DNA from: Pigmentibacter sp. JX0631
GTDB taxonomy: Bacteria > Bdellovibrionota_B > Oligoflexia > Silvanigrellales > Silvanigrellaceae
Length of the DNA: 64,000 bases
NCBI RefSeq assembly: GCF_029873255.1
Contig: NZ_CP123622.1
Location: forward strand, 3,075,001-3,139,000
Reading direction: 5' to 3'
The notes beneath the pieces are model-generated. The model ran no database searches. It saw nothing but the letters and a program-made list of their open reading frames with translations, and had not been told where the DNA came from. Position 1 is the stretch's first letter, and the number at the start of each line of letters is the position of its first letter. The position numbers and the translations under genes were made by a program. Shown here one piece after another: positions 1-64,000 of the stretch.

Positions 1-1251
1 AAATAATGTGCTTTTTCCTGCGCCCGTTTTGCCAATAATCCCAATTTTTTTTCCTGCTGGAAAGGATACAGTTAAATTATTTAAAATAATTGGTAAATCA
101 TCTCTATAGCTTGATTTTAAATTTAATATATTCACTTCACCATGTTCTGGCCATTGCGGGGGGATAGGAATAAATTCTAAATCTGCATTTTTATGTTCTG
201 AAGGTAAACTTTTATATTCAATGATTCTTTCTACGCTAACCATTTTGGCTTCTATCATAGATAAACTCCTAGTTAACCATTGCATGATGGAGTCTAAACC
301 AATTGTTAAACTCATTAAAAAACCCGCTTGTCCAATTCCAATTTTTCCTTGTGTAACAAAATAAATAGCTATTAACGTTATAGTAAAAGAAAAAAACTCG
401 GATGTTACTTTTAGTCTTATATTTAACCAACGTAAAATTCTGCTTTGTAGTAAAGATGCTTTTGCAAAATCTTGGGCTATTGCTTTTAAACGATTGATAA
501 ATTCTTCTGTTTTTCCATAGGCACGTATCGTTTGGAAACCAACAACTGATTCAGTAAATAAACTCCAAATTGGTGTTTCAAGAACCTTTGCAAGCCTTTG
601 GATTTCTCTTGAAGCTGATTTAAATATTTTTTGAATCCGAAAATAAAATAAAGCACAAGGTAAAATTGAAAAAATAGCAAAAGGTGTTTGATATAAGACA
701 ATTATAGTAATAATTATCAACTCAACAAAAGTTCCTAAGATATCTGCAAATATATTTGGAATCTCGTCTTTAGCTTGAATATAATCGCCACTAAAACGGC
801 GTATTAGTCGGCCAGATGGATGTTCATCCATAAATGTAACACGAACATTGGAAAAACTTTCTACCATTTGATCATGCAGAACTCTTGCTCCATTTGATAA
901 AAAACCAATTAAAACAAGCCAATCTAAAGCTTTAATTATTATAACTATTCCGCAAAATGAAAAGAAAAATGTTGTTATTTGTTCTGCATTTGCATGTTGT
1001 AACCAATTTTTTAATTCATTAAAAAATTTAATTTCATGGTTGCATTGATTATTCGAACATTTATCAACCCAGAGAGAGACAATATAGCGAAATAAACTTT
1101 CACCTATACTGGCTGAAATAATTAAAATAAATATAACTGGTGTAAAATATTTAACCCCCTGCATTGCCATAAAGTAACGTTTAAAAAAAGCAAATCCAAT
1201 ACTGCCTTGTTGAACACTTTCTTTTGCAATAAATTTTTTAGTTTCTTCCAT
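1..1251 (-). CDS. MRP/ABCC-type ABC exporter, second half (TMD2-NBD2), partial
   Basis: This is the second half of a two-gene exporter; the window edge cuts it just after the Walker A motif. The 417 visible codons start at ATG 1251 and give a membrane domain, then a nucleotide-binding domain whose Walker A reads GKTGAGKS inside IGIIGKTGAGKSTLF, preceded by a segment ending SYRDDLPIILNN. That arrangement (YR.DLP..L followed by GI.GKTGAGKS) is the hallmark of the C-terminal half of MRP/ABCC proteins. The start overlaps the end of the upstream exporter gene by 14 bp, so the two are very probably co-translated and form a heterodimer. The substrate is unknown; ABCC relatives move anionic conjugates or peptides. 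The Walker B and signature motifs lie outside the window. Confidence 0.85.
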   Translation of the reverse strand, partial: MEETKKFIAKESVQQGSIGFAFFKRYFMAMQGVKYFTPVIFILIISASIGESLFRYIVSLWVDKCSNNQCNHEIKFFNELKNWLQHANAEQITTFFFSFCGIVIIIKALDWLVLIGFLSNGARVLHDQMVESFSNVRVTFMDEHPSGRLIRRFSGDYIQAKDEIPNIFADILGTFVELIIITIIVLYQTPFAIFSILPCALFYFRIQKIFKSASREIQRLAKVLETPIWSLFTESVVGFQTIRAYGKTEEFINRLKAIAQDFAKASLLQSRILRWLNIRLKVTSEFFSFTITLIAIYFVTQGKIGIGQAGFLMSLTIGLDSIMQWLTRSLSMIEAKMVSVERIIEYKSLPSEHKNADLEFIPIPPQWPEHGEVNILNLKSSYRDDLPIILNNLTVSFPAGKKIGIIGKTGAGKSTLF

Positions 1252-3310
1252 AATTTTCTATGCCTGCTAAGAATTGTGTTAATCTTGATTTTTTGTTTTT
1301 TATAAGATCTTTATATATACCTTGTTCACAAATTTCACCGTTTTCTAAAAAAATAATTAAATCAGAATATTTTAAAAATTCTAGGCGATGCGTAGCCCAT
1401 AATATAGTCTTCTCTTTTCCCCATTCGCCTAAAAAAATATTTGTTACTAGTTCTTTTTCTGTTTTAACATCAACTGCACTAAGAGGATCGTCAAGAATAA
1501 TTAAGCTAGAATTTTTAAATGCACTGCGGGATAAACTAATGCGTTGTTTTTGTCCACCTGATAAATTTACACCTTTTTCTCCAATTTCAGTTTCTAATCC
1601 TTGGCTAAAATTTGTTAAGTCACTTTTAAAACTAGCGGCGTATAAAGAATTTATGATGTCTTTTTCACTCGAATATAATTCATTTTCTGTTTTGTATTTT
1701 AAAGGAATATTTTCTCTAATTGTACTGTTCATAATAAAAGCTTCTTGAGGCACATAACTTTGAATAGCTCTTAATATATTAATTCCTGTAGAAGTGTGAA
1801 CGAAACAATTTAGTTCAGTAATTTTGTTATTCTCATTTACAAGTAATTTAAAACGGACAGTACCTTCTGTTGGAACTAAATCACCCATTAATAATTGAAG
1901 TAAAATAGATTTTCCTGCAGCAACAGGTCCAATGATTGCAATAGTTTTATTAGCAGGTATTTCTAAATTTATATTATTTAAAACATAAGGTTCTGATTCA
2001 GAAAATTTTAAAGATACATTTTCTAAAGAAAATGATATAGAAAAAGACATTTTTTCTTTTTTTTCAATAATTTTGTTAATTAAGTTTTTTTCTTCAAGGG
2101 AAAATTTTTCTTCTAAATTTTTAGGAAATTCTTCATATTGAATTCGGGCAAGATACATTTTTTTTAGTCTTTTTGAGGCTACAAGAGCTTGCGACCAAGC
2201 ATTTACAAACCAAGGTAATGGGGTAATTTGATGGCCTAAAATGCCAGAAAACCAAATTGCAGCAAAAATTGTTGAAGCATTTTTTTGTCCATCCAAGTAT
2301 ACAACTCCTGCAAATATAGCACTACTCACAACCATCCACCAATTATGCGTAATAGCAAAAGCGGTGCAATATTTTGCAGCAATTTTTAAATCTTGTTTAT
2401 ATTCAGATAAAGTTGCTTCGTTAATTTCTTGTTTAAAATGCTTTCCCCAACCAAAGTAACGAATCAGGCGCATGCCTTGAATCCATTCTGTAACAAGTTG
2501 CAATCTCTTGTCACCTCGCCGCATCATTTCATGGTGCAATCTGTTTCCTAACCAAGTAAAAAAGATTGAAATTGGGATTTGTAAACTTATTATAATAAAA
2601 CCTAACCAAGCAATTTTTCCAATGGTTGAGATCATAATTATCATCACTAAAATGCAAGACACTAATAGAACGGGAAAGTCGACCATTGCGTGGGAAAGAT
2701 AATCTCCTAAAAATCTTGTATCATTTTGTGCCATATTGGTGATATCGCCTGATTGAAACCTATTTCTGTCTTTTTTACTGATGGAAAGCAATTGTGTGTA
2801 AATATAAAACATCAGTTTATATGGGATTCTCCAAGCTAGGAGCATTTCCTTTTCAATTTTTTGGGCATGCAAGCTGGTTGCTAAAATATTAAGCAAAAAT
2901 ATAATAACAGCCAAAGACATACTAAAAAATAACTTTTCGTTTGTGGTTGGATTCTGATACAATAAATCTATTAAACGAAAATGTTCCGATGTTTGCTCTA
3001 AACTTCTTAAAACTTGGACAGCTGTTAAAGCTGCAAGTAAAGAAGCTGTTACGTCTGTGATATGAATTAAAAACATTTTTGTGAATTGGTTTTTTTCAAA
3101 TACTATTAATGATTTAAATGGAGATTTTCTTAACAATGGGAGTGCTTGCAGAAATGAAGGATATGGGTCTTTTTTTTGCAAAGTTTCATTAATAAATGGA
3201 ATTGAGTTTAAATCTTTTTTAGTTGCAGATCGTTTATTTAACTTTAGCATAATACTTGTTACGTCGGAAAAAGATAACTTTTCCCATAATGTAGTTTTAT
3301 TTTGAGACAA
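1238..3310 (-). CDS. MRP/ABCC-type ABC exporter, first half (TMD1-NBD1)
   Basis: A 690-residue half transporter: six or so membrane helices between about residues 80 and 380, then an ATPase domain. Walker A is GPVAAGKS (461-468), the Q-loop region is SYVPQEAFI (518-526), the signature is LSGGQKQR (583-590), Walker B is LIILDD (603-608) and the switch His is H641 in WATHRLEF. The residue that follows the Walker B Asp is Asp608 rather than Glu, and the D-loop is PLSAVD; both are typical of NBD1 of eukaryotic-type ABCC proteins, where this site is degenerate. The start is TTG 3310, preceded by a GAGG about eight bases upstream; no ATG precedes residue 21. It overlaps the next gene by 14 bp and is divergent from the HExxH gene, with only 33 bp between start codons. 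Confidence 0.88.
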   Translation of the reverse strand: MSQNKTTLWEKLSFSDVTSIMLKLNKRSATKKDLNSIPFINETLQKKDPYPSFLQALPLLRKSPFKSLIVFEKNQFTKMFLIHITDVTASLLAALTAVQVLRSLEQTSEHFRLIDLLYQNPTTNEKLFFSMSLAVIIFLLNILATSLHAQKIEKEMLLAWRIPYKLMFYIYTQLLSISKKDRNRFQSGDITNMAQNDTRFLGDYLSHAMVDFPVLLVSCILVMIIMISTIGKIAWLGFIIISLQIPISIFFTWLGNRLHHEMMRRGDKRLQLVTEWIQGMRLIRYFGWGKHFKQEINEATLSEYKQDLKIAAKYCTAFAITHNWWMVVSSAIFAGVVYLDGQKNASTIFAAIWFSGILGHQITPLPWFVNAWSQALVASKRLKKMYLARIQYEEFPKNLEEKFSLEEKNLINKIIEKKEKMSFSISFSLENVSLKFSESEPYVLNNINLEIPANKTIAIIGPVAAGKSILLQLLMGDLVPTEGTVRFKLLVNENNKITELNCFVHTSTGINILRAIQSYVPQEAFIMNSTIRENIPLKYKTENELYSSEKDIINSLYAASFKSDLTNFSQGLETEIGEKGVNLSGGQKQRISLSRSAFKNSSLIILDDPLSAVDVKTEKELVTNIFLGEWGKEKTILWATHRLEFLKYSDLIIFLENGEICEQGIYKDLIKNKKSRLTQFLAGIENYGRN

Positions 3311-3343
3311 GGTGGTACCTCAAATTTTAGTTAGGAGTTATAA

Positions 3344-4429
3344 GTGAATTTTTGCTTTAATTTGGATGAAATATCAAGTTTCATTACCAAAGCTGAACTC
3401 GGTTTTCTTACTCCAAATGAACATACTTATTTGCAAAAAATGATTGCTGCACAATCAGTAATAAATCAATTTTCAAAAAATTTCAACGAACAGGCTCTGC
3501 AATATAATAAATTAGTATCTAAATATTATAAGTGGATTTGTTATTCTTTTGAAAAGAAAAATATTAGTAAAAAAGATTTAACTGAATTACTTCTCTTAAA
3601 AAATTCTCTGGAAAAAATAAATTCGTACGAAAAAAATAAAACAAACAATACTGATAAGCCATTATCTTTTTTTTGTAAATTAAATGAATTGGCTAAAATA
3701 TGGAATTTTAATTTAGAGAAAAATGAAAAATCAATAATTAATTTTCTTAAAATTTTTATGAAAGAAATGTACTATATTCCAGAGTATTTAATTGAAAGTG
3801 TTATGCAACTTGTAGTTGAAAGTTGGCGTCCAGTTTTCTTTCCTATAGGGTCAATCTTTACAAAAAAATTTTCTTTAAAAGAAATAGAGGAATACTTTTT
3901 TGGAGAAAATTCAAAACCAGACTATCAAACTCATATCATTGATAGAATTGATAGGTTTTTTTCGTTAGTAGGGGTAGGGCATACAAACCATCTATTTCTT
4001 TCAAAAAAGAATGATTTTGAATTGTATGAAGCTTCTTTAATTGTCCATGAATTACAGCATATAGTAGATGCAAAACAGCAAAAAATATTACCTGAAGGAA
4101 TGCATTTAGTTGATCATTTATTTTTAGCAGAAAAAAATGCTTTAAATGCTGAAAGAATATTTTTAAATGGAAATGGAGTGTCCAAAAAAGGGAAATATAA
4201 TTGGCTTGAAGCTAATTTATTTTATCCTCTTCTTTTATTGAAATGCGAGTTACATTCGTATTTAAATAATGAAATTGATATCATAAATTTTAAATCAATA
4301 TGTCTATCACATGGAATGGATCCTGTTACATTATCAACTTTATTTGATTGGGGAGCACCTTTTCAAATGGGTATTTATTGTGCCGCTGTGTTAGAGTTAG
4401 AACAAAACTGGAAAAAATATATTCAATGA
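3344..4429 (+). CDS. Unknown protein with HExxH metallopeptidase-like motif
   Basis: A 361-residue soluble protein that I do not recognise as a family. The only catalytic-looking motif is HELQH (residues 235-239) in a hydrophobic helix-like context (SLIVHELQHIVD), followed 24-31 residues later by Glu263 and Glu270, which could be a third zinc ligand as in gluzincins. No signal peptide or membrane segment is evident, so it is probably cytoplasmic. It begins with GTG 3344, with TAGGAG six bases upstream. It is divergent from the ABCC-type exporter, sharing a 33-bp intergenic space, and is followed after 19 bp by an HDOD gene. A zinc peptidase role is an inference from the motif; the motif could also be fortuitous in a helical protein. 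Confidence 0.55.
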   Translation: MNFCFNLDEISSFITKAELGFLTPNEHTYLQKMIAAQSVINQFSKNFNEQALQYNKLVSKYYKWICYSFEKKNISKKDLTELLLLKNSLEKINSYEKNKTNNTDKPLSFFCKLNELAKIWNFNLEKNEKSIINFLKIFMKEMYYIPEYLIESVMQLVVESWRPVFFPIGSIFTKKFSLKEIEEYFFGENSKPDYQTHIIDRIDRFFSLVGVGHTNHLFLSKKNDFELYEASLIVHELQHIVDAKQQKILPEGMHLVDHLFLAEKNALNAERIFLNGNGVSKKGKYNWLEANLFYPLLLLKCELHSYLNNEIDIINFKSICLSHGMDPVTLSTLFDWGAPFQMGIYCAAVLELEQNWKKYIQ

Positions 4430-4448
4430 ATATTCTAATGAGGGAAAT

Positions 4449-5282
4449 ATGGAAAATAATTCTACTAAAGATATTAAGTTACCTTCCATTCCCGATGCCG
4501 TTCGGGAATGTCTAGCCCAAATGTATAGTACGGAAGCTGATATCGGCAAATTAGCTAACCATGCTCAAAAAGATGCTGGTATTACATCAAGTATATTAAA
4601 GCTTGCAAATTCTTCTGTTTATTCAATGGGGCAATCAACAAGTGATCTAAAAGTAGGAATGACTCGAATTGGTCTTAGTTCGTTAATGCAAATTCTTATT
4701 AAATATTCTATTGAAAAGTTATTTGAGTTTGAAGCAATAGATTTTTTTAATGTAAAATCATTTACTAAACATTCTTCTTGGGTATCACAGGTTGCATTTG
4801 AAATTGCAAAATTCTTAAAAATCGATGCTTTATCTGATTTATTAGTTGCAGGTTTGCTCCATGATGTTGGTTTACTAGTTAGAGCTATTTCTGACAAAAC
4901 CTTAATGAAACAAGTGACAGAAAAATGCATAAAAGAGAAAATTGATTTTAATATTGCTGAAAAATTATTAAAACTAGAAGCGCATGAACAGCTAGCTGAA
5001 GTTCTGCTGCAAAAATGGCAATTACCTCAAAGTGTAATTACCTTAATAAAGTATCATCATACAGATGAAAAGTTTCGACCTAAGACATTGTCGTCAGAGC
5101 AAAATAAATTAATTAATATAATGTGTATAGCAGATATAATTGCCCATCGTTTTGGTAACGCCTTTCAAAACTATCATCGAGATACAAGGGTAAATCAAAT
5201 TGAACTAGAAAAATTAGGTTTAACTAGTCAAGATATTGGTAATATTGTGAAACATGTAACTCAACAATTACAGTTTTTTTAA
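4449..5282 (+). CDS. HDOD domain signalling protein
   Basis: A 277-residue protein that is almost entirely one HDOD domain. It opens with the family's typical LPSIPDAV segment, then helices containing SSILKLANSSVYS and the HD-like segment AGLLHDVG (HD at 138-139). The domain is a catalytically uncertain relative of HD phosphohydrolases used in bacterial signalling and regulation. There is no attached receiver, GGDEF or EAL domain. ATG 4449 is preceded by GAGGG. It lies 19 bp after the HExxH gene and 4 bp before the next exported-protein gene, so the three are probably one operon. Its partner pathway is not visible. Confidence 0.85.
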   Translation: MENNSTKDIKLPSIPDAVRECLAQMYSTEADIGKLANHAQKDAGITSSILKLANSSVYSMGQSTSDLKVGMTRIGLSSLMQILIKYSIEKLFEFEAIDFFNVKSFTKHSSWVSQVAFEIAKFLKIDALSDLLVAGLLHDVGLLVRAISDKTLMKQVTEKCIKEKIDFNIAEKLLKLEAHEQLAEVLLQKWQLPQSVITLIKYHHTDEKFRPKTLSSEQNKLINIMCIADIIAHRFGNAFQNYHRDTRVNQIELEKLGLTSQDIGNIVKHVTQQLQFF

Positions 5283-5286
5283 AATT

Positions 5287-6231
5287 ATGAAAAAATTTTT
5301 AATATTTTTAATTCTTTTTTTTACTCCAAGTATAATTGCAGGTTTTTTATTGTTTAAGTTTTTTCCACAAGATTCCAAGCAATTACTTGATCTTGGGAAA
5401 ATTAAGTTGGCTGAAAAGGCTCCTTTTGTAAAAAATTATATTGCTCTACCTGCCAAAAAAATAGAAAAAAAACCTGAAAAAAACGATAAACCTGAGAAGA
5501 AGGAAATTGTTTTAGTCAATAATTTACAACATTTTACAAATGCGGAAGTGTTTTCTCCCATATGTGGTGAAGAAATTAAAGAAAAATTTAATGAATTTTT
5601 CACACAGTGTAATAGTTGCCCAAAATATATTAGTAATAACAATAATAACAATAATAACAATAATAACAATAATTTTATTTATTTTTATGAAACAAGAGGA
5701 AAAATATTAAACAAAAATGATGAAGAAGCTTTTGTGATTATGAAAGGATGTAATGAAAATAAAAATTTAGCAACAATTGTTTTATTAAGAAACGGTTATG
5801 GAGGTTGGCAAAGAGTTAAACACTATTCTGATATTCAAATTGATAAAGAACCACTTGAATTTTTTGATAGTCATGGCATGCTTATTTTTGTCACGAAAAA
5901 AACGATTGTAAATGAAAAAGAACTTAAACAGGAAATATATTCATTTAAAATACAATCCGATAAAATTGAACAAAAGGATTTATTTGCAATTGGGATGGAA
6001 AGAACTATGGAATGCCATAATACCTTACAAGGTAGTATTGAAGATCCTATTAAAATTAATGGAAAAACCTTTCAAACAAATCTTGAACTTATAGGTTGTA
6101 AAAAAAATGTTTTAAATGGTCCACATAAAGTTACCTTTTCTTTATCTGAAGATAATATCTTTTTTCCTAATAAAGAAACAAATTCTTTAATGACTAAAAT
6201 AGAAAAATATGGAGAAAATGATGTTCCGTAA
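5287..6231 (+). CDS. Membrane-anchored or exported protein of unknown function with Asn-homopolymer linker
   Basis: A 314-residue protein beginning with Lys-Lys and a hydrophobic stretch (about residues 4-24) that can act as signal peptide or anchor. A charged Lys/Glu/Pro-rich spacer follows, then two cysteines near ICGEEIKEKF and a CNSC motif. Next comes a run of 13 Asn residues encoded by a 9-bp tandem repeat (5635-5673), then a C-terminal domain of about 185 residues rich in beta-like segments with several further Cys. No family is recognised. It starts 4 bp after the HDOD gene and overlaps the next gene by 11 bp, so it is part of that operon. The location is probably periplasmic. Confidence 0.6.
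   Translation: MKKFLIFLILFFTPSIIAGFLLFKFFPQDSKQLLDLGKIKLAEKAPFVKNYIALPAKKIEKKPEKNDKPEKKEIVLVNNLQHFTNAEVFSPICGEEIKEKFNEFFTQCNSCPKYISNNNNNNNNNNNNNFIYFYETRGKILNKNDEEAFVIMKGCNENKNLATIVLLRNGYGGWQRVKHYSDIQIDKEPLEFFDSHGMLIFVTKKTIVNEKELKQEIYSFKIQSDKIEQKDLFAIGMERTMECHNTLQGSIEDPIKINGKTFQTNLELIGCKKNVLNGPHKVTFSLSEDNIFFPNKETNSLMTKIEKYGENDVP
5635..5673 (+). repeat. In-frame 9-bp microsatellite encoding poly-Asn
   Basis: Three exact copies of AATAATAAC (5641-5667) flanked by AATAAC and AATAAT give 13 consecutive Asn codons. The unit length is a multiple of three, so slipped-strand changes would lengthen or shorten the linker without a frameshift. Confidence 0.95.
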
Positions 6232-6733
6232 ATTTTTTTTAGTATTGTTTTTTTGGTTAACAATTATTTTTCAATTAAATTCATTTGCATATGAAGAAAA
6301 AGAATCATCTTCAGTTCCTCCTAATGTTGGTTTATCTTTAAATATCTTAGGCCCCTTATTTGGATTATATTCGGCAGGAGTTTCCACTTATGTTTCACCA
6401 TATGTGCAAATTGGATTATATGGCACTTATTTTGATACCCGTAATATTGATCCTCAAGTCACAGGTTGGCAAAGTCAAATTCGTCTTAATTTATATTTTA
6501 CTGCTCCTAATGTAAGTGGAATATATTTAGGAATTTTTGGTGGATATGAATCTGTTACTATTAAGAAAAATGATAATAAATCTGATTCATATAATGATTT
6601 AATTGGAGGTTTTGTTCCGGGATATAAATGGGCTATGACAAAAAAATTAAATTTATTACTCGGAATAATAATTGGTTACATGTATGGAGACATTCAAGTG
6701 AGTCCAGAAATTTCATTTGTTTATTCGTTATAA
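6221..6733 (+). CDS. Small outer-membrane beta-barrel-like protein
   Basis: An exported protein of about 170 residues. The N-terminus MFRKFFLVLFFWLTIIFQL is a signal peptide ending near NSFA-YE. The mature part has alternating aromatic and glycine-rich segments (for example GLYGTYFDT, YLGIFGGYES, PGYKWAMT) resembling a small 8-strand barrel of the OmpW/OmpA or DUF3575 type, and it ends with a hydrophobic strand. Three in-frame ATGs exist (6209, 6218, 6221); GGAG at 6211-6214 has good spacing only for 6221, which is used here. It overlaps the previous gene by 11 bp. The exact family is uncertain. Confidence 0.6.
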   Translation: MFRKFFLVLFFWLTIIFQLNSFAYEEKESSSVPPNVGLSLNILGPLFGLYSAGVSTYVSPYVQIGLYGTYFDTRNIDPQVTGWQSQIRLNLYFTAPNVSGIYLGIFGGYESVTIKKNDNKSDSYNDLIGGFVPGYKWAMTKKLNLLLGIIIGYMYGDIQVSPEISFVYSL

Positions 6734-6780
6734 AAAATATTACTAATTTACTTACTTTTTAATTACTAGGGAATAAAGGA

Positions 6781-7542
6781 ATGAAAAAAATTTTCACAAT
6801 ATTTTATTTATTTTTTTCTTTCACAAGTGAGGCATTGACGCTTAAATTATTCTATCCCGATAAAGATTCTCCCCCCAATCAAATGGGAAACGATGATAAA
6901 GTAGCAAAACCTCCAGGTTTGTCCCTTGATATTATTTCTAAAGCGGCAAGTGATCTCAAAATAAATATTGAATATTTTCGAGTACCTACAAATAGGGTTT
7001 TTATTTCTTTAAAAAAAGAAGAAGCAGATGGCATTTTTGTTTTTTCTTATTTACCTGAAAGAACTGAATTTGGAGTCTTTCCTTTTAGTAATGGTAAAGC
7101 TGATAGTACAAGACGAGTGTTTTCTTTGAAGTATCATTTTTACAGGTATAAAAACTCAACGGTATCTTGGGATGGGAGTAAGCTCTTAAATTATCATTCT
7201 AATATAGGAGCATCTAGAGGGAGCTCAGTCTTAGAAACTTTAAAAAAATTAAATATTCCTTTTGAGGAAAGTAAAGGTTCTGAAGTTTTATTTAAAAAAG
7301 TGAGTACCGGTAGGCTAGATGCATTGGTGGAACACGATTTAACAATTGATATATTTAACTCAAAACTACCAGATCATCATAAAATTATTAAATTAAATCC
7401 AGCTGTCCTTGAAAAAGATTATTTCTTAGTTTTTGGAAAAAGTTTTTATGAAAAAAACAAGGATCTATGTGAAAAATTTTGGAATCAAATTGGAAAAGTA
7501 AGGGAAAACACTATAAAACAAAATATTCATAAATATAAATAA
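6781..7542 (+). CDS. Periplasmic solute-binding-like protein (SBP family 3 type)
   Basis: A 253-residue exported protein. Signal peptide about residues 1-18 (MKKIFTIFYLFFSFTSEA), then an alpha/beta pattern typical of family 3 solute-binding proteins: GLSLDIISKAASDLKINIEYFRVPTNRV, a region with RGSSVLETLKKLNI, and DALVEHDLTIDIF. No ABC permease or ATPase accompanies it, so it may be an orphan binding protein. Family 3 domains also serve as sensors or in quinoprotein systems. Its neighbour is a second protein of the same type. AAAGGA lies directly before ATG 6781. Confidence 0.65.
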   Translation: MKKIFTIFYLFFSFTSEALTLKLFYPDKDSPPNQMGNDDKVAKPPGLSLDIISKAASDLKINIEYFRVPTNRVFISLKKEEADGIFVFSYLPERTEFGVFPFSNGKADSTRRVFSLKYHFYRYKNSTVSWDGSKLLNYHSNIGASRGSSVLETLKKLNIPFEESKGSEVLFKKVSTGRLDALVEHDLTIDIFNSKLPDHHKIIKLNPAVLEKDYFLVFGKSFYEKNKDLCEKFWNQIGKVRENTIKQNIHKYK

Positions 7543-7585
7543 TATGTGCTTGGATTTGACATACACTTTTTGGAAGAATTAAAGA

Positions 7586-7614
7586 TTGTTATACTTCATA
7601 AAATATGATATAAA
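7586..7614 (+). promoter_or_regulatory. Candidate sigma70 promoter for the 7652 gene
   Basis: TTGTTA (7586-7591), a 17-bp spacer and TATAAA (7609-7614), with TG one base before the -10 box (extended -10). It lies 38 bp ahead of the start codon in the 109-bp gap between the two solute-binding-like genes, suggesting separate transcription of the second gene. Confidence 0.5.
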
Positions 7615-7651
7615 ATAAAAACAAATTTAAAAATTTATTTTTGGTAGATAT

Positions 7652-8398
7652 ATGAAAAAAATAATTCTAATTTTTCTGCTTATCTTTGTAAATTCTGCTT
7701 TTGCAGAAGAGGTCGATATTGTTATATTAACACATGAATTTTCAAATCAAACAGTGGCTTTAAATGAAAATAAAATAACAGGAATAGCTGGAGATATTCT
7801 TACCAATGCTTTAAGTCAAAGTAATATCTCTTACAAAATTATTTATCTTCCTTGGAAAAGAGCTCAATTAGATACTTTATTAAACTCAAATAAAAAAACT
7901 TTTATCTTACCTCTAACTAGAAATGAAGAAAGAGAAAACAATTATATTTGGGTTTCAAAACTGTATGAATTAGAATCCATTTTTTTAACTTTGAAAAGTG
8001 AAAAAAATATCGATAACTTTAATGATGCCAAAAATAAAATAATAGGAGTACTTTTTGGGTCTTCCATGGAACAAACTTTAAAAGATACTAAGAATGGATT
8101 GTATCTAGAAAATATAGAAACATCTTTTAATCAAACAGCTATTTTAAAAAAACTTCTCGATAAAAGAATTGATACTTGGTATGATGTAAAGATTGATATT
8201 GTTGCTGAACTTAAGAATCAAAATCAGGATATTTCAAGTTTTAATTTTGGAAAAAAAATAGATATAGAAGAAAATTTTCTTGCTACTTCAAAAAATGTTC
8301 CAAAAGAATTAATTCAAAAAATTGAAAATTCCTTTGAAAAATTTAAAAAAACTCCCGAATATATTAAAATATTAAAGAATTATTTAGGGAAAATTTAA
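7652..8398 (+). CDS. Periplasmic solute-binding-like protein (SBP family 3 type)
   Basis: A 248-residue exported protein. The signal peptide is MKKIILIFLLIFVNSAFA with a clear AFA-EE cleavage site. The mature chain has the family 3 pattern: GIAGDILTNALSQ, IIYLPWKRAQLD, a region with IGVLFGSSMEQTL, and DTWYDVKIDIVAELK. It is similar in size and layout to its upstream neighbour but clearly diverged from it. No transporter genes follow; the gene ends at a strong bidirectional terminator. The substrate is unknown, and a sensory or accessory role is possible. Confidence 0.65.
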   Translation: MKKIILIFLLIFVNSAFAEEVDIVILTHEFSNQTVALNENKITGIAGDILTNALSQSNISYKIIYLPWKRAQLDTLLNSNKKTFILPLTRNEERENNYIWVSKLYELESIFLTLKSEKNIDNFNDAKNKIIGVLFGSSMEQTLKDTKNGLYLENIETSFNQTAILKKLLDKRIDTWYDVKIDIVAELKNQNQDISSFNFGKKIDIEENFLATSKNVPKELIQKIENSFEKFKKTPEYIKILKNYLGKI

Positions 8399-8402
8399 GA
8401 TA

Positions 8403-8442
8403 AATTAAGTTTTATTAAACAAATATTTAATAAAACTTAATT
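8403..8442. terminator. Bidirectional terminator between convergent genes
   Basis: A perfect 15-bp inverted repeat (arms 8403-8417 and 8428-8442, left arm AATTAAGTTTTATTA) with a 10-nt loop, placed between the convergent ends at 8398 and 8453. The stem is A+T-rich but long; it can serve both strands. Confidence 0.7.
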
Positions 8443-8452
8443 GAAATAAAAA

Positions 8453-10069
8453 TTAATTTCCGCCTTTTTTAGCAAGCAATGCTTCGGTATTTTTTTCAGA
8501 TTCTGCGGCAGGCAAACAATATTTAGTTGATAGATAAAAGATAAATAAACTAAATACACCTAATACTAAAAAGTCCCAACCTAAAGGAATAACTTTTTGT
8601 CCACCATCAAAGGAGCCAAAATAAGATAGTACACAGAAAATGAGCATATAAGGAATAAGCCATACTGCTGATTTGTAGTCTAATTTATTAGCAATATGCT
8701 CTTTATCAATCGAGTTTTTTCCTAGGTGATTTGAAATAACAAATACAACTAAACCGGCAATAACGGTTACTGCTAATTTCCAGACTACATTCCAACCTGA
8801 CCAGTAGATCATTAAGTTACAAACATAAAAGGCAATAAATGATAGTAATGGATAAAAAGGAAGGCTAAATGGACGTGGTCTGTTTGGTTGTTGTTTTCTT
8901 AATGCAATTAAACAGATAGGTCCAACTGCAAAGGAAAAAATAAGAGCTGAAGAAAGAAAGGAAACAATTGCTTTCCAGCCACTAAATGGAAGAAACGCTA
9001 GCATTGAAACCACTAAATTTAGAAAAATGGCGCGCATAGGAATGCCGGATTTGGCAATTTTTGCGAAAATTTTCGGAGCATTTCCAGATTGGCTCATGGT
9101 TTGGACAATACGGGCACTTGATGCAACATAAAGTACCCCTGTTCCTAATGGAGAAACTATAGCATCAATATAAAGAACAGTAACAAGCCAAAAAATTCCA
9201 ATTTTTGCAGCTAGTCCAGCGAGTGGACCTGCATCACCAGCAAAAGAAAGATTTTTAAAACCATTTGCTAATGCGCTGTCAGGCATTGCTGTTATAAAAG
9301 AATATTGGAGTCCACAGTAGAGGACGATACAGATAGAAATAGATAAAATTAGAGCTAAGGGAATATCACGTTGTGGACGTTTTGATTCGCCCGCAAGAAG
9401 AGCTGCATGTTGAAATCCGCAAAATGAATATACAACACCAGCTAGTGCTACGGCAGAAAATATTCCGTTAATTCCATAAGGAGCAAATTCGTGTGGAGAA
9501 GTTGATGTTAAACCTAAATTATCCACATTATGTGATGTCATTAGGAACATAATAACAACAAGGAAGGGAACAAGAAGTTTCCAAGTACTTATGAAGTTAT
9601 TTGCATTGGCCAAAAACTTTGCACCAAAGCTATTTAACAATATCAGTACAAGCATGGTTAAAAAACAGATAATATAACCAGTAGATGTAAAAACATTAAT
9701 CCCATCTACTTTTTGAATTAAGGAAGGATAGCGATTTCCCATATAGAGAATGGTAGATTGAACCTCTTGAGAAATAGAAACTACATAAGTAATCCAAGTG
9801 ATCCAGGTAAGAATAAAACCCACAAGTTTACCGTGAGTAAAAATTGGAAAAGCAGCAACTCCCCCAGAGATAGGAAACATTGTACTCAACTCAGCAAATG
9901 TGAGGGCAAGAAACATGATACTTACACCACCGATGAGCCAAGATATCAATGAGGCCGGTCCTGCCATTTGCGCCGCATACAAGGAACCGAAGAGCCAGCC
10001 AGATCCTACAATTCCGCCAAGGCTGGCACAAATAATGCCAAATAAACCAATACTTCGTTTAAGTTTCAT
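8453..10069 (-). CDS. APC-family amino acid permease
   Basis: A 538-residue polytopic membrane protein with about 12-14 helices. The first helix carries the APC substrate-binding signature GGIVGSGWLFG, followed by GPASLISWLIGG and FAELSTMFPISGG; later segments such as SFCGFQHAALLAGESKRPQRDIPLAL are also characteristic of the superfamily. It probably imports or exchanges an amino acid or polyamine across the inner membrane; the substrate cannot be read from the sequence. A close paralog lies at 55441-57039. The SD AAAGGTG is nine bases before ATG 10069. A 24-codon upstream ORF ends in a TGA that overlaps this ATG. Confidence 0.9.
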   Translation of the reverse strand: MKLKRSIGLFGIICASLGGIVGSGWLFGSLYAAQMAGPASLISWLIGGVSIMFLALTFAELSTMFPISGGVAAFPIFTHGKLVGFILTWITWITYVVSISQEVQSTILYMGNRYPSLIQKVDGINVFTSTGYIICFLTMLVLILLNSFGAKFLANANNFISTWKLLVPFLVVIMFLMTSHNVDNLGLTSTSPHEFAPYGINGIFSAVALAGVVYSFCGFQHAALLAGESKRPQRDIPLALILSISICIVLYCGLQYSFITAMPDSALANGFKNLSFAGDAGPLAGLAAKIGIFWLVTVLYIDAIVSPLGTGVLYVASSARIVQTMSQSGNAPKIFAKIAKSGIPMRAIFLNLVVSMLAFLPFSGWKAIVSFLSSALIFSFAVGPICLIALRKQQPNRPRPFSLPFYPLLSFIAFYVCNLMIYWSGWNVVWKLAVTVIAGLVVFVISNHLGKNSIDKEHIANKLDYKSAVWLIPYMLIFCVLSYFGSFDGGQKVIPLGWDFLVLGVFSLFIFYLSTKYCLPAAESEKNTEALLAKKGGN

Positions 10070-10140
10070 GGTGTATCACCTTTCGAAGTTAAAAAAATTT
10101 TATGAATATGGAATCTTTCAGGCGCTATAAAGCTTCCCAT
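10066..10140 (-). other. Possible upstream ORF (24 aa) overlapping the permease start
   Basis: An ORF starting at ATG 10140 ends with TGA at 10068-10066, forming an ATGA overlap with the permease start codon. Its own SD is weak, so translation is uncertain; the overlap may be accidental. The second permease paralog has a similar abutting short ORF. Confidence 0.25.
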
Positions 10141-10410
10141 TGAGAAATCCGAACATTTATTTACACAACTCATTTAGTTCTTTATTTCTGGTTAGTCAAA
10201 TTAATTGATTCCCTTCAAGCATAATCTGTAAATGCGAAAAGTGCATTTATTGGGTTTTCTTTTTGAAATTATTTGACAAAAAAATTTTGTTGCAGTGAAA
10301 AAAAAATAAAGAGTTGAATTCTATAAAAAACTCAACTTGCTATAATTTTAAAAAAATATAGGAATATTTATTGGCATTAAGGAATATTTTCTAAAACCCT
10401 AATCATTAGA
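10141..10410. other. Non-coding region upstream of the APC permease
   Basis: This A+T-rich stretch must carry the permease promoter (minus strand), since the alaS terminator lies just beyond it. No -35/-10 pair stands out clearly. A plus-strand TTGACA at about 10274 has no matching -10 box. I see no gene or RNA motif here. Confidence 0.4.
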
Positions 10411-10459
10411 GACAAAAAAATTACCTTTTATAAAATCAGTCTGAAAATAAAAAAGGTAA
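10411..10459 (-). terminator. Rho-independent terminator after alaS
   Basis: On the minus strand the stem TTACCTTTT/AAAAGGTAA (10459-10451 paired with 10429-10421, 9 bp, 21-nt loop) is followed directly by seven T residues (10420-10414). The long loop makes it weaker than usual. Confidence 0.5.
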
Positions 10460-10480
10460 CTGAGAAAAGAAATAAAATTG

Positions 10481-10494
10481 ATGACAGTTGTCAT
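10481..10494. promoter_or_regulatory. Short palindrome ATGACAGTTGTCAT
   Basis: Six-base arms ATGACA/TGTCAT around a GT centre, located 31 bp past the alaS stop codon. It resembles a dimeric operator site, but no promoter is evident next to it and the binding factor is unknown. Confidence 0.3.
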
Positions 10495-10527
10495 AGATGA
10501 AATATAAAAAATTTTATTTTCCATCTA
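10494..10527 (-). other. Stem-loop overlapping the alaS stop codon
   Basis: An imperfect inverted repeat with 16-nt arms (10494-10509 and 10512-10527, two mismatches) starts at the alaS stop codon. It lacks a T-run on either side, so it is more likely an mRNA 3'-end stabiliser than a terminator. Confidence 0.4.
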
Positions 10528-13272
10528 GATAAAATTTATAACTATTTCCTCAGCTTTGGATAGGGCATCAGGTAATTTATCTAGATGAGTTCCACCTCCA
10601 CGCGCAAAATCTGGGCGACCTCCGCCTTTACCATCTACAAGTTCAGAAAGTTGTTTGACAATTTGACCTGCTGAAAGCTTCTTATGCTCTTTTAGTAATT
10701 GAGAATTAACACCAACCATAAAGTGAATTCTTGAGTCTGCTTTTGTTGCAAGAATTGCTATTATGTTTGGCTTTTCTTTTAAACGATCACAAAGTAATTC
10801 AAGTTCTTTAAGATCAATTTCAGCAAAGGATTTGACGACAAGTTTTGCTTTGCCTTGAATATCACTTGCACTCTCTAAAATTTCAGAAATTTCGGCATTT
10901 ACTAATCTGCTCTGTAAAACTTGAATTTGTTTTTCCAAATCTTTTTGCTGATCTTTTAACGAAACAATTTTTTGAGAAATATCATGCTCTGAGCATTTTA
11001 ATAAATCTGTTACTGTATGAATTGCTTCTTTGGTTTTATTTAGATACTCATAAGAGTTATGCCCCGTAAGAGCTTCTATTCTTCTGACACCGCTCGTAAC
11101 GCTTCCCTCTGAGATAATTTTAAACATTCCAATTTGCCCAGTAGCAGTCACATGTGTTCCGCCACATAATTCTAAAGAAAAATTTGGAACGTTAAGCATT
11201 CGCACAAATTCATCATATTTTTCATCAAACATTGCCATCGCACCCATTTCTTTTGCTTTGGCTAAAGGAACAGATTCATAAGTTTCCACAACAATATTTT
11301 TTAAAATTTGTTCATTAACTAATTTTTCTACTTGCAATATTTCTGAGTTACTCATAGCTTTGTTGTGCGAAAAATCAAAGCGAAGAATAGAGGAATTTAC
11401 TAAAGATCCAGCTTGTCGAACGTTTTCACCAAGCACGATTTGCAATGCTTTATGTAACAGGTGTGTAGCTGTATGGTTACGCATAGTACTTTGTCTTAAA
11501 GAAAAATCTATCAAAGCTGTAACCTTAGATTGTTCGCCAAATAACTGTATCAACTCTGAATTAGTTAAAGATTTAGCATTTTCTGAGCTAAATTCTTCAT
11601 GCTTTAAAAGATGGACAATTGCATTTACAGTTTTCCTAACATCAACGACTTCAAATTCATTTTTTCCATAAGAGTTATTTGTTATAAACCAGCCAGAATC
11701 AGAAACTTGTCCGCCTCCTTCAGGATAAAAAGGAGTGTTTGAAATAATAAGTTCAAACATTTTATTTTTAAGCTGCCGGATTTTTTTGATTTGCGGGAAA
11801 GGGATAGTTATTTCAATAATTTCTTGTTTATTTTTAACTGCGCCTTGATAAACAATATGATAGCCCGCAAATGATTTGTCTAGGAGTGGATTACTTGGAT
11901 GGAACTCTATCCAAGGTGAATCATCTTGATCAAATTTGTAAAACTTTGCATCGGAGCGACTTCTTTCTTTTTGCTCCAACATATGTTTGTTAAATCCTTC
12001 AATATCAGCAGTAAAACCTTGTTCTTCGCAAAGAATTTGAGTTAAATCATATGGAAATCCAAAGCTGTCATGTAAAATGAATACATGCTCACCAGAAAGT
12101 ACTTTTTTATTTTTTAATTTAGTTTCTTCAATAAATCCTTGAAACTTTGTTAAACCACTTTCAAGAGTAGTATTAAAACGTAATTCTTCAGTTTGAATTG
12201 CTTGTTCTATTTGTATTTTATTCTTTTTAATTTCAGGATAAAATTCTGACATTTCTTCAACAACAACAGAAACAATTTGTTCTAAAAATGATTTATTTTT
12301 TGGCCAATTCGGAGCTAGTTTACTAACATGTCTAACCGCTCTTCTGAGAACTCGTCTTAATACATATCCTCTTCCTTCATTAGAAAAATGTGCACCATCG
12401 CCTAAAGTAAATGTTAGAAGGCGAATATGATCTGCAATCACATTACAACTTATTTCTTGCTGTTTAGTTAGCTTTTCTAAACCAGTAATACCTGCAGTTA
12501 AAGATATTTTTTGTTTTATATTCTTAAATATGTCGATATCAAAATTAGAAGTTTTACCTTGAATTAAAGCAGTAAGGCGTTCAAGTCCACAGCCTGTATC
12601 AACGCTTTTCATTGGTAAATCTTTTAAAGTACCATCTTCCTGTCTATTATATTGCATAAAAACAAGATTCCAATATTCAAGGTAACGATCACAATCACAA
12701 CCAGGACCTTTGCATTGCAAACCTTTTGCATAGCAGTCACCTACTTGTTCTCCTTGATCTAAATACAATTCGGAACATGGTCCACAAGGTCCAGTAGGCC
12801 CCATTGCCCAAAAATTATCTTTATCGCCTAAGCGAACAATTCTGTTTTCTGGGACACCAATTGATTTCCAAATGTCAAAAGCTTCTTGATCGCTATGATG
12901 CACAGTAGCCCAAAAACGGCTCATATCTAATTTTAGTTCATCCTTAGAAAATTCATACGCCCACTGGATAGCTTCTTTTTTATAGTAGTCTCCAAAGCTC
13001 CATGATCCTAACATTTCAAACATTGTACAATGGCGTCCATCCTTACCGACATCATCAAGATCGCCAATACGAATACATTTTTGTGCATTTGTTGCTCTTT
13101 TGTAAGGTCGAACTTCTTCTCCAGTTAAACAAGATTTAAATTGTGTCATTCCTGCTATTGTAAAAAGGATTGTTTGATCTCCTATGGGAATAGTGGAGGC
13201 ACTTGGGACATAAGTATGTTTTTTTGTTTCAAAAAATTGAATGAATTTTCTGCGAATGTCATTAGTTTTCAT
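10525..13272 (-). CDS. alaS: Alanyl-tRNA synthetase
   Basis: A 915-residue class II synthetase that charges tRNA-Ala, near the usual bacterial length of about 875. The catalytic core begins at once (DIRRKFIQFFETKKH, then RATNAQKCIRIGDLDDVG and MFEMLGSWSFGDY). The core also holds DTGCGLERL. The editing domain has the zinc ligands of NHTATHLLH and ELCGGTHV, and the C-terminal C-Ala domain ends in the glycine-rich GGGRPDFARGGG. An insertion in the core contains four cysteines (C180, C187, C192, C194), a variant also known from some other bacterial AlaRS and possibly metal-binding. ATG 13272 is divergent from murJ with 142 bp between them. Confidence 0.98.
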   Translation of the reverse strand: MKTNDIRRKFIQFFETKKHTYVPSASTIPIGDQTILFTIAGMTQFKSCLTGEEVRPYKRATNAQKCIRIGDLDDVGKDGRHCTMFEMLGSWSFGDYYKKEAIQWAYEFSKDELKLDMSRFWATVHHSDQEAFDIWKSIGVPENRIVRLGDKDNFWAMGPTGPCGPCSELYLDQGEQVGDCYAKGLQCKGPGCDCDRYLEYWNLVFMQYNRQEDGTLKDLPMKSVDTGCGLERLTALIQGKTSNFDIDIFKNIKQKISLTAGITGLEKLTKQQEISCNVIADHIRLLTFTLGDGAHFSNEGRGYVLRRVLRRAVRHVSKLAPNWPKNKSFLEQIVSVVVEEMSEFYPEIKKNKIQIEQAIQTEELRFNTTLESGLTKFQGFIEETKLKNKKVLSGEHVFILHDSFGFPYDLTQILCEEQGFTADIEGFNKHMLEQKERSRSDAKFYKFDQDDSPWIEFHPSNPLLDKSFAGYHIVYQGAVKNKQEIIEITIPFPQIKKIRQLKNKMFELIISNTPFYPEGGGQVSDSGWFITNNSYGKNEFEVVDVRKTVNAIVHLLKHEEFSSENAKSLTNSELIQLFGEQSKVTALIDFSLRQSTMRNHTATHLLHKALQIVLGENVRQAGSLVNSSILRFDFSHNKAMSNSEILQVEKLVNEQILKNIVVETYESVPLAKAKEMGAMAMFDEKYDEFVRMLNVPNFSLELCGGTHVTATGQIGMFKIISEGSVTSGVRRIEALTGHNSYEYLNKTKEAIHTVTDLLKCSEHDISQKIVSLKDQQKDLEKQIQVLQSRLVNAEISEILESASDIQGKAKLVVKSFAEIDLKELELLCDRLKEKPNIIAILATKADSRIHFMVGVNSQLLKEHKKLSAGQIVKQLSELVDGKGGGRPDFARGGGTHLDKLPDALSKAEEIVINFI

Positions 13273-13414
13273 ATTTTCTCCAAATGCCTACCACGTTCTA
13301 ATAAATTTGAATACAGATAAGGTAATATCAAAGCGTACGGAAATCCGAGCTATGATGACATATAGAATGCCATTGCGATGATGGCAACAAACAAGTTTAA
13401 GGAAAAAAGACTAA

Positions 13415-15076
13415 ATGCAAAATGGAATTCATGAAGAAAGCAATTTGCAGAAAGATACAAAGCAATTAGGAAGAGCAAGTTTTGGTGCAATGTTAGGTGT
13501 TTTGCTTTCGAGAGCTTCTGGGGTGTTAAGAACAGCGGTTGTAAATGCAACTTTTGGATTATCACATTCACTTGATGCATTTAATACGGCTTTTAGGTTT
13601 CCGAACAGTTTAAGAGATTTATTAGCAGATGGAGCTCTATCAGCTGCTTTTGTTAAAGTTTTAGTTGATGAAAGAGCTAAAGGAAAAGAAGCTGAAAAAG
13701 AACTTATTCAAGTTATCATAGGTTTCTTTTTATTTTTAACCCTTCTCATAGCATTTTTAACCATGCTATTTTCAACACCATTCATGCGGCTAATTGGAGG
13801 AGAGCAATTTAAAAATTCAGGAAATTTAGAACTGGCTTCTCAGTTATTTAAAATTTTAGGATTTTATTTACCTCTCACCATGTTAAATGCTGTTGCAATG
13901 GGAGTTTTATCTGTTCTTGGGCAAACATTTCGTGCAATGAATAGTTCTGCTTTTCTCAATGTTGGGATCATTGGTTGCGCTTTTTGCTCTCCTTTTTTAA
14001 GCCATTTCTCAATCAATCCAATCTATGCAATTGCAGTAGGCGCCATGTTGGGTGCATTTTTTCAAATGATTTATCAATATATTCCGCTTTATCATTTAGG
14101 TTTATTAAAATTTCCCAGTTTTAATTTCTTCCATTGGTTTAGATATAAACCTTTACATACTGTACTAATTTTAATGGTTCCTAGAGGCATTGCACAAGGA
14201 GCACTTGTTATTGCTTTAATGATCAATACTTATTATGCAATTAGTATAGGTTCTGGAGTGTTAAGTTATATTATAACCGCCATTACAATTATCCAAGTAC
14301 CAATAGGATTATTTGGAGTAGCGACAGGTTTTGCTGCGCACCCTATTTTAACTAAAGCAGTTAATGAAGGATTAAATAAAAAATTTTCCAGTTTACTTAC
14401 TGAAAGTTTAGAAACAGTATTATGGCTTTCTAGTATTACAACTCTAAGTTTTTCTATACTCATTGTTCCATTTTACTCAGTCTTATTTGAACATGGAAAA
14501 GTAACAAATTATGATACAATTCAAAATTCTTTAGCAGTTTGCTCTTATTCAATTGGAATTACTTTTGCTGCAGGTTCAAAGGTACTTCTCAATGCATATT
14601 ATGCTATCAATTCTACCAAACAAATTATATATAATGCTTTTATTTATTTACTATTAAATGCTACTTTAAGTTCAATTCTAGCACCAAAGTATGGAATTAT
14701 TGGCTTAGGTATTTCATACAGTACCTCTACAGCCTTTGACTTTTTTCTAAATTATTATTTCTTAAAAAGAAATTTTCAAAAAAAATACTTCGGCGATAAT
14801 CCCTACATTGCAGGCGGAAAATTCTTTAATTTCAAAATTATTATATTCGCTATACTTTCTTACTTTTTTGGAGTTCTTGGAATTTATTTGACGAATAAAT
14901 TTTGGGCAAAATTAGAAACCTTAATTTTCTTGAAGAAGGGGTTTTTGCTAAATTTAAGTTCTCTTAGTATAGGTGGACTCTTTATTCTGATATTAAGTTA
15001 TTTTTTAATCATAACAATGGGTCCACACAATTTAAAAAATTTAATAACCAAATTCAAAAAAAGACTGATTGGTTAA
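13415..15076 (+). CDS. murJ: Lipid II flippase MurJ
   Basis: A 553-residue polytopic protein of the MVF/MurJ family, which flips lipid-linked peptidoglycan precursor to the periplasmic side of the inner membrane. Family signatures are visible near the N-terminus: GVLLSRASGVLRTAVV, DAFNTAFRFPNSLRDLLADG and ALSAAFVKVL. The conserved Arg residues of TM1 (SRASG) and of the RFPN/LRDL loop line the transport cavity in the family. About 14 helices are apparent. AAGGA precedes ATG 13415. Its TAA stop overlaps the stop of the convergent aldehyde dehydrogenase (shared TTAA at 15073-15076). Confidence 0.95.
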   Translation: MQNGIHEESNLQKDTKQLGRASFGAMLGVLLSRASGVLRTAVVNATFGLSHSLDAFNTAFRFPNSLRDLLADGALSAAFVKVLVDERAKGKEAEKELIQVIIGFFLFLTLLIAFLTMLFSTPFMRLIGGEQFKNSGNLELASQLFKILGFYLPLTMLNAVAMGVLSVLGQTFRAMNSSAFLNVGIIGCAFCSPFLSHFSINPIYAIAVGAMLGAFFQMIYQYIPLYHLGLLKFPSFNFFHWFRYKPLHTVLILMVPRGIAQGALVIALMINTYYAISIGSGVLSYIITAITIIQVPIGLFGVATGFAAHPILTKAVNEGLNKKFSSLLTESLETVLWLSSITTLSFSILIVPFYSVLFEHGKVTNYDTIQNSLAVCSYSIGITFAAGSKVLLNAYYAINSTKQIIYNAFIYLLLNATLSSILAPKYGIIGLGISYSTSTAFDFFLNYYFLKRNFQKKYFGDNPYIAGGKFFNFKIIIFAILSYFFGVLGIYLTNKFWAKLETLIFLKKGFLLNLSSLSIGGLFILILSYFLIITMGPHNLKNLITKFKKRLIG

Positions 15077-16476
15077 TTGTCTATATCAACATAAACAGTT
15101 TTTAATTGAGTATAACTTTCAATAGCAGCTATACCGTTTTCTTTTCCAAACCCAGAAGCTTTAAATCCGCCAAAAGGAATTTCAACTGGGCATAAATTAT
15201 AACTATTAATCCAACACATTCCGGCTTGAATTTGGTTTATAACTCTGTGTGCTCGATTTAAATCATTTGTTAATATCCCACATGCTAGTCCATAAGGTGT
15301 ATTATTCGCTCTTTCAATAACTTCATTTTCATTTTGAAAGGAAAGAATTGACATCACAGGACCAAATATTTCATCTTTAACAATCGTCATATCATCATGG
15401 CAATCTGTAAAAATAGTAGGTAACAAAAAGTTTCCGTTTGCAAATTGGCTTTCACTTGGACTCCATTCTAGAGTTTTGCCTCCATAAATTAATCTCGCTC
15501 CTTCTGATTTTCCTTTTTCAATATAGCCCATTACTTTATTGAAATGTTCTTTTGAAATAAGGGCACCTAATTTAGTATTTTGATCAAAAGGATCACCAAC
15601 TTTGAGTTTGGAGACTTTATTTAGCAAATAATCAGTGAATTTATCTTTAATTTTTTGGTGAACAAAAACTCTAGTTCCATTGGAACAAATTTCACCTTGA
15701 TTATAAAAGTTTGCGTTTATTGCAATTTGTGCAGCTTTATCCATATCAAAATCATCATAAATAATAAGTGGAGACTTACCACCTAATTCAAGGCTGACTT
15801 GTTTTAAATTACTTGCAGCATTTTGCATAACTCTTTTTCCAGTTGAGTAAGAACCAGTCAAAGATATTTTTTGAATATCATGATGTAAACTTAAATATTC
15901 TCCAACTTCTCTTCCACCTTGCACAACTTGGAATACACCCTCGGGTATACCAGCTTCTAAAAATATTTCATAAAGTTTATTTGCACTCAGAGGGGTGAGT
16001 TCTGATGGTTTAAAAATCATAACATTTCCACTAGCGAGAGCTGGTGCTGCTTTCCAACAAGCAATTTGAAATGGATAATTCCAAGCACCAATTCCTGCGC
16101 AGATACCAATTGGCTCTTTTTTAGTATAAGCGAAAGATTTTCCGAGTTGAACATGCTCACCATGAATACTGGGAGCTAAGCCCGCAAAATATTCTAAAGA
16201 CTCAGCTGCACTAGGGAAATCCACTTCAATTGCTTCAGTTATAGGTTTGCCTGTATCAAGGACTTCGATTTGCGCAAGTTCATGTGAGCGAGATCTGATA
16301 ATACTTGCAGCTTTATTCAAAATTTTTGCCCGTTGCAGTCCTGTGAATGTTGACCAGGTTTTAAAACCTATTTTTGCTTTTTGAATAGCACTTTCTATTT
16401 CATAATTTTGAGTGATTTCTATTTCACAAATTTTCTTACCAGTGGAGGGAGAGTAGTTAGAAAAAGTCTTTTGCAT
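15073..16476 (-). CDS. betB: Betaine-aldehyde dehydrogenase-like NAD(P)-dependent aldehyde dehydrogenase
   Basis: A 467-residue aldehyde dehydrogenase with a complete active site: Asn133 in AWNYPF, Glu230 in SLELGGKSP and nucleophile Cys264 in GEICSNGTRVFV. The CxNGTRVFV string is typical of BetB-type enzymes that oxidise betaine aldehyde to glycine betaine, though other amino-aldehydes are possible. The longest ORF begins at 16491, but an AGGAAG inside that extension is correctly spaced for the ATG at 16476, which is used here. No choline dehydrogenase or choline transporter is adjacent, so the glycine-betaine assignment is tentative. It overlaps the convergent murJ end by 4 bp. Confidence 0.85.
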   Translation of the reverse strand: MQKTFSNYSPSTGKKICEIEITQNYEIESAIQKAKIGFKTWSTFTGLQRAKILNKAASIIRSRSHELAQIEVLDTGKPITEAIEVDFPSAAESLEYFAGLAPSIHGEHVQLGKSFAYTKKEPIGICAGIGAWNYPFQIACWKAAPALASGNVMIFKPSELTPLSANKLYEIFLEAGIPEGVFQVVQGGREVGEYLSLHHDIQKISLTGSYSTGKRVMQNAASNLKQVSLELGGKSPLIIYDDFDMDKAAQIAINANFYNQGEICSNGTRVFVHQKIKDKFTDYLLNKVSKLKVGDPFDQNTKLGALISKEHFNKVMGYIEKGKSEGARLIYGGKTLEWSPSESQFANGNFLLPTIFTDCHDDMTIVKDEIFGPVMSILSFQNENEVIERANNTPYGLACGILTNDLNRAHRVINQIQAGMCWINSYNLCPVEIPFGGFKASGFGKENGIAAIESYTQLKTVYVDIDN

Positions 16477-16562
16477 TTTACTTCCTTTCATGTTAAGTGG
16501 AAGTTCTAAGTAACATATTTTAAAAGTATTGAAAAGTAAGAAATTTTAATTAAATATTTTGG

Positions 16563-17621
16563 TTACTTTAGTTTTTTAAAAAAATTACTTATATCATTAT
16601 AATAATCTTTTATAAAAAAATTATTTTTTTCAAGCCAATTGAAATTATAATAAGTATTTGCGTATCTCTCACCTGAATCACAAAGCAAAGTTACAATAGA
16701 ACCTTCTTCTTTTTTCTTTTGCATTTGCTTGATGATTTCAATGACTCCACAAAAATTTGTACCCGTTGAAGGGCCTCTTTTATAATCTAAAAAATCAGCC
16801 AAATAATGCATTGCAGCAATTGAAGCAGAATCTGGTATTTTTAGCATTTGATCAACAATTTCTTTGATGAATGATTTTTCAACTCGTGGCCTGCCAATGC
16901 CTTCAATTTTTGATGAAAAATTTGCCTCAAAATCTTCAGTAATTTTTTTATTGTAGTAATCGTAAAATACAGATTGTTCAGGATCAACAACACATACTTG
17001 TGTATCAAGAGATTTATAACGAATGTATCTTCCTATTGTTGCACTAGTGCCGCCAGTGCCTGCACCTATTACGATCCATTTTGGAATGGGAAAACGTTCT
17101 TTATTCATTTGCAAAAAAATGGCTTCTGCAATATTATTGTTACCACGCCAATCAGTTGCTTTTTCTGCATATAAAAATTGATTCATAAAATAAGAATTTT
17201 TATTTTTACCTAATTTTAATGCTTCATTAGAAACTTCTGTTGGATTTTTCACCAAGTGGCAGTAACCGCCGTAAAATTCTATTTTTGCAATTTTTTCTTT
17301 AGAAGTATTTTCTGGCATTACTGCAATAAATTTTAATCCGAGCATTTTAGCAAAATAGGCTTCAGAAACAGCAGTTGATCCAGATGAAGATTCTATAACA
17401 GTTGATTTTTCATTTAAGAAACCATTACAGAGGGCATATAAAAATAGTGATCTTGCTAAACGGTGTTTCAAGCTTCCTGTAGGGTGAGCGGATTCATCTT
17501 TAAAATAAAGATCAATATTTTTTAATTGAGGAACAGAAACCTTAAATAAATGTGTATCAGAAGATCTGTTAAAATCAGCTTCTATTTTTTTCATTGCTTC
17601 CTTCAGCCAAGATTTATTCAT
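16563..17621 (-). CDS. PLP-dependent cysteine synthase-family enzyme (possible cysteine desulfhydrase)
   Basis: A 352-residue fold-type II PLP enzyme. The PLP lysine is Lys52 in HPTGSLKHRLA, with the substrate-loop motif ESSSGSTAVSEA and the phosphate-binding GAGTGGTSATIGRYIRYK. The last motif and the CVVDPEQSVF segment resemble the actinobacterial Cds1-type cysteine desulfhydrase more than classical CysK, so release of sulfide from L-cysteine is a reasonable guess; O-acetylserine sulfhydrylase activity cannot be excluded. The SD AAAGG is seven bases from ATG 17621. No cysE or sulfate-assimilation genes are nearby. Confidence 0.8.
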   Translation of the reverse strand: MNKSWLKEAMKKIEADFNRSSDTHLFKVSVPQLKNIDLYFKDESAHPTGSLKHRLARSLFLYALCNGFLNEKSTVIESSSGSTAVSEAYFAKMLGLKFIAVMPENTSKEKIAKIEFYGGYCHLVKNPTEVSNEALKLGKNKNSYFMNQFLYAEKATDWRGNNNIAEAIFLQMNKERFPIPKWIVIGAGTGGTSATIGRYIRYKSLDTQVCVVDPEQSVFYDYYNKKITEDFEANFSSKIEGIGRPRVEKSFIKEIVDQMLKIPDSASIAAMHYLADFLDYKRGPSTGTNFCGVIEIIKQMQKKKEEGSIVTLLCDSGERYANTYYNFNWLEKNNFFIKDYYNDISNFFKKLK

Positions 17622-17690
17622 AGTGATACCTTTCTTGTCTAAATCTAAAAAAAATTTAACTGAAAAATAAATTTTTACAAGAAAAATTCT

Positions 17691-18731
17691 TTAAAAATTA
17701 ATATTTAATGAATTAAAAATATTTGTAAACTCATAATTTTTTTGATTTTTTAATCCGGAACATATTTTTAAGTTGAGATTTTTACGACATCTTTTGTCTC
17801 TTTCAAGCGACCACATTCTTATTTCAGATAATTTCAACTTTTTGCTTTCTATAAGCAAATTTTTTGCATCATGAAGTGTAAAAATTTCGTTTTTTAAATC
17901 ATTTCTTCCAATCATAGGAGTTACAGAAATTGTATTAAATAAAAATTCATTTTTTACTTTTTTATGTATTTTTTTTAAAAATAGAAAAGAATTTATAAGA
18001 GCCGATTGTGTATATTTAAACATATTTCCACTTAGATCTTCTGCATAATTCATGGTTAATAAATTTACTGTAAATTTAATATTCTTGTTTACTAATTCAG
18101 ATAGCAATTCTTTTGTAACAGAATTAAGGCCAGAAGGCATAACAGGTATTGTTATCGAAATTTTCAAATTTTGGTAGATATTTTGTAAATCTTTAATAGC
18201 ATTCATAATTTTTTTTAAGGCAACTTTATTGTCAAGAATTTTTCCTTCGAGGTCAAAATCTAATCCTACTGGCTGATATATTTTTATGATTTTTTCATAA
18301 TTTTTAAGCAATTCAGCCGAATTTTTGCAATAAATTGCTAAATTATTTCCATCTTGCCCACCAAGGGATATGAAGTAAGAAACATCAGTTGATTTAATTT
18401 CATTTAAAAGTTTGATAATTTCAATTTTATCAATTTTATTGTTTTTTAAACCATCCCATGCAGGAAGACATTTATCAGCATCTTGAATAAAAGAAAGAGT
18501 AATATATTTTAGATTATTTTTCTTTATTACTTCTTTTAAAGACAAATCCCCTTTTTTTTCAAGATATTCGGTAAATTCACTATAAGGGTTAAAAATAGTC
18601 TTTGACATAGTTTGTGATAAAGCAATATCAAATAAGAAAAAGTAATTAAAAGCTAAAGTAAAAATTATTCTTAAAGCTAATCCTCCTTTGTTGTTAGTCA
18701 ATAATTTTAATTTCACTTTAGTAGTTACCAA
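17691..18731 (-). CDS. Exported GH18-like glycoside hydrolase
   Basis: A 346-residue protein with an N-terminal hydrophobic segment ending near DIALSQ (signal peptide) and a TIM-barrel pattern of family 18: ISLGGQDGNN (the SxGG strand), the catalytic motif GLDFDLEG (DxDxE, where E is the acid), then MNYAED and a C-terminal MWSLERDKRC (family Trp strand). GH18 enzymes cut beta-1,4-GlcNAc polymers, and the related GH153 domain of PgaB cuts deacetylated PNAG. ATG 18731 lies inside the end of the response-regulator gene (14-bp overlap). A strong AAAGGAGG occurs internally at 18688-18681 with no standard start codon after it. Its neighbours suggest it acts on the polymer made by the adjacent synthase. 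Confidence 0.7.
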   Translation of the reverse strand: MVTTKVKLKLLTNNKGGLALRIIFTLAFNYFFLFDIALSQTMSKTIFNPYSEFTEYLEKKGDLSLKEVIKKNNLKYITLSFIQDADKCLPAWDGLKNNKIDKIEIIKLLNEIKSTDVSYFISLGGQDGNNLAIYCKNSAELLKNYEKIIKIYQPVGLDFDLEGKILDNKVALKKIMNAIKDLQNIYQNLKISITIPVMPSGLNSVTKELLSELVNKNIKFTVNLLTMNYAEDLSGNMFKYTQSALINSFLFLKKIHKKVKNEFLFNTISVTPMIGRNDLKNEIFTLHDAKNLLIESKKLKLSEIRMWSLERDKRCRKNLNLKICSGLKNQKNYEFTNIFNSLNINF

Positions 18732-19647
18732 CTAGAATTTTTGCCATCGTATTTATTGTTGCAGAAATTTTATTATCTTTGCTTGTTTTTGTATAGTAAA
18801 AAACATTTTTAAAGGCAGTATTAAATGAGTTTCTTATCAAAAACATAGAAGAATAAATTTGATTTCCTTCATTTGTACTAAATAAAACATCTGGGTCATC
18901 AAAAAAAAGAATATAGCTATTTAAATCAAAAGTTAGCATTCTTTTCATGTCAAAAATGACAGAAGATAATTCTTCTAAATAAGGCAATCGTGAAATTAGT
19001 GAGGGTTTTATTTGCAAAAAAACAATTTTTCCTTCCGCAAAAACTTCAACAGGAATTTCTATGTTCTTAAAAAAATGTTTGCCATCTAATAACGAAAGAA
19101 TTAAAATGTTCTCTCCTTTTTTATAGTAATCTAAAATTTCTCTTTTTATTTCCATATCTTTTTCAGATGTGTTAAATCCAATGAAAACTTGACATTTCCC
19201 GTCATTGCTATTGATTCTATTATTTAAAATATTAAGTAAATTTTTCACATCATTTGAAACTTGAAGAATATCAATTGGCTTTGGCATGTACTTAGTTGCG
19301 CCAAGTTCATTTGCTCTTCTTCTGGTACTTTCTTCTTTGTCACCACTGACACAAATTATAGGAATTGAGGATAAAATTGGATGCGCGCGAAAAAAACTTA
19401 GAATTTCAAATCCATCTATATTGGGCATATTGAGATCAAGTAAAATTAAATTTGGTTCTTCTTTTTCAGCAATGACCATTGCATTTGTGCCAGAAAGTTC
19501 ACTGATAACTTTAAAATGTTTTGAAAGTGCTTTGGAAATAATTTTTTGCGAAACTTCATCATCATCTATGTACAAAATTTTTTTCTTCTCAATATTTTCT
19601 TCAGGTTTTTTTTCAATTGTAAAATCAGGTTGCTGGCTATCTGTCAT
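18718..19647 (-). CDS. Response regulator with receiver domain and uncharacterised C-terminal domain
   Basis: A 309-residue protein. Residues about 22-135 are a receiver domain: acidic cluster DDD (28-30), phospho-acceptor Asp71 in LILLDLNMP, Ser101 in CVSG and Lys123 in MPKPID. The remaining 170 residues contain no recognised DNA-binding or enzymatic domain; they resemble an alpha/beta sensor-like or PilZ-sized domain and end in SATINTMAKILVGNY. AAAGGA precedes ATG 19647. It overlaps the GH18-like gene by 14 bp and is divergent from the polysaccharide synthase operon, so it likely controls polymer synthesis or turnover by protein contact or by an unrecognised regulatory domain. Confidence 0.8.
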   Translation of the reverse strand: MTDSQQPDFTIEKKPEENIEKKKILYIDDDEVSQKIISKALSKHFKVISELSGTNAMVIAEKEEPNLILLDLNMPNIDGFEILSFFRAHPILSSIPIICVSGDKEESTRRRANELGATKYMPKPIDILQVSNDVKNLLNILNNRINSNDGKCQVFIGFNTSEKDMEIKREILDYYKKGENILILSLLDGKHFFKNIEIPVEVFAEGKIVFLQIKPSLISRLPYLEELSSVIFDMKRMLTFDLNSYILFFDDPDVLFSTNEGNQIYSSMFLIRNSFNTAFKNVFYYTKTSKDNKISATINTMAKILVGNY

Positions 19648-19799
19648 CAGTAAATCCTTTAATTACTGTATATTTTACTAAATTTTTAATATTTAATATC
19701 CGTGTCAAATTTATTTTACTAAGAATTATGTGCCTATTCCTATTATTTTCTATAACTCGATAAGAGTATGCGGGAATGTTTAATCAATAGGTATATAAT

Positions 19800-21122
19800 A
19801 TGGTAAGAAAAAACATTTTAAAAATGAAAGATAAAGAGCTATTTTTCATTGTTGTTATTGTCTTACTAATTTGTACATTTTGCATATTTGTTTTATTTAA
19901 AAGTTATGATTTTTCTAAATTAACAGGTGTAGAACTTGGTTTCTTTTATGCAATGCGGGTTTATTTACTTTTTCTATTTGTAAGATTACTAGGTCATTTA
20001 TTTTTTAGTTTTGCCAATCATTTTTTTGCAAAAACTATTGAAAAACTAGATTACTATCCTCTAGTTACAGTGATTATTCCCTGCTTTAATGAAGAAAAAG
20101 TAATTAATAATGCTGCTAAATCAATTTTGAGTATGAATTATCCCAATATAGAAATATTAATTGTTGACGATGGTTCGTCAGATTCCACAATTGAAGTCAT
20201 TTCTTTACTTGAAAAAAAAGGGCGGATTCGGGCTATTCATCAAGAAAACGCAGGGAAGGCTACAGCTCTTAATAGAGCTGTGAGTGAAGCGCATGGCGAT
20301 TATGTTCTTTGTATGGATGCTGATAGTGTATTAAATACCGAAGCTATCGAGGTTGGAATTAAATATTTTGAACAAGATCCTAAAGTCGCAGCCGTAGCAG
20401 GTAGTGTTGAAATTGGCAACGTCAATAATGCGATTACCTCTTTCCAAAAACTAGAATACATTTCAGGTCTAAATTTATTCAAAGTTGCACAGTCCTTTTT
20501 GGGAAGTGTTATTGTTATTCCAGGTCCTGTAGGCCTTTTTCGAAAAGATATTTTGCTTGAAGTCGGAGGATATCATTCAAATACTTTTGCTGAAGATTGT
20601 GAATTAACTATCAGACTTTTAATGGCTGGTTACAAAACTGTTTATGATGCAAAAATGGTTGCAGTGACGGAAGCACCTGATGACTTTAATTCACTAATTT
20701 CTCAAAGATATCGTTGGAACAGAGGGATTGTACAAGCAATTAGAGAAAATATTATTTGGTTATTTTTACCACATAAAAGTTTAAAAAACTTTTTTATTAT
20801 TATTTATATGATTTTAGAATCAATATTTATACCAGTGGCTAATTTTGGTTTTGGAATGTTTTCTATAGCCTATACTTTGATACATAGTTCTGAAAATTTT
20901 GTTGGTTATTTCTTTTTTCAACTTGTTATACTTGATATAATTGTTACCTTATTTTGCATTGTGACAGAAAAAAGATCATATTCTTTACTTTTCTACTCTG
21001 CCATTAATCGCATTACATATTCATTTTCCTTGGAAGTAGTGAGATTTTTTTCAATTCTAGACGAGTTTTTGCGACTTCCTATGAATTGGTCAAAATTAGA
21101 ACGCAAAGGTATGGACTCATGA
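19800..21122 (+). CDS. Processive family 2 glycosyltransferase (PgaC-like polysaccharide synthase)
   Basis: A 440-residue inner-membrane synthase. Two N-terminal helices (about 15-33 and 43-70) precede a GT-A domain with VIIPCFNEE, VDDGSSDST (D123/D124), MDADS (173-175), AEDCELT (E265/D266) and the processive QRYRW signature (302-306); three or four helices close the protein. This motif set is that of PgaC/BcsA/hyaluronan-synthase-type enzymes that polymerise UDP-sugars while extruding the chain. The PgaC-like spacing and the neighbouring deacetylase suggest a GlcNAc polymer. The SD before ATG 19800 is weak (AGGT); ATG 19824 is an alternative. Its stop overlaps the next start (ATGA). Confidence 0.9.
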   Translation: MVRKNILKMKDKELFFIVVIVLLICTFCIFVLFKSYDFSKLTGVELGFFYAMRVYLLFLFVRLLGHLFFSFANHFFAKTIEKLDYYPLVTVIIPCFNEEKVINNAAKSILSMNYPNIEILIVDDGSSDSTIEVISLLEKKGRIRAIHQENAGKATALNRAVSEAHGDYVLCMDADSVLNTEAIEVGIKYFEQDPKVAAVAGSVEIGNVNNAITSFQKLEYISGLNLFKVAQSFLGSVIVIPGPVGLFRKDILLEVGGYHSNTFAEDCELTIRLLMAGYKTVYDAKMVAVTEAPDDFNSLISQRYRWNRGIVQAIRENIIWLFLPHKSLKNFFIIIYMILESIFIPVANFGFGMFSIAYTLIHSSENFVGYFFFQLVILDIIVTLFCIVTEKRSYSLLFYSAINRITYSFSLEVVRFFSILDEFLRLPMNWSKLERKGMDS

Positions 21123-23230
21123 TTATACAAAATATATTAAGTATATTTGTTCTATCATTGTGTCTTGCGACGCTCTTTATTACTTTAGTTACATATTTTT
21201 TATATCGCTTCAAGCAATTGCTGAAATTAGGTAAAGTTGATGCAACTCAAATTATTGAAGGTGTTTTTTTTAAGAAATATGCTCCATATATTAAAGCAAA
21301 AGAAAAAAAAGAAAAAAATGAGTTTGATAGTAAGTTAAGTGATAGAAAAACATTGATGAATTTTTTTGCTGTTATAGCTATTATTATTTTTATTTCTCTT
21401 ATTGCAGGGTACCTTTATAGTTATTTTAGACTGGGTGAAAAAACAATAGATACTAAAAAATATGAAGGTCTATTAGCAAAAGGACTTATGAAAGAATTTC
21501 CATTAAACTCTTTACAAGAAGATCCAGCATTTATTGAGTTTATTTCAGAAGAAAAAAAGAAAATTATGCAGTCTAATTTTTCTAAAATGAATCAATATAA
21601 AATTGCAATTTATAAACCAGATAAATATAAAGAGTTTGAGAAAAATCAAGGCATAATTTTTGAGGGTTGGAAACTATTTTTTGATAAGTACAAGTTTAAT
21701 TATACTATATTTTCAGACTTTAGTGAATTAGATTACGGAAAAATAAATTTGTTATTGCTACCAAATTCAATTTCGTTAAACAAGAAAGCGAAAATTGAAA
21801 TTGAGAAAATACTCAATCAAAAAATTCCAGTGTTTGCCACTGGTGCAGTAGGTTATTTTGATGGGCTTGGAGATATCAATCGTGATCAATTTGCTGAAAA
21901 AATATTTGGTGTAAAACTAGAAAAAAGTAAACTAAAAAGACCATATTATCCCACACTTTTTAAAGCAAATAGCATTCCTTGGATTGATGTTCCTCCTGGA
22001 TTATTACTCAATTATTTTCCCTATGATAATCAATTTCATGCGCATTTTATCGCAGGATTTCCATCTATTTTTGAAGGAAACACCCAATCAGAAATTCGTT
22101 CAGATAAATATGATTCAGAATTTGTTGTACGAGGAGTATTTAAAGAAAGTAATGCTAGAACAGTTTGGTTAGCCTTAGATCCTCCAGTAAAAGATCAAAA
22201 GGTTTTAGAATCTGAACAATATTACTTAGAACTTCTGTTTCTTAATTCTTTTCAATGGGCTTTGAATCTGCCACAAGTATTGAAACCAGCTTGGAAAGAT
22301 TTAGCAAAAACTGTGTTTGTCCCTTCCTTAGAAATATATGCGCATAATAATTTCATAAAAAATTATATTGAAATTTTTAAGGATTATCGCTTTCCAATGA
22401 CCATATTTCTAACTTCAGAAGTTATCCAAGAAAATCCGCAATTCATTGAGGAAGAAGGAAATCCAAGTATAGAATTTGCTTCACTTGGAGAAGATGAGAA
22501 AATTTTACAAGGAAATAGTTTGCAGTTCCAGTTCCAAGAAATTCAAAATTCAAGATTACTAGTTGAAGAAGCCTGGCAAAATAAAGTTTTTGGATTCAAA
22601 GCATCTGATGCAAAATTTGATGTTGTAACTTTAAATGCTTCTATGCAAAATGGATTGCATTATTTTTTAGGTAAACATAACTTATTTAGATTATCCCCTG
22701 TTCCCTTAGATGAAACTAATTTTGTTTATATCCCAAAAAATTATGCAAAAGAACTAAAAATGTTTAAGGCTTCAAAATTTCACAACTCATCGCTGCTTTA
22801 TAATGATTTATTAAATCAATTTTTAGAAGTTGAAAAATTAAATGGAGCTGCATTTTATAATTTTCCAGCTAAATATTTTGGCTCTAAAAATTTGGAAAAA
22901 GCTTTAGATAATTTTTTAAAAGATATTTCTAAAAAAAATGTATGGAAAACTAACTATATTAACTTAGCACTTTGGTGGCTAGAAAGAGAGAATATTTCTG
23001 TTAATTTGATTACTGAAAATGGAAAAAATAAAATTTTAATTAAAAATAATAATAATTTTAAAATTGATTCTTATTCATTAATATTAGCTAATATTAAAGA
23101 TAAAAAATACAATATTTTTATCAATAATAAGAGTTTAAAAATAGATTCTACGGATTCATATGACTATATTAAAATTGATGATATAAATCCAAATAGCACT
23201 GTTATTATAAATTTACAGGAAAATATATGA
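21119..23230 (+). CDS. Membrane-anchored periplasmic protein with degenerate polysaccharide-deacetylase-like domain
   Basis: A 703-residue protein starting at ATG 21119, which overlaps the synthase stop (ATGA). Helices at about 5-30 and 80-102 anchor a large periplasmic part. The first periplasmic segment has an alpha/beta pattern (KINLLLLPNSISL, then IPVFATGAVGYFDG) like a glutamine-amidotransferase-like domain. The later part resembles a NodB fold with lost catalytic residues: VFVPSLEIYAHNN in place of the TFDD strand, SLGEDEKIL in place of HxxxH, and GFKASDAKFD in place of RxPY. A C-terminal beta-rich tail follows. It may guide or bind the nascent polymer rather than deacetylate it. The homology is inferred by eye. 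Confidence 0.65.
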   Translation: MIIQNILSIFVLSLCLATLFITLVTYFLYRFKQLLKLGKVDATQIIEGVFFKKYAPYIKAKEKKEKNEFDSKLSDRKTLMNFFAVIAIIIFISLIAGYLYSYFRLGEKTIDTKKYEGLLAKGLMKEFPLNSLQEDPAFIEFISEEKKKIMQSNFSKMNQYKIAIYKPDKYKEFEKNQGIIFEGWKLFFDKYKFNYTIFSDFSELDYGKINLLLLPNSISLNKKAKIEIEKILNQKIPVFATGAVGYFDGLGDINRDQFAEKIFGVKLEKSKLKRPYYPTLFKANSIPWIDVPPGLLLNYFPYDNQFHAHFIAGFPSIFEGNTQSEIRSDKYDSEFVVRGVFKESNARTVWLALDPPVKDQKVLESEQYYLELLFLNSFQWALNLPQVLKPAWKDLAKTVFVPSLEIYAHNNFIKNYIEIFKDYRFPMTIFLTSEVIQENPQFIEEEGNPSIEFASLGEDEKILQGNSLQFQFQEIQNSRLLVEEAWQNKVFGFKASDAKFDVVTLNASMQNGLHYFLGKHNLFRLSPVPLDETNFVYIPKNYAKELKMFKASKFHNSSLLYNDLLNQFLEVEKLNGAAFYNFPAKYFGSKNLEKALDNFLKDISKKNVWKTNYINLALWWLERENISVNLITENGKNKILIKNNNNFKIDSYSLILANIKDKKYNIFINNKSLKIDSTDSYDYIKIDDINPNSTVIINLQENI

Positions 23231-24201
23231 GAATTATAATTTTCATTATCGTGCTACTTTTTCCAATATATTGCTGGGCTGAAATGAGTCAGTTGTCAGG
23301 TATTTATTCCTATCATCAATCATCAGATGAAATGTTTATGCATTCTTCAAGCATTGCATTTCGCAGCAATCGGCGAGATTTATCTTTTCCTTATGCAAAT
23401 GAAAATGAAGTTGGTTGGGATTTTGGTGGGTCTTTACTTACTACTCAAGGGTTTAATTCTGTAAATAATTATAATGGACAAAGGGGTTATTTTTTATTAG
23501 CAAGAAAGTTCAGCTCCAATTTCCAAATAGATATTACTTCCGGTGCGCACAGGGCTTATGATACAAATAATAATAATGATAAAACCATATATAGTGGTGA
23601 AATAAAATTGTTTCTTCATTCAGATGATTTATTTGATTTAATTTTATCTGCTAATCGAGATTATGCTTATATCTATACAATTCAACCAGGCGGTACCAAT
23701 GATCGCTTAACTACAGATGTATTAAATTTTTCATTTACTTACAACTTTTTTCCATTTTTAATGACAAGAATGAATGAAAATTATTTTTACATTTCCGATC
23801 AAAATACAAAATCAGTTTCTAATGTTTCACTTTTATATGGCATTGCTACTGATGAACCATGGATTTGGGTAGGTATCGGTTATGAAAATACTTCTTATAA
23901 ATACAATACAACGAATTATTGGTCGCCTTCTGCATTTATGGGGTTTGGCTTTCGTTCCGAAGCAAGTGTTCCAATTTATGTAATTGATAATATTTATTTA
24001 AATTTGGAGTTTAATTACAACCGTTTATGGGATAAAGATAATTGTAGTAGAGGAAATGGAGTCGCAGTTGTCTCAAAATTGCAAATTGGAAAAAGAGATG
24101 ATCATAACATTTCATTTTTTTATAATCGAATTAATTCAATACAAGATGGAAATTTATGGTTTTCTAATGAAGCAGGTATGATGTTCAATTTAATGTTCTA
24201 A
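23227..24201 (+). CDS. Outer-membrane beta-barrel, candidate polysaccharide export porin
   Basis: A 324-residue protein: signal peptide MRIIIFIIVLLFPIYCWA, then a chain of alternating aromatic/polar strands (FDLILSANRDYAYIYT, LNFSFTYNFFPFLMTRMN, WIWVGIGYENTSY) ending in FNLMF. A terminal Phe is the recognition signal for outer-membrane barrel assembly. Its start overlaps the previous stop (ATGA), so the synthase, the degenerate-deacetylase protein and this barrel are translationally coupled. Position and fold suggest the outer-membrane step of polymer export, by analogy with PgaA or BcsC, though it lacks their TPR domain. Its stop is 1 bp from the stop of the convergent deacetylase. Confidence 0.7.
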   Translation: MRIIIFIIVLLFPIYCWAEMSQLSGIYSYHQSSDEMFMHSSSIAFRSNRRDLSFPYANENEVGWDFGGSLLTTQGFNSVNNYNGQRGYFLLARKFSSNFQIDITSGAHRAYDTNNNNDKTIYSGEIKLFLHSDDLFDLILSANRDYAYIYTIQPGGTNDRLTTDVLNFSFTYNFFPFLMTRMNENYFYISDQNTKSVSNVSLLYGIATDEPWIWVGIGYENTSYKYNTTNYWSPSAFMGFGFRSEASVPIYVIDNIYLNLEFNYNRLWDKDNCSRGNGVAVVSKLQIGKRDDHNISFFYNRINSIQDGNLWFSNEAGMMFNLMF

Positions 24202-24202
24202 A

Positions 24203-25204
24203 TTATTTACAAATTGAATTTAACCATGATTCTTCTAAATATGGAAACGGAAATTCTTTGAAAGTTAATTTTCTTGAACGGCGCATTTGTTCAAAAAATG
24301 GGATACCTAATTTCATAGGTAGTGGGAAATCTTCTTTATAGATTGGGTCTAGTATGGCAGTTTTTGCAGGAACTAATTTAACATTATTTCGTTTAAATTT
24401 TTCTAATATTTGAGGTAATGCAGCTGCATTCAGTGGGTTATAATGTAACAATAAAATATGGGGAAATTTTCTATTCTGTCCATAAATATAATGACCTAAT
24501 TTATCGCTATAGGTTAATACATGAAATATATGAGTAATATATCGATCTATTAATTCATTTATTTCTTTTTCTAAATAGCCACTTTTGCAACGAATAAATG
24601 CATCATTATATGACCAATCTTCTGAATCAACAGTTACTTGTGCTATAACATAATTTCTTTTTGAAAAATAACTGCGAATATCATAACGTTTCTCAGTAGT
24701 ATTTCCTTCCATTAAATATGGAAAACGAAAAATTTTTAATTCAGGAATAGTTTGGACATAATCTAATAAAATAGATTCATTTCTTTCAATATCTTGAATA
24801 AATTCTTCCGAAGTAACTTTTTTCAGATCTGAATGCGAAAAAGTATGATTGCCTAGTAAAAATCCGTTACTTTTCCATTCTTTTAATATTTTTGCCTGTA
24901 ATTCATTTTGGTAAAGTAAAATACCATTCATAAATCCGTAGACTTCAGGAACTTTATTATCAGTTAATGCTTTGATTATTTTTGCGGAAACTTCTTCACG
25001 CGACATGAATTTTGCTTCAGGACCTGCGGCAGGTAAATCATCAATTGTGATTGCTAATTGTATTGGTACTGAAAAGGGTTTTATTACATATTTAAAGTTT
25101 TTATCTAGAATAATTTCTTCAGGTTTTTCTGAAGAATCATCTAGAGCAAAAATAGGATGCATGAAGGAAAAAAACATAAATATTAGAAAACATTTAAATT
25201 TCAT
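24203..25204 (-). CDS. Exported polysaccharide deacetylase (NodB fold, complete active site)
   Basis: A 333-residue protein with a signal peptide (about 1-20, ending PIFA). All NodB motifs are present: TIDD (D55/D56), HTFSH (H120 and H124, metal ligands), FRFPY (R160, P162, Y163), SEDW (about 194-197) and the LLLHYN strand (H254). It should remove N-acetyl groups from an amino-sugar polymer in the periplasm. It follows the Hpt gene with an ATGA overlap and is convergent with the synthase/export operon, which makes the locally produced polymer its most likely substrate; peptidoglycan is the main alternative. Confidence 0.85.
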   Translation of the reverse strand: MKFKCFLIFMFFSFMHPIFALDDSSEKPEEIILDKNFKYVIKPFSVPIQLAITIDDLPAAGPEAKFMSREEVSAKIIKALTDNKVPEVYGFMNGILLYQNELQAKILKEWKSNGFLLGNHTFSHSDLKKVTSEEFIQDIERNESILLDYVQTIPELKIFRFPYLMEGNTTEKRYDIRSYFSKRNYVIAQVTVDSEDWSYNDAFIRCKSGYLEKEINELIDRYITHIFHVLTYSDKLGHYIYGQNRKFPHILLLHYNPLNAAALPQILEKFKRNNVKLVPAKTAILDPIYKEDFPLPMKLGIPFFEQMRRSRKLTFKEFPFPYLEESWLNSICK

Positions 25205-25569
25205 TTCAATGAACCTTTAATTTGTAAAAGTTCATTTGCAACATTTTCATACTCTTTTTTAATTTCATTAAATATATTTTTTGCTTTTTCAACTTCATTT
25301 GTAGCTTTTAAATCTTCTAATGATTGACATTTTCCGCCTAAAATATCAGCTCCCAATGCTCGTACGCTTGATTTAATTGAGTGTGATTCTTTTGCAGCTG
25401 CTTGAAGATCATTTGCGCTTAAAAAATTTTCAATATTAACTAATTTTTGCGGAGTTGTTTTTAGCAATGTTTCAATTAAGTCGAGCAAGAAGTCAGGTTC
25501 ACCGTCTTCTTGCAGCATTTTTAAACCTTCAATTGTTTGATAATTTATATGTTTTAAGCTGTCATTCAT
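25201..25569 (-). CDS. Stand-alone Hpt phosphotransfer protein
   Basis: A 122-residue all-helical protein with the histidine phosphotransfer motif ESHSIKSSVRALGA; His63 is the phospho-acceptor and Lys66 and Gly73 are at the conserved positions. It has no kinase or receiver domain, so it would relay phosphate between a hybrid kinase (not in this window) and a response regulator. The response regulator at 18718-19647, across the exopolysaccharide operon, is a plausible partner. AGGA is eight bases before ATG 25569. Its stop overlaps the deacetylase start (ATGA). Confidence 0.88.
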   Translation of the reverse strand: MNDSLKHINYQTIEGLKMLQEDGEPDFLLDLIETLLKTTPQKLVNIENFLSANDLQAAAKESHSIKSSVRALGADILGGKCQSLEDLKATNEVEKAKNIFNEIKKEYENVANELLQIKGSLK

Positions 25570-25663
25570 TTATTTATTCCTATAAAAATTATTAATTCTA
25601 AGGAATATTATGACACACCTGAGTCATTTTTTGAAAGAAGTAATGAAGATTATTTCGTTTGTT

Positions 25664-26194
25664 TTATTTTCTAAGAATAGAAGGTTCAGGCCAATTGATT
25701 TTATCGCCAAGCAATTGAGCTATTTTTTCTAAGCCTTTCTGATCAATTTCTGTAAATCTAGCAAAGACTGGGCTATCTATATCAAGAACTCCTATCAAAT
25801 GTTCTAATTCCTGTTTTTTATTGGGATAAAAAATTGGGATTACAAGTTCTGAAAATGTTTCTTTATGACAAGAAATGTAGTTTTCAATTTTTCCAACATT
25901 ATCAATATTCATTGTTTTTAATTCTGTAGCTGATTTTCCACAAACTCCTTTTTCCAAAGGAATTCTATTACAAGCCATTTTTCCCTGAAATGGCCCTAAA
26001 ACAAGATCTTTGTCTTTTAACAGATAAACTCCTATCCAATTAACTTGGGGAAGCATTTCATTCAGAAGCGCCAATGAATTTGTAAGTTGAGCTAACCAAT
26101 CTGGTTCTGAAATAATATAAGAATCAACAAGTTTAAATAAGTTTGTATAAAACTCTTCATTCTTTGAAATATCAATTGCTGGAGTGAAATTCAT
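25664..26194 (-). CDS. msrC: Free methionine-(R)-sulfoxide reductase (fRMsr, GAF fold)
   Basis: A 176-residue GAF-domain enzyme that reduces free methionine-R-sulfoxide using thioredoxin. The family strings LVLGPFQGKMACNRIP, KGVCGKSA, ENYISCHKETFSELVIPIF and GVLDIDSP are present. The three active-site cysteines C75, C85 and C109 have exactly the spacing of the E. coli enzyme (C84, C94, C118). The longest ORF starts at 26206, but its second to third codons form the GAGG that serves the ATG at 26194, which is chosen here. It lies 26 bp downstream of the alpha/beta-hydrolase gene and is probably co-transcribed with it. Confidence 0.93.
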   Translation of the reverse strand: MNFTPAIDISKNEEFYTNLFKLVDSYIISEPDWLAQLTNSLALLNEMLPQVNWIGVYLLKDKDLVLGPFQGKMACNRIPLEKGVCGKSATELKTMNIDNVGKIENYISCHKETFSELVIPIFYPNKKQELEHLIGVLDIDSPVFARFTEIDQKGLEKIAQLLGDKINWPEPSILRK

Positions 26195-26220
26195 GCAAAA
26201 CCTCATTTAATTTAATATAT

Positions 26221-27126
26221 CTATGCATTGATTATTTTCTTTAATTCTTCAAGAGTTTCCTTTTGTTGTTCAATAGGAAACATATGTGTTCCATTATTTA
26301 TTTTAATCCATTTTAATTTTGGAAAAAACAATTTTACCCAATATTTAGCATTTAAATTACAAGTATCACTATTTTCTCCGATTAAAAAATAGGGTTGTAT
26401 TTTATCTCTAATTTCTTTAGGAATAATTATAAATCCACGCCAAGCTCCCATAGGATATTCTTCAAAAATTTTTCCTTCCCAATTTGGATCATGGCGCAAA
26501 TGGATTTCACTATCCTGATCTTTTACATGAAAACTTCCATTAATATAATTTTCAACACTTTCAACAGGCCAGTTTTGCATTAATTTGCTTTTTTTCAGAT
26601 CTTGAGCTGCTGTAGTAAAAGAAGGAAACAATTTTTTTCTTTTTTTTACTTTTTTACTAATTGGGGATAAATGTGTTTTTTTTATTAAATGTAAAAAAAA
26701 CCAAGGAAAAATAACTTTTGCCGGTAGGATAGGTGGATCCATCAAAATAATTTTTGCTACATTTAATTTGCGCATAGAAAGAATGGAAAGCCATGCGCCT
26801 AAACTATGACCACATAAGATCCATTCTTTTATTTGCGGAAACTTTTTTTGAATGGCAAAAAATAATTCTTCATGATCTTGGGCTAATATATCCCAGAACC
26901 AACCTTTATTTTCATTTTTTTCCAAAGATTGTTTTTCGGTTTTTCCAAAACCTCGAATATCATAAGTTATAACATGGACATTTAATTCTTTGGCCATTTT
27001 TTCAAGTAAAGATTTATAAGTTAAAGCAGGAATTCCATTTGCATGGCCAAAAAAAACAGCTTTATTGGAGCTACTAGGAGCATCAATTTCATAAACAGCA
27101 AAATTATTTAAATTGTATTCAATCAT
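26221..27126 (-). CDS. Alpha/beta hydrolase
   Basis: A 301-residue alpha/beta-hydrolase-fold protein. It has the oxyanion-hole strand VFFGHANGIPA, the early YDIRGFGKTE loop, the nucleophile elbow CGHSLGAW, a likely acid Asp in GENSDTCN and the catalytic His in NGTHMFP. A lid-like insertion rich in Lys (KKVKKRKKLF) lies between the nucleophile and the acid. The substrate cannot be deduced; esterase or lipase-like activity is likely. AAAGG precedes ATG 27126; it is divergent from the photolyase gene. Confidence 0.85.
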   Translation of the reverse strand: MIEYNLNNFAVYEIDAPSSSNKAVFFGHANGIPALTYKSLLEKMAKELNVHVITYDIRGFGKTEKQSLEKNENKGWFWDILAQDHEELFFAIQKKFPQIKEWILCGHSLGAWLSILSMRKLNVAKIILMDPPILPAKVIFPWFFLHLIKKTHLSPISKKVKKRKKLFPSFTTAAQDLKKSKLMQNWPVESVENYINGSFHVKDQDSEIHLRHDPNWEGKIFEEYPMGAWRGFIIIPKEIRDKIQPYFLIGENSDTCNLNAKYWVKLFFPKLKWIKINNGTHMFPIEQQKETLEELKKIINA

Positions 27127-27237
27127 TCTTTACCTTTCTAAGAAGGTTTGCCAAAATACTGTTTATTTAGCATACTCCAATTCGCTTTGCTAGAAGCTTT
27201 CTTTGCTTATTTTTTAAATATATTCATAGAGGACTTT

Positions 27238-28641
27238 ATGACTTTTCAAACTTCTTTAGTTTGGCTCCGGAGAGATATTCGTTTGGAAGATAACAAAGCA
27301 TTGCATGATGCATGTCAATCATCCCAAAATGTTATTCTTGTATTTGTTTTTGATACAAATATATTAAATAAAATTTCAAATAAAAAAGATAAAAGGGTTT
27401 ATTTTATATATCAATCTCTGCTTGAGTTAAATGAATTTTTAGAAAAACAGGGAAAATCTTTATATGTTGTTTATGGGAATCCTATAGAAGAAATTCCTAA
27501 AATTGGAAAAACTTTTAAAATTCAATGTGTCTATGCTAATAAAGATTATGAACCTAGTGCCATTGAACGAGATGAAAAAGTAAAACTTCAATTGCAACAA
27601 ATAGGTATTGAGTTTAAATTATGTAAAGATCAGGTAATATTTGAAGAAAATGAAGTATTAAAAAAAGATAATAAACCTTACACAGTATTTACGCCATATA
27701 AAAACCAATGGGTAAAGCAGTTTTCGCAAAATAATCTTATTAAATATACTTATAATATTCAAAAAATTGTAAATAAAGAGGAATTAAAAAATAATGTTTT
27801 TCCTTGGAATATTGCAGCTATTCATTTTAAACCAACTGATATCTATGTTCAGCCTGGTAGAAAAAATGCTTTAAATTACTTAGAAAAATTTGCCAAAAAA
27901 ATAAATGATTATGATACAAATAGGGACTTTTTCCATCTTTCAGGAACTTCATTCCTTTCTATGCATTTAAGATTTGGTACGTTATCTATTCGTGAAGCTT
28001 TTGCATTTTCTGACAAATTTCTATCTAAAGGAGCAGAAGTCTGGCGGAACGAACTTATTTGGCGAGAATTTTATAAAATGATTCTTTACCATTTTCCGTA
28101 TGCTGCACGTAGTACATTTAAAAAAGAGTACTCTAAATTACATTGGGATAGTAATGAAGAATATTTTGACCGTTGGAAAAATGGGATGACTGGTTTTCCT
28201 GTAATAGATGCAGCTATGCGCTGTTTTAAAGAAACTGGTTGGATGCATAATCGGTTAAGAATGATTGTTGCATCTTTTCTAACAAAAGATTTACTTCTTG
28301 ATTATAAAAAAGGTGAACAATATTTTGCAGAAAATCTATTAGATTTTGATTTATCATCTAATAATGGGGGATGGCAGTGGAGTGCTTCCACTGGCTGTGA
28401 TGCGCAACCGTATTTTCGTGTTTTTAATCCCGAATCACAATCAATAAAATTTGATCCCAGTGGGAAGTTTATTCGACAATATTGTCCAGAATTAATCAAT
28501 TGTGATGATAAACAAATTCATGCTCCATTTAAGTATAGTAATAGTTTATTTGCCCTTAATTTGAAATATCCAAAACCTATTGTAGAACATGATGCCCAGC
28601 GCTTAAAAGTAATAAAGTTATTTAAATTAAATAAACATTAA
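27238..28641 (+). CDS. phrB: Deoxyribodipyrimidine photolyase (cryptochrome/photolyase family)
   Basis: A 467-residue flavoprotein that repairs UV-induced pyrimidine dimers with blue light. It has the N-terminal antenna domain (SLVWLRRDIRLEDNKAL) and the FAD-binding domain (WRNELIWREFYKMIL, WMHNRLRMIVASFLTKDLL, NNGGWQWSASTGCDAQPYFR), all typical of class I CPD photolyases. The longest ORF starts 90 bp earlier, but GAGG six bases ahead of ATG 27238 and alignment of MTFQTSLVWLRRDIR with the family start support this start. It is divergent from the hydrolase gene. Confidence 0.95.
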   Translation: MTFQTSLVWLRRDIRLEDNKALHDACQSSQNVILVFVFDTNILNKISNKKDKRVYFIYQSLLELNEFLEKQGKSLYVVYGNPIEEIPKIGKTFKIQCVYANKDYEPSAIERDEKVKLQLQQIGIEFKLCKDQVIFEENEVLKKDNKPYTVFTPYKNQWVKQFSQNNLIKYTYNIQKIVNKEELKNNVFPWNIAAIHFKPTDIYVQPGRKNALNYLEKFAKKINDYDTNRDFFHLSGTSFLSMHLRFGTLSIREAFAFSDKFLSKGAEVWRNELIWREFYKMILYHFPYAARSTFKKEYSKLHWDSNEEYFDRWKNGMTGFPVIDAAMRCFKETGWMHNRLRMIVASFLTKDLLLDYKKGEQYFAENLLDFDLSSNNGGWQWSASTGCDAQPYFRVFNPESQSIKFDPSGKFIRQYCPELINCDDKQIHAPFKYSNSLFALNLKYPKPIVEHDAQRLKVIKLFKLNKH

Positions 28642-28823
28642 AAAATATAAAATATATTTACAGCACTTTGCATACTTAATAAATCGGTCGTATTCGAAGC
28701 TCATTTATTTCAGTTTGAAATTTTTTACCTTTAAAAGGCAAATATAGAAACAAAACTTTTGTACTAGATAAAAAGAATATTCTTTTAAATCATGTTACAT
28801 AAGCCAAAGTAATCGAATTTTTT
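28642..28823. other. Convergent intergenic region with a 16-bp palindrome
   Basis: The region between convergent gene ends contains the perfect palindrome AAAAGAATATTCTTTT (28771-28786), which could fold as a 6-bp stem. No G+C-rich stem with a T-run is present, so it is at best a weak terminator. No ORF is seen. Confidence 0.4.
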
Positions 28824-29216
28824 TTATGGTACGTCAGCAGAAATAATTGAATTTTTTTCTGTTTTTTTCTCTTTTGTGCCAAATTCAAAAGGATTTTTAT
28901 TGCTAAATTGGAAAATATATTCATCTTGTTCTATATACCCAAAATTTTCTTTAAGGTAACGAGCCTGTTTTTCTGGAGAAGTTTTTAAATTTGCAATTTT
29001 TTCTTCTAAATTTTGATTCTGAATTTGGAGTTCCATGATTGTTTGTACTAAAATTTCTTTTTCATTCAGTAATTCCATAAAATTTGAAATACCAGCCTTA
29101 CCAATTGCGATTGAGGCAATGATCAACCAAAGAACAACAACCACAACCCAACGCGCTAAAGTTTGGAATCTTTTTGAAAAAACTGAGGGGTAAGTATTAT
29201 TTGTATTCATTCGCAT
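28824..29216 (-). CDS. ftsB: FtsB/DivIC-like septum formation initiator
   Basis: A 130-residue bitopic membrane protein: a short basic cytoplasmic tail, one transmembrane helix at about 22-42 (WVVVVVLWLIIASIAIG), a coiled coil at about 48-85 (NEKEILVQTIMELQIQNQNL) and a C-terminal periplasmic segment with ARYLKENFGYIEQDEYIF, which matches the end of FtsB/DivIC proteins. FtsB joins FtsL and FtsQ in the divisome. It lies 95 bp downstream of the EpmA-like gene on the same strand. The start is uncertain; ATGs at 29216 and 29210 are both possible. Confidence 0.8.
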   Translation of the reverse strand: MRMNTNNTYPSVFSKRFQTLARWVVVVVLWLIIASIAIGKAGISNFMELLNEKEILVQTIMELQIQNQNLEEKIANLKTSPEKQARYLKENFGYIEQDEYIFQFSNKNPFEFGTKEKKTEKNSIISADVP

Positions 29217-29311
29217 CCATCTTAAAAACAGAGTACTTCAAGAAATATAGCATAACACATTTCAGAATATTAAGACTGCTTTTTGATTGGAGAACAAAAT
29301 TTGGCACTATA

Positions 29312-30736
29312 TTATTCCCAAGCAACGGTATCAGGGGGAAACTGACTTAAAAAAGGAATGGGATACAGAGAAGAAATATTGTCCAAATCTAGTAAAATGG
29401 CAATAACTCTGTCTATACCAAGGGCATTTCCAGCGCAATTTGGTAAACCAAATAACATTGCATTTTTAAAACCAAAATCCATCAAAACATCTGGCCGCAA
29501 CTTTTGGGTTGTTGCAAAACGTTCTTGAAAAATGTTTGAATCATTTAATTCAAAGTATCCATTGCAAATTTCGGTTCCAAATAAATAAGCTTCCATTCTT
29601 TCAACATATGGTTTTTTTAATATTTTACCGTCAGCCGCTTTTATTTTTTCTTGACTGGCGAGTGCGCACATTTGAATAGGATAATGACTAACGAAACAAG
29701 CTTTTTGGGTAAACAAAAAAGGTTCTATTTTTTCCATAAACAGCTTATAAAATATTGTATCCCAATCATCTTTTATAGTTATTGAGTGACTTAGATTTTT
29801 TGCTTGCTCGTAAAATTGATCTCTATCTTGTAAATGATCTAAATTTAAATTTAACTGCTTTTTGAATAAATCATCTACTCTAAAAACAGGCCATTGTTTT
29901 GGGAGATCTTTTGTTGATCCTAACAATTCAGCTAAAACATTAACAAGATTTTGCGTATCTTCCATTATGTCACTTAAATTTGCATTAGCTCGATACCATT
30001 CAAGCATAATAAATTCAGGTTCATGAAATTTGGCAACTTCCCCGTTATTTCTATAGGCTCTTGACAATTGGAATATTTTTTCTACTCCTTCTGTTAAAAT
30101 TTTTTTAAGCGCAAATTCAGGGCTAGTCGGCAATTGGATTGGCCAAGGTTTGTTCCGATGATCAATATAAGACGTATTAAATGAATTTAAATAAACTTCT
30201 ACACCACCACTTGGTACTAAGGTTGGTGTTTCAATATTAAAAAAACCCCTATTTTTAAAAAAAGAATAAGTTCTTTCCAAAGCTCTGTTTCTTTTATTAA
30301 GAAGTTGGAATCTTTTCTTTGTTTTGTTAGGTAAAAAATTTGAAATAAAAGGATGGGTTGAAATAACTAGTTTTTGTAATTCTTTTTCATTTGGAAGAGG
30401 AGAATCTAATTTAGAATTAATCCATTCGCTTTTGTTCTCTACAACATCAATTATTTCATTAATTTGGAAAAAATAATTTTCATCTCCAATATTAGAAAGT
30501 TCTTCAATCTTATTTATTTTGCATTTAAAAGAAATCCAATCACCAGAATTTAAAGTATAGGTTAGCAAATAATCATGTTTTCCAATCGGCCAAAGAATTC
30601 CTGTTTCATCAGTAAGTCCAAGAATATTTTCTTTATAAAAGACTCTTCCTGAAGAAACTCTTTCTTGAATAGAAGAAATTCTTTTCAACTCAAATAAATT
30701 TTGTAATGTTAGATGTCTTTTACTCTTTAAATTCAT
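29312..30736 (-). CDS. epmA: EpmA-like lysyl ligase (EF-P modification), with N-terminal extension
   Basis: A 474-residue class II synthetase-fold protein close to LysRS. The catalytic domain (about residue 140 onward) has FNIETPTLVPSGG, LPTSPEFALKKILTEG, IFQLSRAYRNN, FHEPEFIMLEWYR, EICNGYFELND and NALGIDRV. The Ala in the last motif, where LysRS has Gly, matches EpmA (PoxA/GenX), which attaches beta-lysine to elongation factor P. E. coli EpmA is about 325 residues; this protein adds about 130 residues at the N-terminus with an OB-like beta pattern (GRVFYKENILGLTDETG). Neither efp nor epmB is in the window. It starts 2 bp after the Lon-like gene, in the recQ operon. Confidence 0.8.
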   Translation of the reverse strand: MNLKSKRHLTLQNLFELKRISSIQERVSSGRVFYKENILGLTDETGILWPIGKHDYLLTYTLNSGDWISFKCKINKIEELSNIGDENYFFQINEIIDVVENKSEWINSKLDSPLPNEKELQKLVISTHPFISNFLPNKTKKRFQLLNKRNRALERTYSFFKNRGFFNIETPTLVPSGGVEVYLNSFNTSYIDHRNKPWPIQLPTSPEFALKKILTEGVEKIFQLSRAYRNNGEVAKFHEPEFIMLEWYRANANLSDIMEDTQNLVNVLAELLGSTKDLPKQWPVFRVDDLFKKQLNLNLDHLQDRDQFYEQAKNLSHSITIKDDWDTIFYKLFMEKIEPFLFTQKACFVSHYPIQMCALASQEKIKAADGKILKKPYVERMEAYLFGTEICNGYFELNDSNIFQERFATTQKLRPDVLMDFGFKNAMLFGLPNCAGNALGIDRVIAILLDLDNISSLYPIPFLSQFPPDTVAWE

Positions 30737-30738
30737 AA

Positions 30739-33297
30739 TTATTTCTTACGTGTTACTTTCTTTTTTGGAGGAGATTTCTTTGCAGTTGTTCTTTTACTTG
30801 GAGTTTTTTTAACTTTTTCATGTAAAATTTTATATATAGTATGAAATGCTGTACCATCTTCAAATTGTGATTTCTTTTCTTCCCATTTTCCAGCGGTAAA
30901 ACCAGTAAGTAATTCAAAAGCTTCTTCAACCTTTGCTACAGGCCAGATATGAAATTGTTCTTTTTCGATTGCTTCGCGTACATCTCGATTAAGCATGAGA
31001 TGTTTAATATTTTGCACAGGAATAATACAACCCTGTCTTCCAGTTAATCCTTGTAATTTACAAGTTTTGAAAAATCCTTCGATTTTTTCATTAACTCCAC
31101 CAATAGGTTGGATTTCCCCAAATTGATTTACTGATCCAGTTACGCCGATACCCTGATCTATTGGGATATTAGCTATCGAAGAAAGTACAAGGCACAATTC
31201 TGCTAAAGTAGCAGAATCTCCATCAACACCATTATAGTTTTGCTCAAAACAAATAGTAGCTGCAATATGTGCTGCTTGTTTTTTTGCAAAGGTTGCATTG
31301 ATCCAACTTGTTAAAATACTAACACCTTTATTGTGTAATTTTCCTGATAAAGAAGCCTCTCGCTCAATATTAAGTATTCCTGGTTTACCTTTGTAAGTTC
31401 TGCAAGTAATTCTTGTGGGTACGCCAAATGATAAATCACCTAAAGAATAAACAGCTAGTCCATTTATTTCACCTACCCGTCTAGAGTTAGTAGAAATTAT
31501 AATGTCTTTTCGTTCTAACATTTCAATGATGTGATCTTCAATTGCTGATGAACGTGAATAGCGTTCCTCGATAGCTTTTTCAACATCTTTTCTTGTTACT
31601 TTTTTACTTTTTTGCTCTTTTGCAATATAATCTGCTTCAATTGTAATATCTTTTATTAAACTAAATCTTGTTGTTAATTTATCTTGGTCATCAACAATTC
31701 TGCTACCGAATTCTATAATTGCTGCAATACCACTTTCATCAAAAGGTAATAAATTCTCAACTTTTGTACGGGTAGAAATAAATTCTACATAATCATGGAT
31801 AGTTTTTTGTGAGCGATCCATTTGAGCATCAAAATCAGCTTTAATTTTAAAAATTTTATTAAAATCTTCATCATGTTGATAAAGCATTCTATAAATCCAA
31901 TCAGATCCAATCAGAATAATTTTTACATTTAGGGGAATTGGCTCAGGTCTTAAGCCACTAGTCGCAAGAATACTATATTGTTCGCCTAAGTCTTCAATAA
32001 ATAATTTTTGATTTTTCATGACTCTTTTTAAAGTGTCCCAAACATGAGGTGCACGTAAAACATCTAAGGCATTTAAAACCAAATAACCACCATTTGCTCT
32101 TGCAAGGGATCCGGCTTTAATCATTTTAAAGTCGGTGGTGTAAACTCCATACTCAATATTTTTCTCAATTTTTCCAAATAAATTATAAAAAGTTGGATTA
32201 TTTTCTATAATAATTGGTGCACCTTTTATTTCTGTATTATCAACAAAAACATTGATGCGATAAGGCAAATGTGGATCGCCTTTTTTTAGGTGATAAGAAG
32301 AAGGAGCTACAGTGTCTTCTCCTTCTCCCTCACCGTCTTCATCGTCAGGTAAAAAATCATTTAAATTTTCTAGCAAATGATTTTTAACTTCATCGAGATA
32401 TTCTAAAACATTTTTTTCGTGTTCATATTCTTTTAAAAATGGAATTAATGCTTGGCTAACAACATAATCTCCAAGTTCAGATTGCAATTCTTCTAATTTA
32501 TTTTTGGTTTCATTTTCAATTGCTCTTACTTTTCTTGCAAAATCTAATACTTCAGGTTCTAATAAATTTCTTTCTGATTCTATTTTTTCTTTTTGTTCTT
32601 CATTTAGATCAGAATAATCTTTTTCGCTTAAAGGTTTGCCCTCAACTATTGGAACGGTAACAATTCCCATTCGAGTTGATTTCACACCAAAGTTTTTGGC
32701 TTTAGCTGCTTTTTCTAATTCACTAAATAATTTTGCTTTTTTTTCATTGCTAACATTCACTGTAGAATTCACGTTTGTTTCGTACTCTTCTGATTGAAAA
32801 GCATCAACAAGCTCAACAGTTAATTGCTCCATTAACTCATCCATTTGCTTTTTAAAGCGTTTAGCTATTCCTGTTTTGAGTTCCATAGCATGCGGTGATT
32901 CTGGATTTTTAAAGTTGTAAACATAAATCCAGTCTCCTGGAGTCGAGCATTTTTCAGCTGTTTTTTTCAAGAAAGTTCTTATAACACTTGTTTTTCCAGT
33001 TCCTTGAACCCCTGCAACATAAATATTGTATCCAGGTTTTTGTATACCTAGTCCTAAATTAATGGCTCTTACTGCCCTCACTTGTGAGATGATGTCGTAA
33101 TTTGGTTCCATTTTTTTAAGTTTTTCAGTTTCAACAAGCTTTTCTTCACAAGAACGATAAACTTCATCAGTTGTGAGACGACGAAATAACAATGATGTCT
33201 TTTGGATCTTAAAATTTGCTGGGAATTCTTTTTCTCTTATTGCTAATAAATTTTGCGTAAGAGAAGTTCTTGTATCCGTGGATTTTATTTTTTTCAT
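30739..33297 (-). CDS. Lon-family (LonB/YcbZ-like) ATP-dependent protease
   Basis: An 852-residue protease of the Lon-related type that lacks the classical Lon N-domain. It has an AAA part with Walker A GVQGTGKTS (about 96-104) interrupted by a long coiled-coil insertion, and a C-terminal S16 protease domain with catalytic Ser in GVDGDSATLAELC and Lys in GGVNEKIEGF. The C-terminal tail is Lys-rich (TAKKSPPKKKVTRKK), possibly nucleic-acid-binding. The chosen ATG 33297 has GAGG five bases upstream and overlaps the recQ stop (ATGA); the ORF extends further upstream. The substrates are unknown. Confidence 0.9.
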   Translation of the reverse strand: MKKIKSTDTRTSLTQNLLAIREKEFPANFKIQKTSLLFRRLTTDEVYRSCEEKLVETEKLKKMEPNYDIISQVRAVRAINLGLGIQKPGYNIYVAGVQGTGKTSVIRTFLKKTAEKCSTPGDWIYVYNFKNPESPHAMELKTGIAKRFKKQMDELMEQLTVELVDAFQSEEYETNVNSTVNVSNEKKAKLFSELEKAAKAKNFGVKSTRMGIVTVPIVEGKPLSEKDYSDLNEEQKEKIESERNLLEPEVLDFARKVRAIENETKNKLEELQSELGDYVVSQALIPFLKEYEHEKNVLEYLDEVKNHLLENLNDFLPDDEDGEGEGEDTVAPSSYHLKKGDPHLPYRINVFVDNTEIKGAPIIIENNPTFYNLFGKIEKNIEYGVYTTDFKMIKAGSLARANGGYLVLNALDVLRAPHVWDTLKRVMKNQKLFIEDLGEQYSILATSGLRPEPIPLNVKIILIGSDWIYRMLYQHDEDFNKIFKIKADFDAQMDRSQKTIHDYVEFISTRTKVENLLPFDESGIAAIIEFGSRIVDDQDKLTTRFSLIKDITIEADYIAKEQKSKKVTRKDVEKAIEERYSRSSAIEDHIIEMLERKDIIISTNSRRVGEINGLAVYSLGDLSFGVPTRITCRTYKGKPGILNIEREASLSGKLHNKGVSILTSWINATFAKKQAAHIAATICFEQNYNGVDGDSATLAELCLVLSSIANIPIDQGIGVTGSVNQFGEIQPIGGVNEKIEGFFKTCKLQGLTGRQGCIIPVQNIKHLMLNRDVREAIEKEQFHIWPVAKVEEAFELLTGFTAGKWEEKKSQFEDGTAFHTIYKILHEKVKKTPSKRTTAKKSPPKKKVTRKK

Positions 33298-35096
33298 TCC
33301 GTCCTCTTTCTGATACATATATCGCATTGCATACAACGCCAAAGACCTTTTGAAGCTCCTTGAATTTTTCGTGAAGCAAAGAATTCAAAACTATCTGCAA
33401 GTCTACATGATGTAGCTGTGGATAGGTGTTCAAGTTCACGCAAGCTTGCATGAAAATGGCTACGTGCTGAAATATATCTAGGTATTTCTTTTTGTAAATG
33501 TACATAGCCATTTTTTAAGATTACACCATTCCTTGCATCATCCTGACTTATTTTAACAAATGTTAACATTTTTTGTTCTTGATAGTATAAAAAAACTTGT
33601 TCACAAGTTTCTTCTGAATACTCGCAAGCATCTTGAAGCATTTTATAGGATAGAACAATTTGTGCTCCTTTTATTAACATCCAGTTTGATTCTACTAAAG
33701 TTGTTACCCCATCTAAAACTTTTTTTCTTTTTGTAACTCCTTCTGGTAGGATTGTTAATATGTCTGCAAAAGTTTTTGACTGATTTAGTTTAAGAGAAAA
33801 ATAATTTTCTCCTATTCTTGTATCCTCCAAAACTTGACATATGCGCATTCCCGCAAAAATACTTTCCAAGGTTTTTTCTTTATTTTCTACTTTTTTAGTT
33901 TTTACTTTGAGCAATAATTCCGATTTTGTGACAAAGAGACTTTCACCAAATTGAGAAGGCATATATTTAAGAAACTGAGAACATTGCTCTAAAAATATTG
34001 AAGGTTCTGGAAAAGAAGCTTTAAATTGATAGGATCTGCGAATGGGATCAGCACCTGTCCAGAGTAAAACGCCATGCGAAATTTCTCCACTTCTACCAGC
34101 GCGACCTAGCATTTGAAAAAACTCTTCTATGTTACTTGGGAATCCAAACACTACGACGAGTTGAATTCCGGCAATATCCACTCCCATCCCAAAAGCCGTC
34201 GTTGCACATATAACTACTTTTTTATCAGTTTCTTGAATATACTGTTCTGCATATTTTCTTTCCTGTTTTCCAAGACCAGCATGATAGGTTATCGCATTCA
34301 TTTTTAATTTTTTAAATTTTCGGGTAGCCTCTTCACAGAGCTTTCTACTTTGAAAATAAACCAAAGTTTTTTTTGAAGAGCTATCGTCAATAATGCTTTC
34401 TAGACTATCCCATTGTTCATCCGTAGAAAAAACTCTTTTACTTTCTACTATAATATTTTGTCCAATGGGATTTGACGTGTATTCAAATACTTCAGTGACG
34501 CTAGGAAAAACTTTTTTAATAATGTCTTGCCTGCTATTTCTACTTGCAGTTGCAGTAAGAGCAAGGATTCTTGGAGGATTTATTTTAGTTAAAATTTTTC
34601 CAATTTCGGCATATTCTGGTCTAAATTGATGTCCCCATGAAACAACGCAATGTGCTTCATCTACAACAACCATACTTAAATTTAGTTTTACCACTGAATT
34701 TAAAAAAGAAGGCAATACAAATCTCTCAGGAGATGCGAAAATAATTTTTGCTTCTCCTGCTTTTACTTTCTTCCAAGCAAGTTTTCTTTCTTCTTCAGTT
34801 TGTTCAGAAGTAAAAATTGCTGAACAAATTTGCGCAGATTCCATTCGTCTTTCTTGGTCACGCATTAATGAAATTAAGGGACTTATAACAAGTACCGGTT
34901 GTTCTTCAAAAAATAATGCAGGAAGGGAGTATAGTAATGTTTTTCCTGCTCCAGTTGGTAAAGTTGCTAAGACAAATTTTTTATTGTGAATTAATGAAAG
35001 AACTTCTTTTTGTGCTGGTCTTAAATTAGATAACAAAAAGTTTTTCTTAGCAAATTCTTCACATTTTTTTACAAATTCAGTTTCCATAAGCCTCAC
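33294..35096 (-). CDS. recQ: RecQ-family ATP-dependent DNA helicase
   Basis: A 600-residue superfamily 2 helicase. Motifs are in order: RPAQKEVL (motif 0), TLPTGAGKT (45-53, Walker A), SPLISLMRDQ, DEAHCVVSWGHQFRPEY (DEAH at 146-149), LALTATAS, and motif VI VVFGFPSNIEEFFQMLGRAGRSG. The C-terminal region diverges from canonical RQC/HRDC domains and ends in a Cys-rich patch (CMQCDIC), a possible zinc site. The start is GTG 35096 with AGAGG eight bases upstream; ATG 35087 is the alternative. It is the first gene of an operon with the Lon-like protease and EpmA-like gene. Confidence 0.9.
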   Translation of the reverse strand: MRLMETEFVKKCEEFAKKNFLLSNLRPAQKEVLSLIHNKKFVLATLPTGAGKTLLYSLPALFFEEQPVLVISPLISLMRDQERRMESAQICSAIFTSEQTEEERKLAWKKVKAGEAKIIFASPERFVLPSFLNSVVKLNLSMVVVDEAHCVVSWGHQFRPEYAEIGKILTKINPPRILALTATASRNSRQDIIKKVFPSVTEVFEYTSNPIGQNIIVESKRVFSTDEQWDSLESIIDDSSSKKTLVYFQSRKLCEEATRKFKKLKMNAITYHAGLGKQERKYAEQYIQETDKKVVICATTAFGMGVDIAGIQLVVVFGFPSNIEEFFQMLGRAGRSGEISHGVLLWTGADPIRRSYQFKASFPEPSIFLEQCSQFLKYMPSQFGESLFVTKSELLLKVKTKKVENKEKTLESIFAGMRICQVLEDTRIGENYFSLKLNQSKTFADILTILPEGVTKRKKVLDGVTTLVESNWMLIKGAQIVLSYKMLQDACEYSEETCEQVFLYYQEQKMLTFVKISQDDARNGVILKNGYVHLQKEIPRYISARSHFHASLRELEHLSTATSCRLADSFEFFASRKIQGASKGLWRCMQCDICIRKRTE

Positions 35097-35182
35097 TCTT
35101 CAATCCTCTTGCTATTTACGATGGTTTTTAATTTGAGTACAGTAAATGGGGACGAAGACTTGAATTTTTTTGCGAGGGTGAA

Positions 35183-35671
35183 ATGAAGTTGATTTATAAA
35201 ATAGTCATAATTTCCGTCGCAGGGATTTCTATAGGTTTTGCTTTAGTTGCTTTTTTTACAAAAGAGACTGCTAAAACTATTAATGCAGAAATAAGCATGA
35301 ATAAAGTAACGAATATCGATTGGAAAGATCTCCAATCCCTAGATTTGAAATCTGGAGATATTCCTCAAGAACTAAAAAAAATAAATGGAACTACAATAAA
35401 AATTCCTGGTTTTATTATTCCACTCGAAGATAATCAAGATTTTGTTCAAGAATTTCTTTTTGTACCGACACCTATGGCTTGTATTCATGTTCCACCACCC
35501 CCACCAAATCAAATTATTCATGTAAAAATGGCAAGTGGAAAAAAAGCAAAAATGTCGTTTGGTCCTGTCTGGCTTATTGGTAAATTTATTATATCTGAAA
35601 GCGCCAACAAATTTACAAAAACTTATTTTGAAATGATTGGTTCTGCAACAGAAACCTATATGCAGCAATAA
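35183..35671 (+). CDS. DUF3299-type membrane-anchored periplasmic protein
   Basis: A 162-residue protein with one N-terminal membrane anchor (about 7-26) and a periplasmic domain. It contains the DUF3299 pattern: KIPGFIIPLEDN, VQEFLFVPTPMACIHVPPPPPNQIIHV and a C-terminal TYFEMIGSATETY. The conserved CIHVPPP segment suggests metal or heme-linked chemistry, but no function is established for the family to my knowledge. GAGGG precedes ATG 35183; it is divergent from recQ. Confidence 0.8.
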   Translation: MKLIYKIVIISVAGISIGFALVAFFTKETAKTINAEISMNKVTNIDWKDLQSLDLKSGDIPQELKKINGTTIKIPGFIIPLEDNQDFVQEFLFVPTPMACIHVPPPPPNQIIHVKMASGKKAKMSFGPVWLIGKFIISESANKFTKTYFEMIGSATETYMQQ

Positions 35672-35682
35672 AAGCGTAACTT

Positions 35683-35711
35683 TTGCTTCTTTTTGTATAG
35701 TTCACTATAAT
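35683..35711 (+). promoter_or_regulatory. Candidate sigma70 promoter for the first chemoreceptor
   Basis: TTGCTT (35683-35688), a 17-bp spacer and a perfect TATAAT (35706-35711), 32 bp before the start codon at 35744. It looks like a housekeeping rather than a flagellar-type promoter. Confidence 0.5.
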
Positions 35712-35743
35712 TTAGCAATACTAACATTATTTGCGAGTGGATT

Positions 35744-37252
35744 ATGTTTAAGAAAAAAGGGATTAAATATAAGATATTGCTTAATAGTTTTATTTCTATT
35801 TTAATTTTCTCAATATTTCTAGTTTGGTTGACTATTACTTACTGGAATTTACTCCTAAGTAGTAAGAAAGAAAAATTACAAAGTATAGTTGAAGTTGCAT
35901 CAACAGTTGTTAAGTATTATACAGAAGAAGAAAAAAAAGGAGCATTAAGTAAACAAGAAGCCCAAAAAAGAGCAAAGGCTGATATTAATGCCATAAGATA
36001 TTCAGGAAATGAATATGTTTTTATTACAAATTCTAAAGCGTATCAAGTATTAAATCCCGTGAAACCTGAACTTACCGGAAAAGATATGTCCGAGTTCAAA
36101 GATCCTACTGGTTTGAAATTATATGTAGAAATTGCAAAAGTAGCAATGGCTTCAGGTACTGGATATATTGAATATATGTTTCCAAAAGCGGGTTCTACTA
36201 CTCCGACTAAAAAAATATCATATATAAATTATTTTCCAGATTGGGATTGGATTGTAGGAACTGGTTTATATATTGATGATGCTTATGCAGCTCTTTATTA
36301 TTTTATTAAAGTTTTATTAATCGATTGTTTTATCTGTATTGTTTCTTTAATTATTATTGGAATATTTTTTGCTTCTTCAGTTCAAAAACCTTTAAAAGAA
36401 GTTTGTCATTCATTGCTAAAATCATCGATTGAATTACAAGAAAAAAGCATTGTATTACAGGAGTCTAGTAGTAGAGTAAAAAACTATTCAAAAGAACAAG
36501 AATCATCTATTCAAATGACTGCCGCAGCAATTTCACAAATCACAAGCATGATTGGAAAAACAACTGAGCTCACAACGCATTCAGCAAAACTTGCGAATGA
36601 TATATCCCAAAAAGCAGGAGAAGGAGAAATATCAATGAAAAATATGATTTCTTCTATGCAAGCAATATATGAAGCAAGTTCCAAATTAAAAGAAATAGAA
36701 AGCATTATTAATCAAATAGAAAGTAAAGCCCAAGTAATTACTGAAATTGTGGCCAAAACTGAGCTTTTATCTTTGAATGCCTCAATTGAAGCGGCGCGTG
36801 CAGGCGAACATGGAAAAGGATTTTCAGTCGTAGCGGAAGAAGTTGGAAATTTAGCGCACACAAGTGGAAAATCTTCAGATGAAATAAGAACATTATTGCA
36901 ACAAAGTCGTGAACATGTGCAAAAGATATTAAAAGAAACTTTGTCAAGAATTTCTGATGGACAAAATCGAACAGCAAAAGTATCTGAATCATTTATAAAT
37001 ATTGTGGAAGGAATTAAAAATATTAATCAACAAATGGGACAAATTTCTGATGCGACGAAAGAACAAGAAATTGGTGTAAAGCAAATTGCGAATGCTATGG
37101 GGCAACTAGATCAATTAGCGCTAAAAAATACCACTGAATCTGAAAAATCATTAGAAGTAACAAATGTGATTCAAAATGAAAGTAGCAATTTAAAAGTAGT
37201 TGTGGAAAAGACTGAAAATGTAGTTTTTGGTTTTAGAAAAAAAACAGCATAA
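35744..37252 (+). CDS. Methyl-accepting chemotaxis protein with single Cache sensor
   Basis: A 502-residue receptor: TM1 at about 11-32, a periplasmic single-Cache (sCache_2) domain with [18 protein letters not shown] and the terminal [16 protein letters not shown]2 at about 185-207, then a signalling coiled coil with the canonical hairpin tip [20 protein letters not shown]. No clear HAMP domain lies between TM2 and the signalling helix, and there is no CheR-binding pentapeptide. sCache_2 domains often bind small organic acids. It is tandem with a paralog 90 bp downstream. No flagellar or che genes are in the window. Confidence 0.93.
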   Translation: MFKKKGIKYKILLNSFISILIFSIFLVWLTITYWNLLLSSKKEKLQSIVEVASTVVKYYTEEEKKGALSKQEAQKRAKADINAIRYSGNEYVFITNSKAYQVLNPVKPELTGKDMSEFKDPTGLKLYVEIAKVAMASGTGYIEYMFPKAGSTTPTKKISYINYFPDWDWIVGTGLYIDDAYAALYYFIKVLLIDCFICIVSLIIIGIFFASSVQKPLKEVCHSLLKSSIELQEKSIVLQESSSRVKNYSKEQESSIQMTAAAISQITSMIGKTTELTTHSAKLANDISQKAGEGEISMKNMISSMQAIYEASSKLKEIESIINQIESKAQVITEIVAKTELLSLNASIEAARAGEHGKGFSVVAEEVGNLAHTSGKSSDEIRTLLQQSREHVQKILKETLSRISDGQNRTAKVSESFINIVEGIKNINQQMGQISDATKEQEIGVKQIANAMGQLDQLALKNTTESEKSLEVTNVIQNESSNLKVVVEKTENVVFGFRKKTA

Positions 37253-37342
37253 ATATATGATTTAAAAGAATTATATAAAATTTCTTATCTTTCTAATAAA
37301 AAAACCCGATTGTGAAATATGCCTATTTTTGAAGGGTATTTT

Positions 37343-38854
37343 ATGCTGGGTAAAAAAGGGATTAAATTTAAAATTATCTTAAACAGTTTGCTTTCTATCA
37401 TGATTTTTACTCTTTTCTTAGTTTGGATTTCCAATATCTATTGGGAATCACTCATGCATAATAAAAAAGATATCTTACAAGATATTGTTCAGGTTGGGAA
37501 AACTGTTACAGCCCACTTTATTGAACTAGAAAAAAAAGGAACAATGTCGAAAGAAGAGGCTCAAAATAGAGCAAAAGAAGTTATTAATACAATTAGATAT
37601 GGCGGAAATGAATATATTTTTATTACTAATACCAAGGCATACCAAGTTTTAAATCCTGTTAAACCAGAACTTTCTGGTAAAAATATGTCTGAATTTAAAG
37701 ATCCTACTGGATTTAAATTATATGTAGAGATAGCTAATTTAGCCGTGAAGTCGGGTACTGGATTTATTGAATATATGTTCCCTAAAGCAGGATCCACAGT
37801 ACCAACTAAAAAGCTTTCTTACATTCATTATTTTCCTGAATGGGACTGGATAGTAGGAACAGGTTTATACATGGATGATGTTTCAACCTCGATGACAAAA
37901 TTTTTAGAAGTTCTACTTTTTGCATGCGTATTTTGTATTATTACCTTTATATCAATTGGTATTTACTTTGCAAATTCAGTAGTAAAACCGCTTTCTGAAG
38001 TCTGTCTTTCATTAATAAATGCTTCAAAAGGACTCATGCAAAAAAGTGATGAATTAAAAGTCTCAAGTAGTAGTGTAAAAAAATATTCCAAAGAACAAGA
38101 AACTTCTATTCAAACAACAGCGGCAGCAATTTCAGAGATAACAAGTATGATTGGAAAGACAACTCAATTGACTGGAAATTCTGCTGATTTAGCTAATTCT
38201 ATTTCAGGGAAAGCAGAACAAGGTGAAGTTTCAATGAAAGATCTTATTTCATCAATGAAGGGGATTCAAGAAGCTAGTTCTAAGTTAAAAGAAATAGAAA
38301 TTATCATTAATGAAATTGAATCTAAAACAAAAGTTATCAATGAAATTGTTTCAAAAACAGAATTGCTTTCATTAAATGCTTCAATTGAAGCTGCAAGGGC
38401 AGGTGAACACGGGAAAGGATTTGCAGTTGTTGCAGAAGAAGTTGGTAACTTAGCGCATATGAGCGGAAAATCCTCAGGTGAAATTCAAACTTTACTGCAA
38501 AAAAGTAGAGAAGAAGTTCAAAGGATATTAGTTCAAACTATACAAAAAGTGGAAGAAGGACAAAAAAGGACAGCAAAGGTTGCAGAAGCTTTTTCAGATA
38601 TTGTGAATGGTGTTAAAGATATAAATTTGCAAATGGGGCAAATTTCAGATGCAACTAAAGAACAGGAAATTGGTGTGAAACAAATAGCTAATGCAATGGG
38701 GCAACTTGACCAGTTAGCTTTTAAAAATACAGGTGAATCAGAAAATTCTTTAAAAGCTACAGAAGAAATTTCTAATGCAAGTCAGCATTTAACAGATATA
38801 GTTGATAAAACAGAAAATGTCATTTACGGCGAGAAAAAGAAAAAGACTGCATAA
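37343..38854 (+). CDS. Methyl-accepting chemotaxis protein with single Cache sensor (paralog)
   Basis: A 503-residue tandem paralog of the preceding receptor with the same layout: TM1, sCache_2 ([32 protein letters not shown]), TM2 and the signalling tip [20 protein letters not shown]. Divergence is concentrated around TM2 and at the C-terminus. The longer reading frame begins at 37319, but AAGGG six bases before ATG 37343, and the match of MLGKKGIKF to the paralog's MFKKKGIKY, fix the start. It ends 5 bp from the convergent membrane-protein gene. Confidence 0.93.
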
Positions 38855-38859
38855 GTTTC

Positions 38860-39960
38860 TCAGCTGATTAATACAGCATAAAAGAATATTGCTGAAACTA
38901 TATCTAAATGATTAATTATTCCAAGAAAAAAACTTCTTTCTGATAGTTCAAACATTGTTCTAAACATTACTAAACGTACTAAAGGATTTACAGCTTCTCC
39001 TTTTTGTGCACCTATATCTCTCCAAATACGAGCATTTTCAAATTTAAACATGTGTTCTCTATGATAGCTTGCTGGGTAATATTCTTTTTGTAAATTCTGT
39101 TTCGTTAGGAGAGCTTCATTCCAAATTCTTAAAAATTTATTTAAAAAAATTGAGAAAAAAATTAACGCAGCAATATGGTATCTATTAAAATTTAATTTTG
39201 GATTTATAGAGAAAAAATATAAAGCGAATATTAAAAAAACAAAAAATAAAGTTCTTTGATAAAATATTCCCAAAAATAATTTTAATGATTCTTGATATTT
39301 TTCGGTGTAAGCATCTGCTTTATGGTGTAATTTTAAATTCCATTTAAGAGCATCTAAGCAACACCACATTATTAAAACTAGAGCAATTATTTCTAATTTT
39401 GGATAAGCCCCTCCGTGCGGGAAAAAATGCAAACTAAAAAAAAGTAATGCTAGCGCAACGTAACAACGAAAATCTGTTTTAGATATATCAAACTTATTGA
39501 AGTGATTAGGTTTTGCTAAATGTGAAAGCAAAGATAATCTAAAATTTTTATCCCCAAATTCCATTTCCTTTGTTAGCGGATCATAATTAATACCTAATTC
39601 AAAACGCCAACGTTTTATTTTAGGGAGAATATTTCGCCAATCATATGTAGAAGCTAATCTTAAAACTCCAGCAATTATGGTGAATAAACCAGCCCAAAAT
39701 AAAGATAAATCAAGTTTTTCAGCTAAAACAATAGAAAGAGTAATAAAAGGAATTTTATCAGCAGCTACTCTTAATACGTGAAAAAATTTATTAAAAATAA
39801 ATATTGGGAAAGGAAAAAGAATGCTTTTCCAATGCAAAATATTAAAGAAAAATGCTGTAAAATAAGTTATTTTACCCGAGAAAAAAATTGCCGTAACAGA
39901 AAGTATGGCAAGAATAAAAGTGTTTTCAATTAAATAACTATCTATCAAACTTGCAGTCAT
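38860..39960 (-). CDS. Integral membrane protein of unknown function
   Basis: A 366-residue polytopic protein with perhaps 8-9 helices, including LFWAGLFTIIAGVLRLAST and YIALALLFF-like segments, and basic loops such as KIKRWRFELG. I do not recognise a family or catalytic motif. The C-terminal loop carries YHREHMFKFENARIWRDIGA, a charged conserved-looking region, before the last helices. Its start lies 23 bp inside the end of the upstream zinc-ribbon-like gene, so the two are probably co-expressed. The SD for ATG 39960 is weak and the start could be slightly downstream. Confidence 0.6.
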   Translation of the reverse strand: MTASLIDSYLIENTFILAILSVTAIFFSGKITYFTAFFFNILHWKSILFPFPIFIFNKFFHVLRVAADKIPFITLSIVLAEKLDLSLFWAGLFTIIAGVLRLASTYDWRNILPKIKRWRFELGINYDPLTKEMEFGDKNFRLSLLSHLAKPNHFNKFDISKTDFRCYVALALLFFSLHFFPHGGAYPKLEIIALVLIMWCCLDALKWNLKLHHKADAYTEKYQESLKLFLGIFYQRTLFFVFLIFALYFFSINPKLNFNRYHIAALIFFSIFLNKFLRIWNEALLTKQNLQKEYYPASYHREHMFKFENARIWRDIGAQKGEAVNPLVRLVMFRTMFELSERSFFLGIINHLDIVSAIFFYAVLIS

Positions 39961-40192
39961 AAATTATGGTTTCAGTTCCGTCAGGACTTTTCACAAGATT
40001 TTCGTCGCGAGCGATCATTACAGTGGGATGATCTTTTTCATGAAATAAGACAACCCCGCAATGAGGGCACTTAGCTGTAACCTCAGGATTTTTCGGGCTT
40101 CCTTTTTCAAATACGAGATGAAAACGCCTTTTGCAGGTAGCATTATCGATTAATCTTTTTTCGTATTTCATGTTTGATATGTTGTTATCCAT
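39938..40192 (-). CDS. Small zinc-ribbon-like protein
   Basis: An 84-residue protein with Cys in NATCKRRF and the knuckle KCPHCGVVLFHE, plus a late Cys in YDCKF. A CPHC knuckle with partner cysteines suggests a zinc-binding fold, but the ligand spacing is not a standard ribbon. It has a very strong SD, GGGAGG, seven bases before ATG 40192. Its gene is divergent from fabI and overlaps the following membrane-protein gene by 23 bp. The function is unknown; it may be an accessory or regulator of the membrane protein. Confidence 0.65.
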   Translation of the reverse strand: MDNNISNMKYEKRLIDNATCKRRFHLVFEKGSPKNPEVTAKCPHCGVVLFHEKDHPTVMIARDENLVKSPDGTETIIYDCKFDR

Positions 40193-40304
40193 AAATTCCT
40201 CCCATTAAAAAGGCTATCAGCGGCTTGTTTGTAACGCAAGATGCAAGTAGGCTCAAGGCTCGGCGAATTTGTTTTTTCGCATCATTTGACATTGGAGGAA
40301 GGAA

Positions 40305-41096
40305 ATGATTCAAGCAAACATTCTTGCTGGAAAGCGTGGAGTAGTGTTTGGAGTAGCAAATAACAAGTCTATAGCTTGGGCTTGTGCTCAATTATGCGCT
40401 GAACAGGGCGCTCAATTAGCTTTTAATTACTTGGGAGATGCTCAAGAAAAACGGGTAAGAGAATTGGTTAAAGATCTGCCAAATGCTCTCGTAATGCCTT
40501 GCGACGTAACAAAAGACGAGCAAATATCCGATTTTTATCAACACATTCAAAAAGAATGGGATGGAATTGATTTTATCATTCATTCCGTAGCTTTTACTGA
40601 AAAAGAAAATTTAAAAGATAAATTTATGGTTGTAACTAGAGAATCTTTTGCTTCTACTCTAGATATTTCAGCTTATTCTTTGCTTGCTGTTACCCGTGCT
40701 GCTTTACCTTTGATGAAGAAAGGCGGAAGCGTTATCACTATGTCATATTACGGAGCAGAAAAAGTTGTTCCGAGATATAATGTTATGGGAGTAGCTAAAG
40801 CTGCACTAGAATCTTGTGCAAAGTATTTAGCTTATGATCTTGGTGAAGTAGGTATTAGGGTAAACGCTATTAGCGCGGGGCCTATACGCACCTTATCATC
40901 AAGTGCAATTCCAGGAATTAAGGAAATGCTTGATAACTCTCAAAAGCATTCGCCTCTTAAAAGAAATGTTACCACCGAAGATGTAGCGCGTTCAGCTTTA
41001 TACTTACTGTCTGACTTTTCTTCTGGTGTTACAGGCGAAGTCCTCCATGTAGATTGTGGATATAATACTCTTGGTATGTTTTCAGCAGTAGAGTAG
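40305..41096 (+). CDS. fabI: Enoyl-[acyl-carrier-protein] reductase (NADH)
   Basis: A 263-residue short-chain dehydrogenase-fold enzyme that performs the last reduction of each fatty-acid elongation cycle. FabI features are present: GVANNKSIAWACAQ (cofactor loop), CDVTKDEQI, HSVAFTEKENL, the catalytic Tyr and Lys in YNVMGVAKAALE (Tyr-x6-Lys), and SAGPIRTLSSSAIPG. This is the triclosan-sensitive type of reductase. A GGAGG lies before ATG 40305. LptF begins 3 bp after its stop, so fabI heads an envelope-biogenesis operon (fabI-lptF-lptG). Confidence 0.97.
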   Translation: MIQANILAGKRGVVFGVANNKSIAWACAQLCAEQGAQLAFNYLGDAQEKRVRELVKDLPNALVMPCDVTKDEQISDFYQHIQKEWDGIDFIIHSVAFTEKENLKDKFMVVTRESFASTLDISAYSLLAVTRAALPLMKKGGSVITMSYYGAEKVVPRYNVMGVAKAALESCAKYLAYDLGEVGIRVNAISAGPIRTLSSSAIPGIKEMLDNSQKHSPLKRNVTTEDVARSALYLLSDFSSGVTGEVLHVDCGYNTLGMFSAVE

Positions 41097-41099
41097 TAA

Positions 41100-42431
41100 A
41101 TGATCGGATATCATAAATTAGACAGGTTGCTCGCTAATGAAATAGTGTCTCTGACGTTTGTAATTACGGCAAGCCTCAGTTCTATCATGATGATGGCTAA
41201 AATTCCGCGCTATGCTCAGGTGCTGTTTTCTGCACCTGATACTGCAACTACATTTTTAATGTTATTGCTCTATTCTTTTCCCTCTATCATTAAATTTACT
41301 GTACCAATTTCATTATTGCTCGCTTGCTCAATAGTAACTACCAGAATGGCAGCTGATAGGGAGTTAGAAGCTTGGATGGCGAGCGGTGTTAGTGTCTTAA
41401 GATTAGCTAGAATGCCTACTATTTTGGGTTTTTTAGTAATGTTAATTTCTTTATTTAGTGCTCTTTTTTTTGAACCTTATTCAAACAGACAGTTTGAAAA
41501 GTTTAAATGGGTACAATCTAGAGAACTTGTTGAAGCGATGATTAAAAATTCTATTCGAGAAAAAAGTTTTATCAACGACGCTTTTGCAAATTCAGATAAT
41601 GTTAATTTAGTTATGTTTTTAAATAAAGTTAGTGATGATAAAACAGATTTTCAGGATGTTTTTATTGGACTTAAAACAAATTCTTATAATTACTACTCTA
41701 TTGTGCAATCAAAAGAGGGAGAATTAAAAAAGAAATCTAACGAAGGATTTCCTGATTATATATTTTCTTTAAAAACTGGGACAGGTTATTCAGGTAAATT
41801 AGCTGAACATAATTTAGCATATTATTTAACTAAAAAAGATGAACACTTTAAATTTCCACAAAAAGAATTCAACAAGAATGATCTCATTCATTTTCCTAAA
41901 GTTACTGATTGGACTATCACGCATTTTTCTGATATGCACATTTCATTAATTAATACTTTTAAAGATAAGTTTAAAATTGAAATGAATCAAATAGAAAACT
42001 CAAATCAATTATATCCTAGGGATTATTTCAATAAATTAAGCCAAGAAATGGACTCAAATTTAGACTGGGATAAAGATATCAAAATAATAGAAAAGCTAAT
42101 TTTCATATTTAAACAAATTTCAGTTCCTATTTCAACTATATTTCTTCCAATCATTGGGATTTGTTTAGGTATTCAAGATCCCAGAAGAAAACAGTTTGGT
42201 GTTTATTTAGGAGTTGGATTGGTAATATTTGCTTTATATGCTACAATTTCTGTTTGCCAACAACTATCTTTAAATTTTATTTTACCTCCTTATTTAATGC
42301 TAGTTGCTACGCCTTTTATTTTGATACTTATTATTATTTTATTGTTACGATGGCGTTTAAAGCATCCTCCATCAACAGGTTTTATTGCCTTTCTTCAAGA
42401 AGATTTCAGATTTAAAAGAAAGAGACTATAA
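41100..42431 (+). CDS. lptF: LPS export ABC permease LptF
   Basis: A 443-residue YjgP/YjgQ-family permease: helices near the N-terminus (FVITASLSSIMMMAKIPRY, FTVPISLLLACSIV), the family's EAWMASGVSVLRLARMP coupling segment, a central periplasmic beta-jellyroll region and C-terminal helices (PIIGICLGIQDPRRKQFGVYLG). Together with LptG and the LptB ATPase it extracts lipopolysaccharide from the inner membrane. It overlaps lptG by one base (TAATG at 42428-42432 region). LptB is not in the window. Confidence 0.93.
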   Translation: MIGYHKLDRLLANEIVSLTFVITASLSSIMMMAKIPRYAQVLFSAPDTATTFLMLLLYSFPSIIKFTVPISLLLACSIVTTRMAADRELEAWMASGVSVLRLARMPTILGFLVMLISLFSALFFEPYSNRQFEKFKWVQSRELVEAMIKNSIREKSFINDAFANSDNVNLVMFLNKVSDDKTDFQDVFIGLKTNSYNYYSIVQSKEGELKKKSNEGFPDYIFSLKTGTGYSGKLAEHNLAYYLTKKDEHFKFPQKEFNKNDLIHFPKVTDWTITHFSDMHISLINTFKDKFKIEMNQIENSNQLYPRDYFNKLSQEMDSNLDWDKDIKIIEKLIFIFKQISVPISTIFLPIIGICLGIQDPRRKQFGVYLGVGLVIFALYATISVCQQLSLNFILPPYLMLVATPFILILIIILLLRWRLKHPPSTGFIAFLQEDFRFKRKRL

Positions 42432-43522
42432 TGCGAATTTGGTGGTACATCGCTACACAATACTTAAAAAGTATTCTAAGTATATTAATCTTTTCATTAT
42501 CAATTTATTTTATCTTGACTTATATGGAAGAAAGTCAGCATTATTTTGATGGACGTACTATTTCAGCAAAAGTAAAGTTTTATTATTACTTATGGCAGGT
42601 ACCTACTATTACTATTCAATTGATGCCATTTGCTGTATTGATTGGGGGAATAGTTACAAATTGGTTACTAGCAAAACATGGAGAAATATCCGCACTAAGA
42701 GCTGCAGGTATGTCTATGTTAAGAATTTCTATTCCTTTAGTTTCAGTAGGTTTGTTATTTACAGCAGGCCAGTTTTTTTTAAATGAGTTTGTCCAACCAG
42801 TAAGTTCAACAAATTTTTTGCGCGTTAGAAATGTTGAAATTGAAGGCAATAAAAAAAATGACTATGTTTTTACCGAAAGTAAATGGTTGAAGTCTAAAGG
42901 AACAATTCTTTATTTTCAGCGCTATGATGAAAGCAAACAAGAATTATATGAAGTTCAATTCTTTAAGACAGATAACACAAATTTGCGGCAAATTGTTCAT
43001 GCAAAGTCTGCTTATTTTGATGAAAATATTGGGAATTGGGTATTAAGATCTGTTATTATAAATAATTTTGATTCTCATTATCAATTAGCTAAAATTGAAG
43101 TCAAATCATATTACGTAACAAACATTGATTTTGCGCCACCTAAGGTATTGAAAGACACGAGTGATTCAAATCAATTAAGTTACTGGCAATTAAAGAAAGT
43201 AATTGAAGATGCGCAAGAAGCGGGCGCAAATGTTTCTGATAGAATAGTCGATTTGTATTTAAAAATAAGTTTGCCATTTGCAAATATTTTATTTGTTTTT
43301 TTGACTATTCCTTTTGCTTTAAAAAAAGAAAGGCAAGAAGAAAAATATATCGGAATTGTTATTTGTATTATTACTGCATTAGTATATTGGTTTGGTAACT
43401 TGGTTTTAAAAAGTTTTGCAATAAAGGGAAGTTTAAATCCTCTTTTAGCTGCTTGGATGATGAATATTTTAGTTTTATCTTTGAGTTTTTTACTCATTAG
43501 AAAATTAGACAAAGGACAATAA
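42431..43522 (+). CDS. lptG: LPS export ABC permease LptG
   Basis: A 363-residue partner of LptF with the same family layout: N-terminal YIATQYLKSILSILIFSLSI, then QLMPFAVLIGGIVTNWLLAKHGEISALRAAGMS (the coupling helix with E-ALRAAG) and a C-terminal pair of helices (SLPFANILFVFLTIPFALKK). It forms the LptB2FG heterodimer in the inner membrane. Its start shares a base with the lptF stop. The next gene, for a pentapeptide-repeat protein, begins 3 bp later. Confidence 0.93.
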   Translation: MRIWWYIATQYLKSILSILIFSLSIYFILTYMEESQHYFDGRTISAKVKFYYYLWQVPTITIQLMPFAVLIGGIVTNWLLAKHGEISALRAAGMSMLRISIPLVSVGLLFTAGQFFLNEFVQPVSSTNFLRVRNVEIEGNKKNDYVFTESKWLKSKGTILYFQRYDESKQELYEVQFFKTDNTNLRQIVHAKSAYFDENIGNWVLRSVIINNFDSHYQLAKIEVKSYYVTNIDFAPPKVLKDTSDSNQLSYWQLKKVIEDAQEAGANVSDRIVDLYLKISLPFANILFVFLTIPFALKKERQEEKYIGIVICIITALVYWFGNLVLKSFAIKGSLNPLLAAWMMNILVLSLSFLLIRKLDKGQ

Positions 43523-43525
43523 AGT

Positions 43526-44473
43526 ATGTTTGAACTTGATTCCATCCTTAAAGCTGTGGCTAAAGGAAAAATGGATGTTGAAAAAGCTAGGCTATTGATA
43601 GAAAAAAATTATGTATTAAAGAAAACAAATAGAAATAAAGGTGATAGTGATAGTTATTCAAATAATTTTGATATTCAAAAAGAGGAATCTCAAGAGGGAT
43701 TAAAAACTGCGTTTGAAAAACTTAAAAAAACTGTTAATTTAGAAGAATTACTTAAAATTTCAAGCAATTTAGTTCAACAAATATCGGAAAATATGCCGCA
43801 AATTGAAAAAATTCAAGAAAATATTTCTAGTAATTTTCAACCAATAGGATTTTCTCCGAATATTGTTGGTCTTGATGCTAAACTCTCAGTCTTTCGTGCA
43901 CTTCATGTCAGTTCTGATAGCCAAGTAAAAGAAAATCAAGTTGTTGGTTCGCAGTGGTTTGGTGTTGATTTTTCGGATCATTCCGAAGTTCGGAATAATA
44001 AATTCACAGCAGTTCAATTTTCTGAGTTGGCTGTGATAAAAACGGATTTTTGTTTATCAACGTATAGTTTAGCTCGCCTAAGTAATGTTACTCTTCAAGA
44101 AGCAAGATTAGAAAACAATAAATTTTCCAGAACTACTTTTTCGGATGTAAGTATTTTTGAGTCAGATTTTACTGAAAATCAATTAATAAAATCTGATTTT
44201 TCTGAGTTAACAATTAAAACGAGTCGGCTTACTAGAATAAATTTCAATAGTGTGGATTTTTCTGATTGTGAATTTGAAGATTGTGACATTCAGGGGATAG
44301 AATTTGAAAATTGTAAGTTTAAAGAATGCTTATTTACTAAATTACACTTAGTATTATCACAACCTATTAAAATATCAGGCTGCAATTGTGTTGGTAAAAA
44401 TTTTCAGGGTTGTCAAACGGCAGAAGAATTTTTAGAATTAATAAACTCCCCCCATATCGATTCTCGTCATTAA
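43526..44473 (+). CDS. Pentapeptide-repeat protein with SHOCT-like N-terminus
   Basis: A 315-residue soluble protein. Residues about 1-35 (LDSILKAVAKGKMDVEKARLLIE) resemble a short helical SHOCT-like element. A low-complexity linker follows, then about 110-290 contains repeated A(N/D)F/xxx(D/E)F-type units (VDFSDHSEV, TTFSDVSIFESDF, SDFSELTI, VDFSDCEFEDCDIQ), the pattern of a right-handed quadrilateral beta helix. No partner or activity is evident. It starts 3 bp after lptG, so it belongs to the fabI-lptFG operon, and a role linked to the envelope is possible. Confidence 0.75.
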   Translation: MFELDSILKAVAKGKMDVEKARLLIEKNYVLKKTNRNKGDSDSYSNNFDIQKEESQEGLKTAFEKLKKTVNLEELLKISSNLVQQISENMPQIEKIQENISSNFQPIGFSPNIVGLDAKLSVFRALHVSSDSQVKENQVVGSQWFGVDFSDHSEVRNNKFTAVQFSELAVIKTDFCLSTYSLARLSNVTLQEARLENNKFSRTTFSDVSIFESDFTENQLIKSDFSELTIKTSRLTRINFNSVDFSDCEFEDCDIQGIEFENCKFKECLFTKLHLVLSQPIKISGCNCVGKNFQGCQTAEEFLELINSPHIDSRH

Positions 44474-44596
44474 TTCTTGCAGAAACTTTATTTTTTTTGG
44501 ATAACAAAAAAGTCCATTTTCTTACTTCTATCTGAAAATAAGGTAAGTGGGTTTGTGGCTTTCATGAAGCCAAACATTTTAACTTGGAGGTAACTC

Positions 44597-45604
44597 ATGA
44601 CTATTAAAATAGGGATCAATGGTTTTGGTCGCATTGGCCGTTGTGTACTAAGAGCATTAAAAAATGAAAAAGATATTGAAGTCTGTTTGATTAATGATTT
44701 AACAAATGCTAAAACTCTTGCACACTTATATAAATATGATTCTGTGCATGGAAAAGCGGAACAAACTGTAGATTGTCAAGAAAATGCTTTAATAATAGAT
44801 GGTAAAAATATACCAATTACTGCAATTCGTAATCCAGCAGAAATTCCATGGGGCAATCATGGTGTAGATATTGTGTTAGAGTGTACTGGACTTTTTACTG
44901 AAGGCGATAAAGCATCTGCACACTTAAAAGGTGGAGCAAAAAAAGTTATTTTAAGTGCTCCTGGAAAATCTATTGATAAAACTATTGTGATTGGTGTTAA
45001 CGATTCTGAGTACGATATACAAAAACATCATATTATAAGCAATGGTTCTTGTACTACAAATTGTTTAGCGCCATTTACAAAAGTAATTCATGAAAAGTTT
45101 GGAATTAAAAAAGGTTTAATGACAACTATCCATTCCTATACAAATGATCAAAACATCTTAGATTTACCACACAAAGACTTAAGAAGAGCGCGTGCAGCTG
45201 CTGTTAGTATGATTCCAACATCAACTGGAGCAGCTAAAGCTATTTCAGAAGTAATACCATCTTTGGCTGGTAAATTAAATGGATTTGCTGTTCGTGTACC
45301 AACTCCTAATGTTTCATTGGTTGATGTTACTTTTGAATTAGAAAAATCTGTTACTGCATCTGAAATTAATACAGCTTTAAAAGCAGCTTCTGAATCATAT
45401 TTAAAAGGTATTTTAGGTTATTCTGAAGAACCTTTAGTAAGTTGTGACTATAATGGGTGTCCAAACAGTTCTACAATTGATGCTGAATATACAACTGTTA
45501 TTGGTGAAAATATGGTAAAAGTTCTTTCTTGGTATGATAATGAGTGGGGCTTTAGTAATCGTATGGTTCAATTGACTCGTTTAGTAGCGACTGGAAAATA
45601 TTAA
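44597..45604 (+). CDS. gap: Glyceraldehyde-3-phosphate dehydrogenase
   Basis: A 335-residue GAPDH of central glycolysis. The N-terminal NAD fold is INGFGRIGR; the catalytic Cys152 sits in SNGSCTTNC with the general base His179 in TTIHSY; DLRRARAAAVSMIPTSTGAA and SWYDNEWGFSNR complete the signature. A GGAGG lies before ATG 44597. It appears monocistronic, ending in a strong intrinsic terminator that overlaps the 3' end of the convergent gene. A small stem-loop (TGGCTT/AAGCCA) sits about 25 bp before the start. Confidence 0.98.
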   Translation: MTIKIGINGFGRIGRCVLRALKNEKDIEVCLINDLTNAKTLAHLYKYDSVHGKAEQTVDCQENALIIDGKNIPITAIRNPAEIPWGNHGVDIVLECTGLFTEGDKASAHLKGGAKKVILSAPGKSIDKTIVIGVNDSEYDIQKHHIISNGSCTTNCLAPFTKVIHEKFGIKKGLMTTIHSYTNDQNILDLPHKDLRRARAAAVSMIPTSTGAAKAISEVIPSLAGKLNGFAVRVPTPNVSLVDVTFELEKSVTASEINTALKAASESYLKGILGYSEEPLVSCDYNGCPNSSTIDAEYTTVIGENMVKVLSWYDNEWGFSNRMVQLTRLVATGKY

Positions 45605-45627
45605 TATTTTTCATTTATTACAATATT

Positions 45628-45664
45628 AACCTTTAAGTGATAAGATCATTTAAAGGTTTTTTTT
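45628..45664 (+). terminator. Rho-independent terminator of gap
   Basis: A 14-bp stem (arms 45628-45641 and 45645-45658, one G-U pair) with a 3-nt loop is followed by eight T residues ending at 45664. It lies within the last codons of the convergent gene. Confidence 0.85.
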
Positions 45665-46713
45665 ATTCTTGTTTTTCCATACCATAAATTTCTACTTAAT
45701 CCTCTACTTAATGCTGATTCTGCCAATATTGCTAAAAAGTCTTTGTATTGGATTCCTATTTCTTTAGCCATTAAGGGAAGGACACTATAATAATAAGAGA
45801 TGCCAGGTAATGTATTTGCTTCTAAAAAGTAAGGATTTCCTTTATCATCACATCGCCAATCAAATCGAACAAGATCTTTCAAATTTAAGTATTGAAATAA
45901 AATTTCAGAACTATTTTTAATTATATTCTCATTTTTTTTGGATAATTTAGGAAAAGTAACTTTTTCACCCATATGCTCTTTAGATTTATTTGCTAAGCCA
46001 TAAATTTTATCTTCAACTTCAATTTCAGCAATTGGTAAAACTTTTCCAGGTGTTCCAATTATTCCTGAAGTAAATTCCCTTCCAGAAAGAAATTTTTCTA
46101 ATAAAACCCCATCTGGATATTTTTCCAAGAGTACTTTCACTTTCTCATAAGTTTCTAATTTTGAATTGGACATAGAATAGCTAGCATCAATTCCCATGCC
46201 AGAACCTTCTCCGTCTGGTTTAATAAAATGTGTTTCTTTAAAAAATTTTGTTGGAATTTTACGGAAGTCTTTAATATTTTTAATTATATAAAATGGTGAA
46301 GTTGGAATTTTTAATAAATTACATAATAATTTAAGTTGGGTTTTACTCATACAAACAGATTGAGCATAAGGATCAGATCCAATAAATGGAATTCCTGATA
46401 ATTCACACAATGAAGGTATCCAACCTTCACGTGCAAGTGATCCCCAACCTTCCACTAAACTATGTATTAAAGTACATTGGGAACTAAAATCAGACCATTT
46501 TGGAAGAAAACTGGAATCTAAAGGAAAAAGAATTACAGAAAAACCTAGTTCTTTCCAAGTTTCACAAATTTTATCGATTGTATTTTTTGTCTCCCACTCA
46601 GCAGATGCGTCATCAGGAAAAATTATATTTTGTGTATTTTCTAGTTTCCTAGGTAAATCATATATAAGACCTAGTATTTGATTTTTATTTTCAGAAGTAA
46701 AAATAGAACTCAT
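45646..46713 (-). CDS. D-alanine--D-alanine ligase-like ATP-grasp protein
   Basis: A 355-residue ATP-grasp protein of the Ddl (COG1181) type. Landmarks are the early HSLVEGWGS loop (Ddl: HGxxGEDG-like), PFIGSDPYAQSVCMSK (Ddl: YTGSGVLASALSMDK-like), HFIKPDGEGSGMGI, EKFLSGREFTSGII, RFDWRCDDKGNPYFLEANTLPG (metal ligands and NTLPG). The substitution of HGxxGEDG by a different loop makes it a divergent member, so another D-amino-acid or amino-acid ligase activity is possible. ATG 46713 is divergent from the AT-hook gene. Its last codons encode the gap terminator in antisense. Confidence 0.75.
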   Translation of the reverse strand: MSSIFTSENKNQILGLIYDLPRKLENTQNIIFPDDASAEWETKNTIDKICETWKELGFSVILFPLDSSFLPKWSDFSSQCTLIHSLVEGWGSLAREGWIPSLCELSGIPFIGSDPYAQSVCMSKTQLKLLCNLLKIPTSPFYIIKNIKDFRKIPTKFFKETHFIKPDGEGSGMGIDASYSMSNSKLETYEKVKVLLEKYPDGVLLEKFLSGREFTSGIIGTPGKVLPIAEIEVEDKIYGLANKSKEHMGEKVTFPKLSKKNENIIKNSSEILFQYLNLKDLVRFDWRCDDKGNPYFLEANTLPGISYYYSVLPLMAKEIGIQYKDFLAILAESALSRGLSRNLWYGKTRIKKTFK

Positions 46714-46834
46714 AATTTTCTTCCCCTTAAAAAAATTATTTCATGATCTTTAAAATTTTCCAAAAAAATTTCTAGAACAAAGATATCCTTGTCTATCATG
46801 ATAAAATAATTTCTTAATAAAAATAAATAAAAAA

Positions 46835-46860
46835 TGGTATTGCCTCTACCAATTTTTTTT
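46835..46860. terminator. Small bidirectional hairpin with T-runs on both strands
   Basis: Stem TGGTA/TACCA (46835-46839, 46847-46851) with a 7-nt loop. On the plus strand it is followed by an eight-T run; on the minus strand by a T-rich stretch. Only 5 bp long, so weak, but unexpected between two divergently transcribed genes. Confidence 0.35.
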
Positions 46861-46933
46861 GGCATGAGTTAAATTAAGACTGGACCGTGGTATTGTGTAC
46901 GGTTAAAAATAAAAATTGAAAGGAGTCTGTTTT

Positions 46934-47383
46934 ATGGCTGAAACAAAGCGTAAGAAAGCTGGAGCAAAAAAATCGTCTGCAAAGAAGAGTGCAAAGAAGG
47001 TTGCAAAAAAAACTTCTGTAAAGAAAAAGAAAGTTGCAAAAAAACCAGTTAAAAAAACAGCTGCAAAAAAGAAAGTAGCTAAAAAGTCAGCAAAAAAAGC
47101 TGTAAGAAAAAAAACAGCAAAAAAAGTAAGTTCTAAGAAAAAAACTTTAAAACGTGGTCGTCCAACAAAATCATCAGCAAAGAAACGTGGTCGTCCAACA
47201 AAATCATCAGCAAAGAAACGTGGTCGTCCAAAGAAGGCTGTTGTTAAAACTCCAAAGAAACGTGGTCGTCCAAGTAAATTAGATAAATTAAAACAATCCA
47301 TGAGACGCGGTCGTCCAAGAAAATCTTCTGGAGATAAAGCACATTCATCTAATGAAGTGATGAATGAACAAGGAAATATATAA
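46934..47383 (+). CDS. Histone H1/HMGA-like AT-hook DNA-binding protein
   Basis: A 149-residue extremely basic protein. Residues 1-71 are AKK/KKxA-type repeats like the histone H1 C-terminal domain; residues 72-130 contain five AT-hooks with the RGRP core at 74-77, 85-88, 96-99, 110-113 and 125-128, then an acidic-neutral tail. AT-hooks insert into the minor groove of A+T-rich DNA, which fits this A+T-rich genome; CarD of Myxococcus is a known bacterial parallel. It is probably a nucleoid protein. AAAGGAG lies nine bases before ATG 46934, which is preferred to an in-frame TTG at 46916. Codons are almost exclusively AAA/AAG-rich. Confidence 0.88.
   Translation: MAETKRKKAGAKKSSAKKSAKKVAKKTSVKKKKVAKKPVKKTAAKKKVAKKSAKKAVRKKTAKKVSSKKKTLKRGRPTKSSAKKRGRPTKSSAKKRGRPKKAVVKTPKKRGRPSKLDKLKQSMRRGRPRKSSGDKAHSSNEVMNEQGNI
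47153..47218 (+). repeat. Exact tandem duplication of a 33-bp unit encoding an AT-hook
   Basis: Two identical 33-bp copies (47153-47185 and 47186-47218), encoding the 11-residue unit RGRPTKSSAKK, followed by a 12-bp partial third copy that then diverges. Nucleotide identity implies a recent duplication. Confidence 0.95.
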
Positions 47384-47426
47384 TAAACACAAAATAACAA
47401 CTGTTGATTTGTGTTTGTTTTTCAAT

Positions 47427-48497
47427 ATGAAGAATTTTTCAAAAGATTTATTAGATTGGTACAATGTTAATAAAAGACCATTTCCTTGGCGTGAAAATAT
47501 TAATGTATATCACACTTGGATTTGTGAGATTATGAGTCAACAAACAATTCTTTCTGTTGTCTTGCCTCGTTATAAAGAATTTATTAAGGAACTACCAAAT
47601 TTAAAATCGTTAGCCTTTTGTGAAGATGAAAGACTCAGAAAATTATGGGCTGGTTTAGGCTACTATGCTAGAGCCCGTAATTTAAGAAAAGGCGCTCAAT
47701 TTATTATAGATGAATTTCAAGGTACTTTTCCGACAAATTATTCTTCATGGATTAAGGTTCCAGGCTGTGGACCTTATACTGCTTCCGTTATTGCAAGCAT
47801 ATGTTTTAACGAACCAGTTGCCTGTGTTGATGGAAATGTTGTCAGAGTCGTAAGCCGTTTACTAAATTTACAAGCCAATGTTTGGGATAAACAGGGACAA
47901 GATTATATTCATCGTTACGTTAATCAATTGATACCAATAGAAAGTCCTGGTGATTTCAACCAAGCAATGATGGACTTAGGTGCGACTGTTTGTAAAAAAC
48001 AAAATCCTACCTGTGAAATATGTCCTGTTAAACATTATTGCCAAGCTTTTAATAAAGAAACAGTTTCATTATGTCCACCTGTAAAACCTAGGAAAAATAG
48101 TCAAGAAGAAAATATTGTTGCAGTTATTTTTAAAAAAATCTCATCTGATGAGGTTCTCCTTATAATGAGAGAGCAAGGTTTTTTAGCGAAAACTATAGGA
48201 TTTCCTTTAATAAGTTCCAATGAAAACTTAAAAATACAAATTTCATTGGATGCAATTAAAAAAATGGGTTTTTCTTTTACTAAATTAACTGGAGAATTCA
48301 AACATAGTATAACCCACCATAAAATTGTTGGAACAGCTATACTTGTAAATGATTTTAATTTTAATAGTAAAACAGAAAAAATTTTCCAAAAACAGTTTAA
48401 ATTTTCTGAACTGCAGTGGATACCTTTTTCACAATTAAAGCATAATTTGTCATCTTCTCTTGACCTTAAGGTATTAAAAATCTTATCCTCCATTTAA
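47427..48497 (+). CDS. mutY: A/G-specific adenine DNA glycosylase
   Basis: A 356-residue base-excision enzyme that removes adenine mispaired with 8-oxoguanine. The catalytic Glu34 is in ICEIMSQQT, the helix-hairpin-helix is KVPGCGPYTAS, catalytic Asp135 is in CVDGNVVRV, and the iron-sulfur cluster cysteines C189, C196, C199 and C205 have the exact C-x6-C-x2-C-x5-C spacing. A NUDIX-like C-terminal domain follows (VAVIFKKISSDEVLLIM), although the full MutT box is not retained. The ORF is open from 47364, inside the AT-hook gene, but alignment with MutY supports ATG 47427; its SD is poor. Confidence 0.95.
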   Translation: MKNFSKDLLDWYNVNKRPFPWRENINVYHTWICEIMSQQTILSVVLPRYKEFIKELPNLKSLAFCEDERLRKLWAGLGYYARARNLRKGAQFIIDEFQGTFPTNYSSWIKVPGCGPYTASVIASICFNEPVACVDGNVVRVVSRLLNLQANVWDKQGQDYIHRYVNQLIPIESPGDFNQAMMDLGATVCKKQNPTCEICPVKHYCQAFNKETVSLCPPVKPRKNSQEENIVAVIFKKISSDEVLLIMREQGFLAKTIGFPLISSNENLKIQISLDAIKKMGFSFTKLTGEFKHSITHHKIVGTAILVNDFNFNSKTEKIFQKQFKFSELQWIPFSQLKHNLSSSLDLKVLKILSSI

Positions 48498-48527
48498 GTG
48501 CTCAACTCACTTAATGAGGATATTCAA

Positions 48528-50045
48528 ATGGCTATACAATTAAATCTGATTCCTCCCTATATTAATGGAAATTTTCATTCAACAACTAAAACAGAACATA
48601 TTTTTTCTGTAAATAATCCAGCAAATCCTTCAGACATTTTGGCAACAGCAAGTTGGAGCAAAGAACTTGTCGATCCAGTTTTGCAAGGAATGAAAACTGC
48701 GCAAAAAAAATTCCGCTTAACTTCACTTGATGAAAGACTTTCCTATTTAAAAAAAGTAATTGGCTTTTTAAAAGAAAATGCGGATGAAATTAAAAGTAAC
48801 ATGATGCTCGAGCTGGCACGTTCAAAGGTTGCGGTTGAAGAAGAGTGGTCCTTGTGTGAAAAATTATTTGCTGCGTTACCTGAATTTTGTAAGCAAGCTT
48901 TATCTGTAAAGAGAGATGAAGAAGGTTGGGAGTGGCAATACGCTCCTTTGGGTTTAGTTCTTGTTTCTTCTAATATAGCTTTGCCCGTTTATACGTTACT
49001 AAGCAGTGTATTACCAGCTTTAGCTGCAGGGAATGCTGTTTGTATGCGTCCTTCATCACATTGTTTGTTATCGGGTTCTTTGCTTGCAAGTGGGTTTCAT
49101 CAGGCATCATTTCCCCCTGGAGTTGTGCAAATTGTATATGGTGATTTTGAAGTTTTTCGTCGACTTGTTCTTACACATCAATTTGACACTATTTTATACA
49201 CTGGCGGGGAAGAAAGTTTGGAACAAATTCGAAGAGATACTTCGACTCAACAAAATGCGCGCTTGGTTTTGTGTGGAGGTGGAAAAAATGCTGCTTACGT
49301 AACAGAAACAGCAAACATTTCTGCTGCGATATCTAAAATTGTGTATGGAGCCTTTCTGGATGCGGGGCAAAGATTAGAATCGACAAATTTAGTCTTTGTC
49401 GACCAAAAGATATTTTCTGAATTTCAGGACAAATTAGTGAGTGCTGTGAAATCTATGCCAATAGGTGCGCGCGAAGATTTAACCCGTTCAGATATTCATG
49501 TAATGGAACCTTTATGTAGTTCAAACTCATGGGAAAGATTTTTAAGGTTCCAGGGCATAGCAGCTAGAGAATCAGATGATACCTTAAGGTGGGGTAAACC
49601 AATTGATAATAATGGGAATGGTTATTTTGTCTCACCAGGTGTTCATTTTATGCGTTCGGATAAAGTATTAAAAAGTATTTATGCATCGAACGCTTTTTTT
49701 GGCCCTGATATTTGTCTGATTGCAATTCAGGACAGACAAGAGATGATCAATATTTTAGATGATTTAGGGGCTACCCGTTGCTTGGGTGTACATTCTCAAT
49801 TTGTAGAAGAAGTTTATGAAATTCGTCAACGTTCAAGCGTTCCTTCAATACTTTGGAACACTTCAACTATTGAATTAAATCCTTTGTTACCAAGCATTGG
49901 CCGAGGAAAAGCGGGAAATAGTTACATTACTGGAGTACGTTTTTTATTGTCCACTGTTTATCCGCAGGTACTGAATTTATCGGCACCTTTTGCCGCAGTT
50001 GAAAGTGACATTCGGAGCAGCAAGAAAAAACAAAATAACGTTTAG
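48528..50045 (+). CDS. Aldehyde dehydrogenase superfamily pseudoenzyme (AstD-like)
   Basis: A 505-residue protein with an aldehyde dehydrogenase fold (PPYINGNF, APLGLVLVSSNIALPVYTLLSSVLPALAAGN, GYFVSPGV, NAFFGPDICL) most like the succinylglutamate-semialdehyde dehydrogenase branch. The catalytic residues are gone: the nucleophile position in DAGQRLEST is Leu283 where the family has Cys, the general base position in LVLCGGGKN is Val247 instead of Glu, and the cofactor-site KPSE is RPSS (174-177). Only the oxyanion Asn149 is kept. It should not oxidise aldehydes by the normal mechanism; a structural, binding or regulatory role is likely. ATG 48528 has TGAGGA seven bases upstream. Confidence 0.85.
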   Translation: MAIQLNLIPPYINGNFHSTTKTEHIFSVNNPANPSDILATASWSKELVDPVLQGMKTAQKKFRLTSLDERLSYLKKVIGFLKENADEIKSNMMLELARSKVAVEEEWSLCEKLFAALPEFCKQALSVKRDEEGWEWQYAPLGLVLVSSNIALPVYTLLSSVLPALAAGNAVCMRPSSHCLLSGSLLASGFHQASFPPGVVQIVYGDFEVFRRLVLTHQFDTILYTGGEESLEQIRRDTSTQQNARLVLCGGGKNAAYVTETANISAAISKIVYGAFLDAGQRLESTNLVFVDQKIFSEFQDKLVSAVKSMPIGAREDLTRSDIHVMEPLCSSNSWERFLRFQGIAARESDDTLRWGKPIDNNGNGYFVSPGVHFMRSDKVLKSIYASNAFFGPDICLIAIQDRQEMINILDDLGATRCLGVHSQFVEEVYEIRQRSSVPSILWNTSTIELNPLLPSIGRGKAGNSYITGVRFLLSTVYPQVLNLSAPFAAVESDIRSSKKKQNNV

Positions 50046-50116
50046 TTTATTTAACATTATTGATTGATTTAATTCTTCGTCGATAACTCCAGCAATATTA
50101 AAATTTGGAGTATCGT

Positions 50117-51184
50117 TTGCCGTTTTTAATTTTACCCCCAACAATCATGATTTCAGAGAACCCTGAGATACCAATTGCTATTAAAAAAAAGGCGATCGAT
50201 TATCAAGATTCTTTATTACAACAATTAGGAATTGTTAAAACTCAAGAAAAATTTAATTTACAAAAAGGTGCTTATCGCGGTTTAAGAGTTTTTGATTGGA
50301 ATCAGGAATACGATGCTTACTTGGCAACGTATTTTCTATTCAATGTTGGGAAGCAACAAAAACAAGAATATTTGCAAGGCGCTTCAGTGGTAAGGTATAA
50401 GGATTGTTTGCAGATTGGGGCAATTTGGAAATTCAGTGAAAAAATTGCTCCCATTTCATTTCCTGATTCTCTTGTTCCTTTAAGTACTGTTGTAAAACGT
50501 AGTTTTTCAAATATTGCACCAGTAAAAATAAATTCATTTTATGATTTTCGTTCAGAAGACAGAATGGAAAACTTATTAGATTTGTATTTAGGGGAAAAAT
50601 TATCAGCTAAAGGTATATTAAATATAACTAATCTTTCTCGAATTGTTTGCAAAGGAAACTATCAAGAACAATTAAAAAGTCCAGAAAATGTCGATTTTCC
50701 AGGAAAAGCATTGAATTTAGTAAAAATAACTTTTAAATCTGAATATAATGAGAAAAAAAAAGATTGGCCAAAGGTAACAATCCTTTCTCAGCTAAATTCA
50801 GGTGTGTTTGCACAAAAAAACAAAGATTTGTTTAATGATGATAAGCCACAATTGTTTAATCCTGAAACAATATCTGATAATCTTGTAAATAAATTGCTTC
50901 CTGAATTGCATGATTTATCTAAAGAAGAATTTAAAGTTATTCGCCGCTATAGAGGATGGATCTATCTTGATAAAGGTAGAGGATTTGGATTACAAATTGG
51001 GATGCGATTGATAGGTCCTGAAAATGCAAAAATTCATATCATTCGCTACTTGCCGCAAGTAAACGGTGAAATTGATTCTTGTATTGCTTTTATTCGTTAT
51101 GAAGATGATAAACGACCTGTTAAAGTTGGAGATATGTTAAAAATAGATCCTACAATTTTTCCAAAAAAAATGAATTCGAAGTAA
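50117..51184 (+). CDS. Unknown protein following the aldehyde dehydrogenase pseudoenzyme
   Basis: A protein of about 355 residues with no signal peptide and no recognised motif. It is rich in mixed alpha/beta segments, with a C-terminal beta-rich part (YRGWIYLDKGRGFGLQIGMRL, IHIIRYLPQVNGEIDSCIAFIRYEDDKRPVKVGDML). That pattern (a path ending GDML) is like beta-barrel/SH3-type modules in envelope proteins such as FlgT-like C-domains. The longest frame starts with TTG 50105; GGAG at 50107-50110 is correctly spaced for TTG 50117, which is used. It lies 71 bp after the pseudoenzyme gene on the same strand, so the two may work together. Confidence 0.55.
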   Translation: MPFLILPPTIMISENPEIPIAIKKKAIDYQDSLLQQLGIVKTQEKFNLQKGAYRGLRVFDWNQEYDAYLATYFLFNVGKQQKQEYLQGASVVRYKDCLQIGAIWKFSEKIAPISFPDSLVPLSTVVKRSFSNIAPVKINSFYDFRSEDRMENLLDLYLGEKLSAKGILNITNLSRIVCKGNYQEQLKSPENVDFPGKALNLVKITFKSEYNEKKKDWPKVTILSQLNSGVFAQKNKDLFNDDKPQLFNPETISDNLVNKLLPELHDLSKEEFKVIRRYRGWIYLDKGRGFGLQIGMRLIGPENAKIHIIRYLPQVNGEIDSCIAFIRYEDDKRPVKVGDMLKIDPTIFPKKMNSK

Positions 51185-51259
51185 GTTCAAAAGTTTGCAT
51201 ATCAACTATTTTGATGTTTTAATCCATATCGTATTCTAAACAAGCTATGGGAGGGAAAA

Positions 51260-51847
51260 ATGGCTAAAGAAATTCGTAGTTTTAAACATTTATTAGGGAA
51301 ATTAGAAGGTATTAGCGATCCTCAACTAGAAGCTCATTTTGGTTTGTATGAAGGTTACGTTAAGAAACTAAATGAAATTGATGAAAAATTAGAAAAAACA
51401 GACAAATCTTTAACAAATTACAGTTTTGGTGAATATGCTGAATTAAAACGCAGACATTGTGTTCCTTACAATGGTACTTACTTGCATGAAATGTATTTTG
51501 ATAATTTATTATCAAATGAAAGCCCTTCACCGCAATTTGAAAATTTAGCAAAAGCTTCTTTTGGTAGTCTTGACAATTGGAAAGCTGATGTGAAAGCTAC
51601 TGGTTTAGCGGTGCCAGGATGGGTTGTGACTTGTGTAGAAACAGCTACTGGGAAATTAAAAAATGTCCAAATTATGGAACATCATATAGGATTTCCATTA
51701 AATCATGTGCCGGTTCTTGTTATGGATACTTGGGAACATGCTTTTTTTCTTGATTATAAAGCAAACAGAGGCGCATACATAGACACATTCTTTAAAAATA
51801 TTAATTGGTCTATAGTCAATCAAAGAGTGGCTCAAGCAATTAAATAA
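51260..51847 (+). CDS. sod: Fe/Mn-family superoxide dismutase (divergent)
   Basis: A 195-residue superoxide dismutase that disproportionates superoxide. All four metal ligands are present: His26 (LEAHFGLYEGYV), His76 (YLHEMYF), Asp156 and His160 (VMDTWEHAFFLDY). The gateway Tyr (Y33) is conserved but the usual HH pair after the first ligand is missing. The outer-sphere Gln of the QDPL-like loop is replaced by His (HH141-142), as in some SodFM groups with altered metal preference. GGAGGG precedes ATG 51260. No signal peptide, so cytoplasmic. The 3' end forms an intrinsic terminator. Confidence 0.88.
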   Translation: MAKEIRSFKHLLGKLEGISDPQLEAHFGLYEGYVKKLNEIDEKLEKTDKSLTNYSFGEYAELKRRHCVPYNGTYLHEMYFDNLLSNESPSPQFENLAKASFGSLDNWKADVKATGLAVPGWVVTCVETATGKLKNVQIMEHHIGFPLNHVPVLVMDTWEHAFFLDYKANRGAYIDTFFKNINWSIVNQRVAQAIK

Positions 51848-51862
51848 TCTTAATTGCTTTTT
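51835..51862 (+). terminator. Rho-independent terminator of sod
   Basis: A perfect 9-bp stem AGCAATTAA/TTAATTGCT (51835-51843, 51850-51858) with a 6-nt loop runs into five T residues. It overlaps the sod stop codon and the end of the convergent ABC permease gene. Confidence 0.75.
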
Positions 51863-52560
51863 AAATTTTTGCTGTATGTACGTTGAAATGCAAAGATAAG
51901 AAAACAAGATAATCCGCAGAGCCAAAGAATTGGGGTTATTGAAAAAGCATTTTGTTCTAAATAAGTAAACGATATTTTTGCCCATTGATATGTAGGTACA
52001 AGTTCTCTTAAGTACTTAAAAACTCCTTCGTTGGGTAAAGAAAATGAACCAAATAATAAAAGTAAATTTAATAAAGTAAAAATGCTTCTTGATGAATCTG
52101 GGTTGGCAATATAACCAATTGTCATGCCTAATAACGCCATTGGTATGCCACCTAATAAAGCAACAAAAGCTAATATGCCAAAGTTAGAAAAATTCAAAGG
52201 TAACCCTAAAATAAAAATAGCAACAGTAGCTAAGGTAACTAAATTGATGCTAGAAAGAGCTAATGTATGTAGTAATCGACCAAATATCATAGGTTTTAAT
52301 CCAACTGGTAAACTTCGCAAATATTTCGCCCAATCTGAATTTTTTTCTTGTGATACCCCCATTCCTAACAACATGAGTGCAACAGTTTGTACAGAATAGT
52401 TAAAAAATATAACAACCGCACCTAGTGGGTTGCTATTTTCCCAATGATTTGCAAATAATAAAAGCATTAACGGAGGAAAAATAAGGGTGAAAAACAATGC
52501 AGGAACATTTCTTGTTGTGCTTGAAAATAATAATTTGAAATATAAAATAGAGAGTTTCAC
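51850..52560 (-). CDS. ABC-2 type exporter permease
   Basis: A 236-residue membrane protein with six helices and the ABC-2 layout, including VALMLLGMGVSQEKNSDWAKYLRSLPVGLKPMIFGRLL and a terminal pair of helices (FSITPILWLCGLSCFLIF). It pairs with the ATPase gene upstream; the ATPase stop and this GTG start (52560) are 3 bp apart, with AAAGGA upstream. Such pairs commonly export drugs, polysaccharides or lipids; the substrate is unknown. Confidence 0.85.
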   Translation of the reverse strand: MKLSILYFKLLFSSTTRNVPALFFTLIFPPLMLLLFANHWENSNPLGAVVIFFNYSVQTVALMLLGMGVSQEKNSDWAKYLRSLPVGLKPMIFGRLLHTLALSSINLVTLATVAIFILGLPLNFSNFGILAFVALLGGIPMALLGMTIGYIANPDSSRSIFTLLNLLLLFGSFSLPNEGVFKYLRELVPTYQWAKISFTYLEQNAFSITPILWLCGLSCFLIFAFQRTYSKNLKSN

Positions 52561-52563
52561 TAT

Positions 52564-53454
52564 TTAATTTCCTTTGGACAGATGAATAAAGGCGGATTCT
52601 AAATTTTCTTTTTGAATTTGTAAATTTTTAAAAGGCACTTTTTGCGTGACTAAATCAGAAATGAAATTGTCTGAATTTGTTGTTTTTATAGAATAAAAAT
52701 TATTATCAACTTCAAAGGAAGATATATAAGGAAATGTATCTAAATTTAATACAGAATCACAGTAAAAAGTAACAAAAGAAAGATTAAAATTAGCTCTTTT
52801 TTTTATATCTTCTATACTACCATCTGCAATTATTTTCCCATTTGCCAATAAAAGTATTCTTGTCGCTATTTGTTCTATTTCTTCAAGGTAATGGGTAGTC
52901 AAAAAAATAGATTTGCCATTGTTGGCAAAATTTTTGATTGTTTTTAACAATATTTTTCTAGACTCCACATCTAAACCTGTCGTTGGTTCGTCCAAAAAGA
53001 CTAAGTTAGGATTCCCAATAAAAGCTAGAGCTAATGCAAGCCTTCTTTTTTGACCTCCTGAAAGTTTTGTTGCCTTTATTTTCAAAAAAGATTGCAATTG
53101 GAAAAGATCTATCATTTGTTCAATGGAACAAGGGGATTCATAGTGAGCTTGGACAAATTTTAAAAGTTCAACAGTGTATATGCCTTCCGGAAAGTCAACA
53201 TTTTGGGGAGTTAAACCTACATGTGCTCTTGCCTGAGGATCTATAGGATTTTTTCCATACAAAAGTATTGAACCCGCGTCAGGTATCACTTGGCCTAGCA
53301 TCATTTTAATGGTGGTTGTTTTTCCTGCTCCATTGACACCTAGTAAAGCTATAATTTCATTTTCATGAATTGAAAAATTAAGATTTTCAATGACATTTTT
53401 ATTTTTGTACTGTTTGTATACTTGATTGATAGATAAAATAGAATTCAACGTCAT
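52564..53454 (-). CDS. ABC exporter ATP-binding subunit (ABC-2 type)
   Basis: A 296-residue ATPase (residues from the chosen ATG 53454): Walker A in GVNGAGKTT, Q-loop near TPQNVDFPEG, signature LSGGQKRR, Walker B FLDEPTTGLD and switch His in LTTHYLEE. It is of the CcmA/DrrA-like exporter type, with a C-terminal extension of about 80 residues. The ORF extends to GTG 53478, but GGAG is better placed for ATG 53454. It forms a two-gene operon with the permease that follows. Confidence 0.92.
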   Translation of the reverse strand: MTLNSILSINQVYKQYKNKNVIENLNFSIHENEIIALLGVNGAGKTTTIKMMLGQVIPDAGSILLYGKNPIDPQARAHVGLTPQNVDFPEGIYTVELLKFVQAHYESPCSIEQMIDLFQLQSFLKIKATKLSGGQKRRLALALAFIGNPNLVFLDEPTTGLDVESRKILLKTIKNFANNGKSIFLTTHYLEEIEQIATRILLLANGKIIADGSIEDIKKRANFNLSFVTFYCDSVLNLDTFPYISSFEVDNNFYSIKTTNSDNFISDLVTQKVPFKNLQIQKENLESAFIHLSKGN

Positions 53455-53591
53455 AGTTCCGCATCTCCAATAAGTCACATGTATTGCTTTTTATGTAGAG
53501 ACGCAAGAAGAGAAGGGTATGCATGTTTTATTAAATCTTATTTATACACTTTGGTTTTTCATTTTTTTGTCACATTTTTTCTAATTCATTT

Positions 53592-53620
53592 TTGCTGATA
53601 AAATCATTTCATTTTATCCT
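53592..53620 (+). promoter_or_regulatory. Candidate promoter with an operator-like inverted repeat
   Basis: TTGCTG (53592-53597), a 17-bp spacer and TATCCT (53615-53620) form a promoter-like pair for the gene at 53670. The spacer and -10 overlap the perfect inverted repeat GATAAAAT-N6-ATTTTATC (53597-53618), placed where a repressor would block polymerase. Confidence 0.4.
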
Positions 53621-53669
53621 ATAAAATATCAAATCTTTAGTTATAGCAAGTTTGTTATTTGGGGAAAAA

Positions 53670-55262
53670 ATGCGTAATTTATTTATCATAATATCAAGTT
53701 CTTTACTACTGCTAAATATGATAGCATATTTCATATATCCTCCATTTTTATTTTCATTAATTATCATTATTCCAGTAATCGTAGTTGGAATTAAAGATAT
53801 GGTACAAACTTCGCATACATTAAAACGTAATTTTCCAGTATTAGCTCATTTTCGCTATATGTTTGAAATGATAAGACCAGAAATTCAACAATATTTTGTT
53901 GAATCAGATACGGATGGAGTTCCCTTTAACAGAGAGCAAAGAACAGTAGTATATCAGCGAGCGAAAGCTGTTCGAGATTCAGTCCCTTTTGGGACACGAA
54001 AAAATGTGTATCAAATTGGGTATGAATGGGTAAATCATTCTTTACAGCCTACTTCTATGAGTCCTGAAAATCTTAGGATAATGATTGGAGGAAAGGACTG
54101 TTTACAGCCATATAGTGCAAATTTATTAAATATTTCTGCAATGAGCTATGGTTCTCTAAGTAAAAATGCAATTTTAGCTTTAAATGCAGGGGCGAAAGAT
54201 GGTGGTTTTGCCCAAAATACAGGCGAAGGTGGAGTTACACCATATCATTTAGAAAATGGTGGAGATATCATTTGGCAAATAGGAACGGGCTATTTTGGTT
54301 GTAGAAATAAAGACGGAAGTTTTAATGAACTTGAATTTGTAAAAAAAGCTGCGCATATACCACAAATAAAAATGATAGAAATTAAACTCTCCCAAGGTGC
54401 AAAGCCGGGACATGGAGGCATTCTTCCTGCAAAAAAAGTAACCCCAGAAATTGCAGAAATTCGTGGTGTTCCTTTAGGTAGAGATGTTTTATCTCCTCCT
54501 GCCCACTCAGCTTTTACTTCACCAACTGAAATGATGTATTTCATCGGGAAGTTGCGCAAACTTTCTGGCGGAAAACCCGTTGGAATTAAATTGTGTCTAG
54601 GAAATAAATGGGAATTTGTTGCGTTGTGCAAAGCAATGTTACTGACAAACATGATGCCTGACTACATTTCAATTGATGGTGGAGAGGGAGGGACAGGAGC
54701 AGCTCCATTAGAATTTACAAATTCGGTTGGAACACCTGGAATAGATGCTCTCATTTTTGTGCATAATTGTTTAGTTGGATTTGGCTTACGCAAAAAAATA
54801 AGAATTATGTCATCTGGTAAAGTAACGACTGGATTTGAAATGATTAAATTGATTGCTTTAGGAGCAGATCTTGTTTATTCAGCTAGGGGAATGTTACTTG
54901 CGCTTGGTTGTATTCAAGCATTAAAATGTAATTCAAATGATTGTCCTACTGGCATTACTACGCAAGATCCTCAGCTTATTCAAGGACTAGTTGTAAAAGA
55001 TAAACGGAAAAGAGTGGCTCACTTTCACCATGAAACTATAAAAAGTATGGTAGAAATTATAGATGCTATGGGATTAGAGGGAACACACGAGCTTCGACCC
55101 TGGCATGTGATGCGGCGGGTGAGTGAAACAGAATCAAAAAGCTATGCGGAAATTTTTGAATATATTCCTGAAGGATCTTTGCTATCCAATAATATTCCAA
55201 CCTCCTTTGAAACAGCGGTGAAATTAGCCAGTCCTGAAACATTTAAACCGCTTTTTGTTTAA
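53670..55262 (+). CDS. FMN-binding glutamate synthase-related protein
   Basis: A 530-residue protein: two N-terminal hydrophobic segments (about 1-45) anchor it to the membrane, then a glutamate-synthase-type FMN-binding domain (SAMSYGSLSKNA, GGFAQNTGEGGVTPYH, HGGILPAKK, SIDGGEGGTGAAP, SSGKVTTGFEMIKLIALGADLVYSARG). The 3Fe-4S cluster cysteines are in GCIQALKCNSNDCPTG. It lacks the amidotransferase domain of GltB and is not next to gltD, so it may use another amino donor or act as an oxidoreductase. GGGG five bases before ATG 53670 sets the start; the ORF extends to TTG 53652. Confidence 0.88.
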   Translation: MRNLFIIISSSLLLLNMIAYFIYPPFLFSLIIIIPVIVVGIKDMVQTSHTLKRNFPVLAHFRYMFEMIRPEIQQYFVESDTDGVPFNREQRTVVYQRAKAVRDSVPFGTRKNVYQIGYEWVNHSLQPTSMSPENLRIMIGGKDCLQPYSANLLNISAMSYGSLSKNAILALNAGAKDGGFAQNTGEGGVTPYHLENGGDIIWQIGTGYFGCRNKDGSFNELEFVKKAAHIPQIKMIEIKLSQGAKPGHGGILPAKKVTPEIAEIRGVPLGRDVLSPPAHSAFTSPTEMMYFIGKLRKLSGGKPVGIKLCLGNKWEFVALCKAMLLTNMMPDYISIDGGEGGTGAAPLEFTNSVGTPGIDALIFVHNCLVGFGLRKKIRIMSSGKVTTGFEMIKLIALGADLVYSARGMLLALGCIQALKCNSNDCPTGITTQDPQLIQGLVVKDKRKRVAHFHHETIKSMVEIIDAMGLEGTHELRPWHVMRRVSETESKSYAEIFEYIPEGSLLSNNIPTSFETAVKLASPETFKPLFV

Positions 55263-55398
55263 GATTGATAATCAAAATTTAAAAGTAGTTGAAGAGACGA
55301 TAGCTGTTCCATCCACAATTATAACATCTTATTTTTTTTCTGTTTTTCAAAATAAGGCATAAAAATTAAAAGTTTAGTTTTCAATGTAGGAATTTATT

Positions 55399-55440
55399 AT
55401 GTATATTTCGATTTCAACGACTTTTGCAAGAGGTTTTTAA
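55399..55440 (+). other. Possible 13-aa leader ORF abutting the second APC permease
   Basis: ATG 55399 with AGGA nine bases upstream encodes MYISISTTFARGF; its TAA is directly followed by the permease ATG 55441. The permease SD (AGAGG) lies inside the ORF. It could couple translation, but it is short enough to be chance. Confidence 0.3.
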
Positions 55441-57039
55441 ATGGAATTAAAACGTGGAATTTCAACTTCAGGCATATTATTTGCTTCTGTTAGTGCGACG
55501 ATTGGTTCTGGATGGCTGTTTGGATCTTTATATGCCTCGAAAATGGCAGGTCCTGCAGCAATATTATCGTGGTTAATTGGTGCGATAGCAATTATTATAA
55601 TAGCTCTTTGTTTTTCAGAGCTCTCAACTATGTTTCCGGTTTCAGGTGGAATGAGTATTTTTCCTCAATTGACCCATGGTAATTTAGTTTCTTTCATGTT
55701 GGGTTGGATCTCTTGGTTAGCTTTTATTGTTATTGTTCCTATCGAAGTTTTAGCTGTTATCCAATATGCAGCAAATTTTTTTCCAGATTTAATGCTGAAA
55801 GATAAATTAACAGCTTCAGGTTATGTTTTAGCCTTTTTTTTAACCGCATTTTTATTATTAATTAATGTAACAAGTGCAAGATTTATGTCTAAAACAAGTT
55901 TTTATATCACTATTTGGAAAATTTTTATTCCTTGCTTACTAATAGTTTTATTTTTTTATAAATCTTCACATATTGAAAATTTAACAAGTCATGGTTTTGC
56001 TCCAAATGGGATGCATGGAATTTTTGCTTCCCTCTCAATTGGCGGAATTATCTTAGCATATAATGGTTTTCAACCTGGCGTAGCGCTAGCTGGAGAAACG
56101 AAAAATCCCCAAAAAAGTATTCCTATTGCAATAATTGGTTCCATGTTAATTTGTATGGTTATTTATTGTCTATTACAGCTAGCATTTATCTTGGCAATTC
56201 CGCCAGAATTATTAGGGCAAGGATGGGATAAATTAACATTTCCGGGTGAAGCTGGTCCTTTTGCTGGATTAGCTACAGTAATAGGTATTGCTTGGTTCGG
56301 AATGATTTTATATTCCGATGCCCTAATTTCCCCATTTGGAAGTGGTATTGTTTTTATGGCTTCTTCCGCCAGAGCTTCATATAGTATGAGTAAAAGTGGG
56401 CAAATGCCAAAGATGTTTCAAAAATTATCTAAAAATGGAGTCCCAGTTTCTGGACTAATAGTAAGTTTTATTGTTTCTTTACTTATATTTGCCTTTTTAG
56501 ATAATTGGCAAGAAATGGCAGCTTTTTATGCCGCAGCTATTTGTTTGTGTAATGCTGTTATTCCTGTGACGTTATATGTATTGCGAAAAGATTTTCCTAA
56601 TTTACCAAGACCTTTTAAAGTTTTTAACTATCGCATTGTTTCATTTCTCGCATTTTACATTAGCAGTATGCTTTTATTTTGGAGTGGCTGGAACATCATG
56701 TTAAAATTAAGTGTTATTATAGTAATTGGTTTTTTCTCTTTAATACTTATTAGAAAATTTAGCAATCAAAATTTTTCATTTGATCTGCATGGTTTTTCTT
56801 GGTTATTATTTTATATGCTATCTTTAGGAATTGTAACGTATCATGGAACATATGATGGTGGTTCTGGGATTATTAAAAACGGAGTAGATTTTATTTTAAT
56901 TGCTGTAATTTGTTTTATTTCTTTAGTTCTTGCAACAAAATTTAAATTAACGAAAGAAAAATCAAATGCCGCAATAAATAAAACTATGCAAGAATTGCAA
57001 AATGAAAGAAAAAAATATAATAATCAGCAGGTTGCTTAA
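55441..57039 (+). CDS. APC-family amino acid permease (paralog)
   Basis: A 532-residue membrane protein strongly similar in layout to the permease at 8453-10069: ATIGSGWLFGSLYASKMAGPAAILSWLIGA near the N-terminus, SELSTMFPVSGGMS, NGFQPGVALAGETKNPQKSIPIA and RDFPNLPRPFKVF later. About 12-14 helices. It probably moves an amino acid across the inner membrane; the specificity is unknown. AGAGG is seven bases before ATG 55441. Duplication followed by divergence of substrate is likely. No other transport genes are linked. Confidence 0.9.
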   Translation: MELKRGISTSGILFASVSATIGSGWLFGSLYASKMAGPAAILSWLIGAIAIIIIALCFSELSTMFPVSGGMSIFPQLTHGNLVSFMLGWISWLAFIVIVPIEVLAVIQYAANFFPDLMLKDKLTASGYVLAFFLTAFLLLINVTSARFMSKTSFYITIWKIFIPCLLIVLFFYKSSHIENLTSHGFAPNGMHGIFASLSIGGIILAYNGFQPGVALAGETKNPQKSIPIAIIGSMLICMVIYCLLQLAFILAIPPELLGQGWDKLTFPGEAGPFAGLATVIGIAWFGMILYSDALISPFGSGIVFMASSARASYSMSKSGQMPKMFQKLSKNGVPVSGLIVSFIVSLLIFAFLDNWQEMAAFYAAAICLCNAVIPVTLYVLRKDFPNLPRPFKVFNYRIVSFLAFYISSMLLFWSGWNIMLKLSVIIVIGFFSLILIRKFSNQNFSFDLHGFSWLLFYMLSLGIVTYHGTYDGGSGIIKNGVDFILIAVICFISLVLATKFKLTKEKSNAAINKTMQELQNERKKYNNQQVA

Positions 57040-57063
57040 CTACTTTGAATAATTTTGGCTGAC

Positions 57064-57087
57064 TACTCATTCCTATAGGGGTGAGTA
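57064..57087 (+). terminator. Stem-loop after the second APC permease
   Basis: A 10-bp stem (TACTCATTCC paired with GGGGTGAGTA, two G-U pairs) with a TATA tetraloop, 25 bp past the permease stop. A T-run occurs only about 20 bp further on, so a terminator role is uncertain. Confidence 0.35.
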
Positions 57088-57216
57088 ATTTACACTATTA
57101 TTTTTTTGGCAATATTAACTAGGAAAAAGATTCATTCTTTGTCGGGAATATTAATTTCAGCAATTTAAAATCTACATAAAATAATATTAATAAGAATATT
57201 TTTTTGTAGGTAAAGT

Positions 57217-59061
57217 ATGTTTCCATATTTAATTATTCTTCTGTTTGTCTTTACTGGTTGCAATTATTTTCAAGAAGGCACTTTATCTGTCAAAGTCGAG
57301 AGCCAAGGGCAACTTCTTGCAAATAGTTCAGTTACTTTATATCAAGTTAATGAAGTTGATAAAAAAAGAAAGAAAATTATTGAAGGAAATACTAATAGTC
57401 AAGGATTTCTTAAGTGGAAAGTAGATTTCTCTAAATTACAACAAATGAAAATATTCGTTCAAAGTAACAATCTTGATAAAATATATTTCCCTGAAATTGT
57501 ATCAGTAAATGCTCCAAAATGGTGGCAAGATAGAGATCTTAATTTGTCCATTTCTTTAAAAGAAATTCCTTTAAATATCAAAGAAAAAAATGATAAAATT
57601 GATATTAAAAATTTATCAGAGAATGAAACAATCTTAGATTTTCCGCTTGAACCCTTAAATCAAACCGTAACTATAGCCCAAATAGAAGAAAACTTACCTG
57701 CAGAAACATTCCAAGACAATTTAACAATCACAACTCTATCAGAAAATGACAAACAATTTTCCAATTCTTGGACTGAAAAAACGATATTCAAAAATTCCCC
57801 TATTTTGAATACCATAACCGAAAAAAAATCTGTATTATTTGAAGATACAATAACAATAACAGTATATTCCCAGAATCGTCCCATTGAAGATGCTTATGTG
57901 TTTTTTGCTCGAAATGGGACTCAATCTGTACGTTTGATTGGCAGTACTGATTCTTCAGGTGTGATAACGACATCTGTGCTGCATTCTTTTAGACCCGATT
58001 CTATAGTAGTCAAAAAAGACAATTTTATAACAAATATTAGACCATTAGCTTCAGGAAGTGGTAAACAAGAATTAAGAATAGAGGTAACTGAAGGAAAAAG
58101 TTCTGATTTTTTAATTCAAAATTATGCTTATTTCGTTGGAAGAGGAATAGATAAAACAGAATTAAAGCTTAATTCTTTAAAATTAGACGTTTCTGGAATG
58201 CTTGGTTTCGTTTCTACTCCAAAACAGTTAGATGAAAAATCTTTTCTTTCCATTACACAAAAGAATGCAATTCCAAATAATATTGACTATAAAACCCTGA
58301 AAAAAACCTTTGAAGTTAGTAATTTAAGTAATCAATTACCAATTTTGTATGTTTCTGCCTTGCAGCCATATAGGCCTGCAGTAGGTTTAGTTGAACCTTC
58401 TATTCTTGGTGTGTTACAAAATAATTCTATTTGGAGAAGAGCAAGGAGAGAGTTTTTTTCAAGATTTATGAATGAAATGTCTCAAAGAAGTATCATTTCT
58501 GATGAAGTGAATAAAATAGCAAACTCGTTAAATCTTTCTGCAATAGAATTTGCGCAAAGAGGCTGGAAAGACACAGTATTTGCTGGAGATATAGATATTT
58601 TAATGCAAATTGCATTTGAAGAAAATGAGAATGGAAAAGATTATACTTTAATTGGAAAAGTTTTTGACAAAACTGGAAAGGTAATTTTTGAAAAAGATCA
58701 AGTTTTTTCAAGTGAGGAAGCAGAAAAAACAGCTGCAAATTTGTATTCTCTGATGCTTTTTAATCTTCCATTAGAAGGAAACATTATTAAAAAAAATAAG
58801 AAAGAAGTAACAATAAATTTAGGAAAAATTAATTACCTTTCGGGAACAGATTTATTTGCAATATTAGCACAGAAAAATCCAATGAGTCCTCCTGAAAGAG
58901 TTATAGGTTATGGGAAAGTTAAAGAAATTCTTGAAAAAGAAAGTGTTTTAGAAATACAAGTAGGGCAAGAATTAGTTGACAAAAATGAAGTATTAAGAGT
59001 GATTCGATATCCAGAAAGTGTTATCCAAAATGAAATTCAAAAACGTATCGCTGGTTATTGA
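57217..59061 (+). CDS. Large lipoprotein with Ig-like/carboxypeptidase-regulatory-like repeats
   Basis: A 614-residue protein. The N-terminus has a lipobox FTGC (lipidated Cys15). Two beta-sandwich modules of carboxypeptidase-regulatory type are suggested by TLSVKVESQGQLLANSSVTLYQ with TNSQGFLKWKV, and by ITITVYSQNRPIEDAYVFFA with GSTDSSGVITTSV. The C-terminal part has VTINLGKINYLSGTDLFAIL, VIGYGKVKEILE and a GQELVDKNEVLRVI tail, again reminiscent of FlgT-like or other envelope modules. No enzymatic motif is recognised. It is followed after 35 bp by a second lipoprotein gene, probably co-transcribed. AGGT precedes ATG 57217. Confidence 0.65.
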   Translation: MFPYLIILLFVFTGCNYFQEGTLSVKVESQGQLLANSSVTLYQVNEVDKKRKKIIEGNTNSQGFLKWKVDFSKLQQMKIFVQSNNLDKIYFPEIVSVNAPKWWQDRDLNLSISLKEIPLNIKEKNDKIDIKNLSENETILDFPLEPLNQTVTIAQIEENLPAETFQDNLTITTLSENDKQFSNSWTEKTIFKNSPILNTITEKKSVLFEDTITITVYSQNRPIEDAYVFFARNGTQSVRLIGSTDSSGVITTSVLHSFRPDSIVVKKDNFITNIRPLASGSGKQELRIEVTEGKSSDFLIQNYAYFVGRGIDKTELKLNSLKLDVSGMLGFVSTPKQLDEKSFLSITQKNAIPNNIDYKTLKKTFEVSNLSNQLPILYVSALQPYRPAVGLVEPSILGVLQNNSIWRRARREFFSRFMNEMSQRSIISDEVNKIANSLNLSAIEFAQRGWKDTVFAGDIDILMQIAFEENENGKDYTLIGKVFDKTGKVIFEKDQVFSSEEAEKTAANLYSLMLFNLPLEGNIIKKNKKEVTINLGKINYLSGTDLFAILAQKNPMSPPERVIGYGKVKEILEKESVLEIQVGQELVDKNEVLRVIRYPESVIQNEIQKRIAGY

Positions 59062-59096
59062 TCTTTTTTTTGAGTGATTTGATATTGAGGTTTAAG

Positions 59097-60188
59097 TTGA
59101 AAAAAAAGTTAATATTTTTAAGTGTATTTTTCTTTACTGGCTGTTATTCCTTTGAACAAGGTTATGGACAATTTTCTTTACTGCTAAAACAACAAAAAAT
59201 AGAAGATGTTCTAAATGAAAATAAAGAACCCAAAGAACGAATAGAAAAATTGAAATTAGTTAGACCTATTTTAACATTTGCTGAACAAGAAATTGGTTTG
59301 ACACCAGGAAATAGCTACAAAAAATATGTTGCATTAGAATCTTCTGCAGTTTCTTGGGTGGTGCAAGCCGCAGATAAAAGAAAATTAAAACTAAAAACTT
59401 GGTGGTTCCCTATCGTTGGAAGTCAGCCATACTTAGGTTTTTTTGAGAAAGAAAAAGCTTTTAAACAAAGAGATACTTTAAAAAACGAAGGATATGATAC
59501 TGTCATGGGTGGTGTTTCTGCATTTTCTTTGTTGGGTTATTATCCAGATCCTATTTATTCATCTATGCTTGATCAGTCTAGTTTATCAGAATTTATAGAA
59601 GTATTAATTCATGAATCTGTCCATAGAACATTATATATTCCTGATTATTATTCTTTTAATGAAAATTTAGCAGATTTCATTGCAAAAAGAGCTACTGTGC
59701 ATTTTTTAGATTTGCATCCTGAATTAAAAATAAGTTCCCAAGAATATTTTTCACAATATAAAAGAAATTTATTAGCGCAAAAGAAATTTCAAGAATATTT
59801 AGGGAAAATAAAAAATGATATTACTGAATTTTATGAATATGCAGATAAAAATTTAGAATTTAAAGATGAAACTATATTTTTAGCGGAAAGAGAAATTAAA
59901 TTTAATCAAATTGCTAGTGAGTATAAAAAATTTATGAATGGATTAGAAATAGGAACAAACTATGAATTTTCTTTTCAAAAAGGAAAAATAAATAATGCTG
60001 TAATTCTTAGTTACTCCATCTATGAAGCTAAACAAGAACCATTAGAAAAAGCATATCAAAACGCAAAGCAAAATCTTAAATTAATGCTTAAAAATCTTAA
60101 GAGTTGTTTATCTGGTTCTTTGCAAGATGAGAAGGACCTTTGGAGTAAGGTTGAAAACTGCCGTTCTGAAAATGAGTTAAAACCATAA
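59097..60188 (+). CDS. Lipoprotein predicted aminopeptidase (HExxH)
   Basis: A 363-residue protein matching the predicted-aminopeptidase family (COG4324-like). The lipobox FFTGC (Cys16) marks a lipoprotein. The zinc motif HESVH (172-176) is followed by Glu189 in FNENLADF, a likely third ligand. Elsewhere KTWWFPIVGSQPYLGFF and LLGYYPDPIYSSML are typical of the family. A TTG at 59097, six bases after GAGG, gives the clean lipoprotein signal peptide MKKKLIFLSV (first residue read as Met); the longer ORF starts at TTG 59058. Its last 92 bp overlap the convergent MFS gene. Confidence 0.8.
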   Translation: MKKKLIFLSVFFFTGCYSFEQGYGQFSLLLKQQKIEDVLNENKEPKERIEKLKLVRPILTFAEQEIGLTPGNSYKKYVALESSAVSWVVQAADKRKLKLKTWWFPIVGSQPYLGFFEKEKAFKQRDTLKNEGYDTVMGGVSAFSLLGYYPDPIYSSMLDQSSLSEFIEVLIHESVHRTLYIPDYYSFNENLADFIAKRATVHFLDLHPELKISSQEYFSQYKRNLLAQKKFQEYLGKIKNDITEFYEYADKNLEFKDETIFLAEREIKFNQIASEYKKFMNGLEIGTNYEFSFQKGKINNAVILSYSIYEAKQEPLEKAYQNAKQNLKLMLKNLKSCLSGSLQDEKDLWSKVENCRSENELKP

Positions 60189-61359
60189 ATAATGGGGTAC
60201 TTGCAAGTAATACAAAGCCAATTACCAAGTATGATATTTGATTAGAAAAATAATCAGAGATGAAAAAATTTAAACTAGGACTAAGTAACATTCCAATAGA
60301 ATAAATAAGATTAATGAAACCATATCCTATATGATATAAGCCTTTTAAATCAGTCATATCAATTTCATCAGCAAAAGCGGATAATACAGGACTAATTGTA
60401 AATGCACAGGCTATACCTAAACATGCCATTAAAATAAAATACATTGTTAAATTTGTAGTGCTTGAAGTCATAAAAATAAAAATAAGTCCACTTGCTAACA
60501 TTCCAAAGGGAATTACTTGTAATTTTCCAAACTTTTCAGCAATTTTTGCTGCAATTGGTGAGACTAAGGCTAAAGTTAAAACTTGAGTTCCAAATAATAA
60601 GCCAATCGTTTCACTGGTTGCGTTAAAATTTCTAGATGCTAGTAATGCAATGCTAGGTTCAAGATATGATAGCATAAATGATTCTAATAAAACTATCCCT
60701 GATAGTGCAAGAAGAGTTTTGTTATGAGCTGTAAGTTTTAAAAAATTAACTAAATTATATGTTCTTTTTTCAGTAAATACTTCACTATTTTTTGAAATAC
60801 ATATTATGACTAGCATACTAAGAAGAGTGATTAATCCAACAGTATAAAATGGCAAAAATATTCCGCCAAATTCATACATAAAACCGGCAAATGGGGCACC
60901 GATTAAGTGACCAATGGAAACTCCAATCATTGCAGTTGCAAGGGCAGATGATCTATGTTGTGGGTGGACACTTTGGGCAACTAAACTTAAACCACAAGTC
61001 CACGTAATAGCTGCTGCAGAACCTTGAAGAAATCTTGCAAATAATAATAAAGAATAATTATTACTAAAAGGAAATATTAGACAAGAGAGAAGAAGAAGTA
61101 AGCCACCTATTAAGAGAGCGTTTTTATTACCAATGCTTTTAGCTATAAAATAAACAAAAGGAACAAATACAAAAAGCCCAATTGCATACATAGCTAAAAA
61201 CAAACTAATGTGTGTATCATTTAAGTTTAGCATTTTATCAGTATATATAGGAATTAAAGGAACAATTATTCCATAACTCATAGCATCAACAAACATGGCA
61301 AAAGCTACAGCAATAACTGTTATAATTTTATTATTTAATCTATTCATAAACATCGGCAT
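60097..61359 (-). CDS. MFS-type multidrug-like exporter
   Basis: A 420-residue protein with 12 helices of the major facilitator type: VIAVAFAMFVDAMSYGIIVPLIPIY, the motif A region VYFIAKSIGNKNALLIGG, and ARFLQGSAAAITWTCGLSL. This is the DHA1-like family that exports drugs or amines, with similarity to vesicular amine transporters. The ORF extends to 61401, but AGGTG seven bases before ATG 61359 sets the start. The C-terminal tail of about 24 residues after the last helix is encoded opposite the aminopeptidase gene. A leader ORF and stem-loop lie upstream. Confidence 0.85.
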   Translation of the reverse strand: MPMFMNRLNNKIITVIAVAFAMFVDAMSYGIIVPLIPIYTDKMLNLNDTHISLFLAMYAIGLFVFVPFVYFIAKSIGNKNALLIGGLLLLLSCLIFPFSNNYSLLLFARFLQGSAAAITWTCGLSLVAQSVHPQHRSSALATAMIGVSIGHLIGAPFAGFMYEFGGIFLPFYTVGLITLLSMLVIICISKNSEVFTEKRTYNLVNFLKLTAHNKTLLALSGIVLLESFMLSYLEPSIALLASRNFNATSETIGLLFGTQVLTLALVSPIAAKIAEKFGKLQVIPFGMLASGLIFIFMTSSTTNLTMYFILMACLGIACAFTISPVLSAFADEIDMTDLKGLYHIGYGFINLIYSIGMLLSPSLNFFISDYFSNQISYLVIGFVLLASTPLFMVLTHFQNGSFQPYSKGPSHLAKNQINNS

Positions 61360-61512
61360 GACACAGCACCTATTTGTTGATTTATAATTCAAAAAGTTCA
61401 TACATGATTTACTTTTTAATTATCAATGTTATTCAATTTATATGTGTTGAATAATTACTTTAAGCCGAAGAATATGCGCTATCCTATCCAGCATAAAGAT
61501 AAAGGTAAGTGA

Positions 61513-61569
61513 TCACGCCGGTCCAGGGCTCGTTGGTAATAAACTTGTTCCATTAAAAATAAATTTCAT
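61513..61569 (-). CDS. 18-aa leader ORF upstream of the MFS exporter
   Basis: ATG 61569 with GGAG four bases upstream encodes MKFIFNGTSLLPTSPGPA then TGA. The position is inside the about 230-nt 5' leader of the MFS exporter and just after its promoter. The Pro-rich C-terminus (PTSPGPA before the stop) is the sort of sequence on which ribosomes can pause, as in leader peptides that induce antibiotic-resistance genes. That it is translated is inferred from the SD. Confidence 0.45.
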   Translation of the reverse strand: MKFIFNGTSLLPTSPGPA

Positions 61570-61594
61570 AAAACTCCAAAAAATTTCCTAATTA

Positions 61595-61603
61595 ATTATA
61601 GCA
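61595..61603 (-). promoter_or_regulatory. Extended -10 promoter for the MFS leader
   Basis: On the minus strand, TGC followed by a perfect TATAAT (plus-strand ATTATA at 61595-61600, GCA at 61601-61603). The -35 region is poor, as is common for extended -10 promoters. The start of transcription would be near 61588. Confidence 0.5.
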
Positions 61604-61860
61604 TAAAATTTAATAAAATACTATGCCAAAATTTTTTTCTCAAAGAATTCTAGTAAACTATTTTAATAGTAATAAGTTAATTACAAGAACTAACAATGAA
61701 AAAATTCACTTCCAATATTTTAATCGGCAGGCTACTTGTAAAACTTTTCACTTTTGGTAAGTATAAGGTATTAATTTGAAGTCATGGCAACATTTAAATA
61801 GTGTTATTTTTACATTTATAATTTTTTAAAGAAATTATCTTAAAATATTAAGGGGTTACT

Positions 61861-62958
61861 ATGAAGCTATTTACTCAAGTAGAAACTATGGGGCATGAGC
61901 AGGTTGTCTTTTGTCATGATCCTTCCTCAAACTTAAAGGCAATTATTGCTATTCACGACACAACGTTAGGACCTGCATTAGGGGGGACTAGGCTTCTACC
62001 TTATGATAATGAAGAAGATGCGCTGATGGATGTTCTTCGATTGAGTAGGGGAATGACTTATAAGGCTGCATGTGCGGGGTTGTCACTAGGTGGTGGAAAA
62101 GCTGTTATTATCGCAGATCCAAAACAAAAAACGGAACAGATGTTTCGCTCATTTGGACGCTATGTTCAATCACTTGGGGGACGTTACATTACTGCAGAAG
62201 ATATGAATACTAATGTAACAAACATGGATCACATTAGGTTAGAAACAAAATATGTGACTGGAGTATCAGCGGGCTTAGGGGGAAGTGGAGATCCCAGTTT
62301 TATGACAGCAAAGGGTACATTTTTTGGAATCCAAGCTGCAATGAAACATAGATTTGGGAAAATCGATTTTAATGGAATGAAAATTTCTATCCAAGGAGTT
62401 GGTGCTGTTGGAAAACATCTCTGTAAATTCTTACATGAAAAAGGTGCTAAATTATTTGTAACAGATATTGATGATAAAAAACTTGCTGAAATGCATGCAC
62501 TTTATAATGCAACCATTATTAGTGAAAAAGAGTTATTTAATTTAGAAGCTGATATCTATGCTCCTTGTGCTCGAGGCGCTACTCTCAATTCTGTTTCAAT
62601 TCCAGCTTTAAAAGTTAAAATAATAGCAGGATGCGCAAACAATCAGCTCGAGGAAGAAGATAAGCATTCAAAAATGTTAAAAGATTTAAAAATTCTCTAT
62701 ACACCAGATTATGTTATCAATGCAGGCGGCTTGATCAATGTTGCAAATGAAATTACTGGTTATAATTTAGAGAAAGTTGAATCTGAAGTTGCCCGAATTG
62801 CGTTAACATTAGAAACTATTTTTACTGATGCTGACAAACATGGCATTTCTACTCATGAAGCAGCTAAGCGATTCGCTGAAAAAAGAATTAAAAGTGTTTC
62901 AAATCTGAAAGTCATGTCTCAGTTTGAAAACTCAGCAATAGGAAAATTAAAAAAATAA
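61861..62958 (+). CDS. ldh: Leucine dehydrogenase (Glu/Leu/Phe/Val dehydrogenase family)
   Basis: A 365-residue NAD-dependent amino-acid dehydrogenase that oxidatively deaminates leucine and other branched-chain amino acids. The catalytic Lys80 is in LGGGKAVII and Lys68 in MTYKAACAG, at the same numbering as Bacillus leucine dehydrogenase. Further signatures are GPALGGTRL, TAEDMNTNV, the Rossmann fold IQGVGAVGKHL and NAGGLINVANE. AAGGGG precedes ATG 61861. It starts a run of genes with EVE-domain protein and thiolase, suggesting branched-chain amino-acid breakdown. Confidence 0.93.
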   Translation: MKLFTQVETMGHEQVVFCHDPSSNLKAIIAIHDTTLGPALGGTRLLPYDNEEDALMDVLRLSRGMTYKAACAGLSLGGGKAVIIADPKQKTEQMFRSFGRYVQSLGGRYITAEDMNTNVTNMDHIRLETKYVTGVSAGLGGSGDPSFMTAKGTFFGIQAAMKHRFGKIDFNGMKISIQGVGAVGKHLCKFLHEKGAKLFVTDIDDKKLAEMHALYNATIISEKELFNLEADIYAPCARGATLNSVSIPALKVKIIAGCANNQLEEEDKHSKMLKDLKILYTPDYVINAGGLINVANEITGYNLEKVESEVARIALTLETIFTDADKHGISTHEAAKRFAEKRIKSVSNLKVMSQFENSAIGKLKK

Positions 62959-63462
62959 ATGTCCTTAAAAAATATTAATGAGTATCTCCCAACTAGATTT
63001 TGGTTGATGAAAACTGAGCCTAATGTTTTTTCTTTTGCAGATTTACAGCAAAAAAAAGATCAAAAAGAATTTTGGGATGGAGTGAGAAATTATTTAGCAA
63101 GAAATTTTATGCAGAAAGAAATGCACGTTGGTGATAAAGTATTATTCTATCATTCAAATGCAGAGCCAACAGGAATAGCAGGAATTGTTGAAATTGTAGA
63201 ATCAGCTCGCCCAGATTTATCAGCTCTTGATCCAAAGTCAAAATATTTTGATCCTAAGTCTACAAAAGAAAATCCAAGGTGGTTTGCTGTTACTGTAGGT
63301 AAACCACAAAAATTTTCTCAATTTGTTTCTTTAATGCAATTAAAAGAATATAAAGAATTACAGAGTATGCTTTTGTTACGAAAAGGTCAGAGACTTTCAA
63401 TATTACCTGTTTCTGAAGAAGAATTTCATTTTATAGTAGAATTGGGCAGTCAAAAAAAATAA
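62959..63462 (+). CDS. EVE domain protein (THYN1-like)
   Basis: A 167-residue protein made of one EVE domain: FWLMKTEPNVFSFADL at the N-terminus, WDGVRNYLARNFM, GDKVLFYHSNAEPTGIAGIVEI and RWFAVTVGKPQKF. EVE domains relate to PUA/YTH folds and bind modified bases in RNA or DNA; the precise role of this group is unproven. The start ATG directly follows the leucine dehydrogenase stop (TAAATG), so the two are translationally coupled. There is no SD of its own. Confidence 0.9.
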   Translation: MSLKNINEYLPTRFWLMKTEPNVFSFADLQQKKDQKEFWDGVRNYLARNFMQKEMHVGDKVLFYHSNAEPTGIAGIVEIVESARPDLSALDPKSKYFDPKSTKENPRWFAVTVGKPQKFSQFVSLMQLKEYKELQSMLLLRKGQRLSILPVSEEEFHFIVELGSQKK

Positions 63463-63475
63463 AGGACTGAAGCTT

Positions 63476-64000
63476 ATGAAAAATATATATGTGGTAGCTG
63501 CAAAGCGAACTCCTATTGGGCGTTTTCAAGGAGTGTTCAAACAAACATCAGCTCCAAAATTAGGAGCTATTGCTGTAAAAGCAGCTATTGAAGCGAGTGG
63601 TTTAAGTAACACACATGTTGAAGAAATAATAATGGGTCAAGTATTAACTAGTGGAGTTGGACAAGCACCTGCTCGCCAAGCCGCTATCTATGCAGGACTT
63701 CCTGATTCCGTGCAAGCTTTAACCGTTGGAAAAGTATGTGGTAGCGGACTGAAAGCCGTTGCATTAGGAGCTCAATCTATCATAACCCAAGATTCAAATG
63801 TTGTTGTAGTTGGGGGGCAGGAAAGCATGTCTTGTGCTCCCTATATTCTTCCGCAAGCGCGTGATGGAATGCGCATGGGGCATAAAGAAATCATCGATTC
63901 TATGATTCAAGACGGGCTTTGGGATCCATATAACAATTTACATATGGGAAATTGTGCTGAATTTTGTGCAAAAGAATATCAGTTTACAAGAGAAGCTCAG
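63476..64000 (+). CDS. Acetyl-CoA C-acyltransferase (thiolase), 5' part
   Basis: The first 175 codons of a thiolase are visible before the window ends. The sequence starts MKNIYVVAAKRTPIGRF and contains the nucleophile Cys88 in TVGKVCGSGLKAV and NVVVVGGQESMSCAPYI, all typical of acetyl-CoA acetyltransferase or beta-ketothiolase. The reaction joins two acetyl-CoA or cleaves acetoacetyl-CoA. Its context after leucine dehydrogenase points to branched-chain amino-acid or fatty-acid degradation. AGGA lies about nine bases before ATG 63476. The C-terminal half, with the His and second Cys, is outside the window. Confidence 0.93.
   Translation, partial: MKNIYVVAAKRTPIGRFQGVFKQTSAPKLGAIAVKAAIEASGLSNTHVEEIIMGQVLTSGVGQAPARQAAIYAGLPDSVQALTVGKVCGSGLKAVALGAQSIITQDSNVVVVGGQESMSCAPYILPQARDGMRMGHKEIIDSMIQDGLWDPYNNLHMGNCAEFCAKEYQFTREAQ

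Follow-up and report, generated by a model that had tools for sequence, protein, structure and literature searches.

A conserved seven-gene block in Pigmentibacter and its relatives as a candidate locus for secretion of a chitosan-like polymer

We describe a seven-gene block that probably encodes a synthase-dependent secretion system for a GlcNAc polymer with part of its N-acetyl groups removed, a chitosan-like product rather than PNAG. The block lies at positions 17691-25569 of the window (the whole stretch of DNA analysed, 64,000 nucleotides), which comes from a genome of 3.65 Mb in one contig (G000). By ORF layout the gene order is GH18 hydrolase, response regulator, family-2 glycosyltransferase (GT2), a 703-aa protein, barrel, CE4 deacetylase and Hpt. 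An earlier sequence-only reading had proposed an undescribed exopolysaccharide (EPS) locus in which the functions of PgaA, PgaB and PgaC are distributed over separate genes. Our analysis supports an amino-sugar EPS locus in which separate genes encode the synthase, the modifying enzymes and the outer-membrane component, but we abandon the Pga framing. No such locus is described in the literature that we searched (on the trifunctional protein family discussed below, on EPS in Silvanigrella relatives and on the Listeria Pss proteins), and within those sources “undescribed” holds. The enzyme families themselves are known; the novelty is in the combination of genes and in a scaffold protein that contains a dead esterase. 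The features are as follows.

17691..18731, minus strand: GH18 hydrolase, 346 aa, ChiA/exochitinase-1 type, with a signal-peptide-like N-terminus and a TTG start (profile against PDB, DxDxE motif)
18718..19647, minus strand: response regulator, with a receiver (PF00072, E 1.3e-19) and a 160-aa output domain that belongs to no known family
19648..19799, no strand: divergent intergenic region between the regulator unit and the synthase unit (ORF layout, sequence read)
19800..21122, plus strand: processive family-2 glycosyltransferase (polymer synthase), 440 aa (PF00535, PF13641, motifs, hydropathy)
21119..23230, plus strand: 703-aa inner-membrane-anchored protein with predicted hairpin, GATase/ThuA-like domain, CE4-like domain and beta-rich tail (Pfam, Foldseek, alignment)
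23227..24201, plus strand: candidate outer-membrane beta-barrel porin, 324 aa, signal peptide, ~14 strands, no TPR (AF2 model, Foldseek)
24203..25204, minus strand: periplasmic CE4 (NodB-type) deacetylase, 333 aa, five motifs (PF01522, E 4e-15, motifs)
25201..25569, minus strand: Hpt phosphotransfer protein, ATGA overlap with the CE4 gene (PF01627, E 2.1e-12)

Two ATGA overlaps, one between the ORFs of the GT2 and the 703-aa protein and the other between those of the 703-aa protein and the barrel, join these three genes in one operon, as had been claimed. To the left, the response regulator and hydrolase genes form a unit that is divergent from the synthase unit; to the right, the Hpt and CE4 genes form another that is convergent with the barrel gene, with one base in between. 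That the hydrolase and the deacetylase are on transcripts of their own counts against the reading that we prefer. All five genes named in the sequence-only reading are found where it placed them, while the response regulator and Hpt genes, inside the same coordinates, had been left out. The 703-aa protein has an alternative length of 714 aa from an upstream TTG. Promoter and terminator scans did no better than on shuffled sequence, promoter-like matches in the divergent intergenic region being no commoner than in the shuffles, and an Rfam search gave no match at the locus. The PALP-family gene at 16563-17621 was considered as a further member of the block and ruled out, as it is missing from the block in two of the related genomes (G006 and G007).

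The block is one real, coherent unit, beyond chance, because it is syntenic in three further genomes and its genes are under purifying selection. Four genomes of a single genus (G000, G002, G006 and G007) carry all seven genes in identical order and orientation, with surroundings that are syntenic in G002, partly different in G006 and wholly unrelated in G007; the Hpt gene adjoins the CE4 gene in all four. It had been suggested that the grouping would fall if the genes were not conserved together, and they are. NG86 dN/dS between G000 and G002 is 0.02-0.23 over the seven genes, lowest for the regulator (0.02, the most constrained) and the GT2 (0.03), and highest for the GH18 (0.23, with 69% amino acid identity), which evolves faster than the other six genes. 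Among 56-58 genomes of the phylum, only the four that carry the block were found to contain the 703-aa protein, the barrel and the regulator output domain (for the output domain, 4 among 56 searched); the regulator's receiver occupies residues 24-129. Searches with the 703-aa protein and its alignment against genome contigs retrieved no relatives, by a pattern-based method that is weak for so shallow an alignment, and a plasmid search gave no match to it.

Pfam makes no GH18 call for the hydrolase, but a profile of its four orthologues matches exochitinase 1 (9buf, E 1.5e-56) and the Pyrococcus chitinase (2dsk, E 3.9e-37) over nearly the full length. Its DFDLE motif is at residues 158-162, with D158, D160 and E162 invariant in the four genomes, which agrees with the GH18-like hydrolase with a DxDxE motif that had been read at this position. 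Going by profile and motif, we assign it to GH18 of the Pyrococcus ChiA/exochitinase-1 type, not to GH153. A second GH18 of this type is present in G000, away from any EPS gene seen. The neighbouring claim of a complete NodB deacetylase is likewise confirmed: the CE4 protein keeps all five motifs (TIDD, HTFSH, RFPY, D-W and LLHY), its residues D55, D56, H120, H124, R160, D193/D196 and H254 are invariant in the four genomes, and its profile finds the PgdA-type deacetylase 5o6y (E 2.3e-9) in the PDB.

The GT2 is a processive synthase, as proposed: it has the full signature of this class (DD123-124, D173-A-D, ED265-266 and Q302-x-x-R-W), strong Pfam matches (PF00535, E 1.3e-34; PF13641, E 5.3e-31) and, by hydropathy, membrane helices at both its N- and C-terminal ends. 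It is the only strong PF13641 match in G000, with one weaker match in a 343-aa frame. The co-occurrence of this GT2 with a chitinase-type GH18 and a CE4 favours a beta-1,4-linked, partly deacetylated GlcNAc polymer. Under a strongly diverged PNAG system, the GT2 would instead be a PgaC orthologue making beta-1,6-GlcNAc, with the CE4 standing in for the PgaB deacetylase, the barrel for PgaA and the hairpin of the 703-aa protein for PgaD. PgaC_IcaA (TIGR03937) is indeed the best NCBIfam model of the GT2, a grouping of the GT2 with PgaC is not rejected in tree tests (p-AU 0.126), and the 703-aa protein does begin with a two-helix hairpin. Yet the score to that model, 206 bits, falls far below its cut-off of 422.3, so that the PgaC level is not reached, and in pairwise comparison of the GT2 core PgaC gives 126 bits (NodC 90, BcsA 53) against 165-183 bits for GH18-CE4-GT2 and CE4-GT2 fusion proteins. 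The tree leaves the nearest clade unsettled, since a NodC grouping is not rejected either (p-AU 0.424). Moreover, the hydrolase is chitinase-type, the block has no TPR porin, and PgaB (PF14883, GHL13/GH153) was found in none of eight genomes of the genus, while the search was positive in its E. coli control. We therefore consider a diverged PNAG system unlikely. Together with the resemblance of the 703-aa protein to PelA, PelADA and Agd3 (below), the same observations speak against a distribution of PgaA, PgaB and PgaC functions over these genes. BcsB (PF03170) and PelF (PF11997) were also found in none of the eight genomes, and the three marker searches thus give no sign of the Pga, Bcs or Pel operon elsewhere that had been named as a possible explanation of the motifs.

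GH18 and CE4 enzymes also serve in chitin feeding or act on peptidoglycan, and the block might join two unrelated neighbours, an EPS operon (GT2, 703-aa protein and barrel) and a pair of secreted enzymes for host or prey chitin or for peptidoglycan. The separate transcripts of the GH18 and CE4 genes and the rapid evolution of the GH18 would suit such an arrangement, as would the biology of a probable relative that parasitises Daphnia, whose chitinases have been read as host-degrading (PMC12321486). Against this, the seven genes stay together even where every flank changes, and other phyla have single polypeptides that combine GH18, CE4 and GT2, so we regard a chance pairing as improbable. It is still harder to credit a non-HexNAc polymer (e.g. 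a mixed or hyaluronan-like glycan) with the CE4 acting on O-acetyl groups, since, although the donor is not fixed by the GT2 sequence alone and the solved relatives found include hyaluronan and cellulose synthases, the conserved block joins a chitinase-type GH18 with an intact CE4, which suggests an N-acetyl hexosamine, and has no uronic-acid gene.

The secretion of a chitosan-like polymer that we favour would require a path across the envelope, for which the 703-aa protein and the barrel are the candidates. Profile and structure searches, which had been recommended for both, gave for the former CE4-like Pfam matches and ThuA/PhzE folds and for the latter an OmpG/CymA-like model but no sequence family. 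By hydropathy the 703-aa protein has hydrophobic helices at ~1-30 and 76-106, joined by a positively charged loop; the loop would be cytoplasmic and the remainder periplasmic. The first helix (TM1) is the most conserved part of the protein, 89-92% identical compared to 26-56% in the periplasmic domains, and because of this difference TM1 suggests a fixed membrane partner, for which the synthase encoded directly upstream would be the obvious candidate. The AF2 model is of low confidence overall (pLDDT 48.8), its best part being residues 145-270, much of it in the 80s; Foldseek relates this domain to ThuA-like proteins, the GATase-like domain of GH42 and PhzE, and one orthologue has a Glyco_hydro_42M match. 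A CE4-like stretch at 410-515 (Polysacc_deac_1 in three of the four orthologues, best E 2.4e-7) is followed by a beta-rich tail. In the alignment of the four orthologues, this CE4-like domain shows no HxxxH motif and not one invariant histidine.

The same order is seen in known polysaccharide-modifying proteins. The alpha/beta domain of PelA has ThuA-like proteins and PhzE as relatives and precedes a deacetylase and a beta-rich domain (PMC12022489); PelADA spans the membrane once, carries alpha/beta/alpha and CE domains and has a modelled contact to PelG through its helix (PMC13254593); and Agd3 combines a GATase-like CBM with a CE18 domain (PMC7229062). From alignment and models, the 703-aa protein looks like this PelA (CE21), Bacillus PelADA (CE26) and Agd3 (CE18) domain order, that is, a GATase/ThuA-like alpha/beta domain, a CE4-related domain and a C-terminal domain, but with an esterase that is dead and a membrane hairpin made of two helices. 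Like PelADA it is membrane-anchored. Unlike all three it is without the metal site and catalytic base and has two membrane helices; it also has no counterpart of the hydrolase domain of PelA and is paired with a GT2 instead of PelF/PelG. The 703-aa protein had no sequence match to PDB chains at E<=1, no direct sequence link to PelA and no DUF2334 match in Pfam; its profile retrieved neither the CE4 gene product nor PgaB, as expected with only four close sequences.

The AF2 model of the barrel has 14 strands at modest confidence (pLDDT 53.8), and its best Foldseek match is OmpG (E 1.9e-8), with CymA also found and the PelB barrel at rank 6. The barrel has no significant Pfam or PDB sequence match and no TPR, and the block encodes no TPR or periplasmic bridge protein. 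Its profile retrieved neither YaiO nor PgaA, again as expected with only four close sequences.

These parts can be arranged in a working model. The GT2 would polymerise UDP-HexNAc, with UDP-GlcNAc and a beta-1,4 linkage as the most likely case, and extrude the chain across the inner membrane. Held beside the synthase by its two-helix anchor, the 703-aa protein would take the chain in a PelA/PelADA-like groove and, being unable to deacetylate, would serve as a guide and as a partner of the synthase. Part of the N-acetyl groups would be stripped by the CE4, a soluble enzyme of the periplasm, the GH18 would trim or clear acetylated chain, and the resulting chitosan-like, cationic polymer would exit via the 14-strand barrel. 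Output may be coupled to a phosphorelay by the Hpt protein and the response regulator, whose genes lie in the two outer units. Through this locus a bacterial chitosan-like matrix would become directly testable.

The nearest parallel in activities is with GH18-CE4-GT2 trifunctional and CE4-GT2 bifunctional proteins (Sphingomonas, Prevotella, Deinococcus, Sulfitobacter and Kocuria), which contain the best GT2 matches and unite the same three activities; here these are on three separate linked genes, accompanied by a membrane scaffold, a barrel and a phosphorelay pair. BLASTP gave no match between the GH18 of the locus and the GH18 portion of these fusions. In Kocuria rosea (L026) a CE4-GT2 fusion adjoins a separate ChiA-type GH18 that matches the GH18 of the locus (27% identity, E 1e-33), and the three activities are thereby coupled independently. 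With PgaABCD the locus shares a GT2 synthase, a deacetylase, a hydrolase and an outer-membrane exit, but it has no PgaB, GH153, TPR porin or PgaD, its GH18 is chitinase-type, and its five-motif CE4 is on a gene of its own. A Listeria locus (L062; GT2, DUF2334 protein, BcsB-like protein and diguanylate cyclase) resembles it in having the GT2 directly 3' of a CE4-like (DUF2334) gene; that locus differs in being Gram-positive, without barrel or GH18, and in including a c-di-GMP gene.

To our knowledge, export in the known Gram-negative synthase-dependent systems involves an active modifying enzyme along the route and an outer-membrane exit that is linked through TPRs or bridged in some other way; the present locus appears to dispense with both. 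We tentatively suggest, as a possibility that may well prove wrong, that in the 703-aa protein a pseudo-deacetylase has become a partner of the synthase, keeping a PelA-like groove from which the metal site was lost and acquiring a hairpin that binds the synthase, and that it combines the job of PgaD with that of a periplasmic guide while the CE4 and GH18 act in trans; having also a barrel and a regulator output domain of its own, the locus would then represent a new class of synthase-dependent secretion system.

The block appears to be broken or lost in two closely related genomes. In G007 an IS of ~1 kb, with a 297-aa transposase-like ORF and 28-bp ends that are 93% alike, splits the GT2. 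G003 is >99% identical to G007 around the locus, but two of its contigs break off within the block, one inside the CE4 and one inside the GH18, and share a 20-bp inverted end; no GT2, 703-aa protein or barrel of the block was found in that genome. This state is best read as a deletion around another IS, with a contig gap as a less likely alternative. Three chitinases with high diversity have been reported in Spirobacillus cienkowskii (PMC12321486). If this Daphnia parasite belongs to the lineage of G007 and G003, and if the GH18 of the block is among those three chitinases, that enzyme would be the hydrolase of a matrix locus in decay, where relaxed constraint may rival diversifying selection as an explanation of the chitinase diversity reported there.

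The synthase gene of one locus-bearing genome, G007, is split by an insertion sequence of ∼1 kb (L008:11095-12112), which encodes a transposase-like ORF of 297 aa and is bounded by inverted ends of 28 bp. In G003, which is >99% identical to G007 around the locus, contigs break within the CE4 gene (L057, end of contig C39) and within the GH18 gene (L044:1-100, start of C42). Both breaks have a common 20-bp inverted end, and the operon between them (GT2, 703-aa protein and barrel) is absent from the G003 genome, which together suggests that it was lost through an insertion sequence-linked deletion.

The C-terminal 160 aa of the response regulator (window 18718-19200) match no known family and, among 56 genomes searched, are confined to the four locus-bearing genomes. 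Three genomes from other families of the same class (G020, G021 and G028; loci L046, L047 and L048) encode ORFs of ∼720–740 aa with a GT2 domain in the C-terminal half, resembling in size and layout the bifunctional CE4-GT2 fusions of other bacteria; these ORFs may represent a second route to a similar polymer.

The Pigmentibacter genome has a second ChiA-type GH18 gene (G000:C1:2755196-2756206; L045:7176-8219; 41% identity), whose neighbours include no counterpart of any other gene of the block. Elsewhere, the window contains a tandem pair of periplasmic solute-binding (SBP_bac_3) proteins (6781-8398), to which a gene adjoining GH18 in G006 (L007:14056-14811) is related, and a tandem pair of chemoreceptors with a Cache domain (35744-38854).
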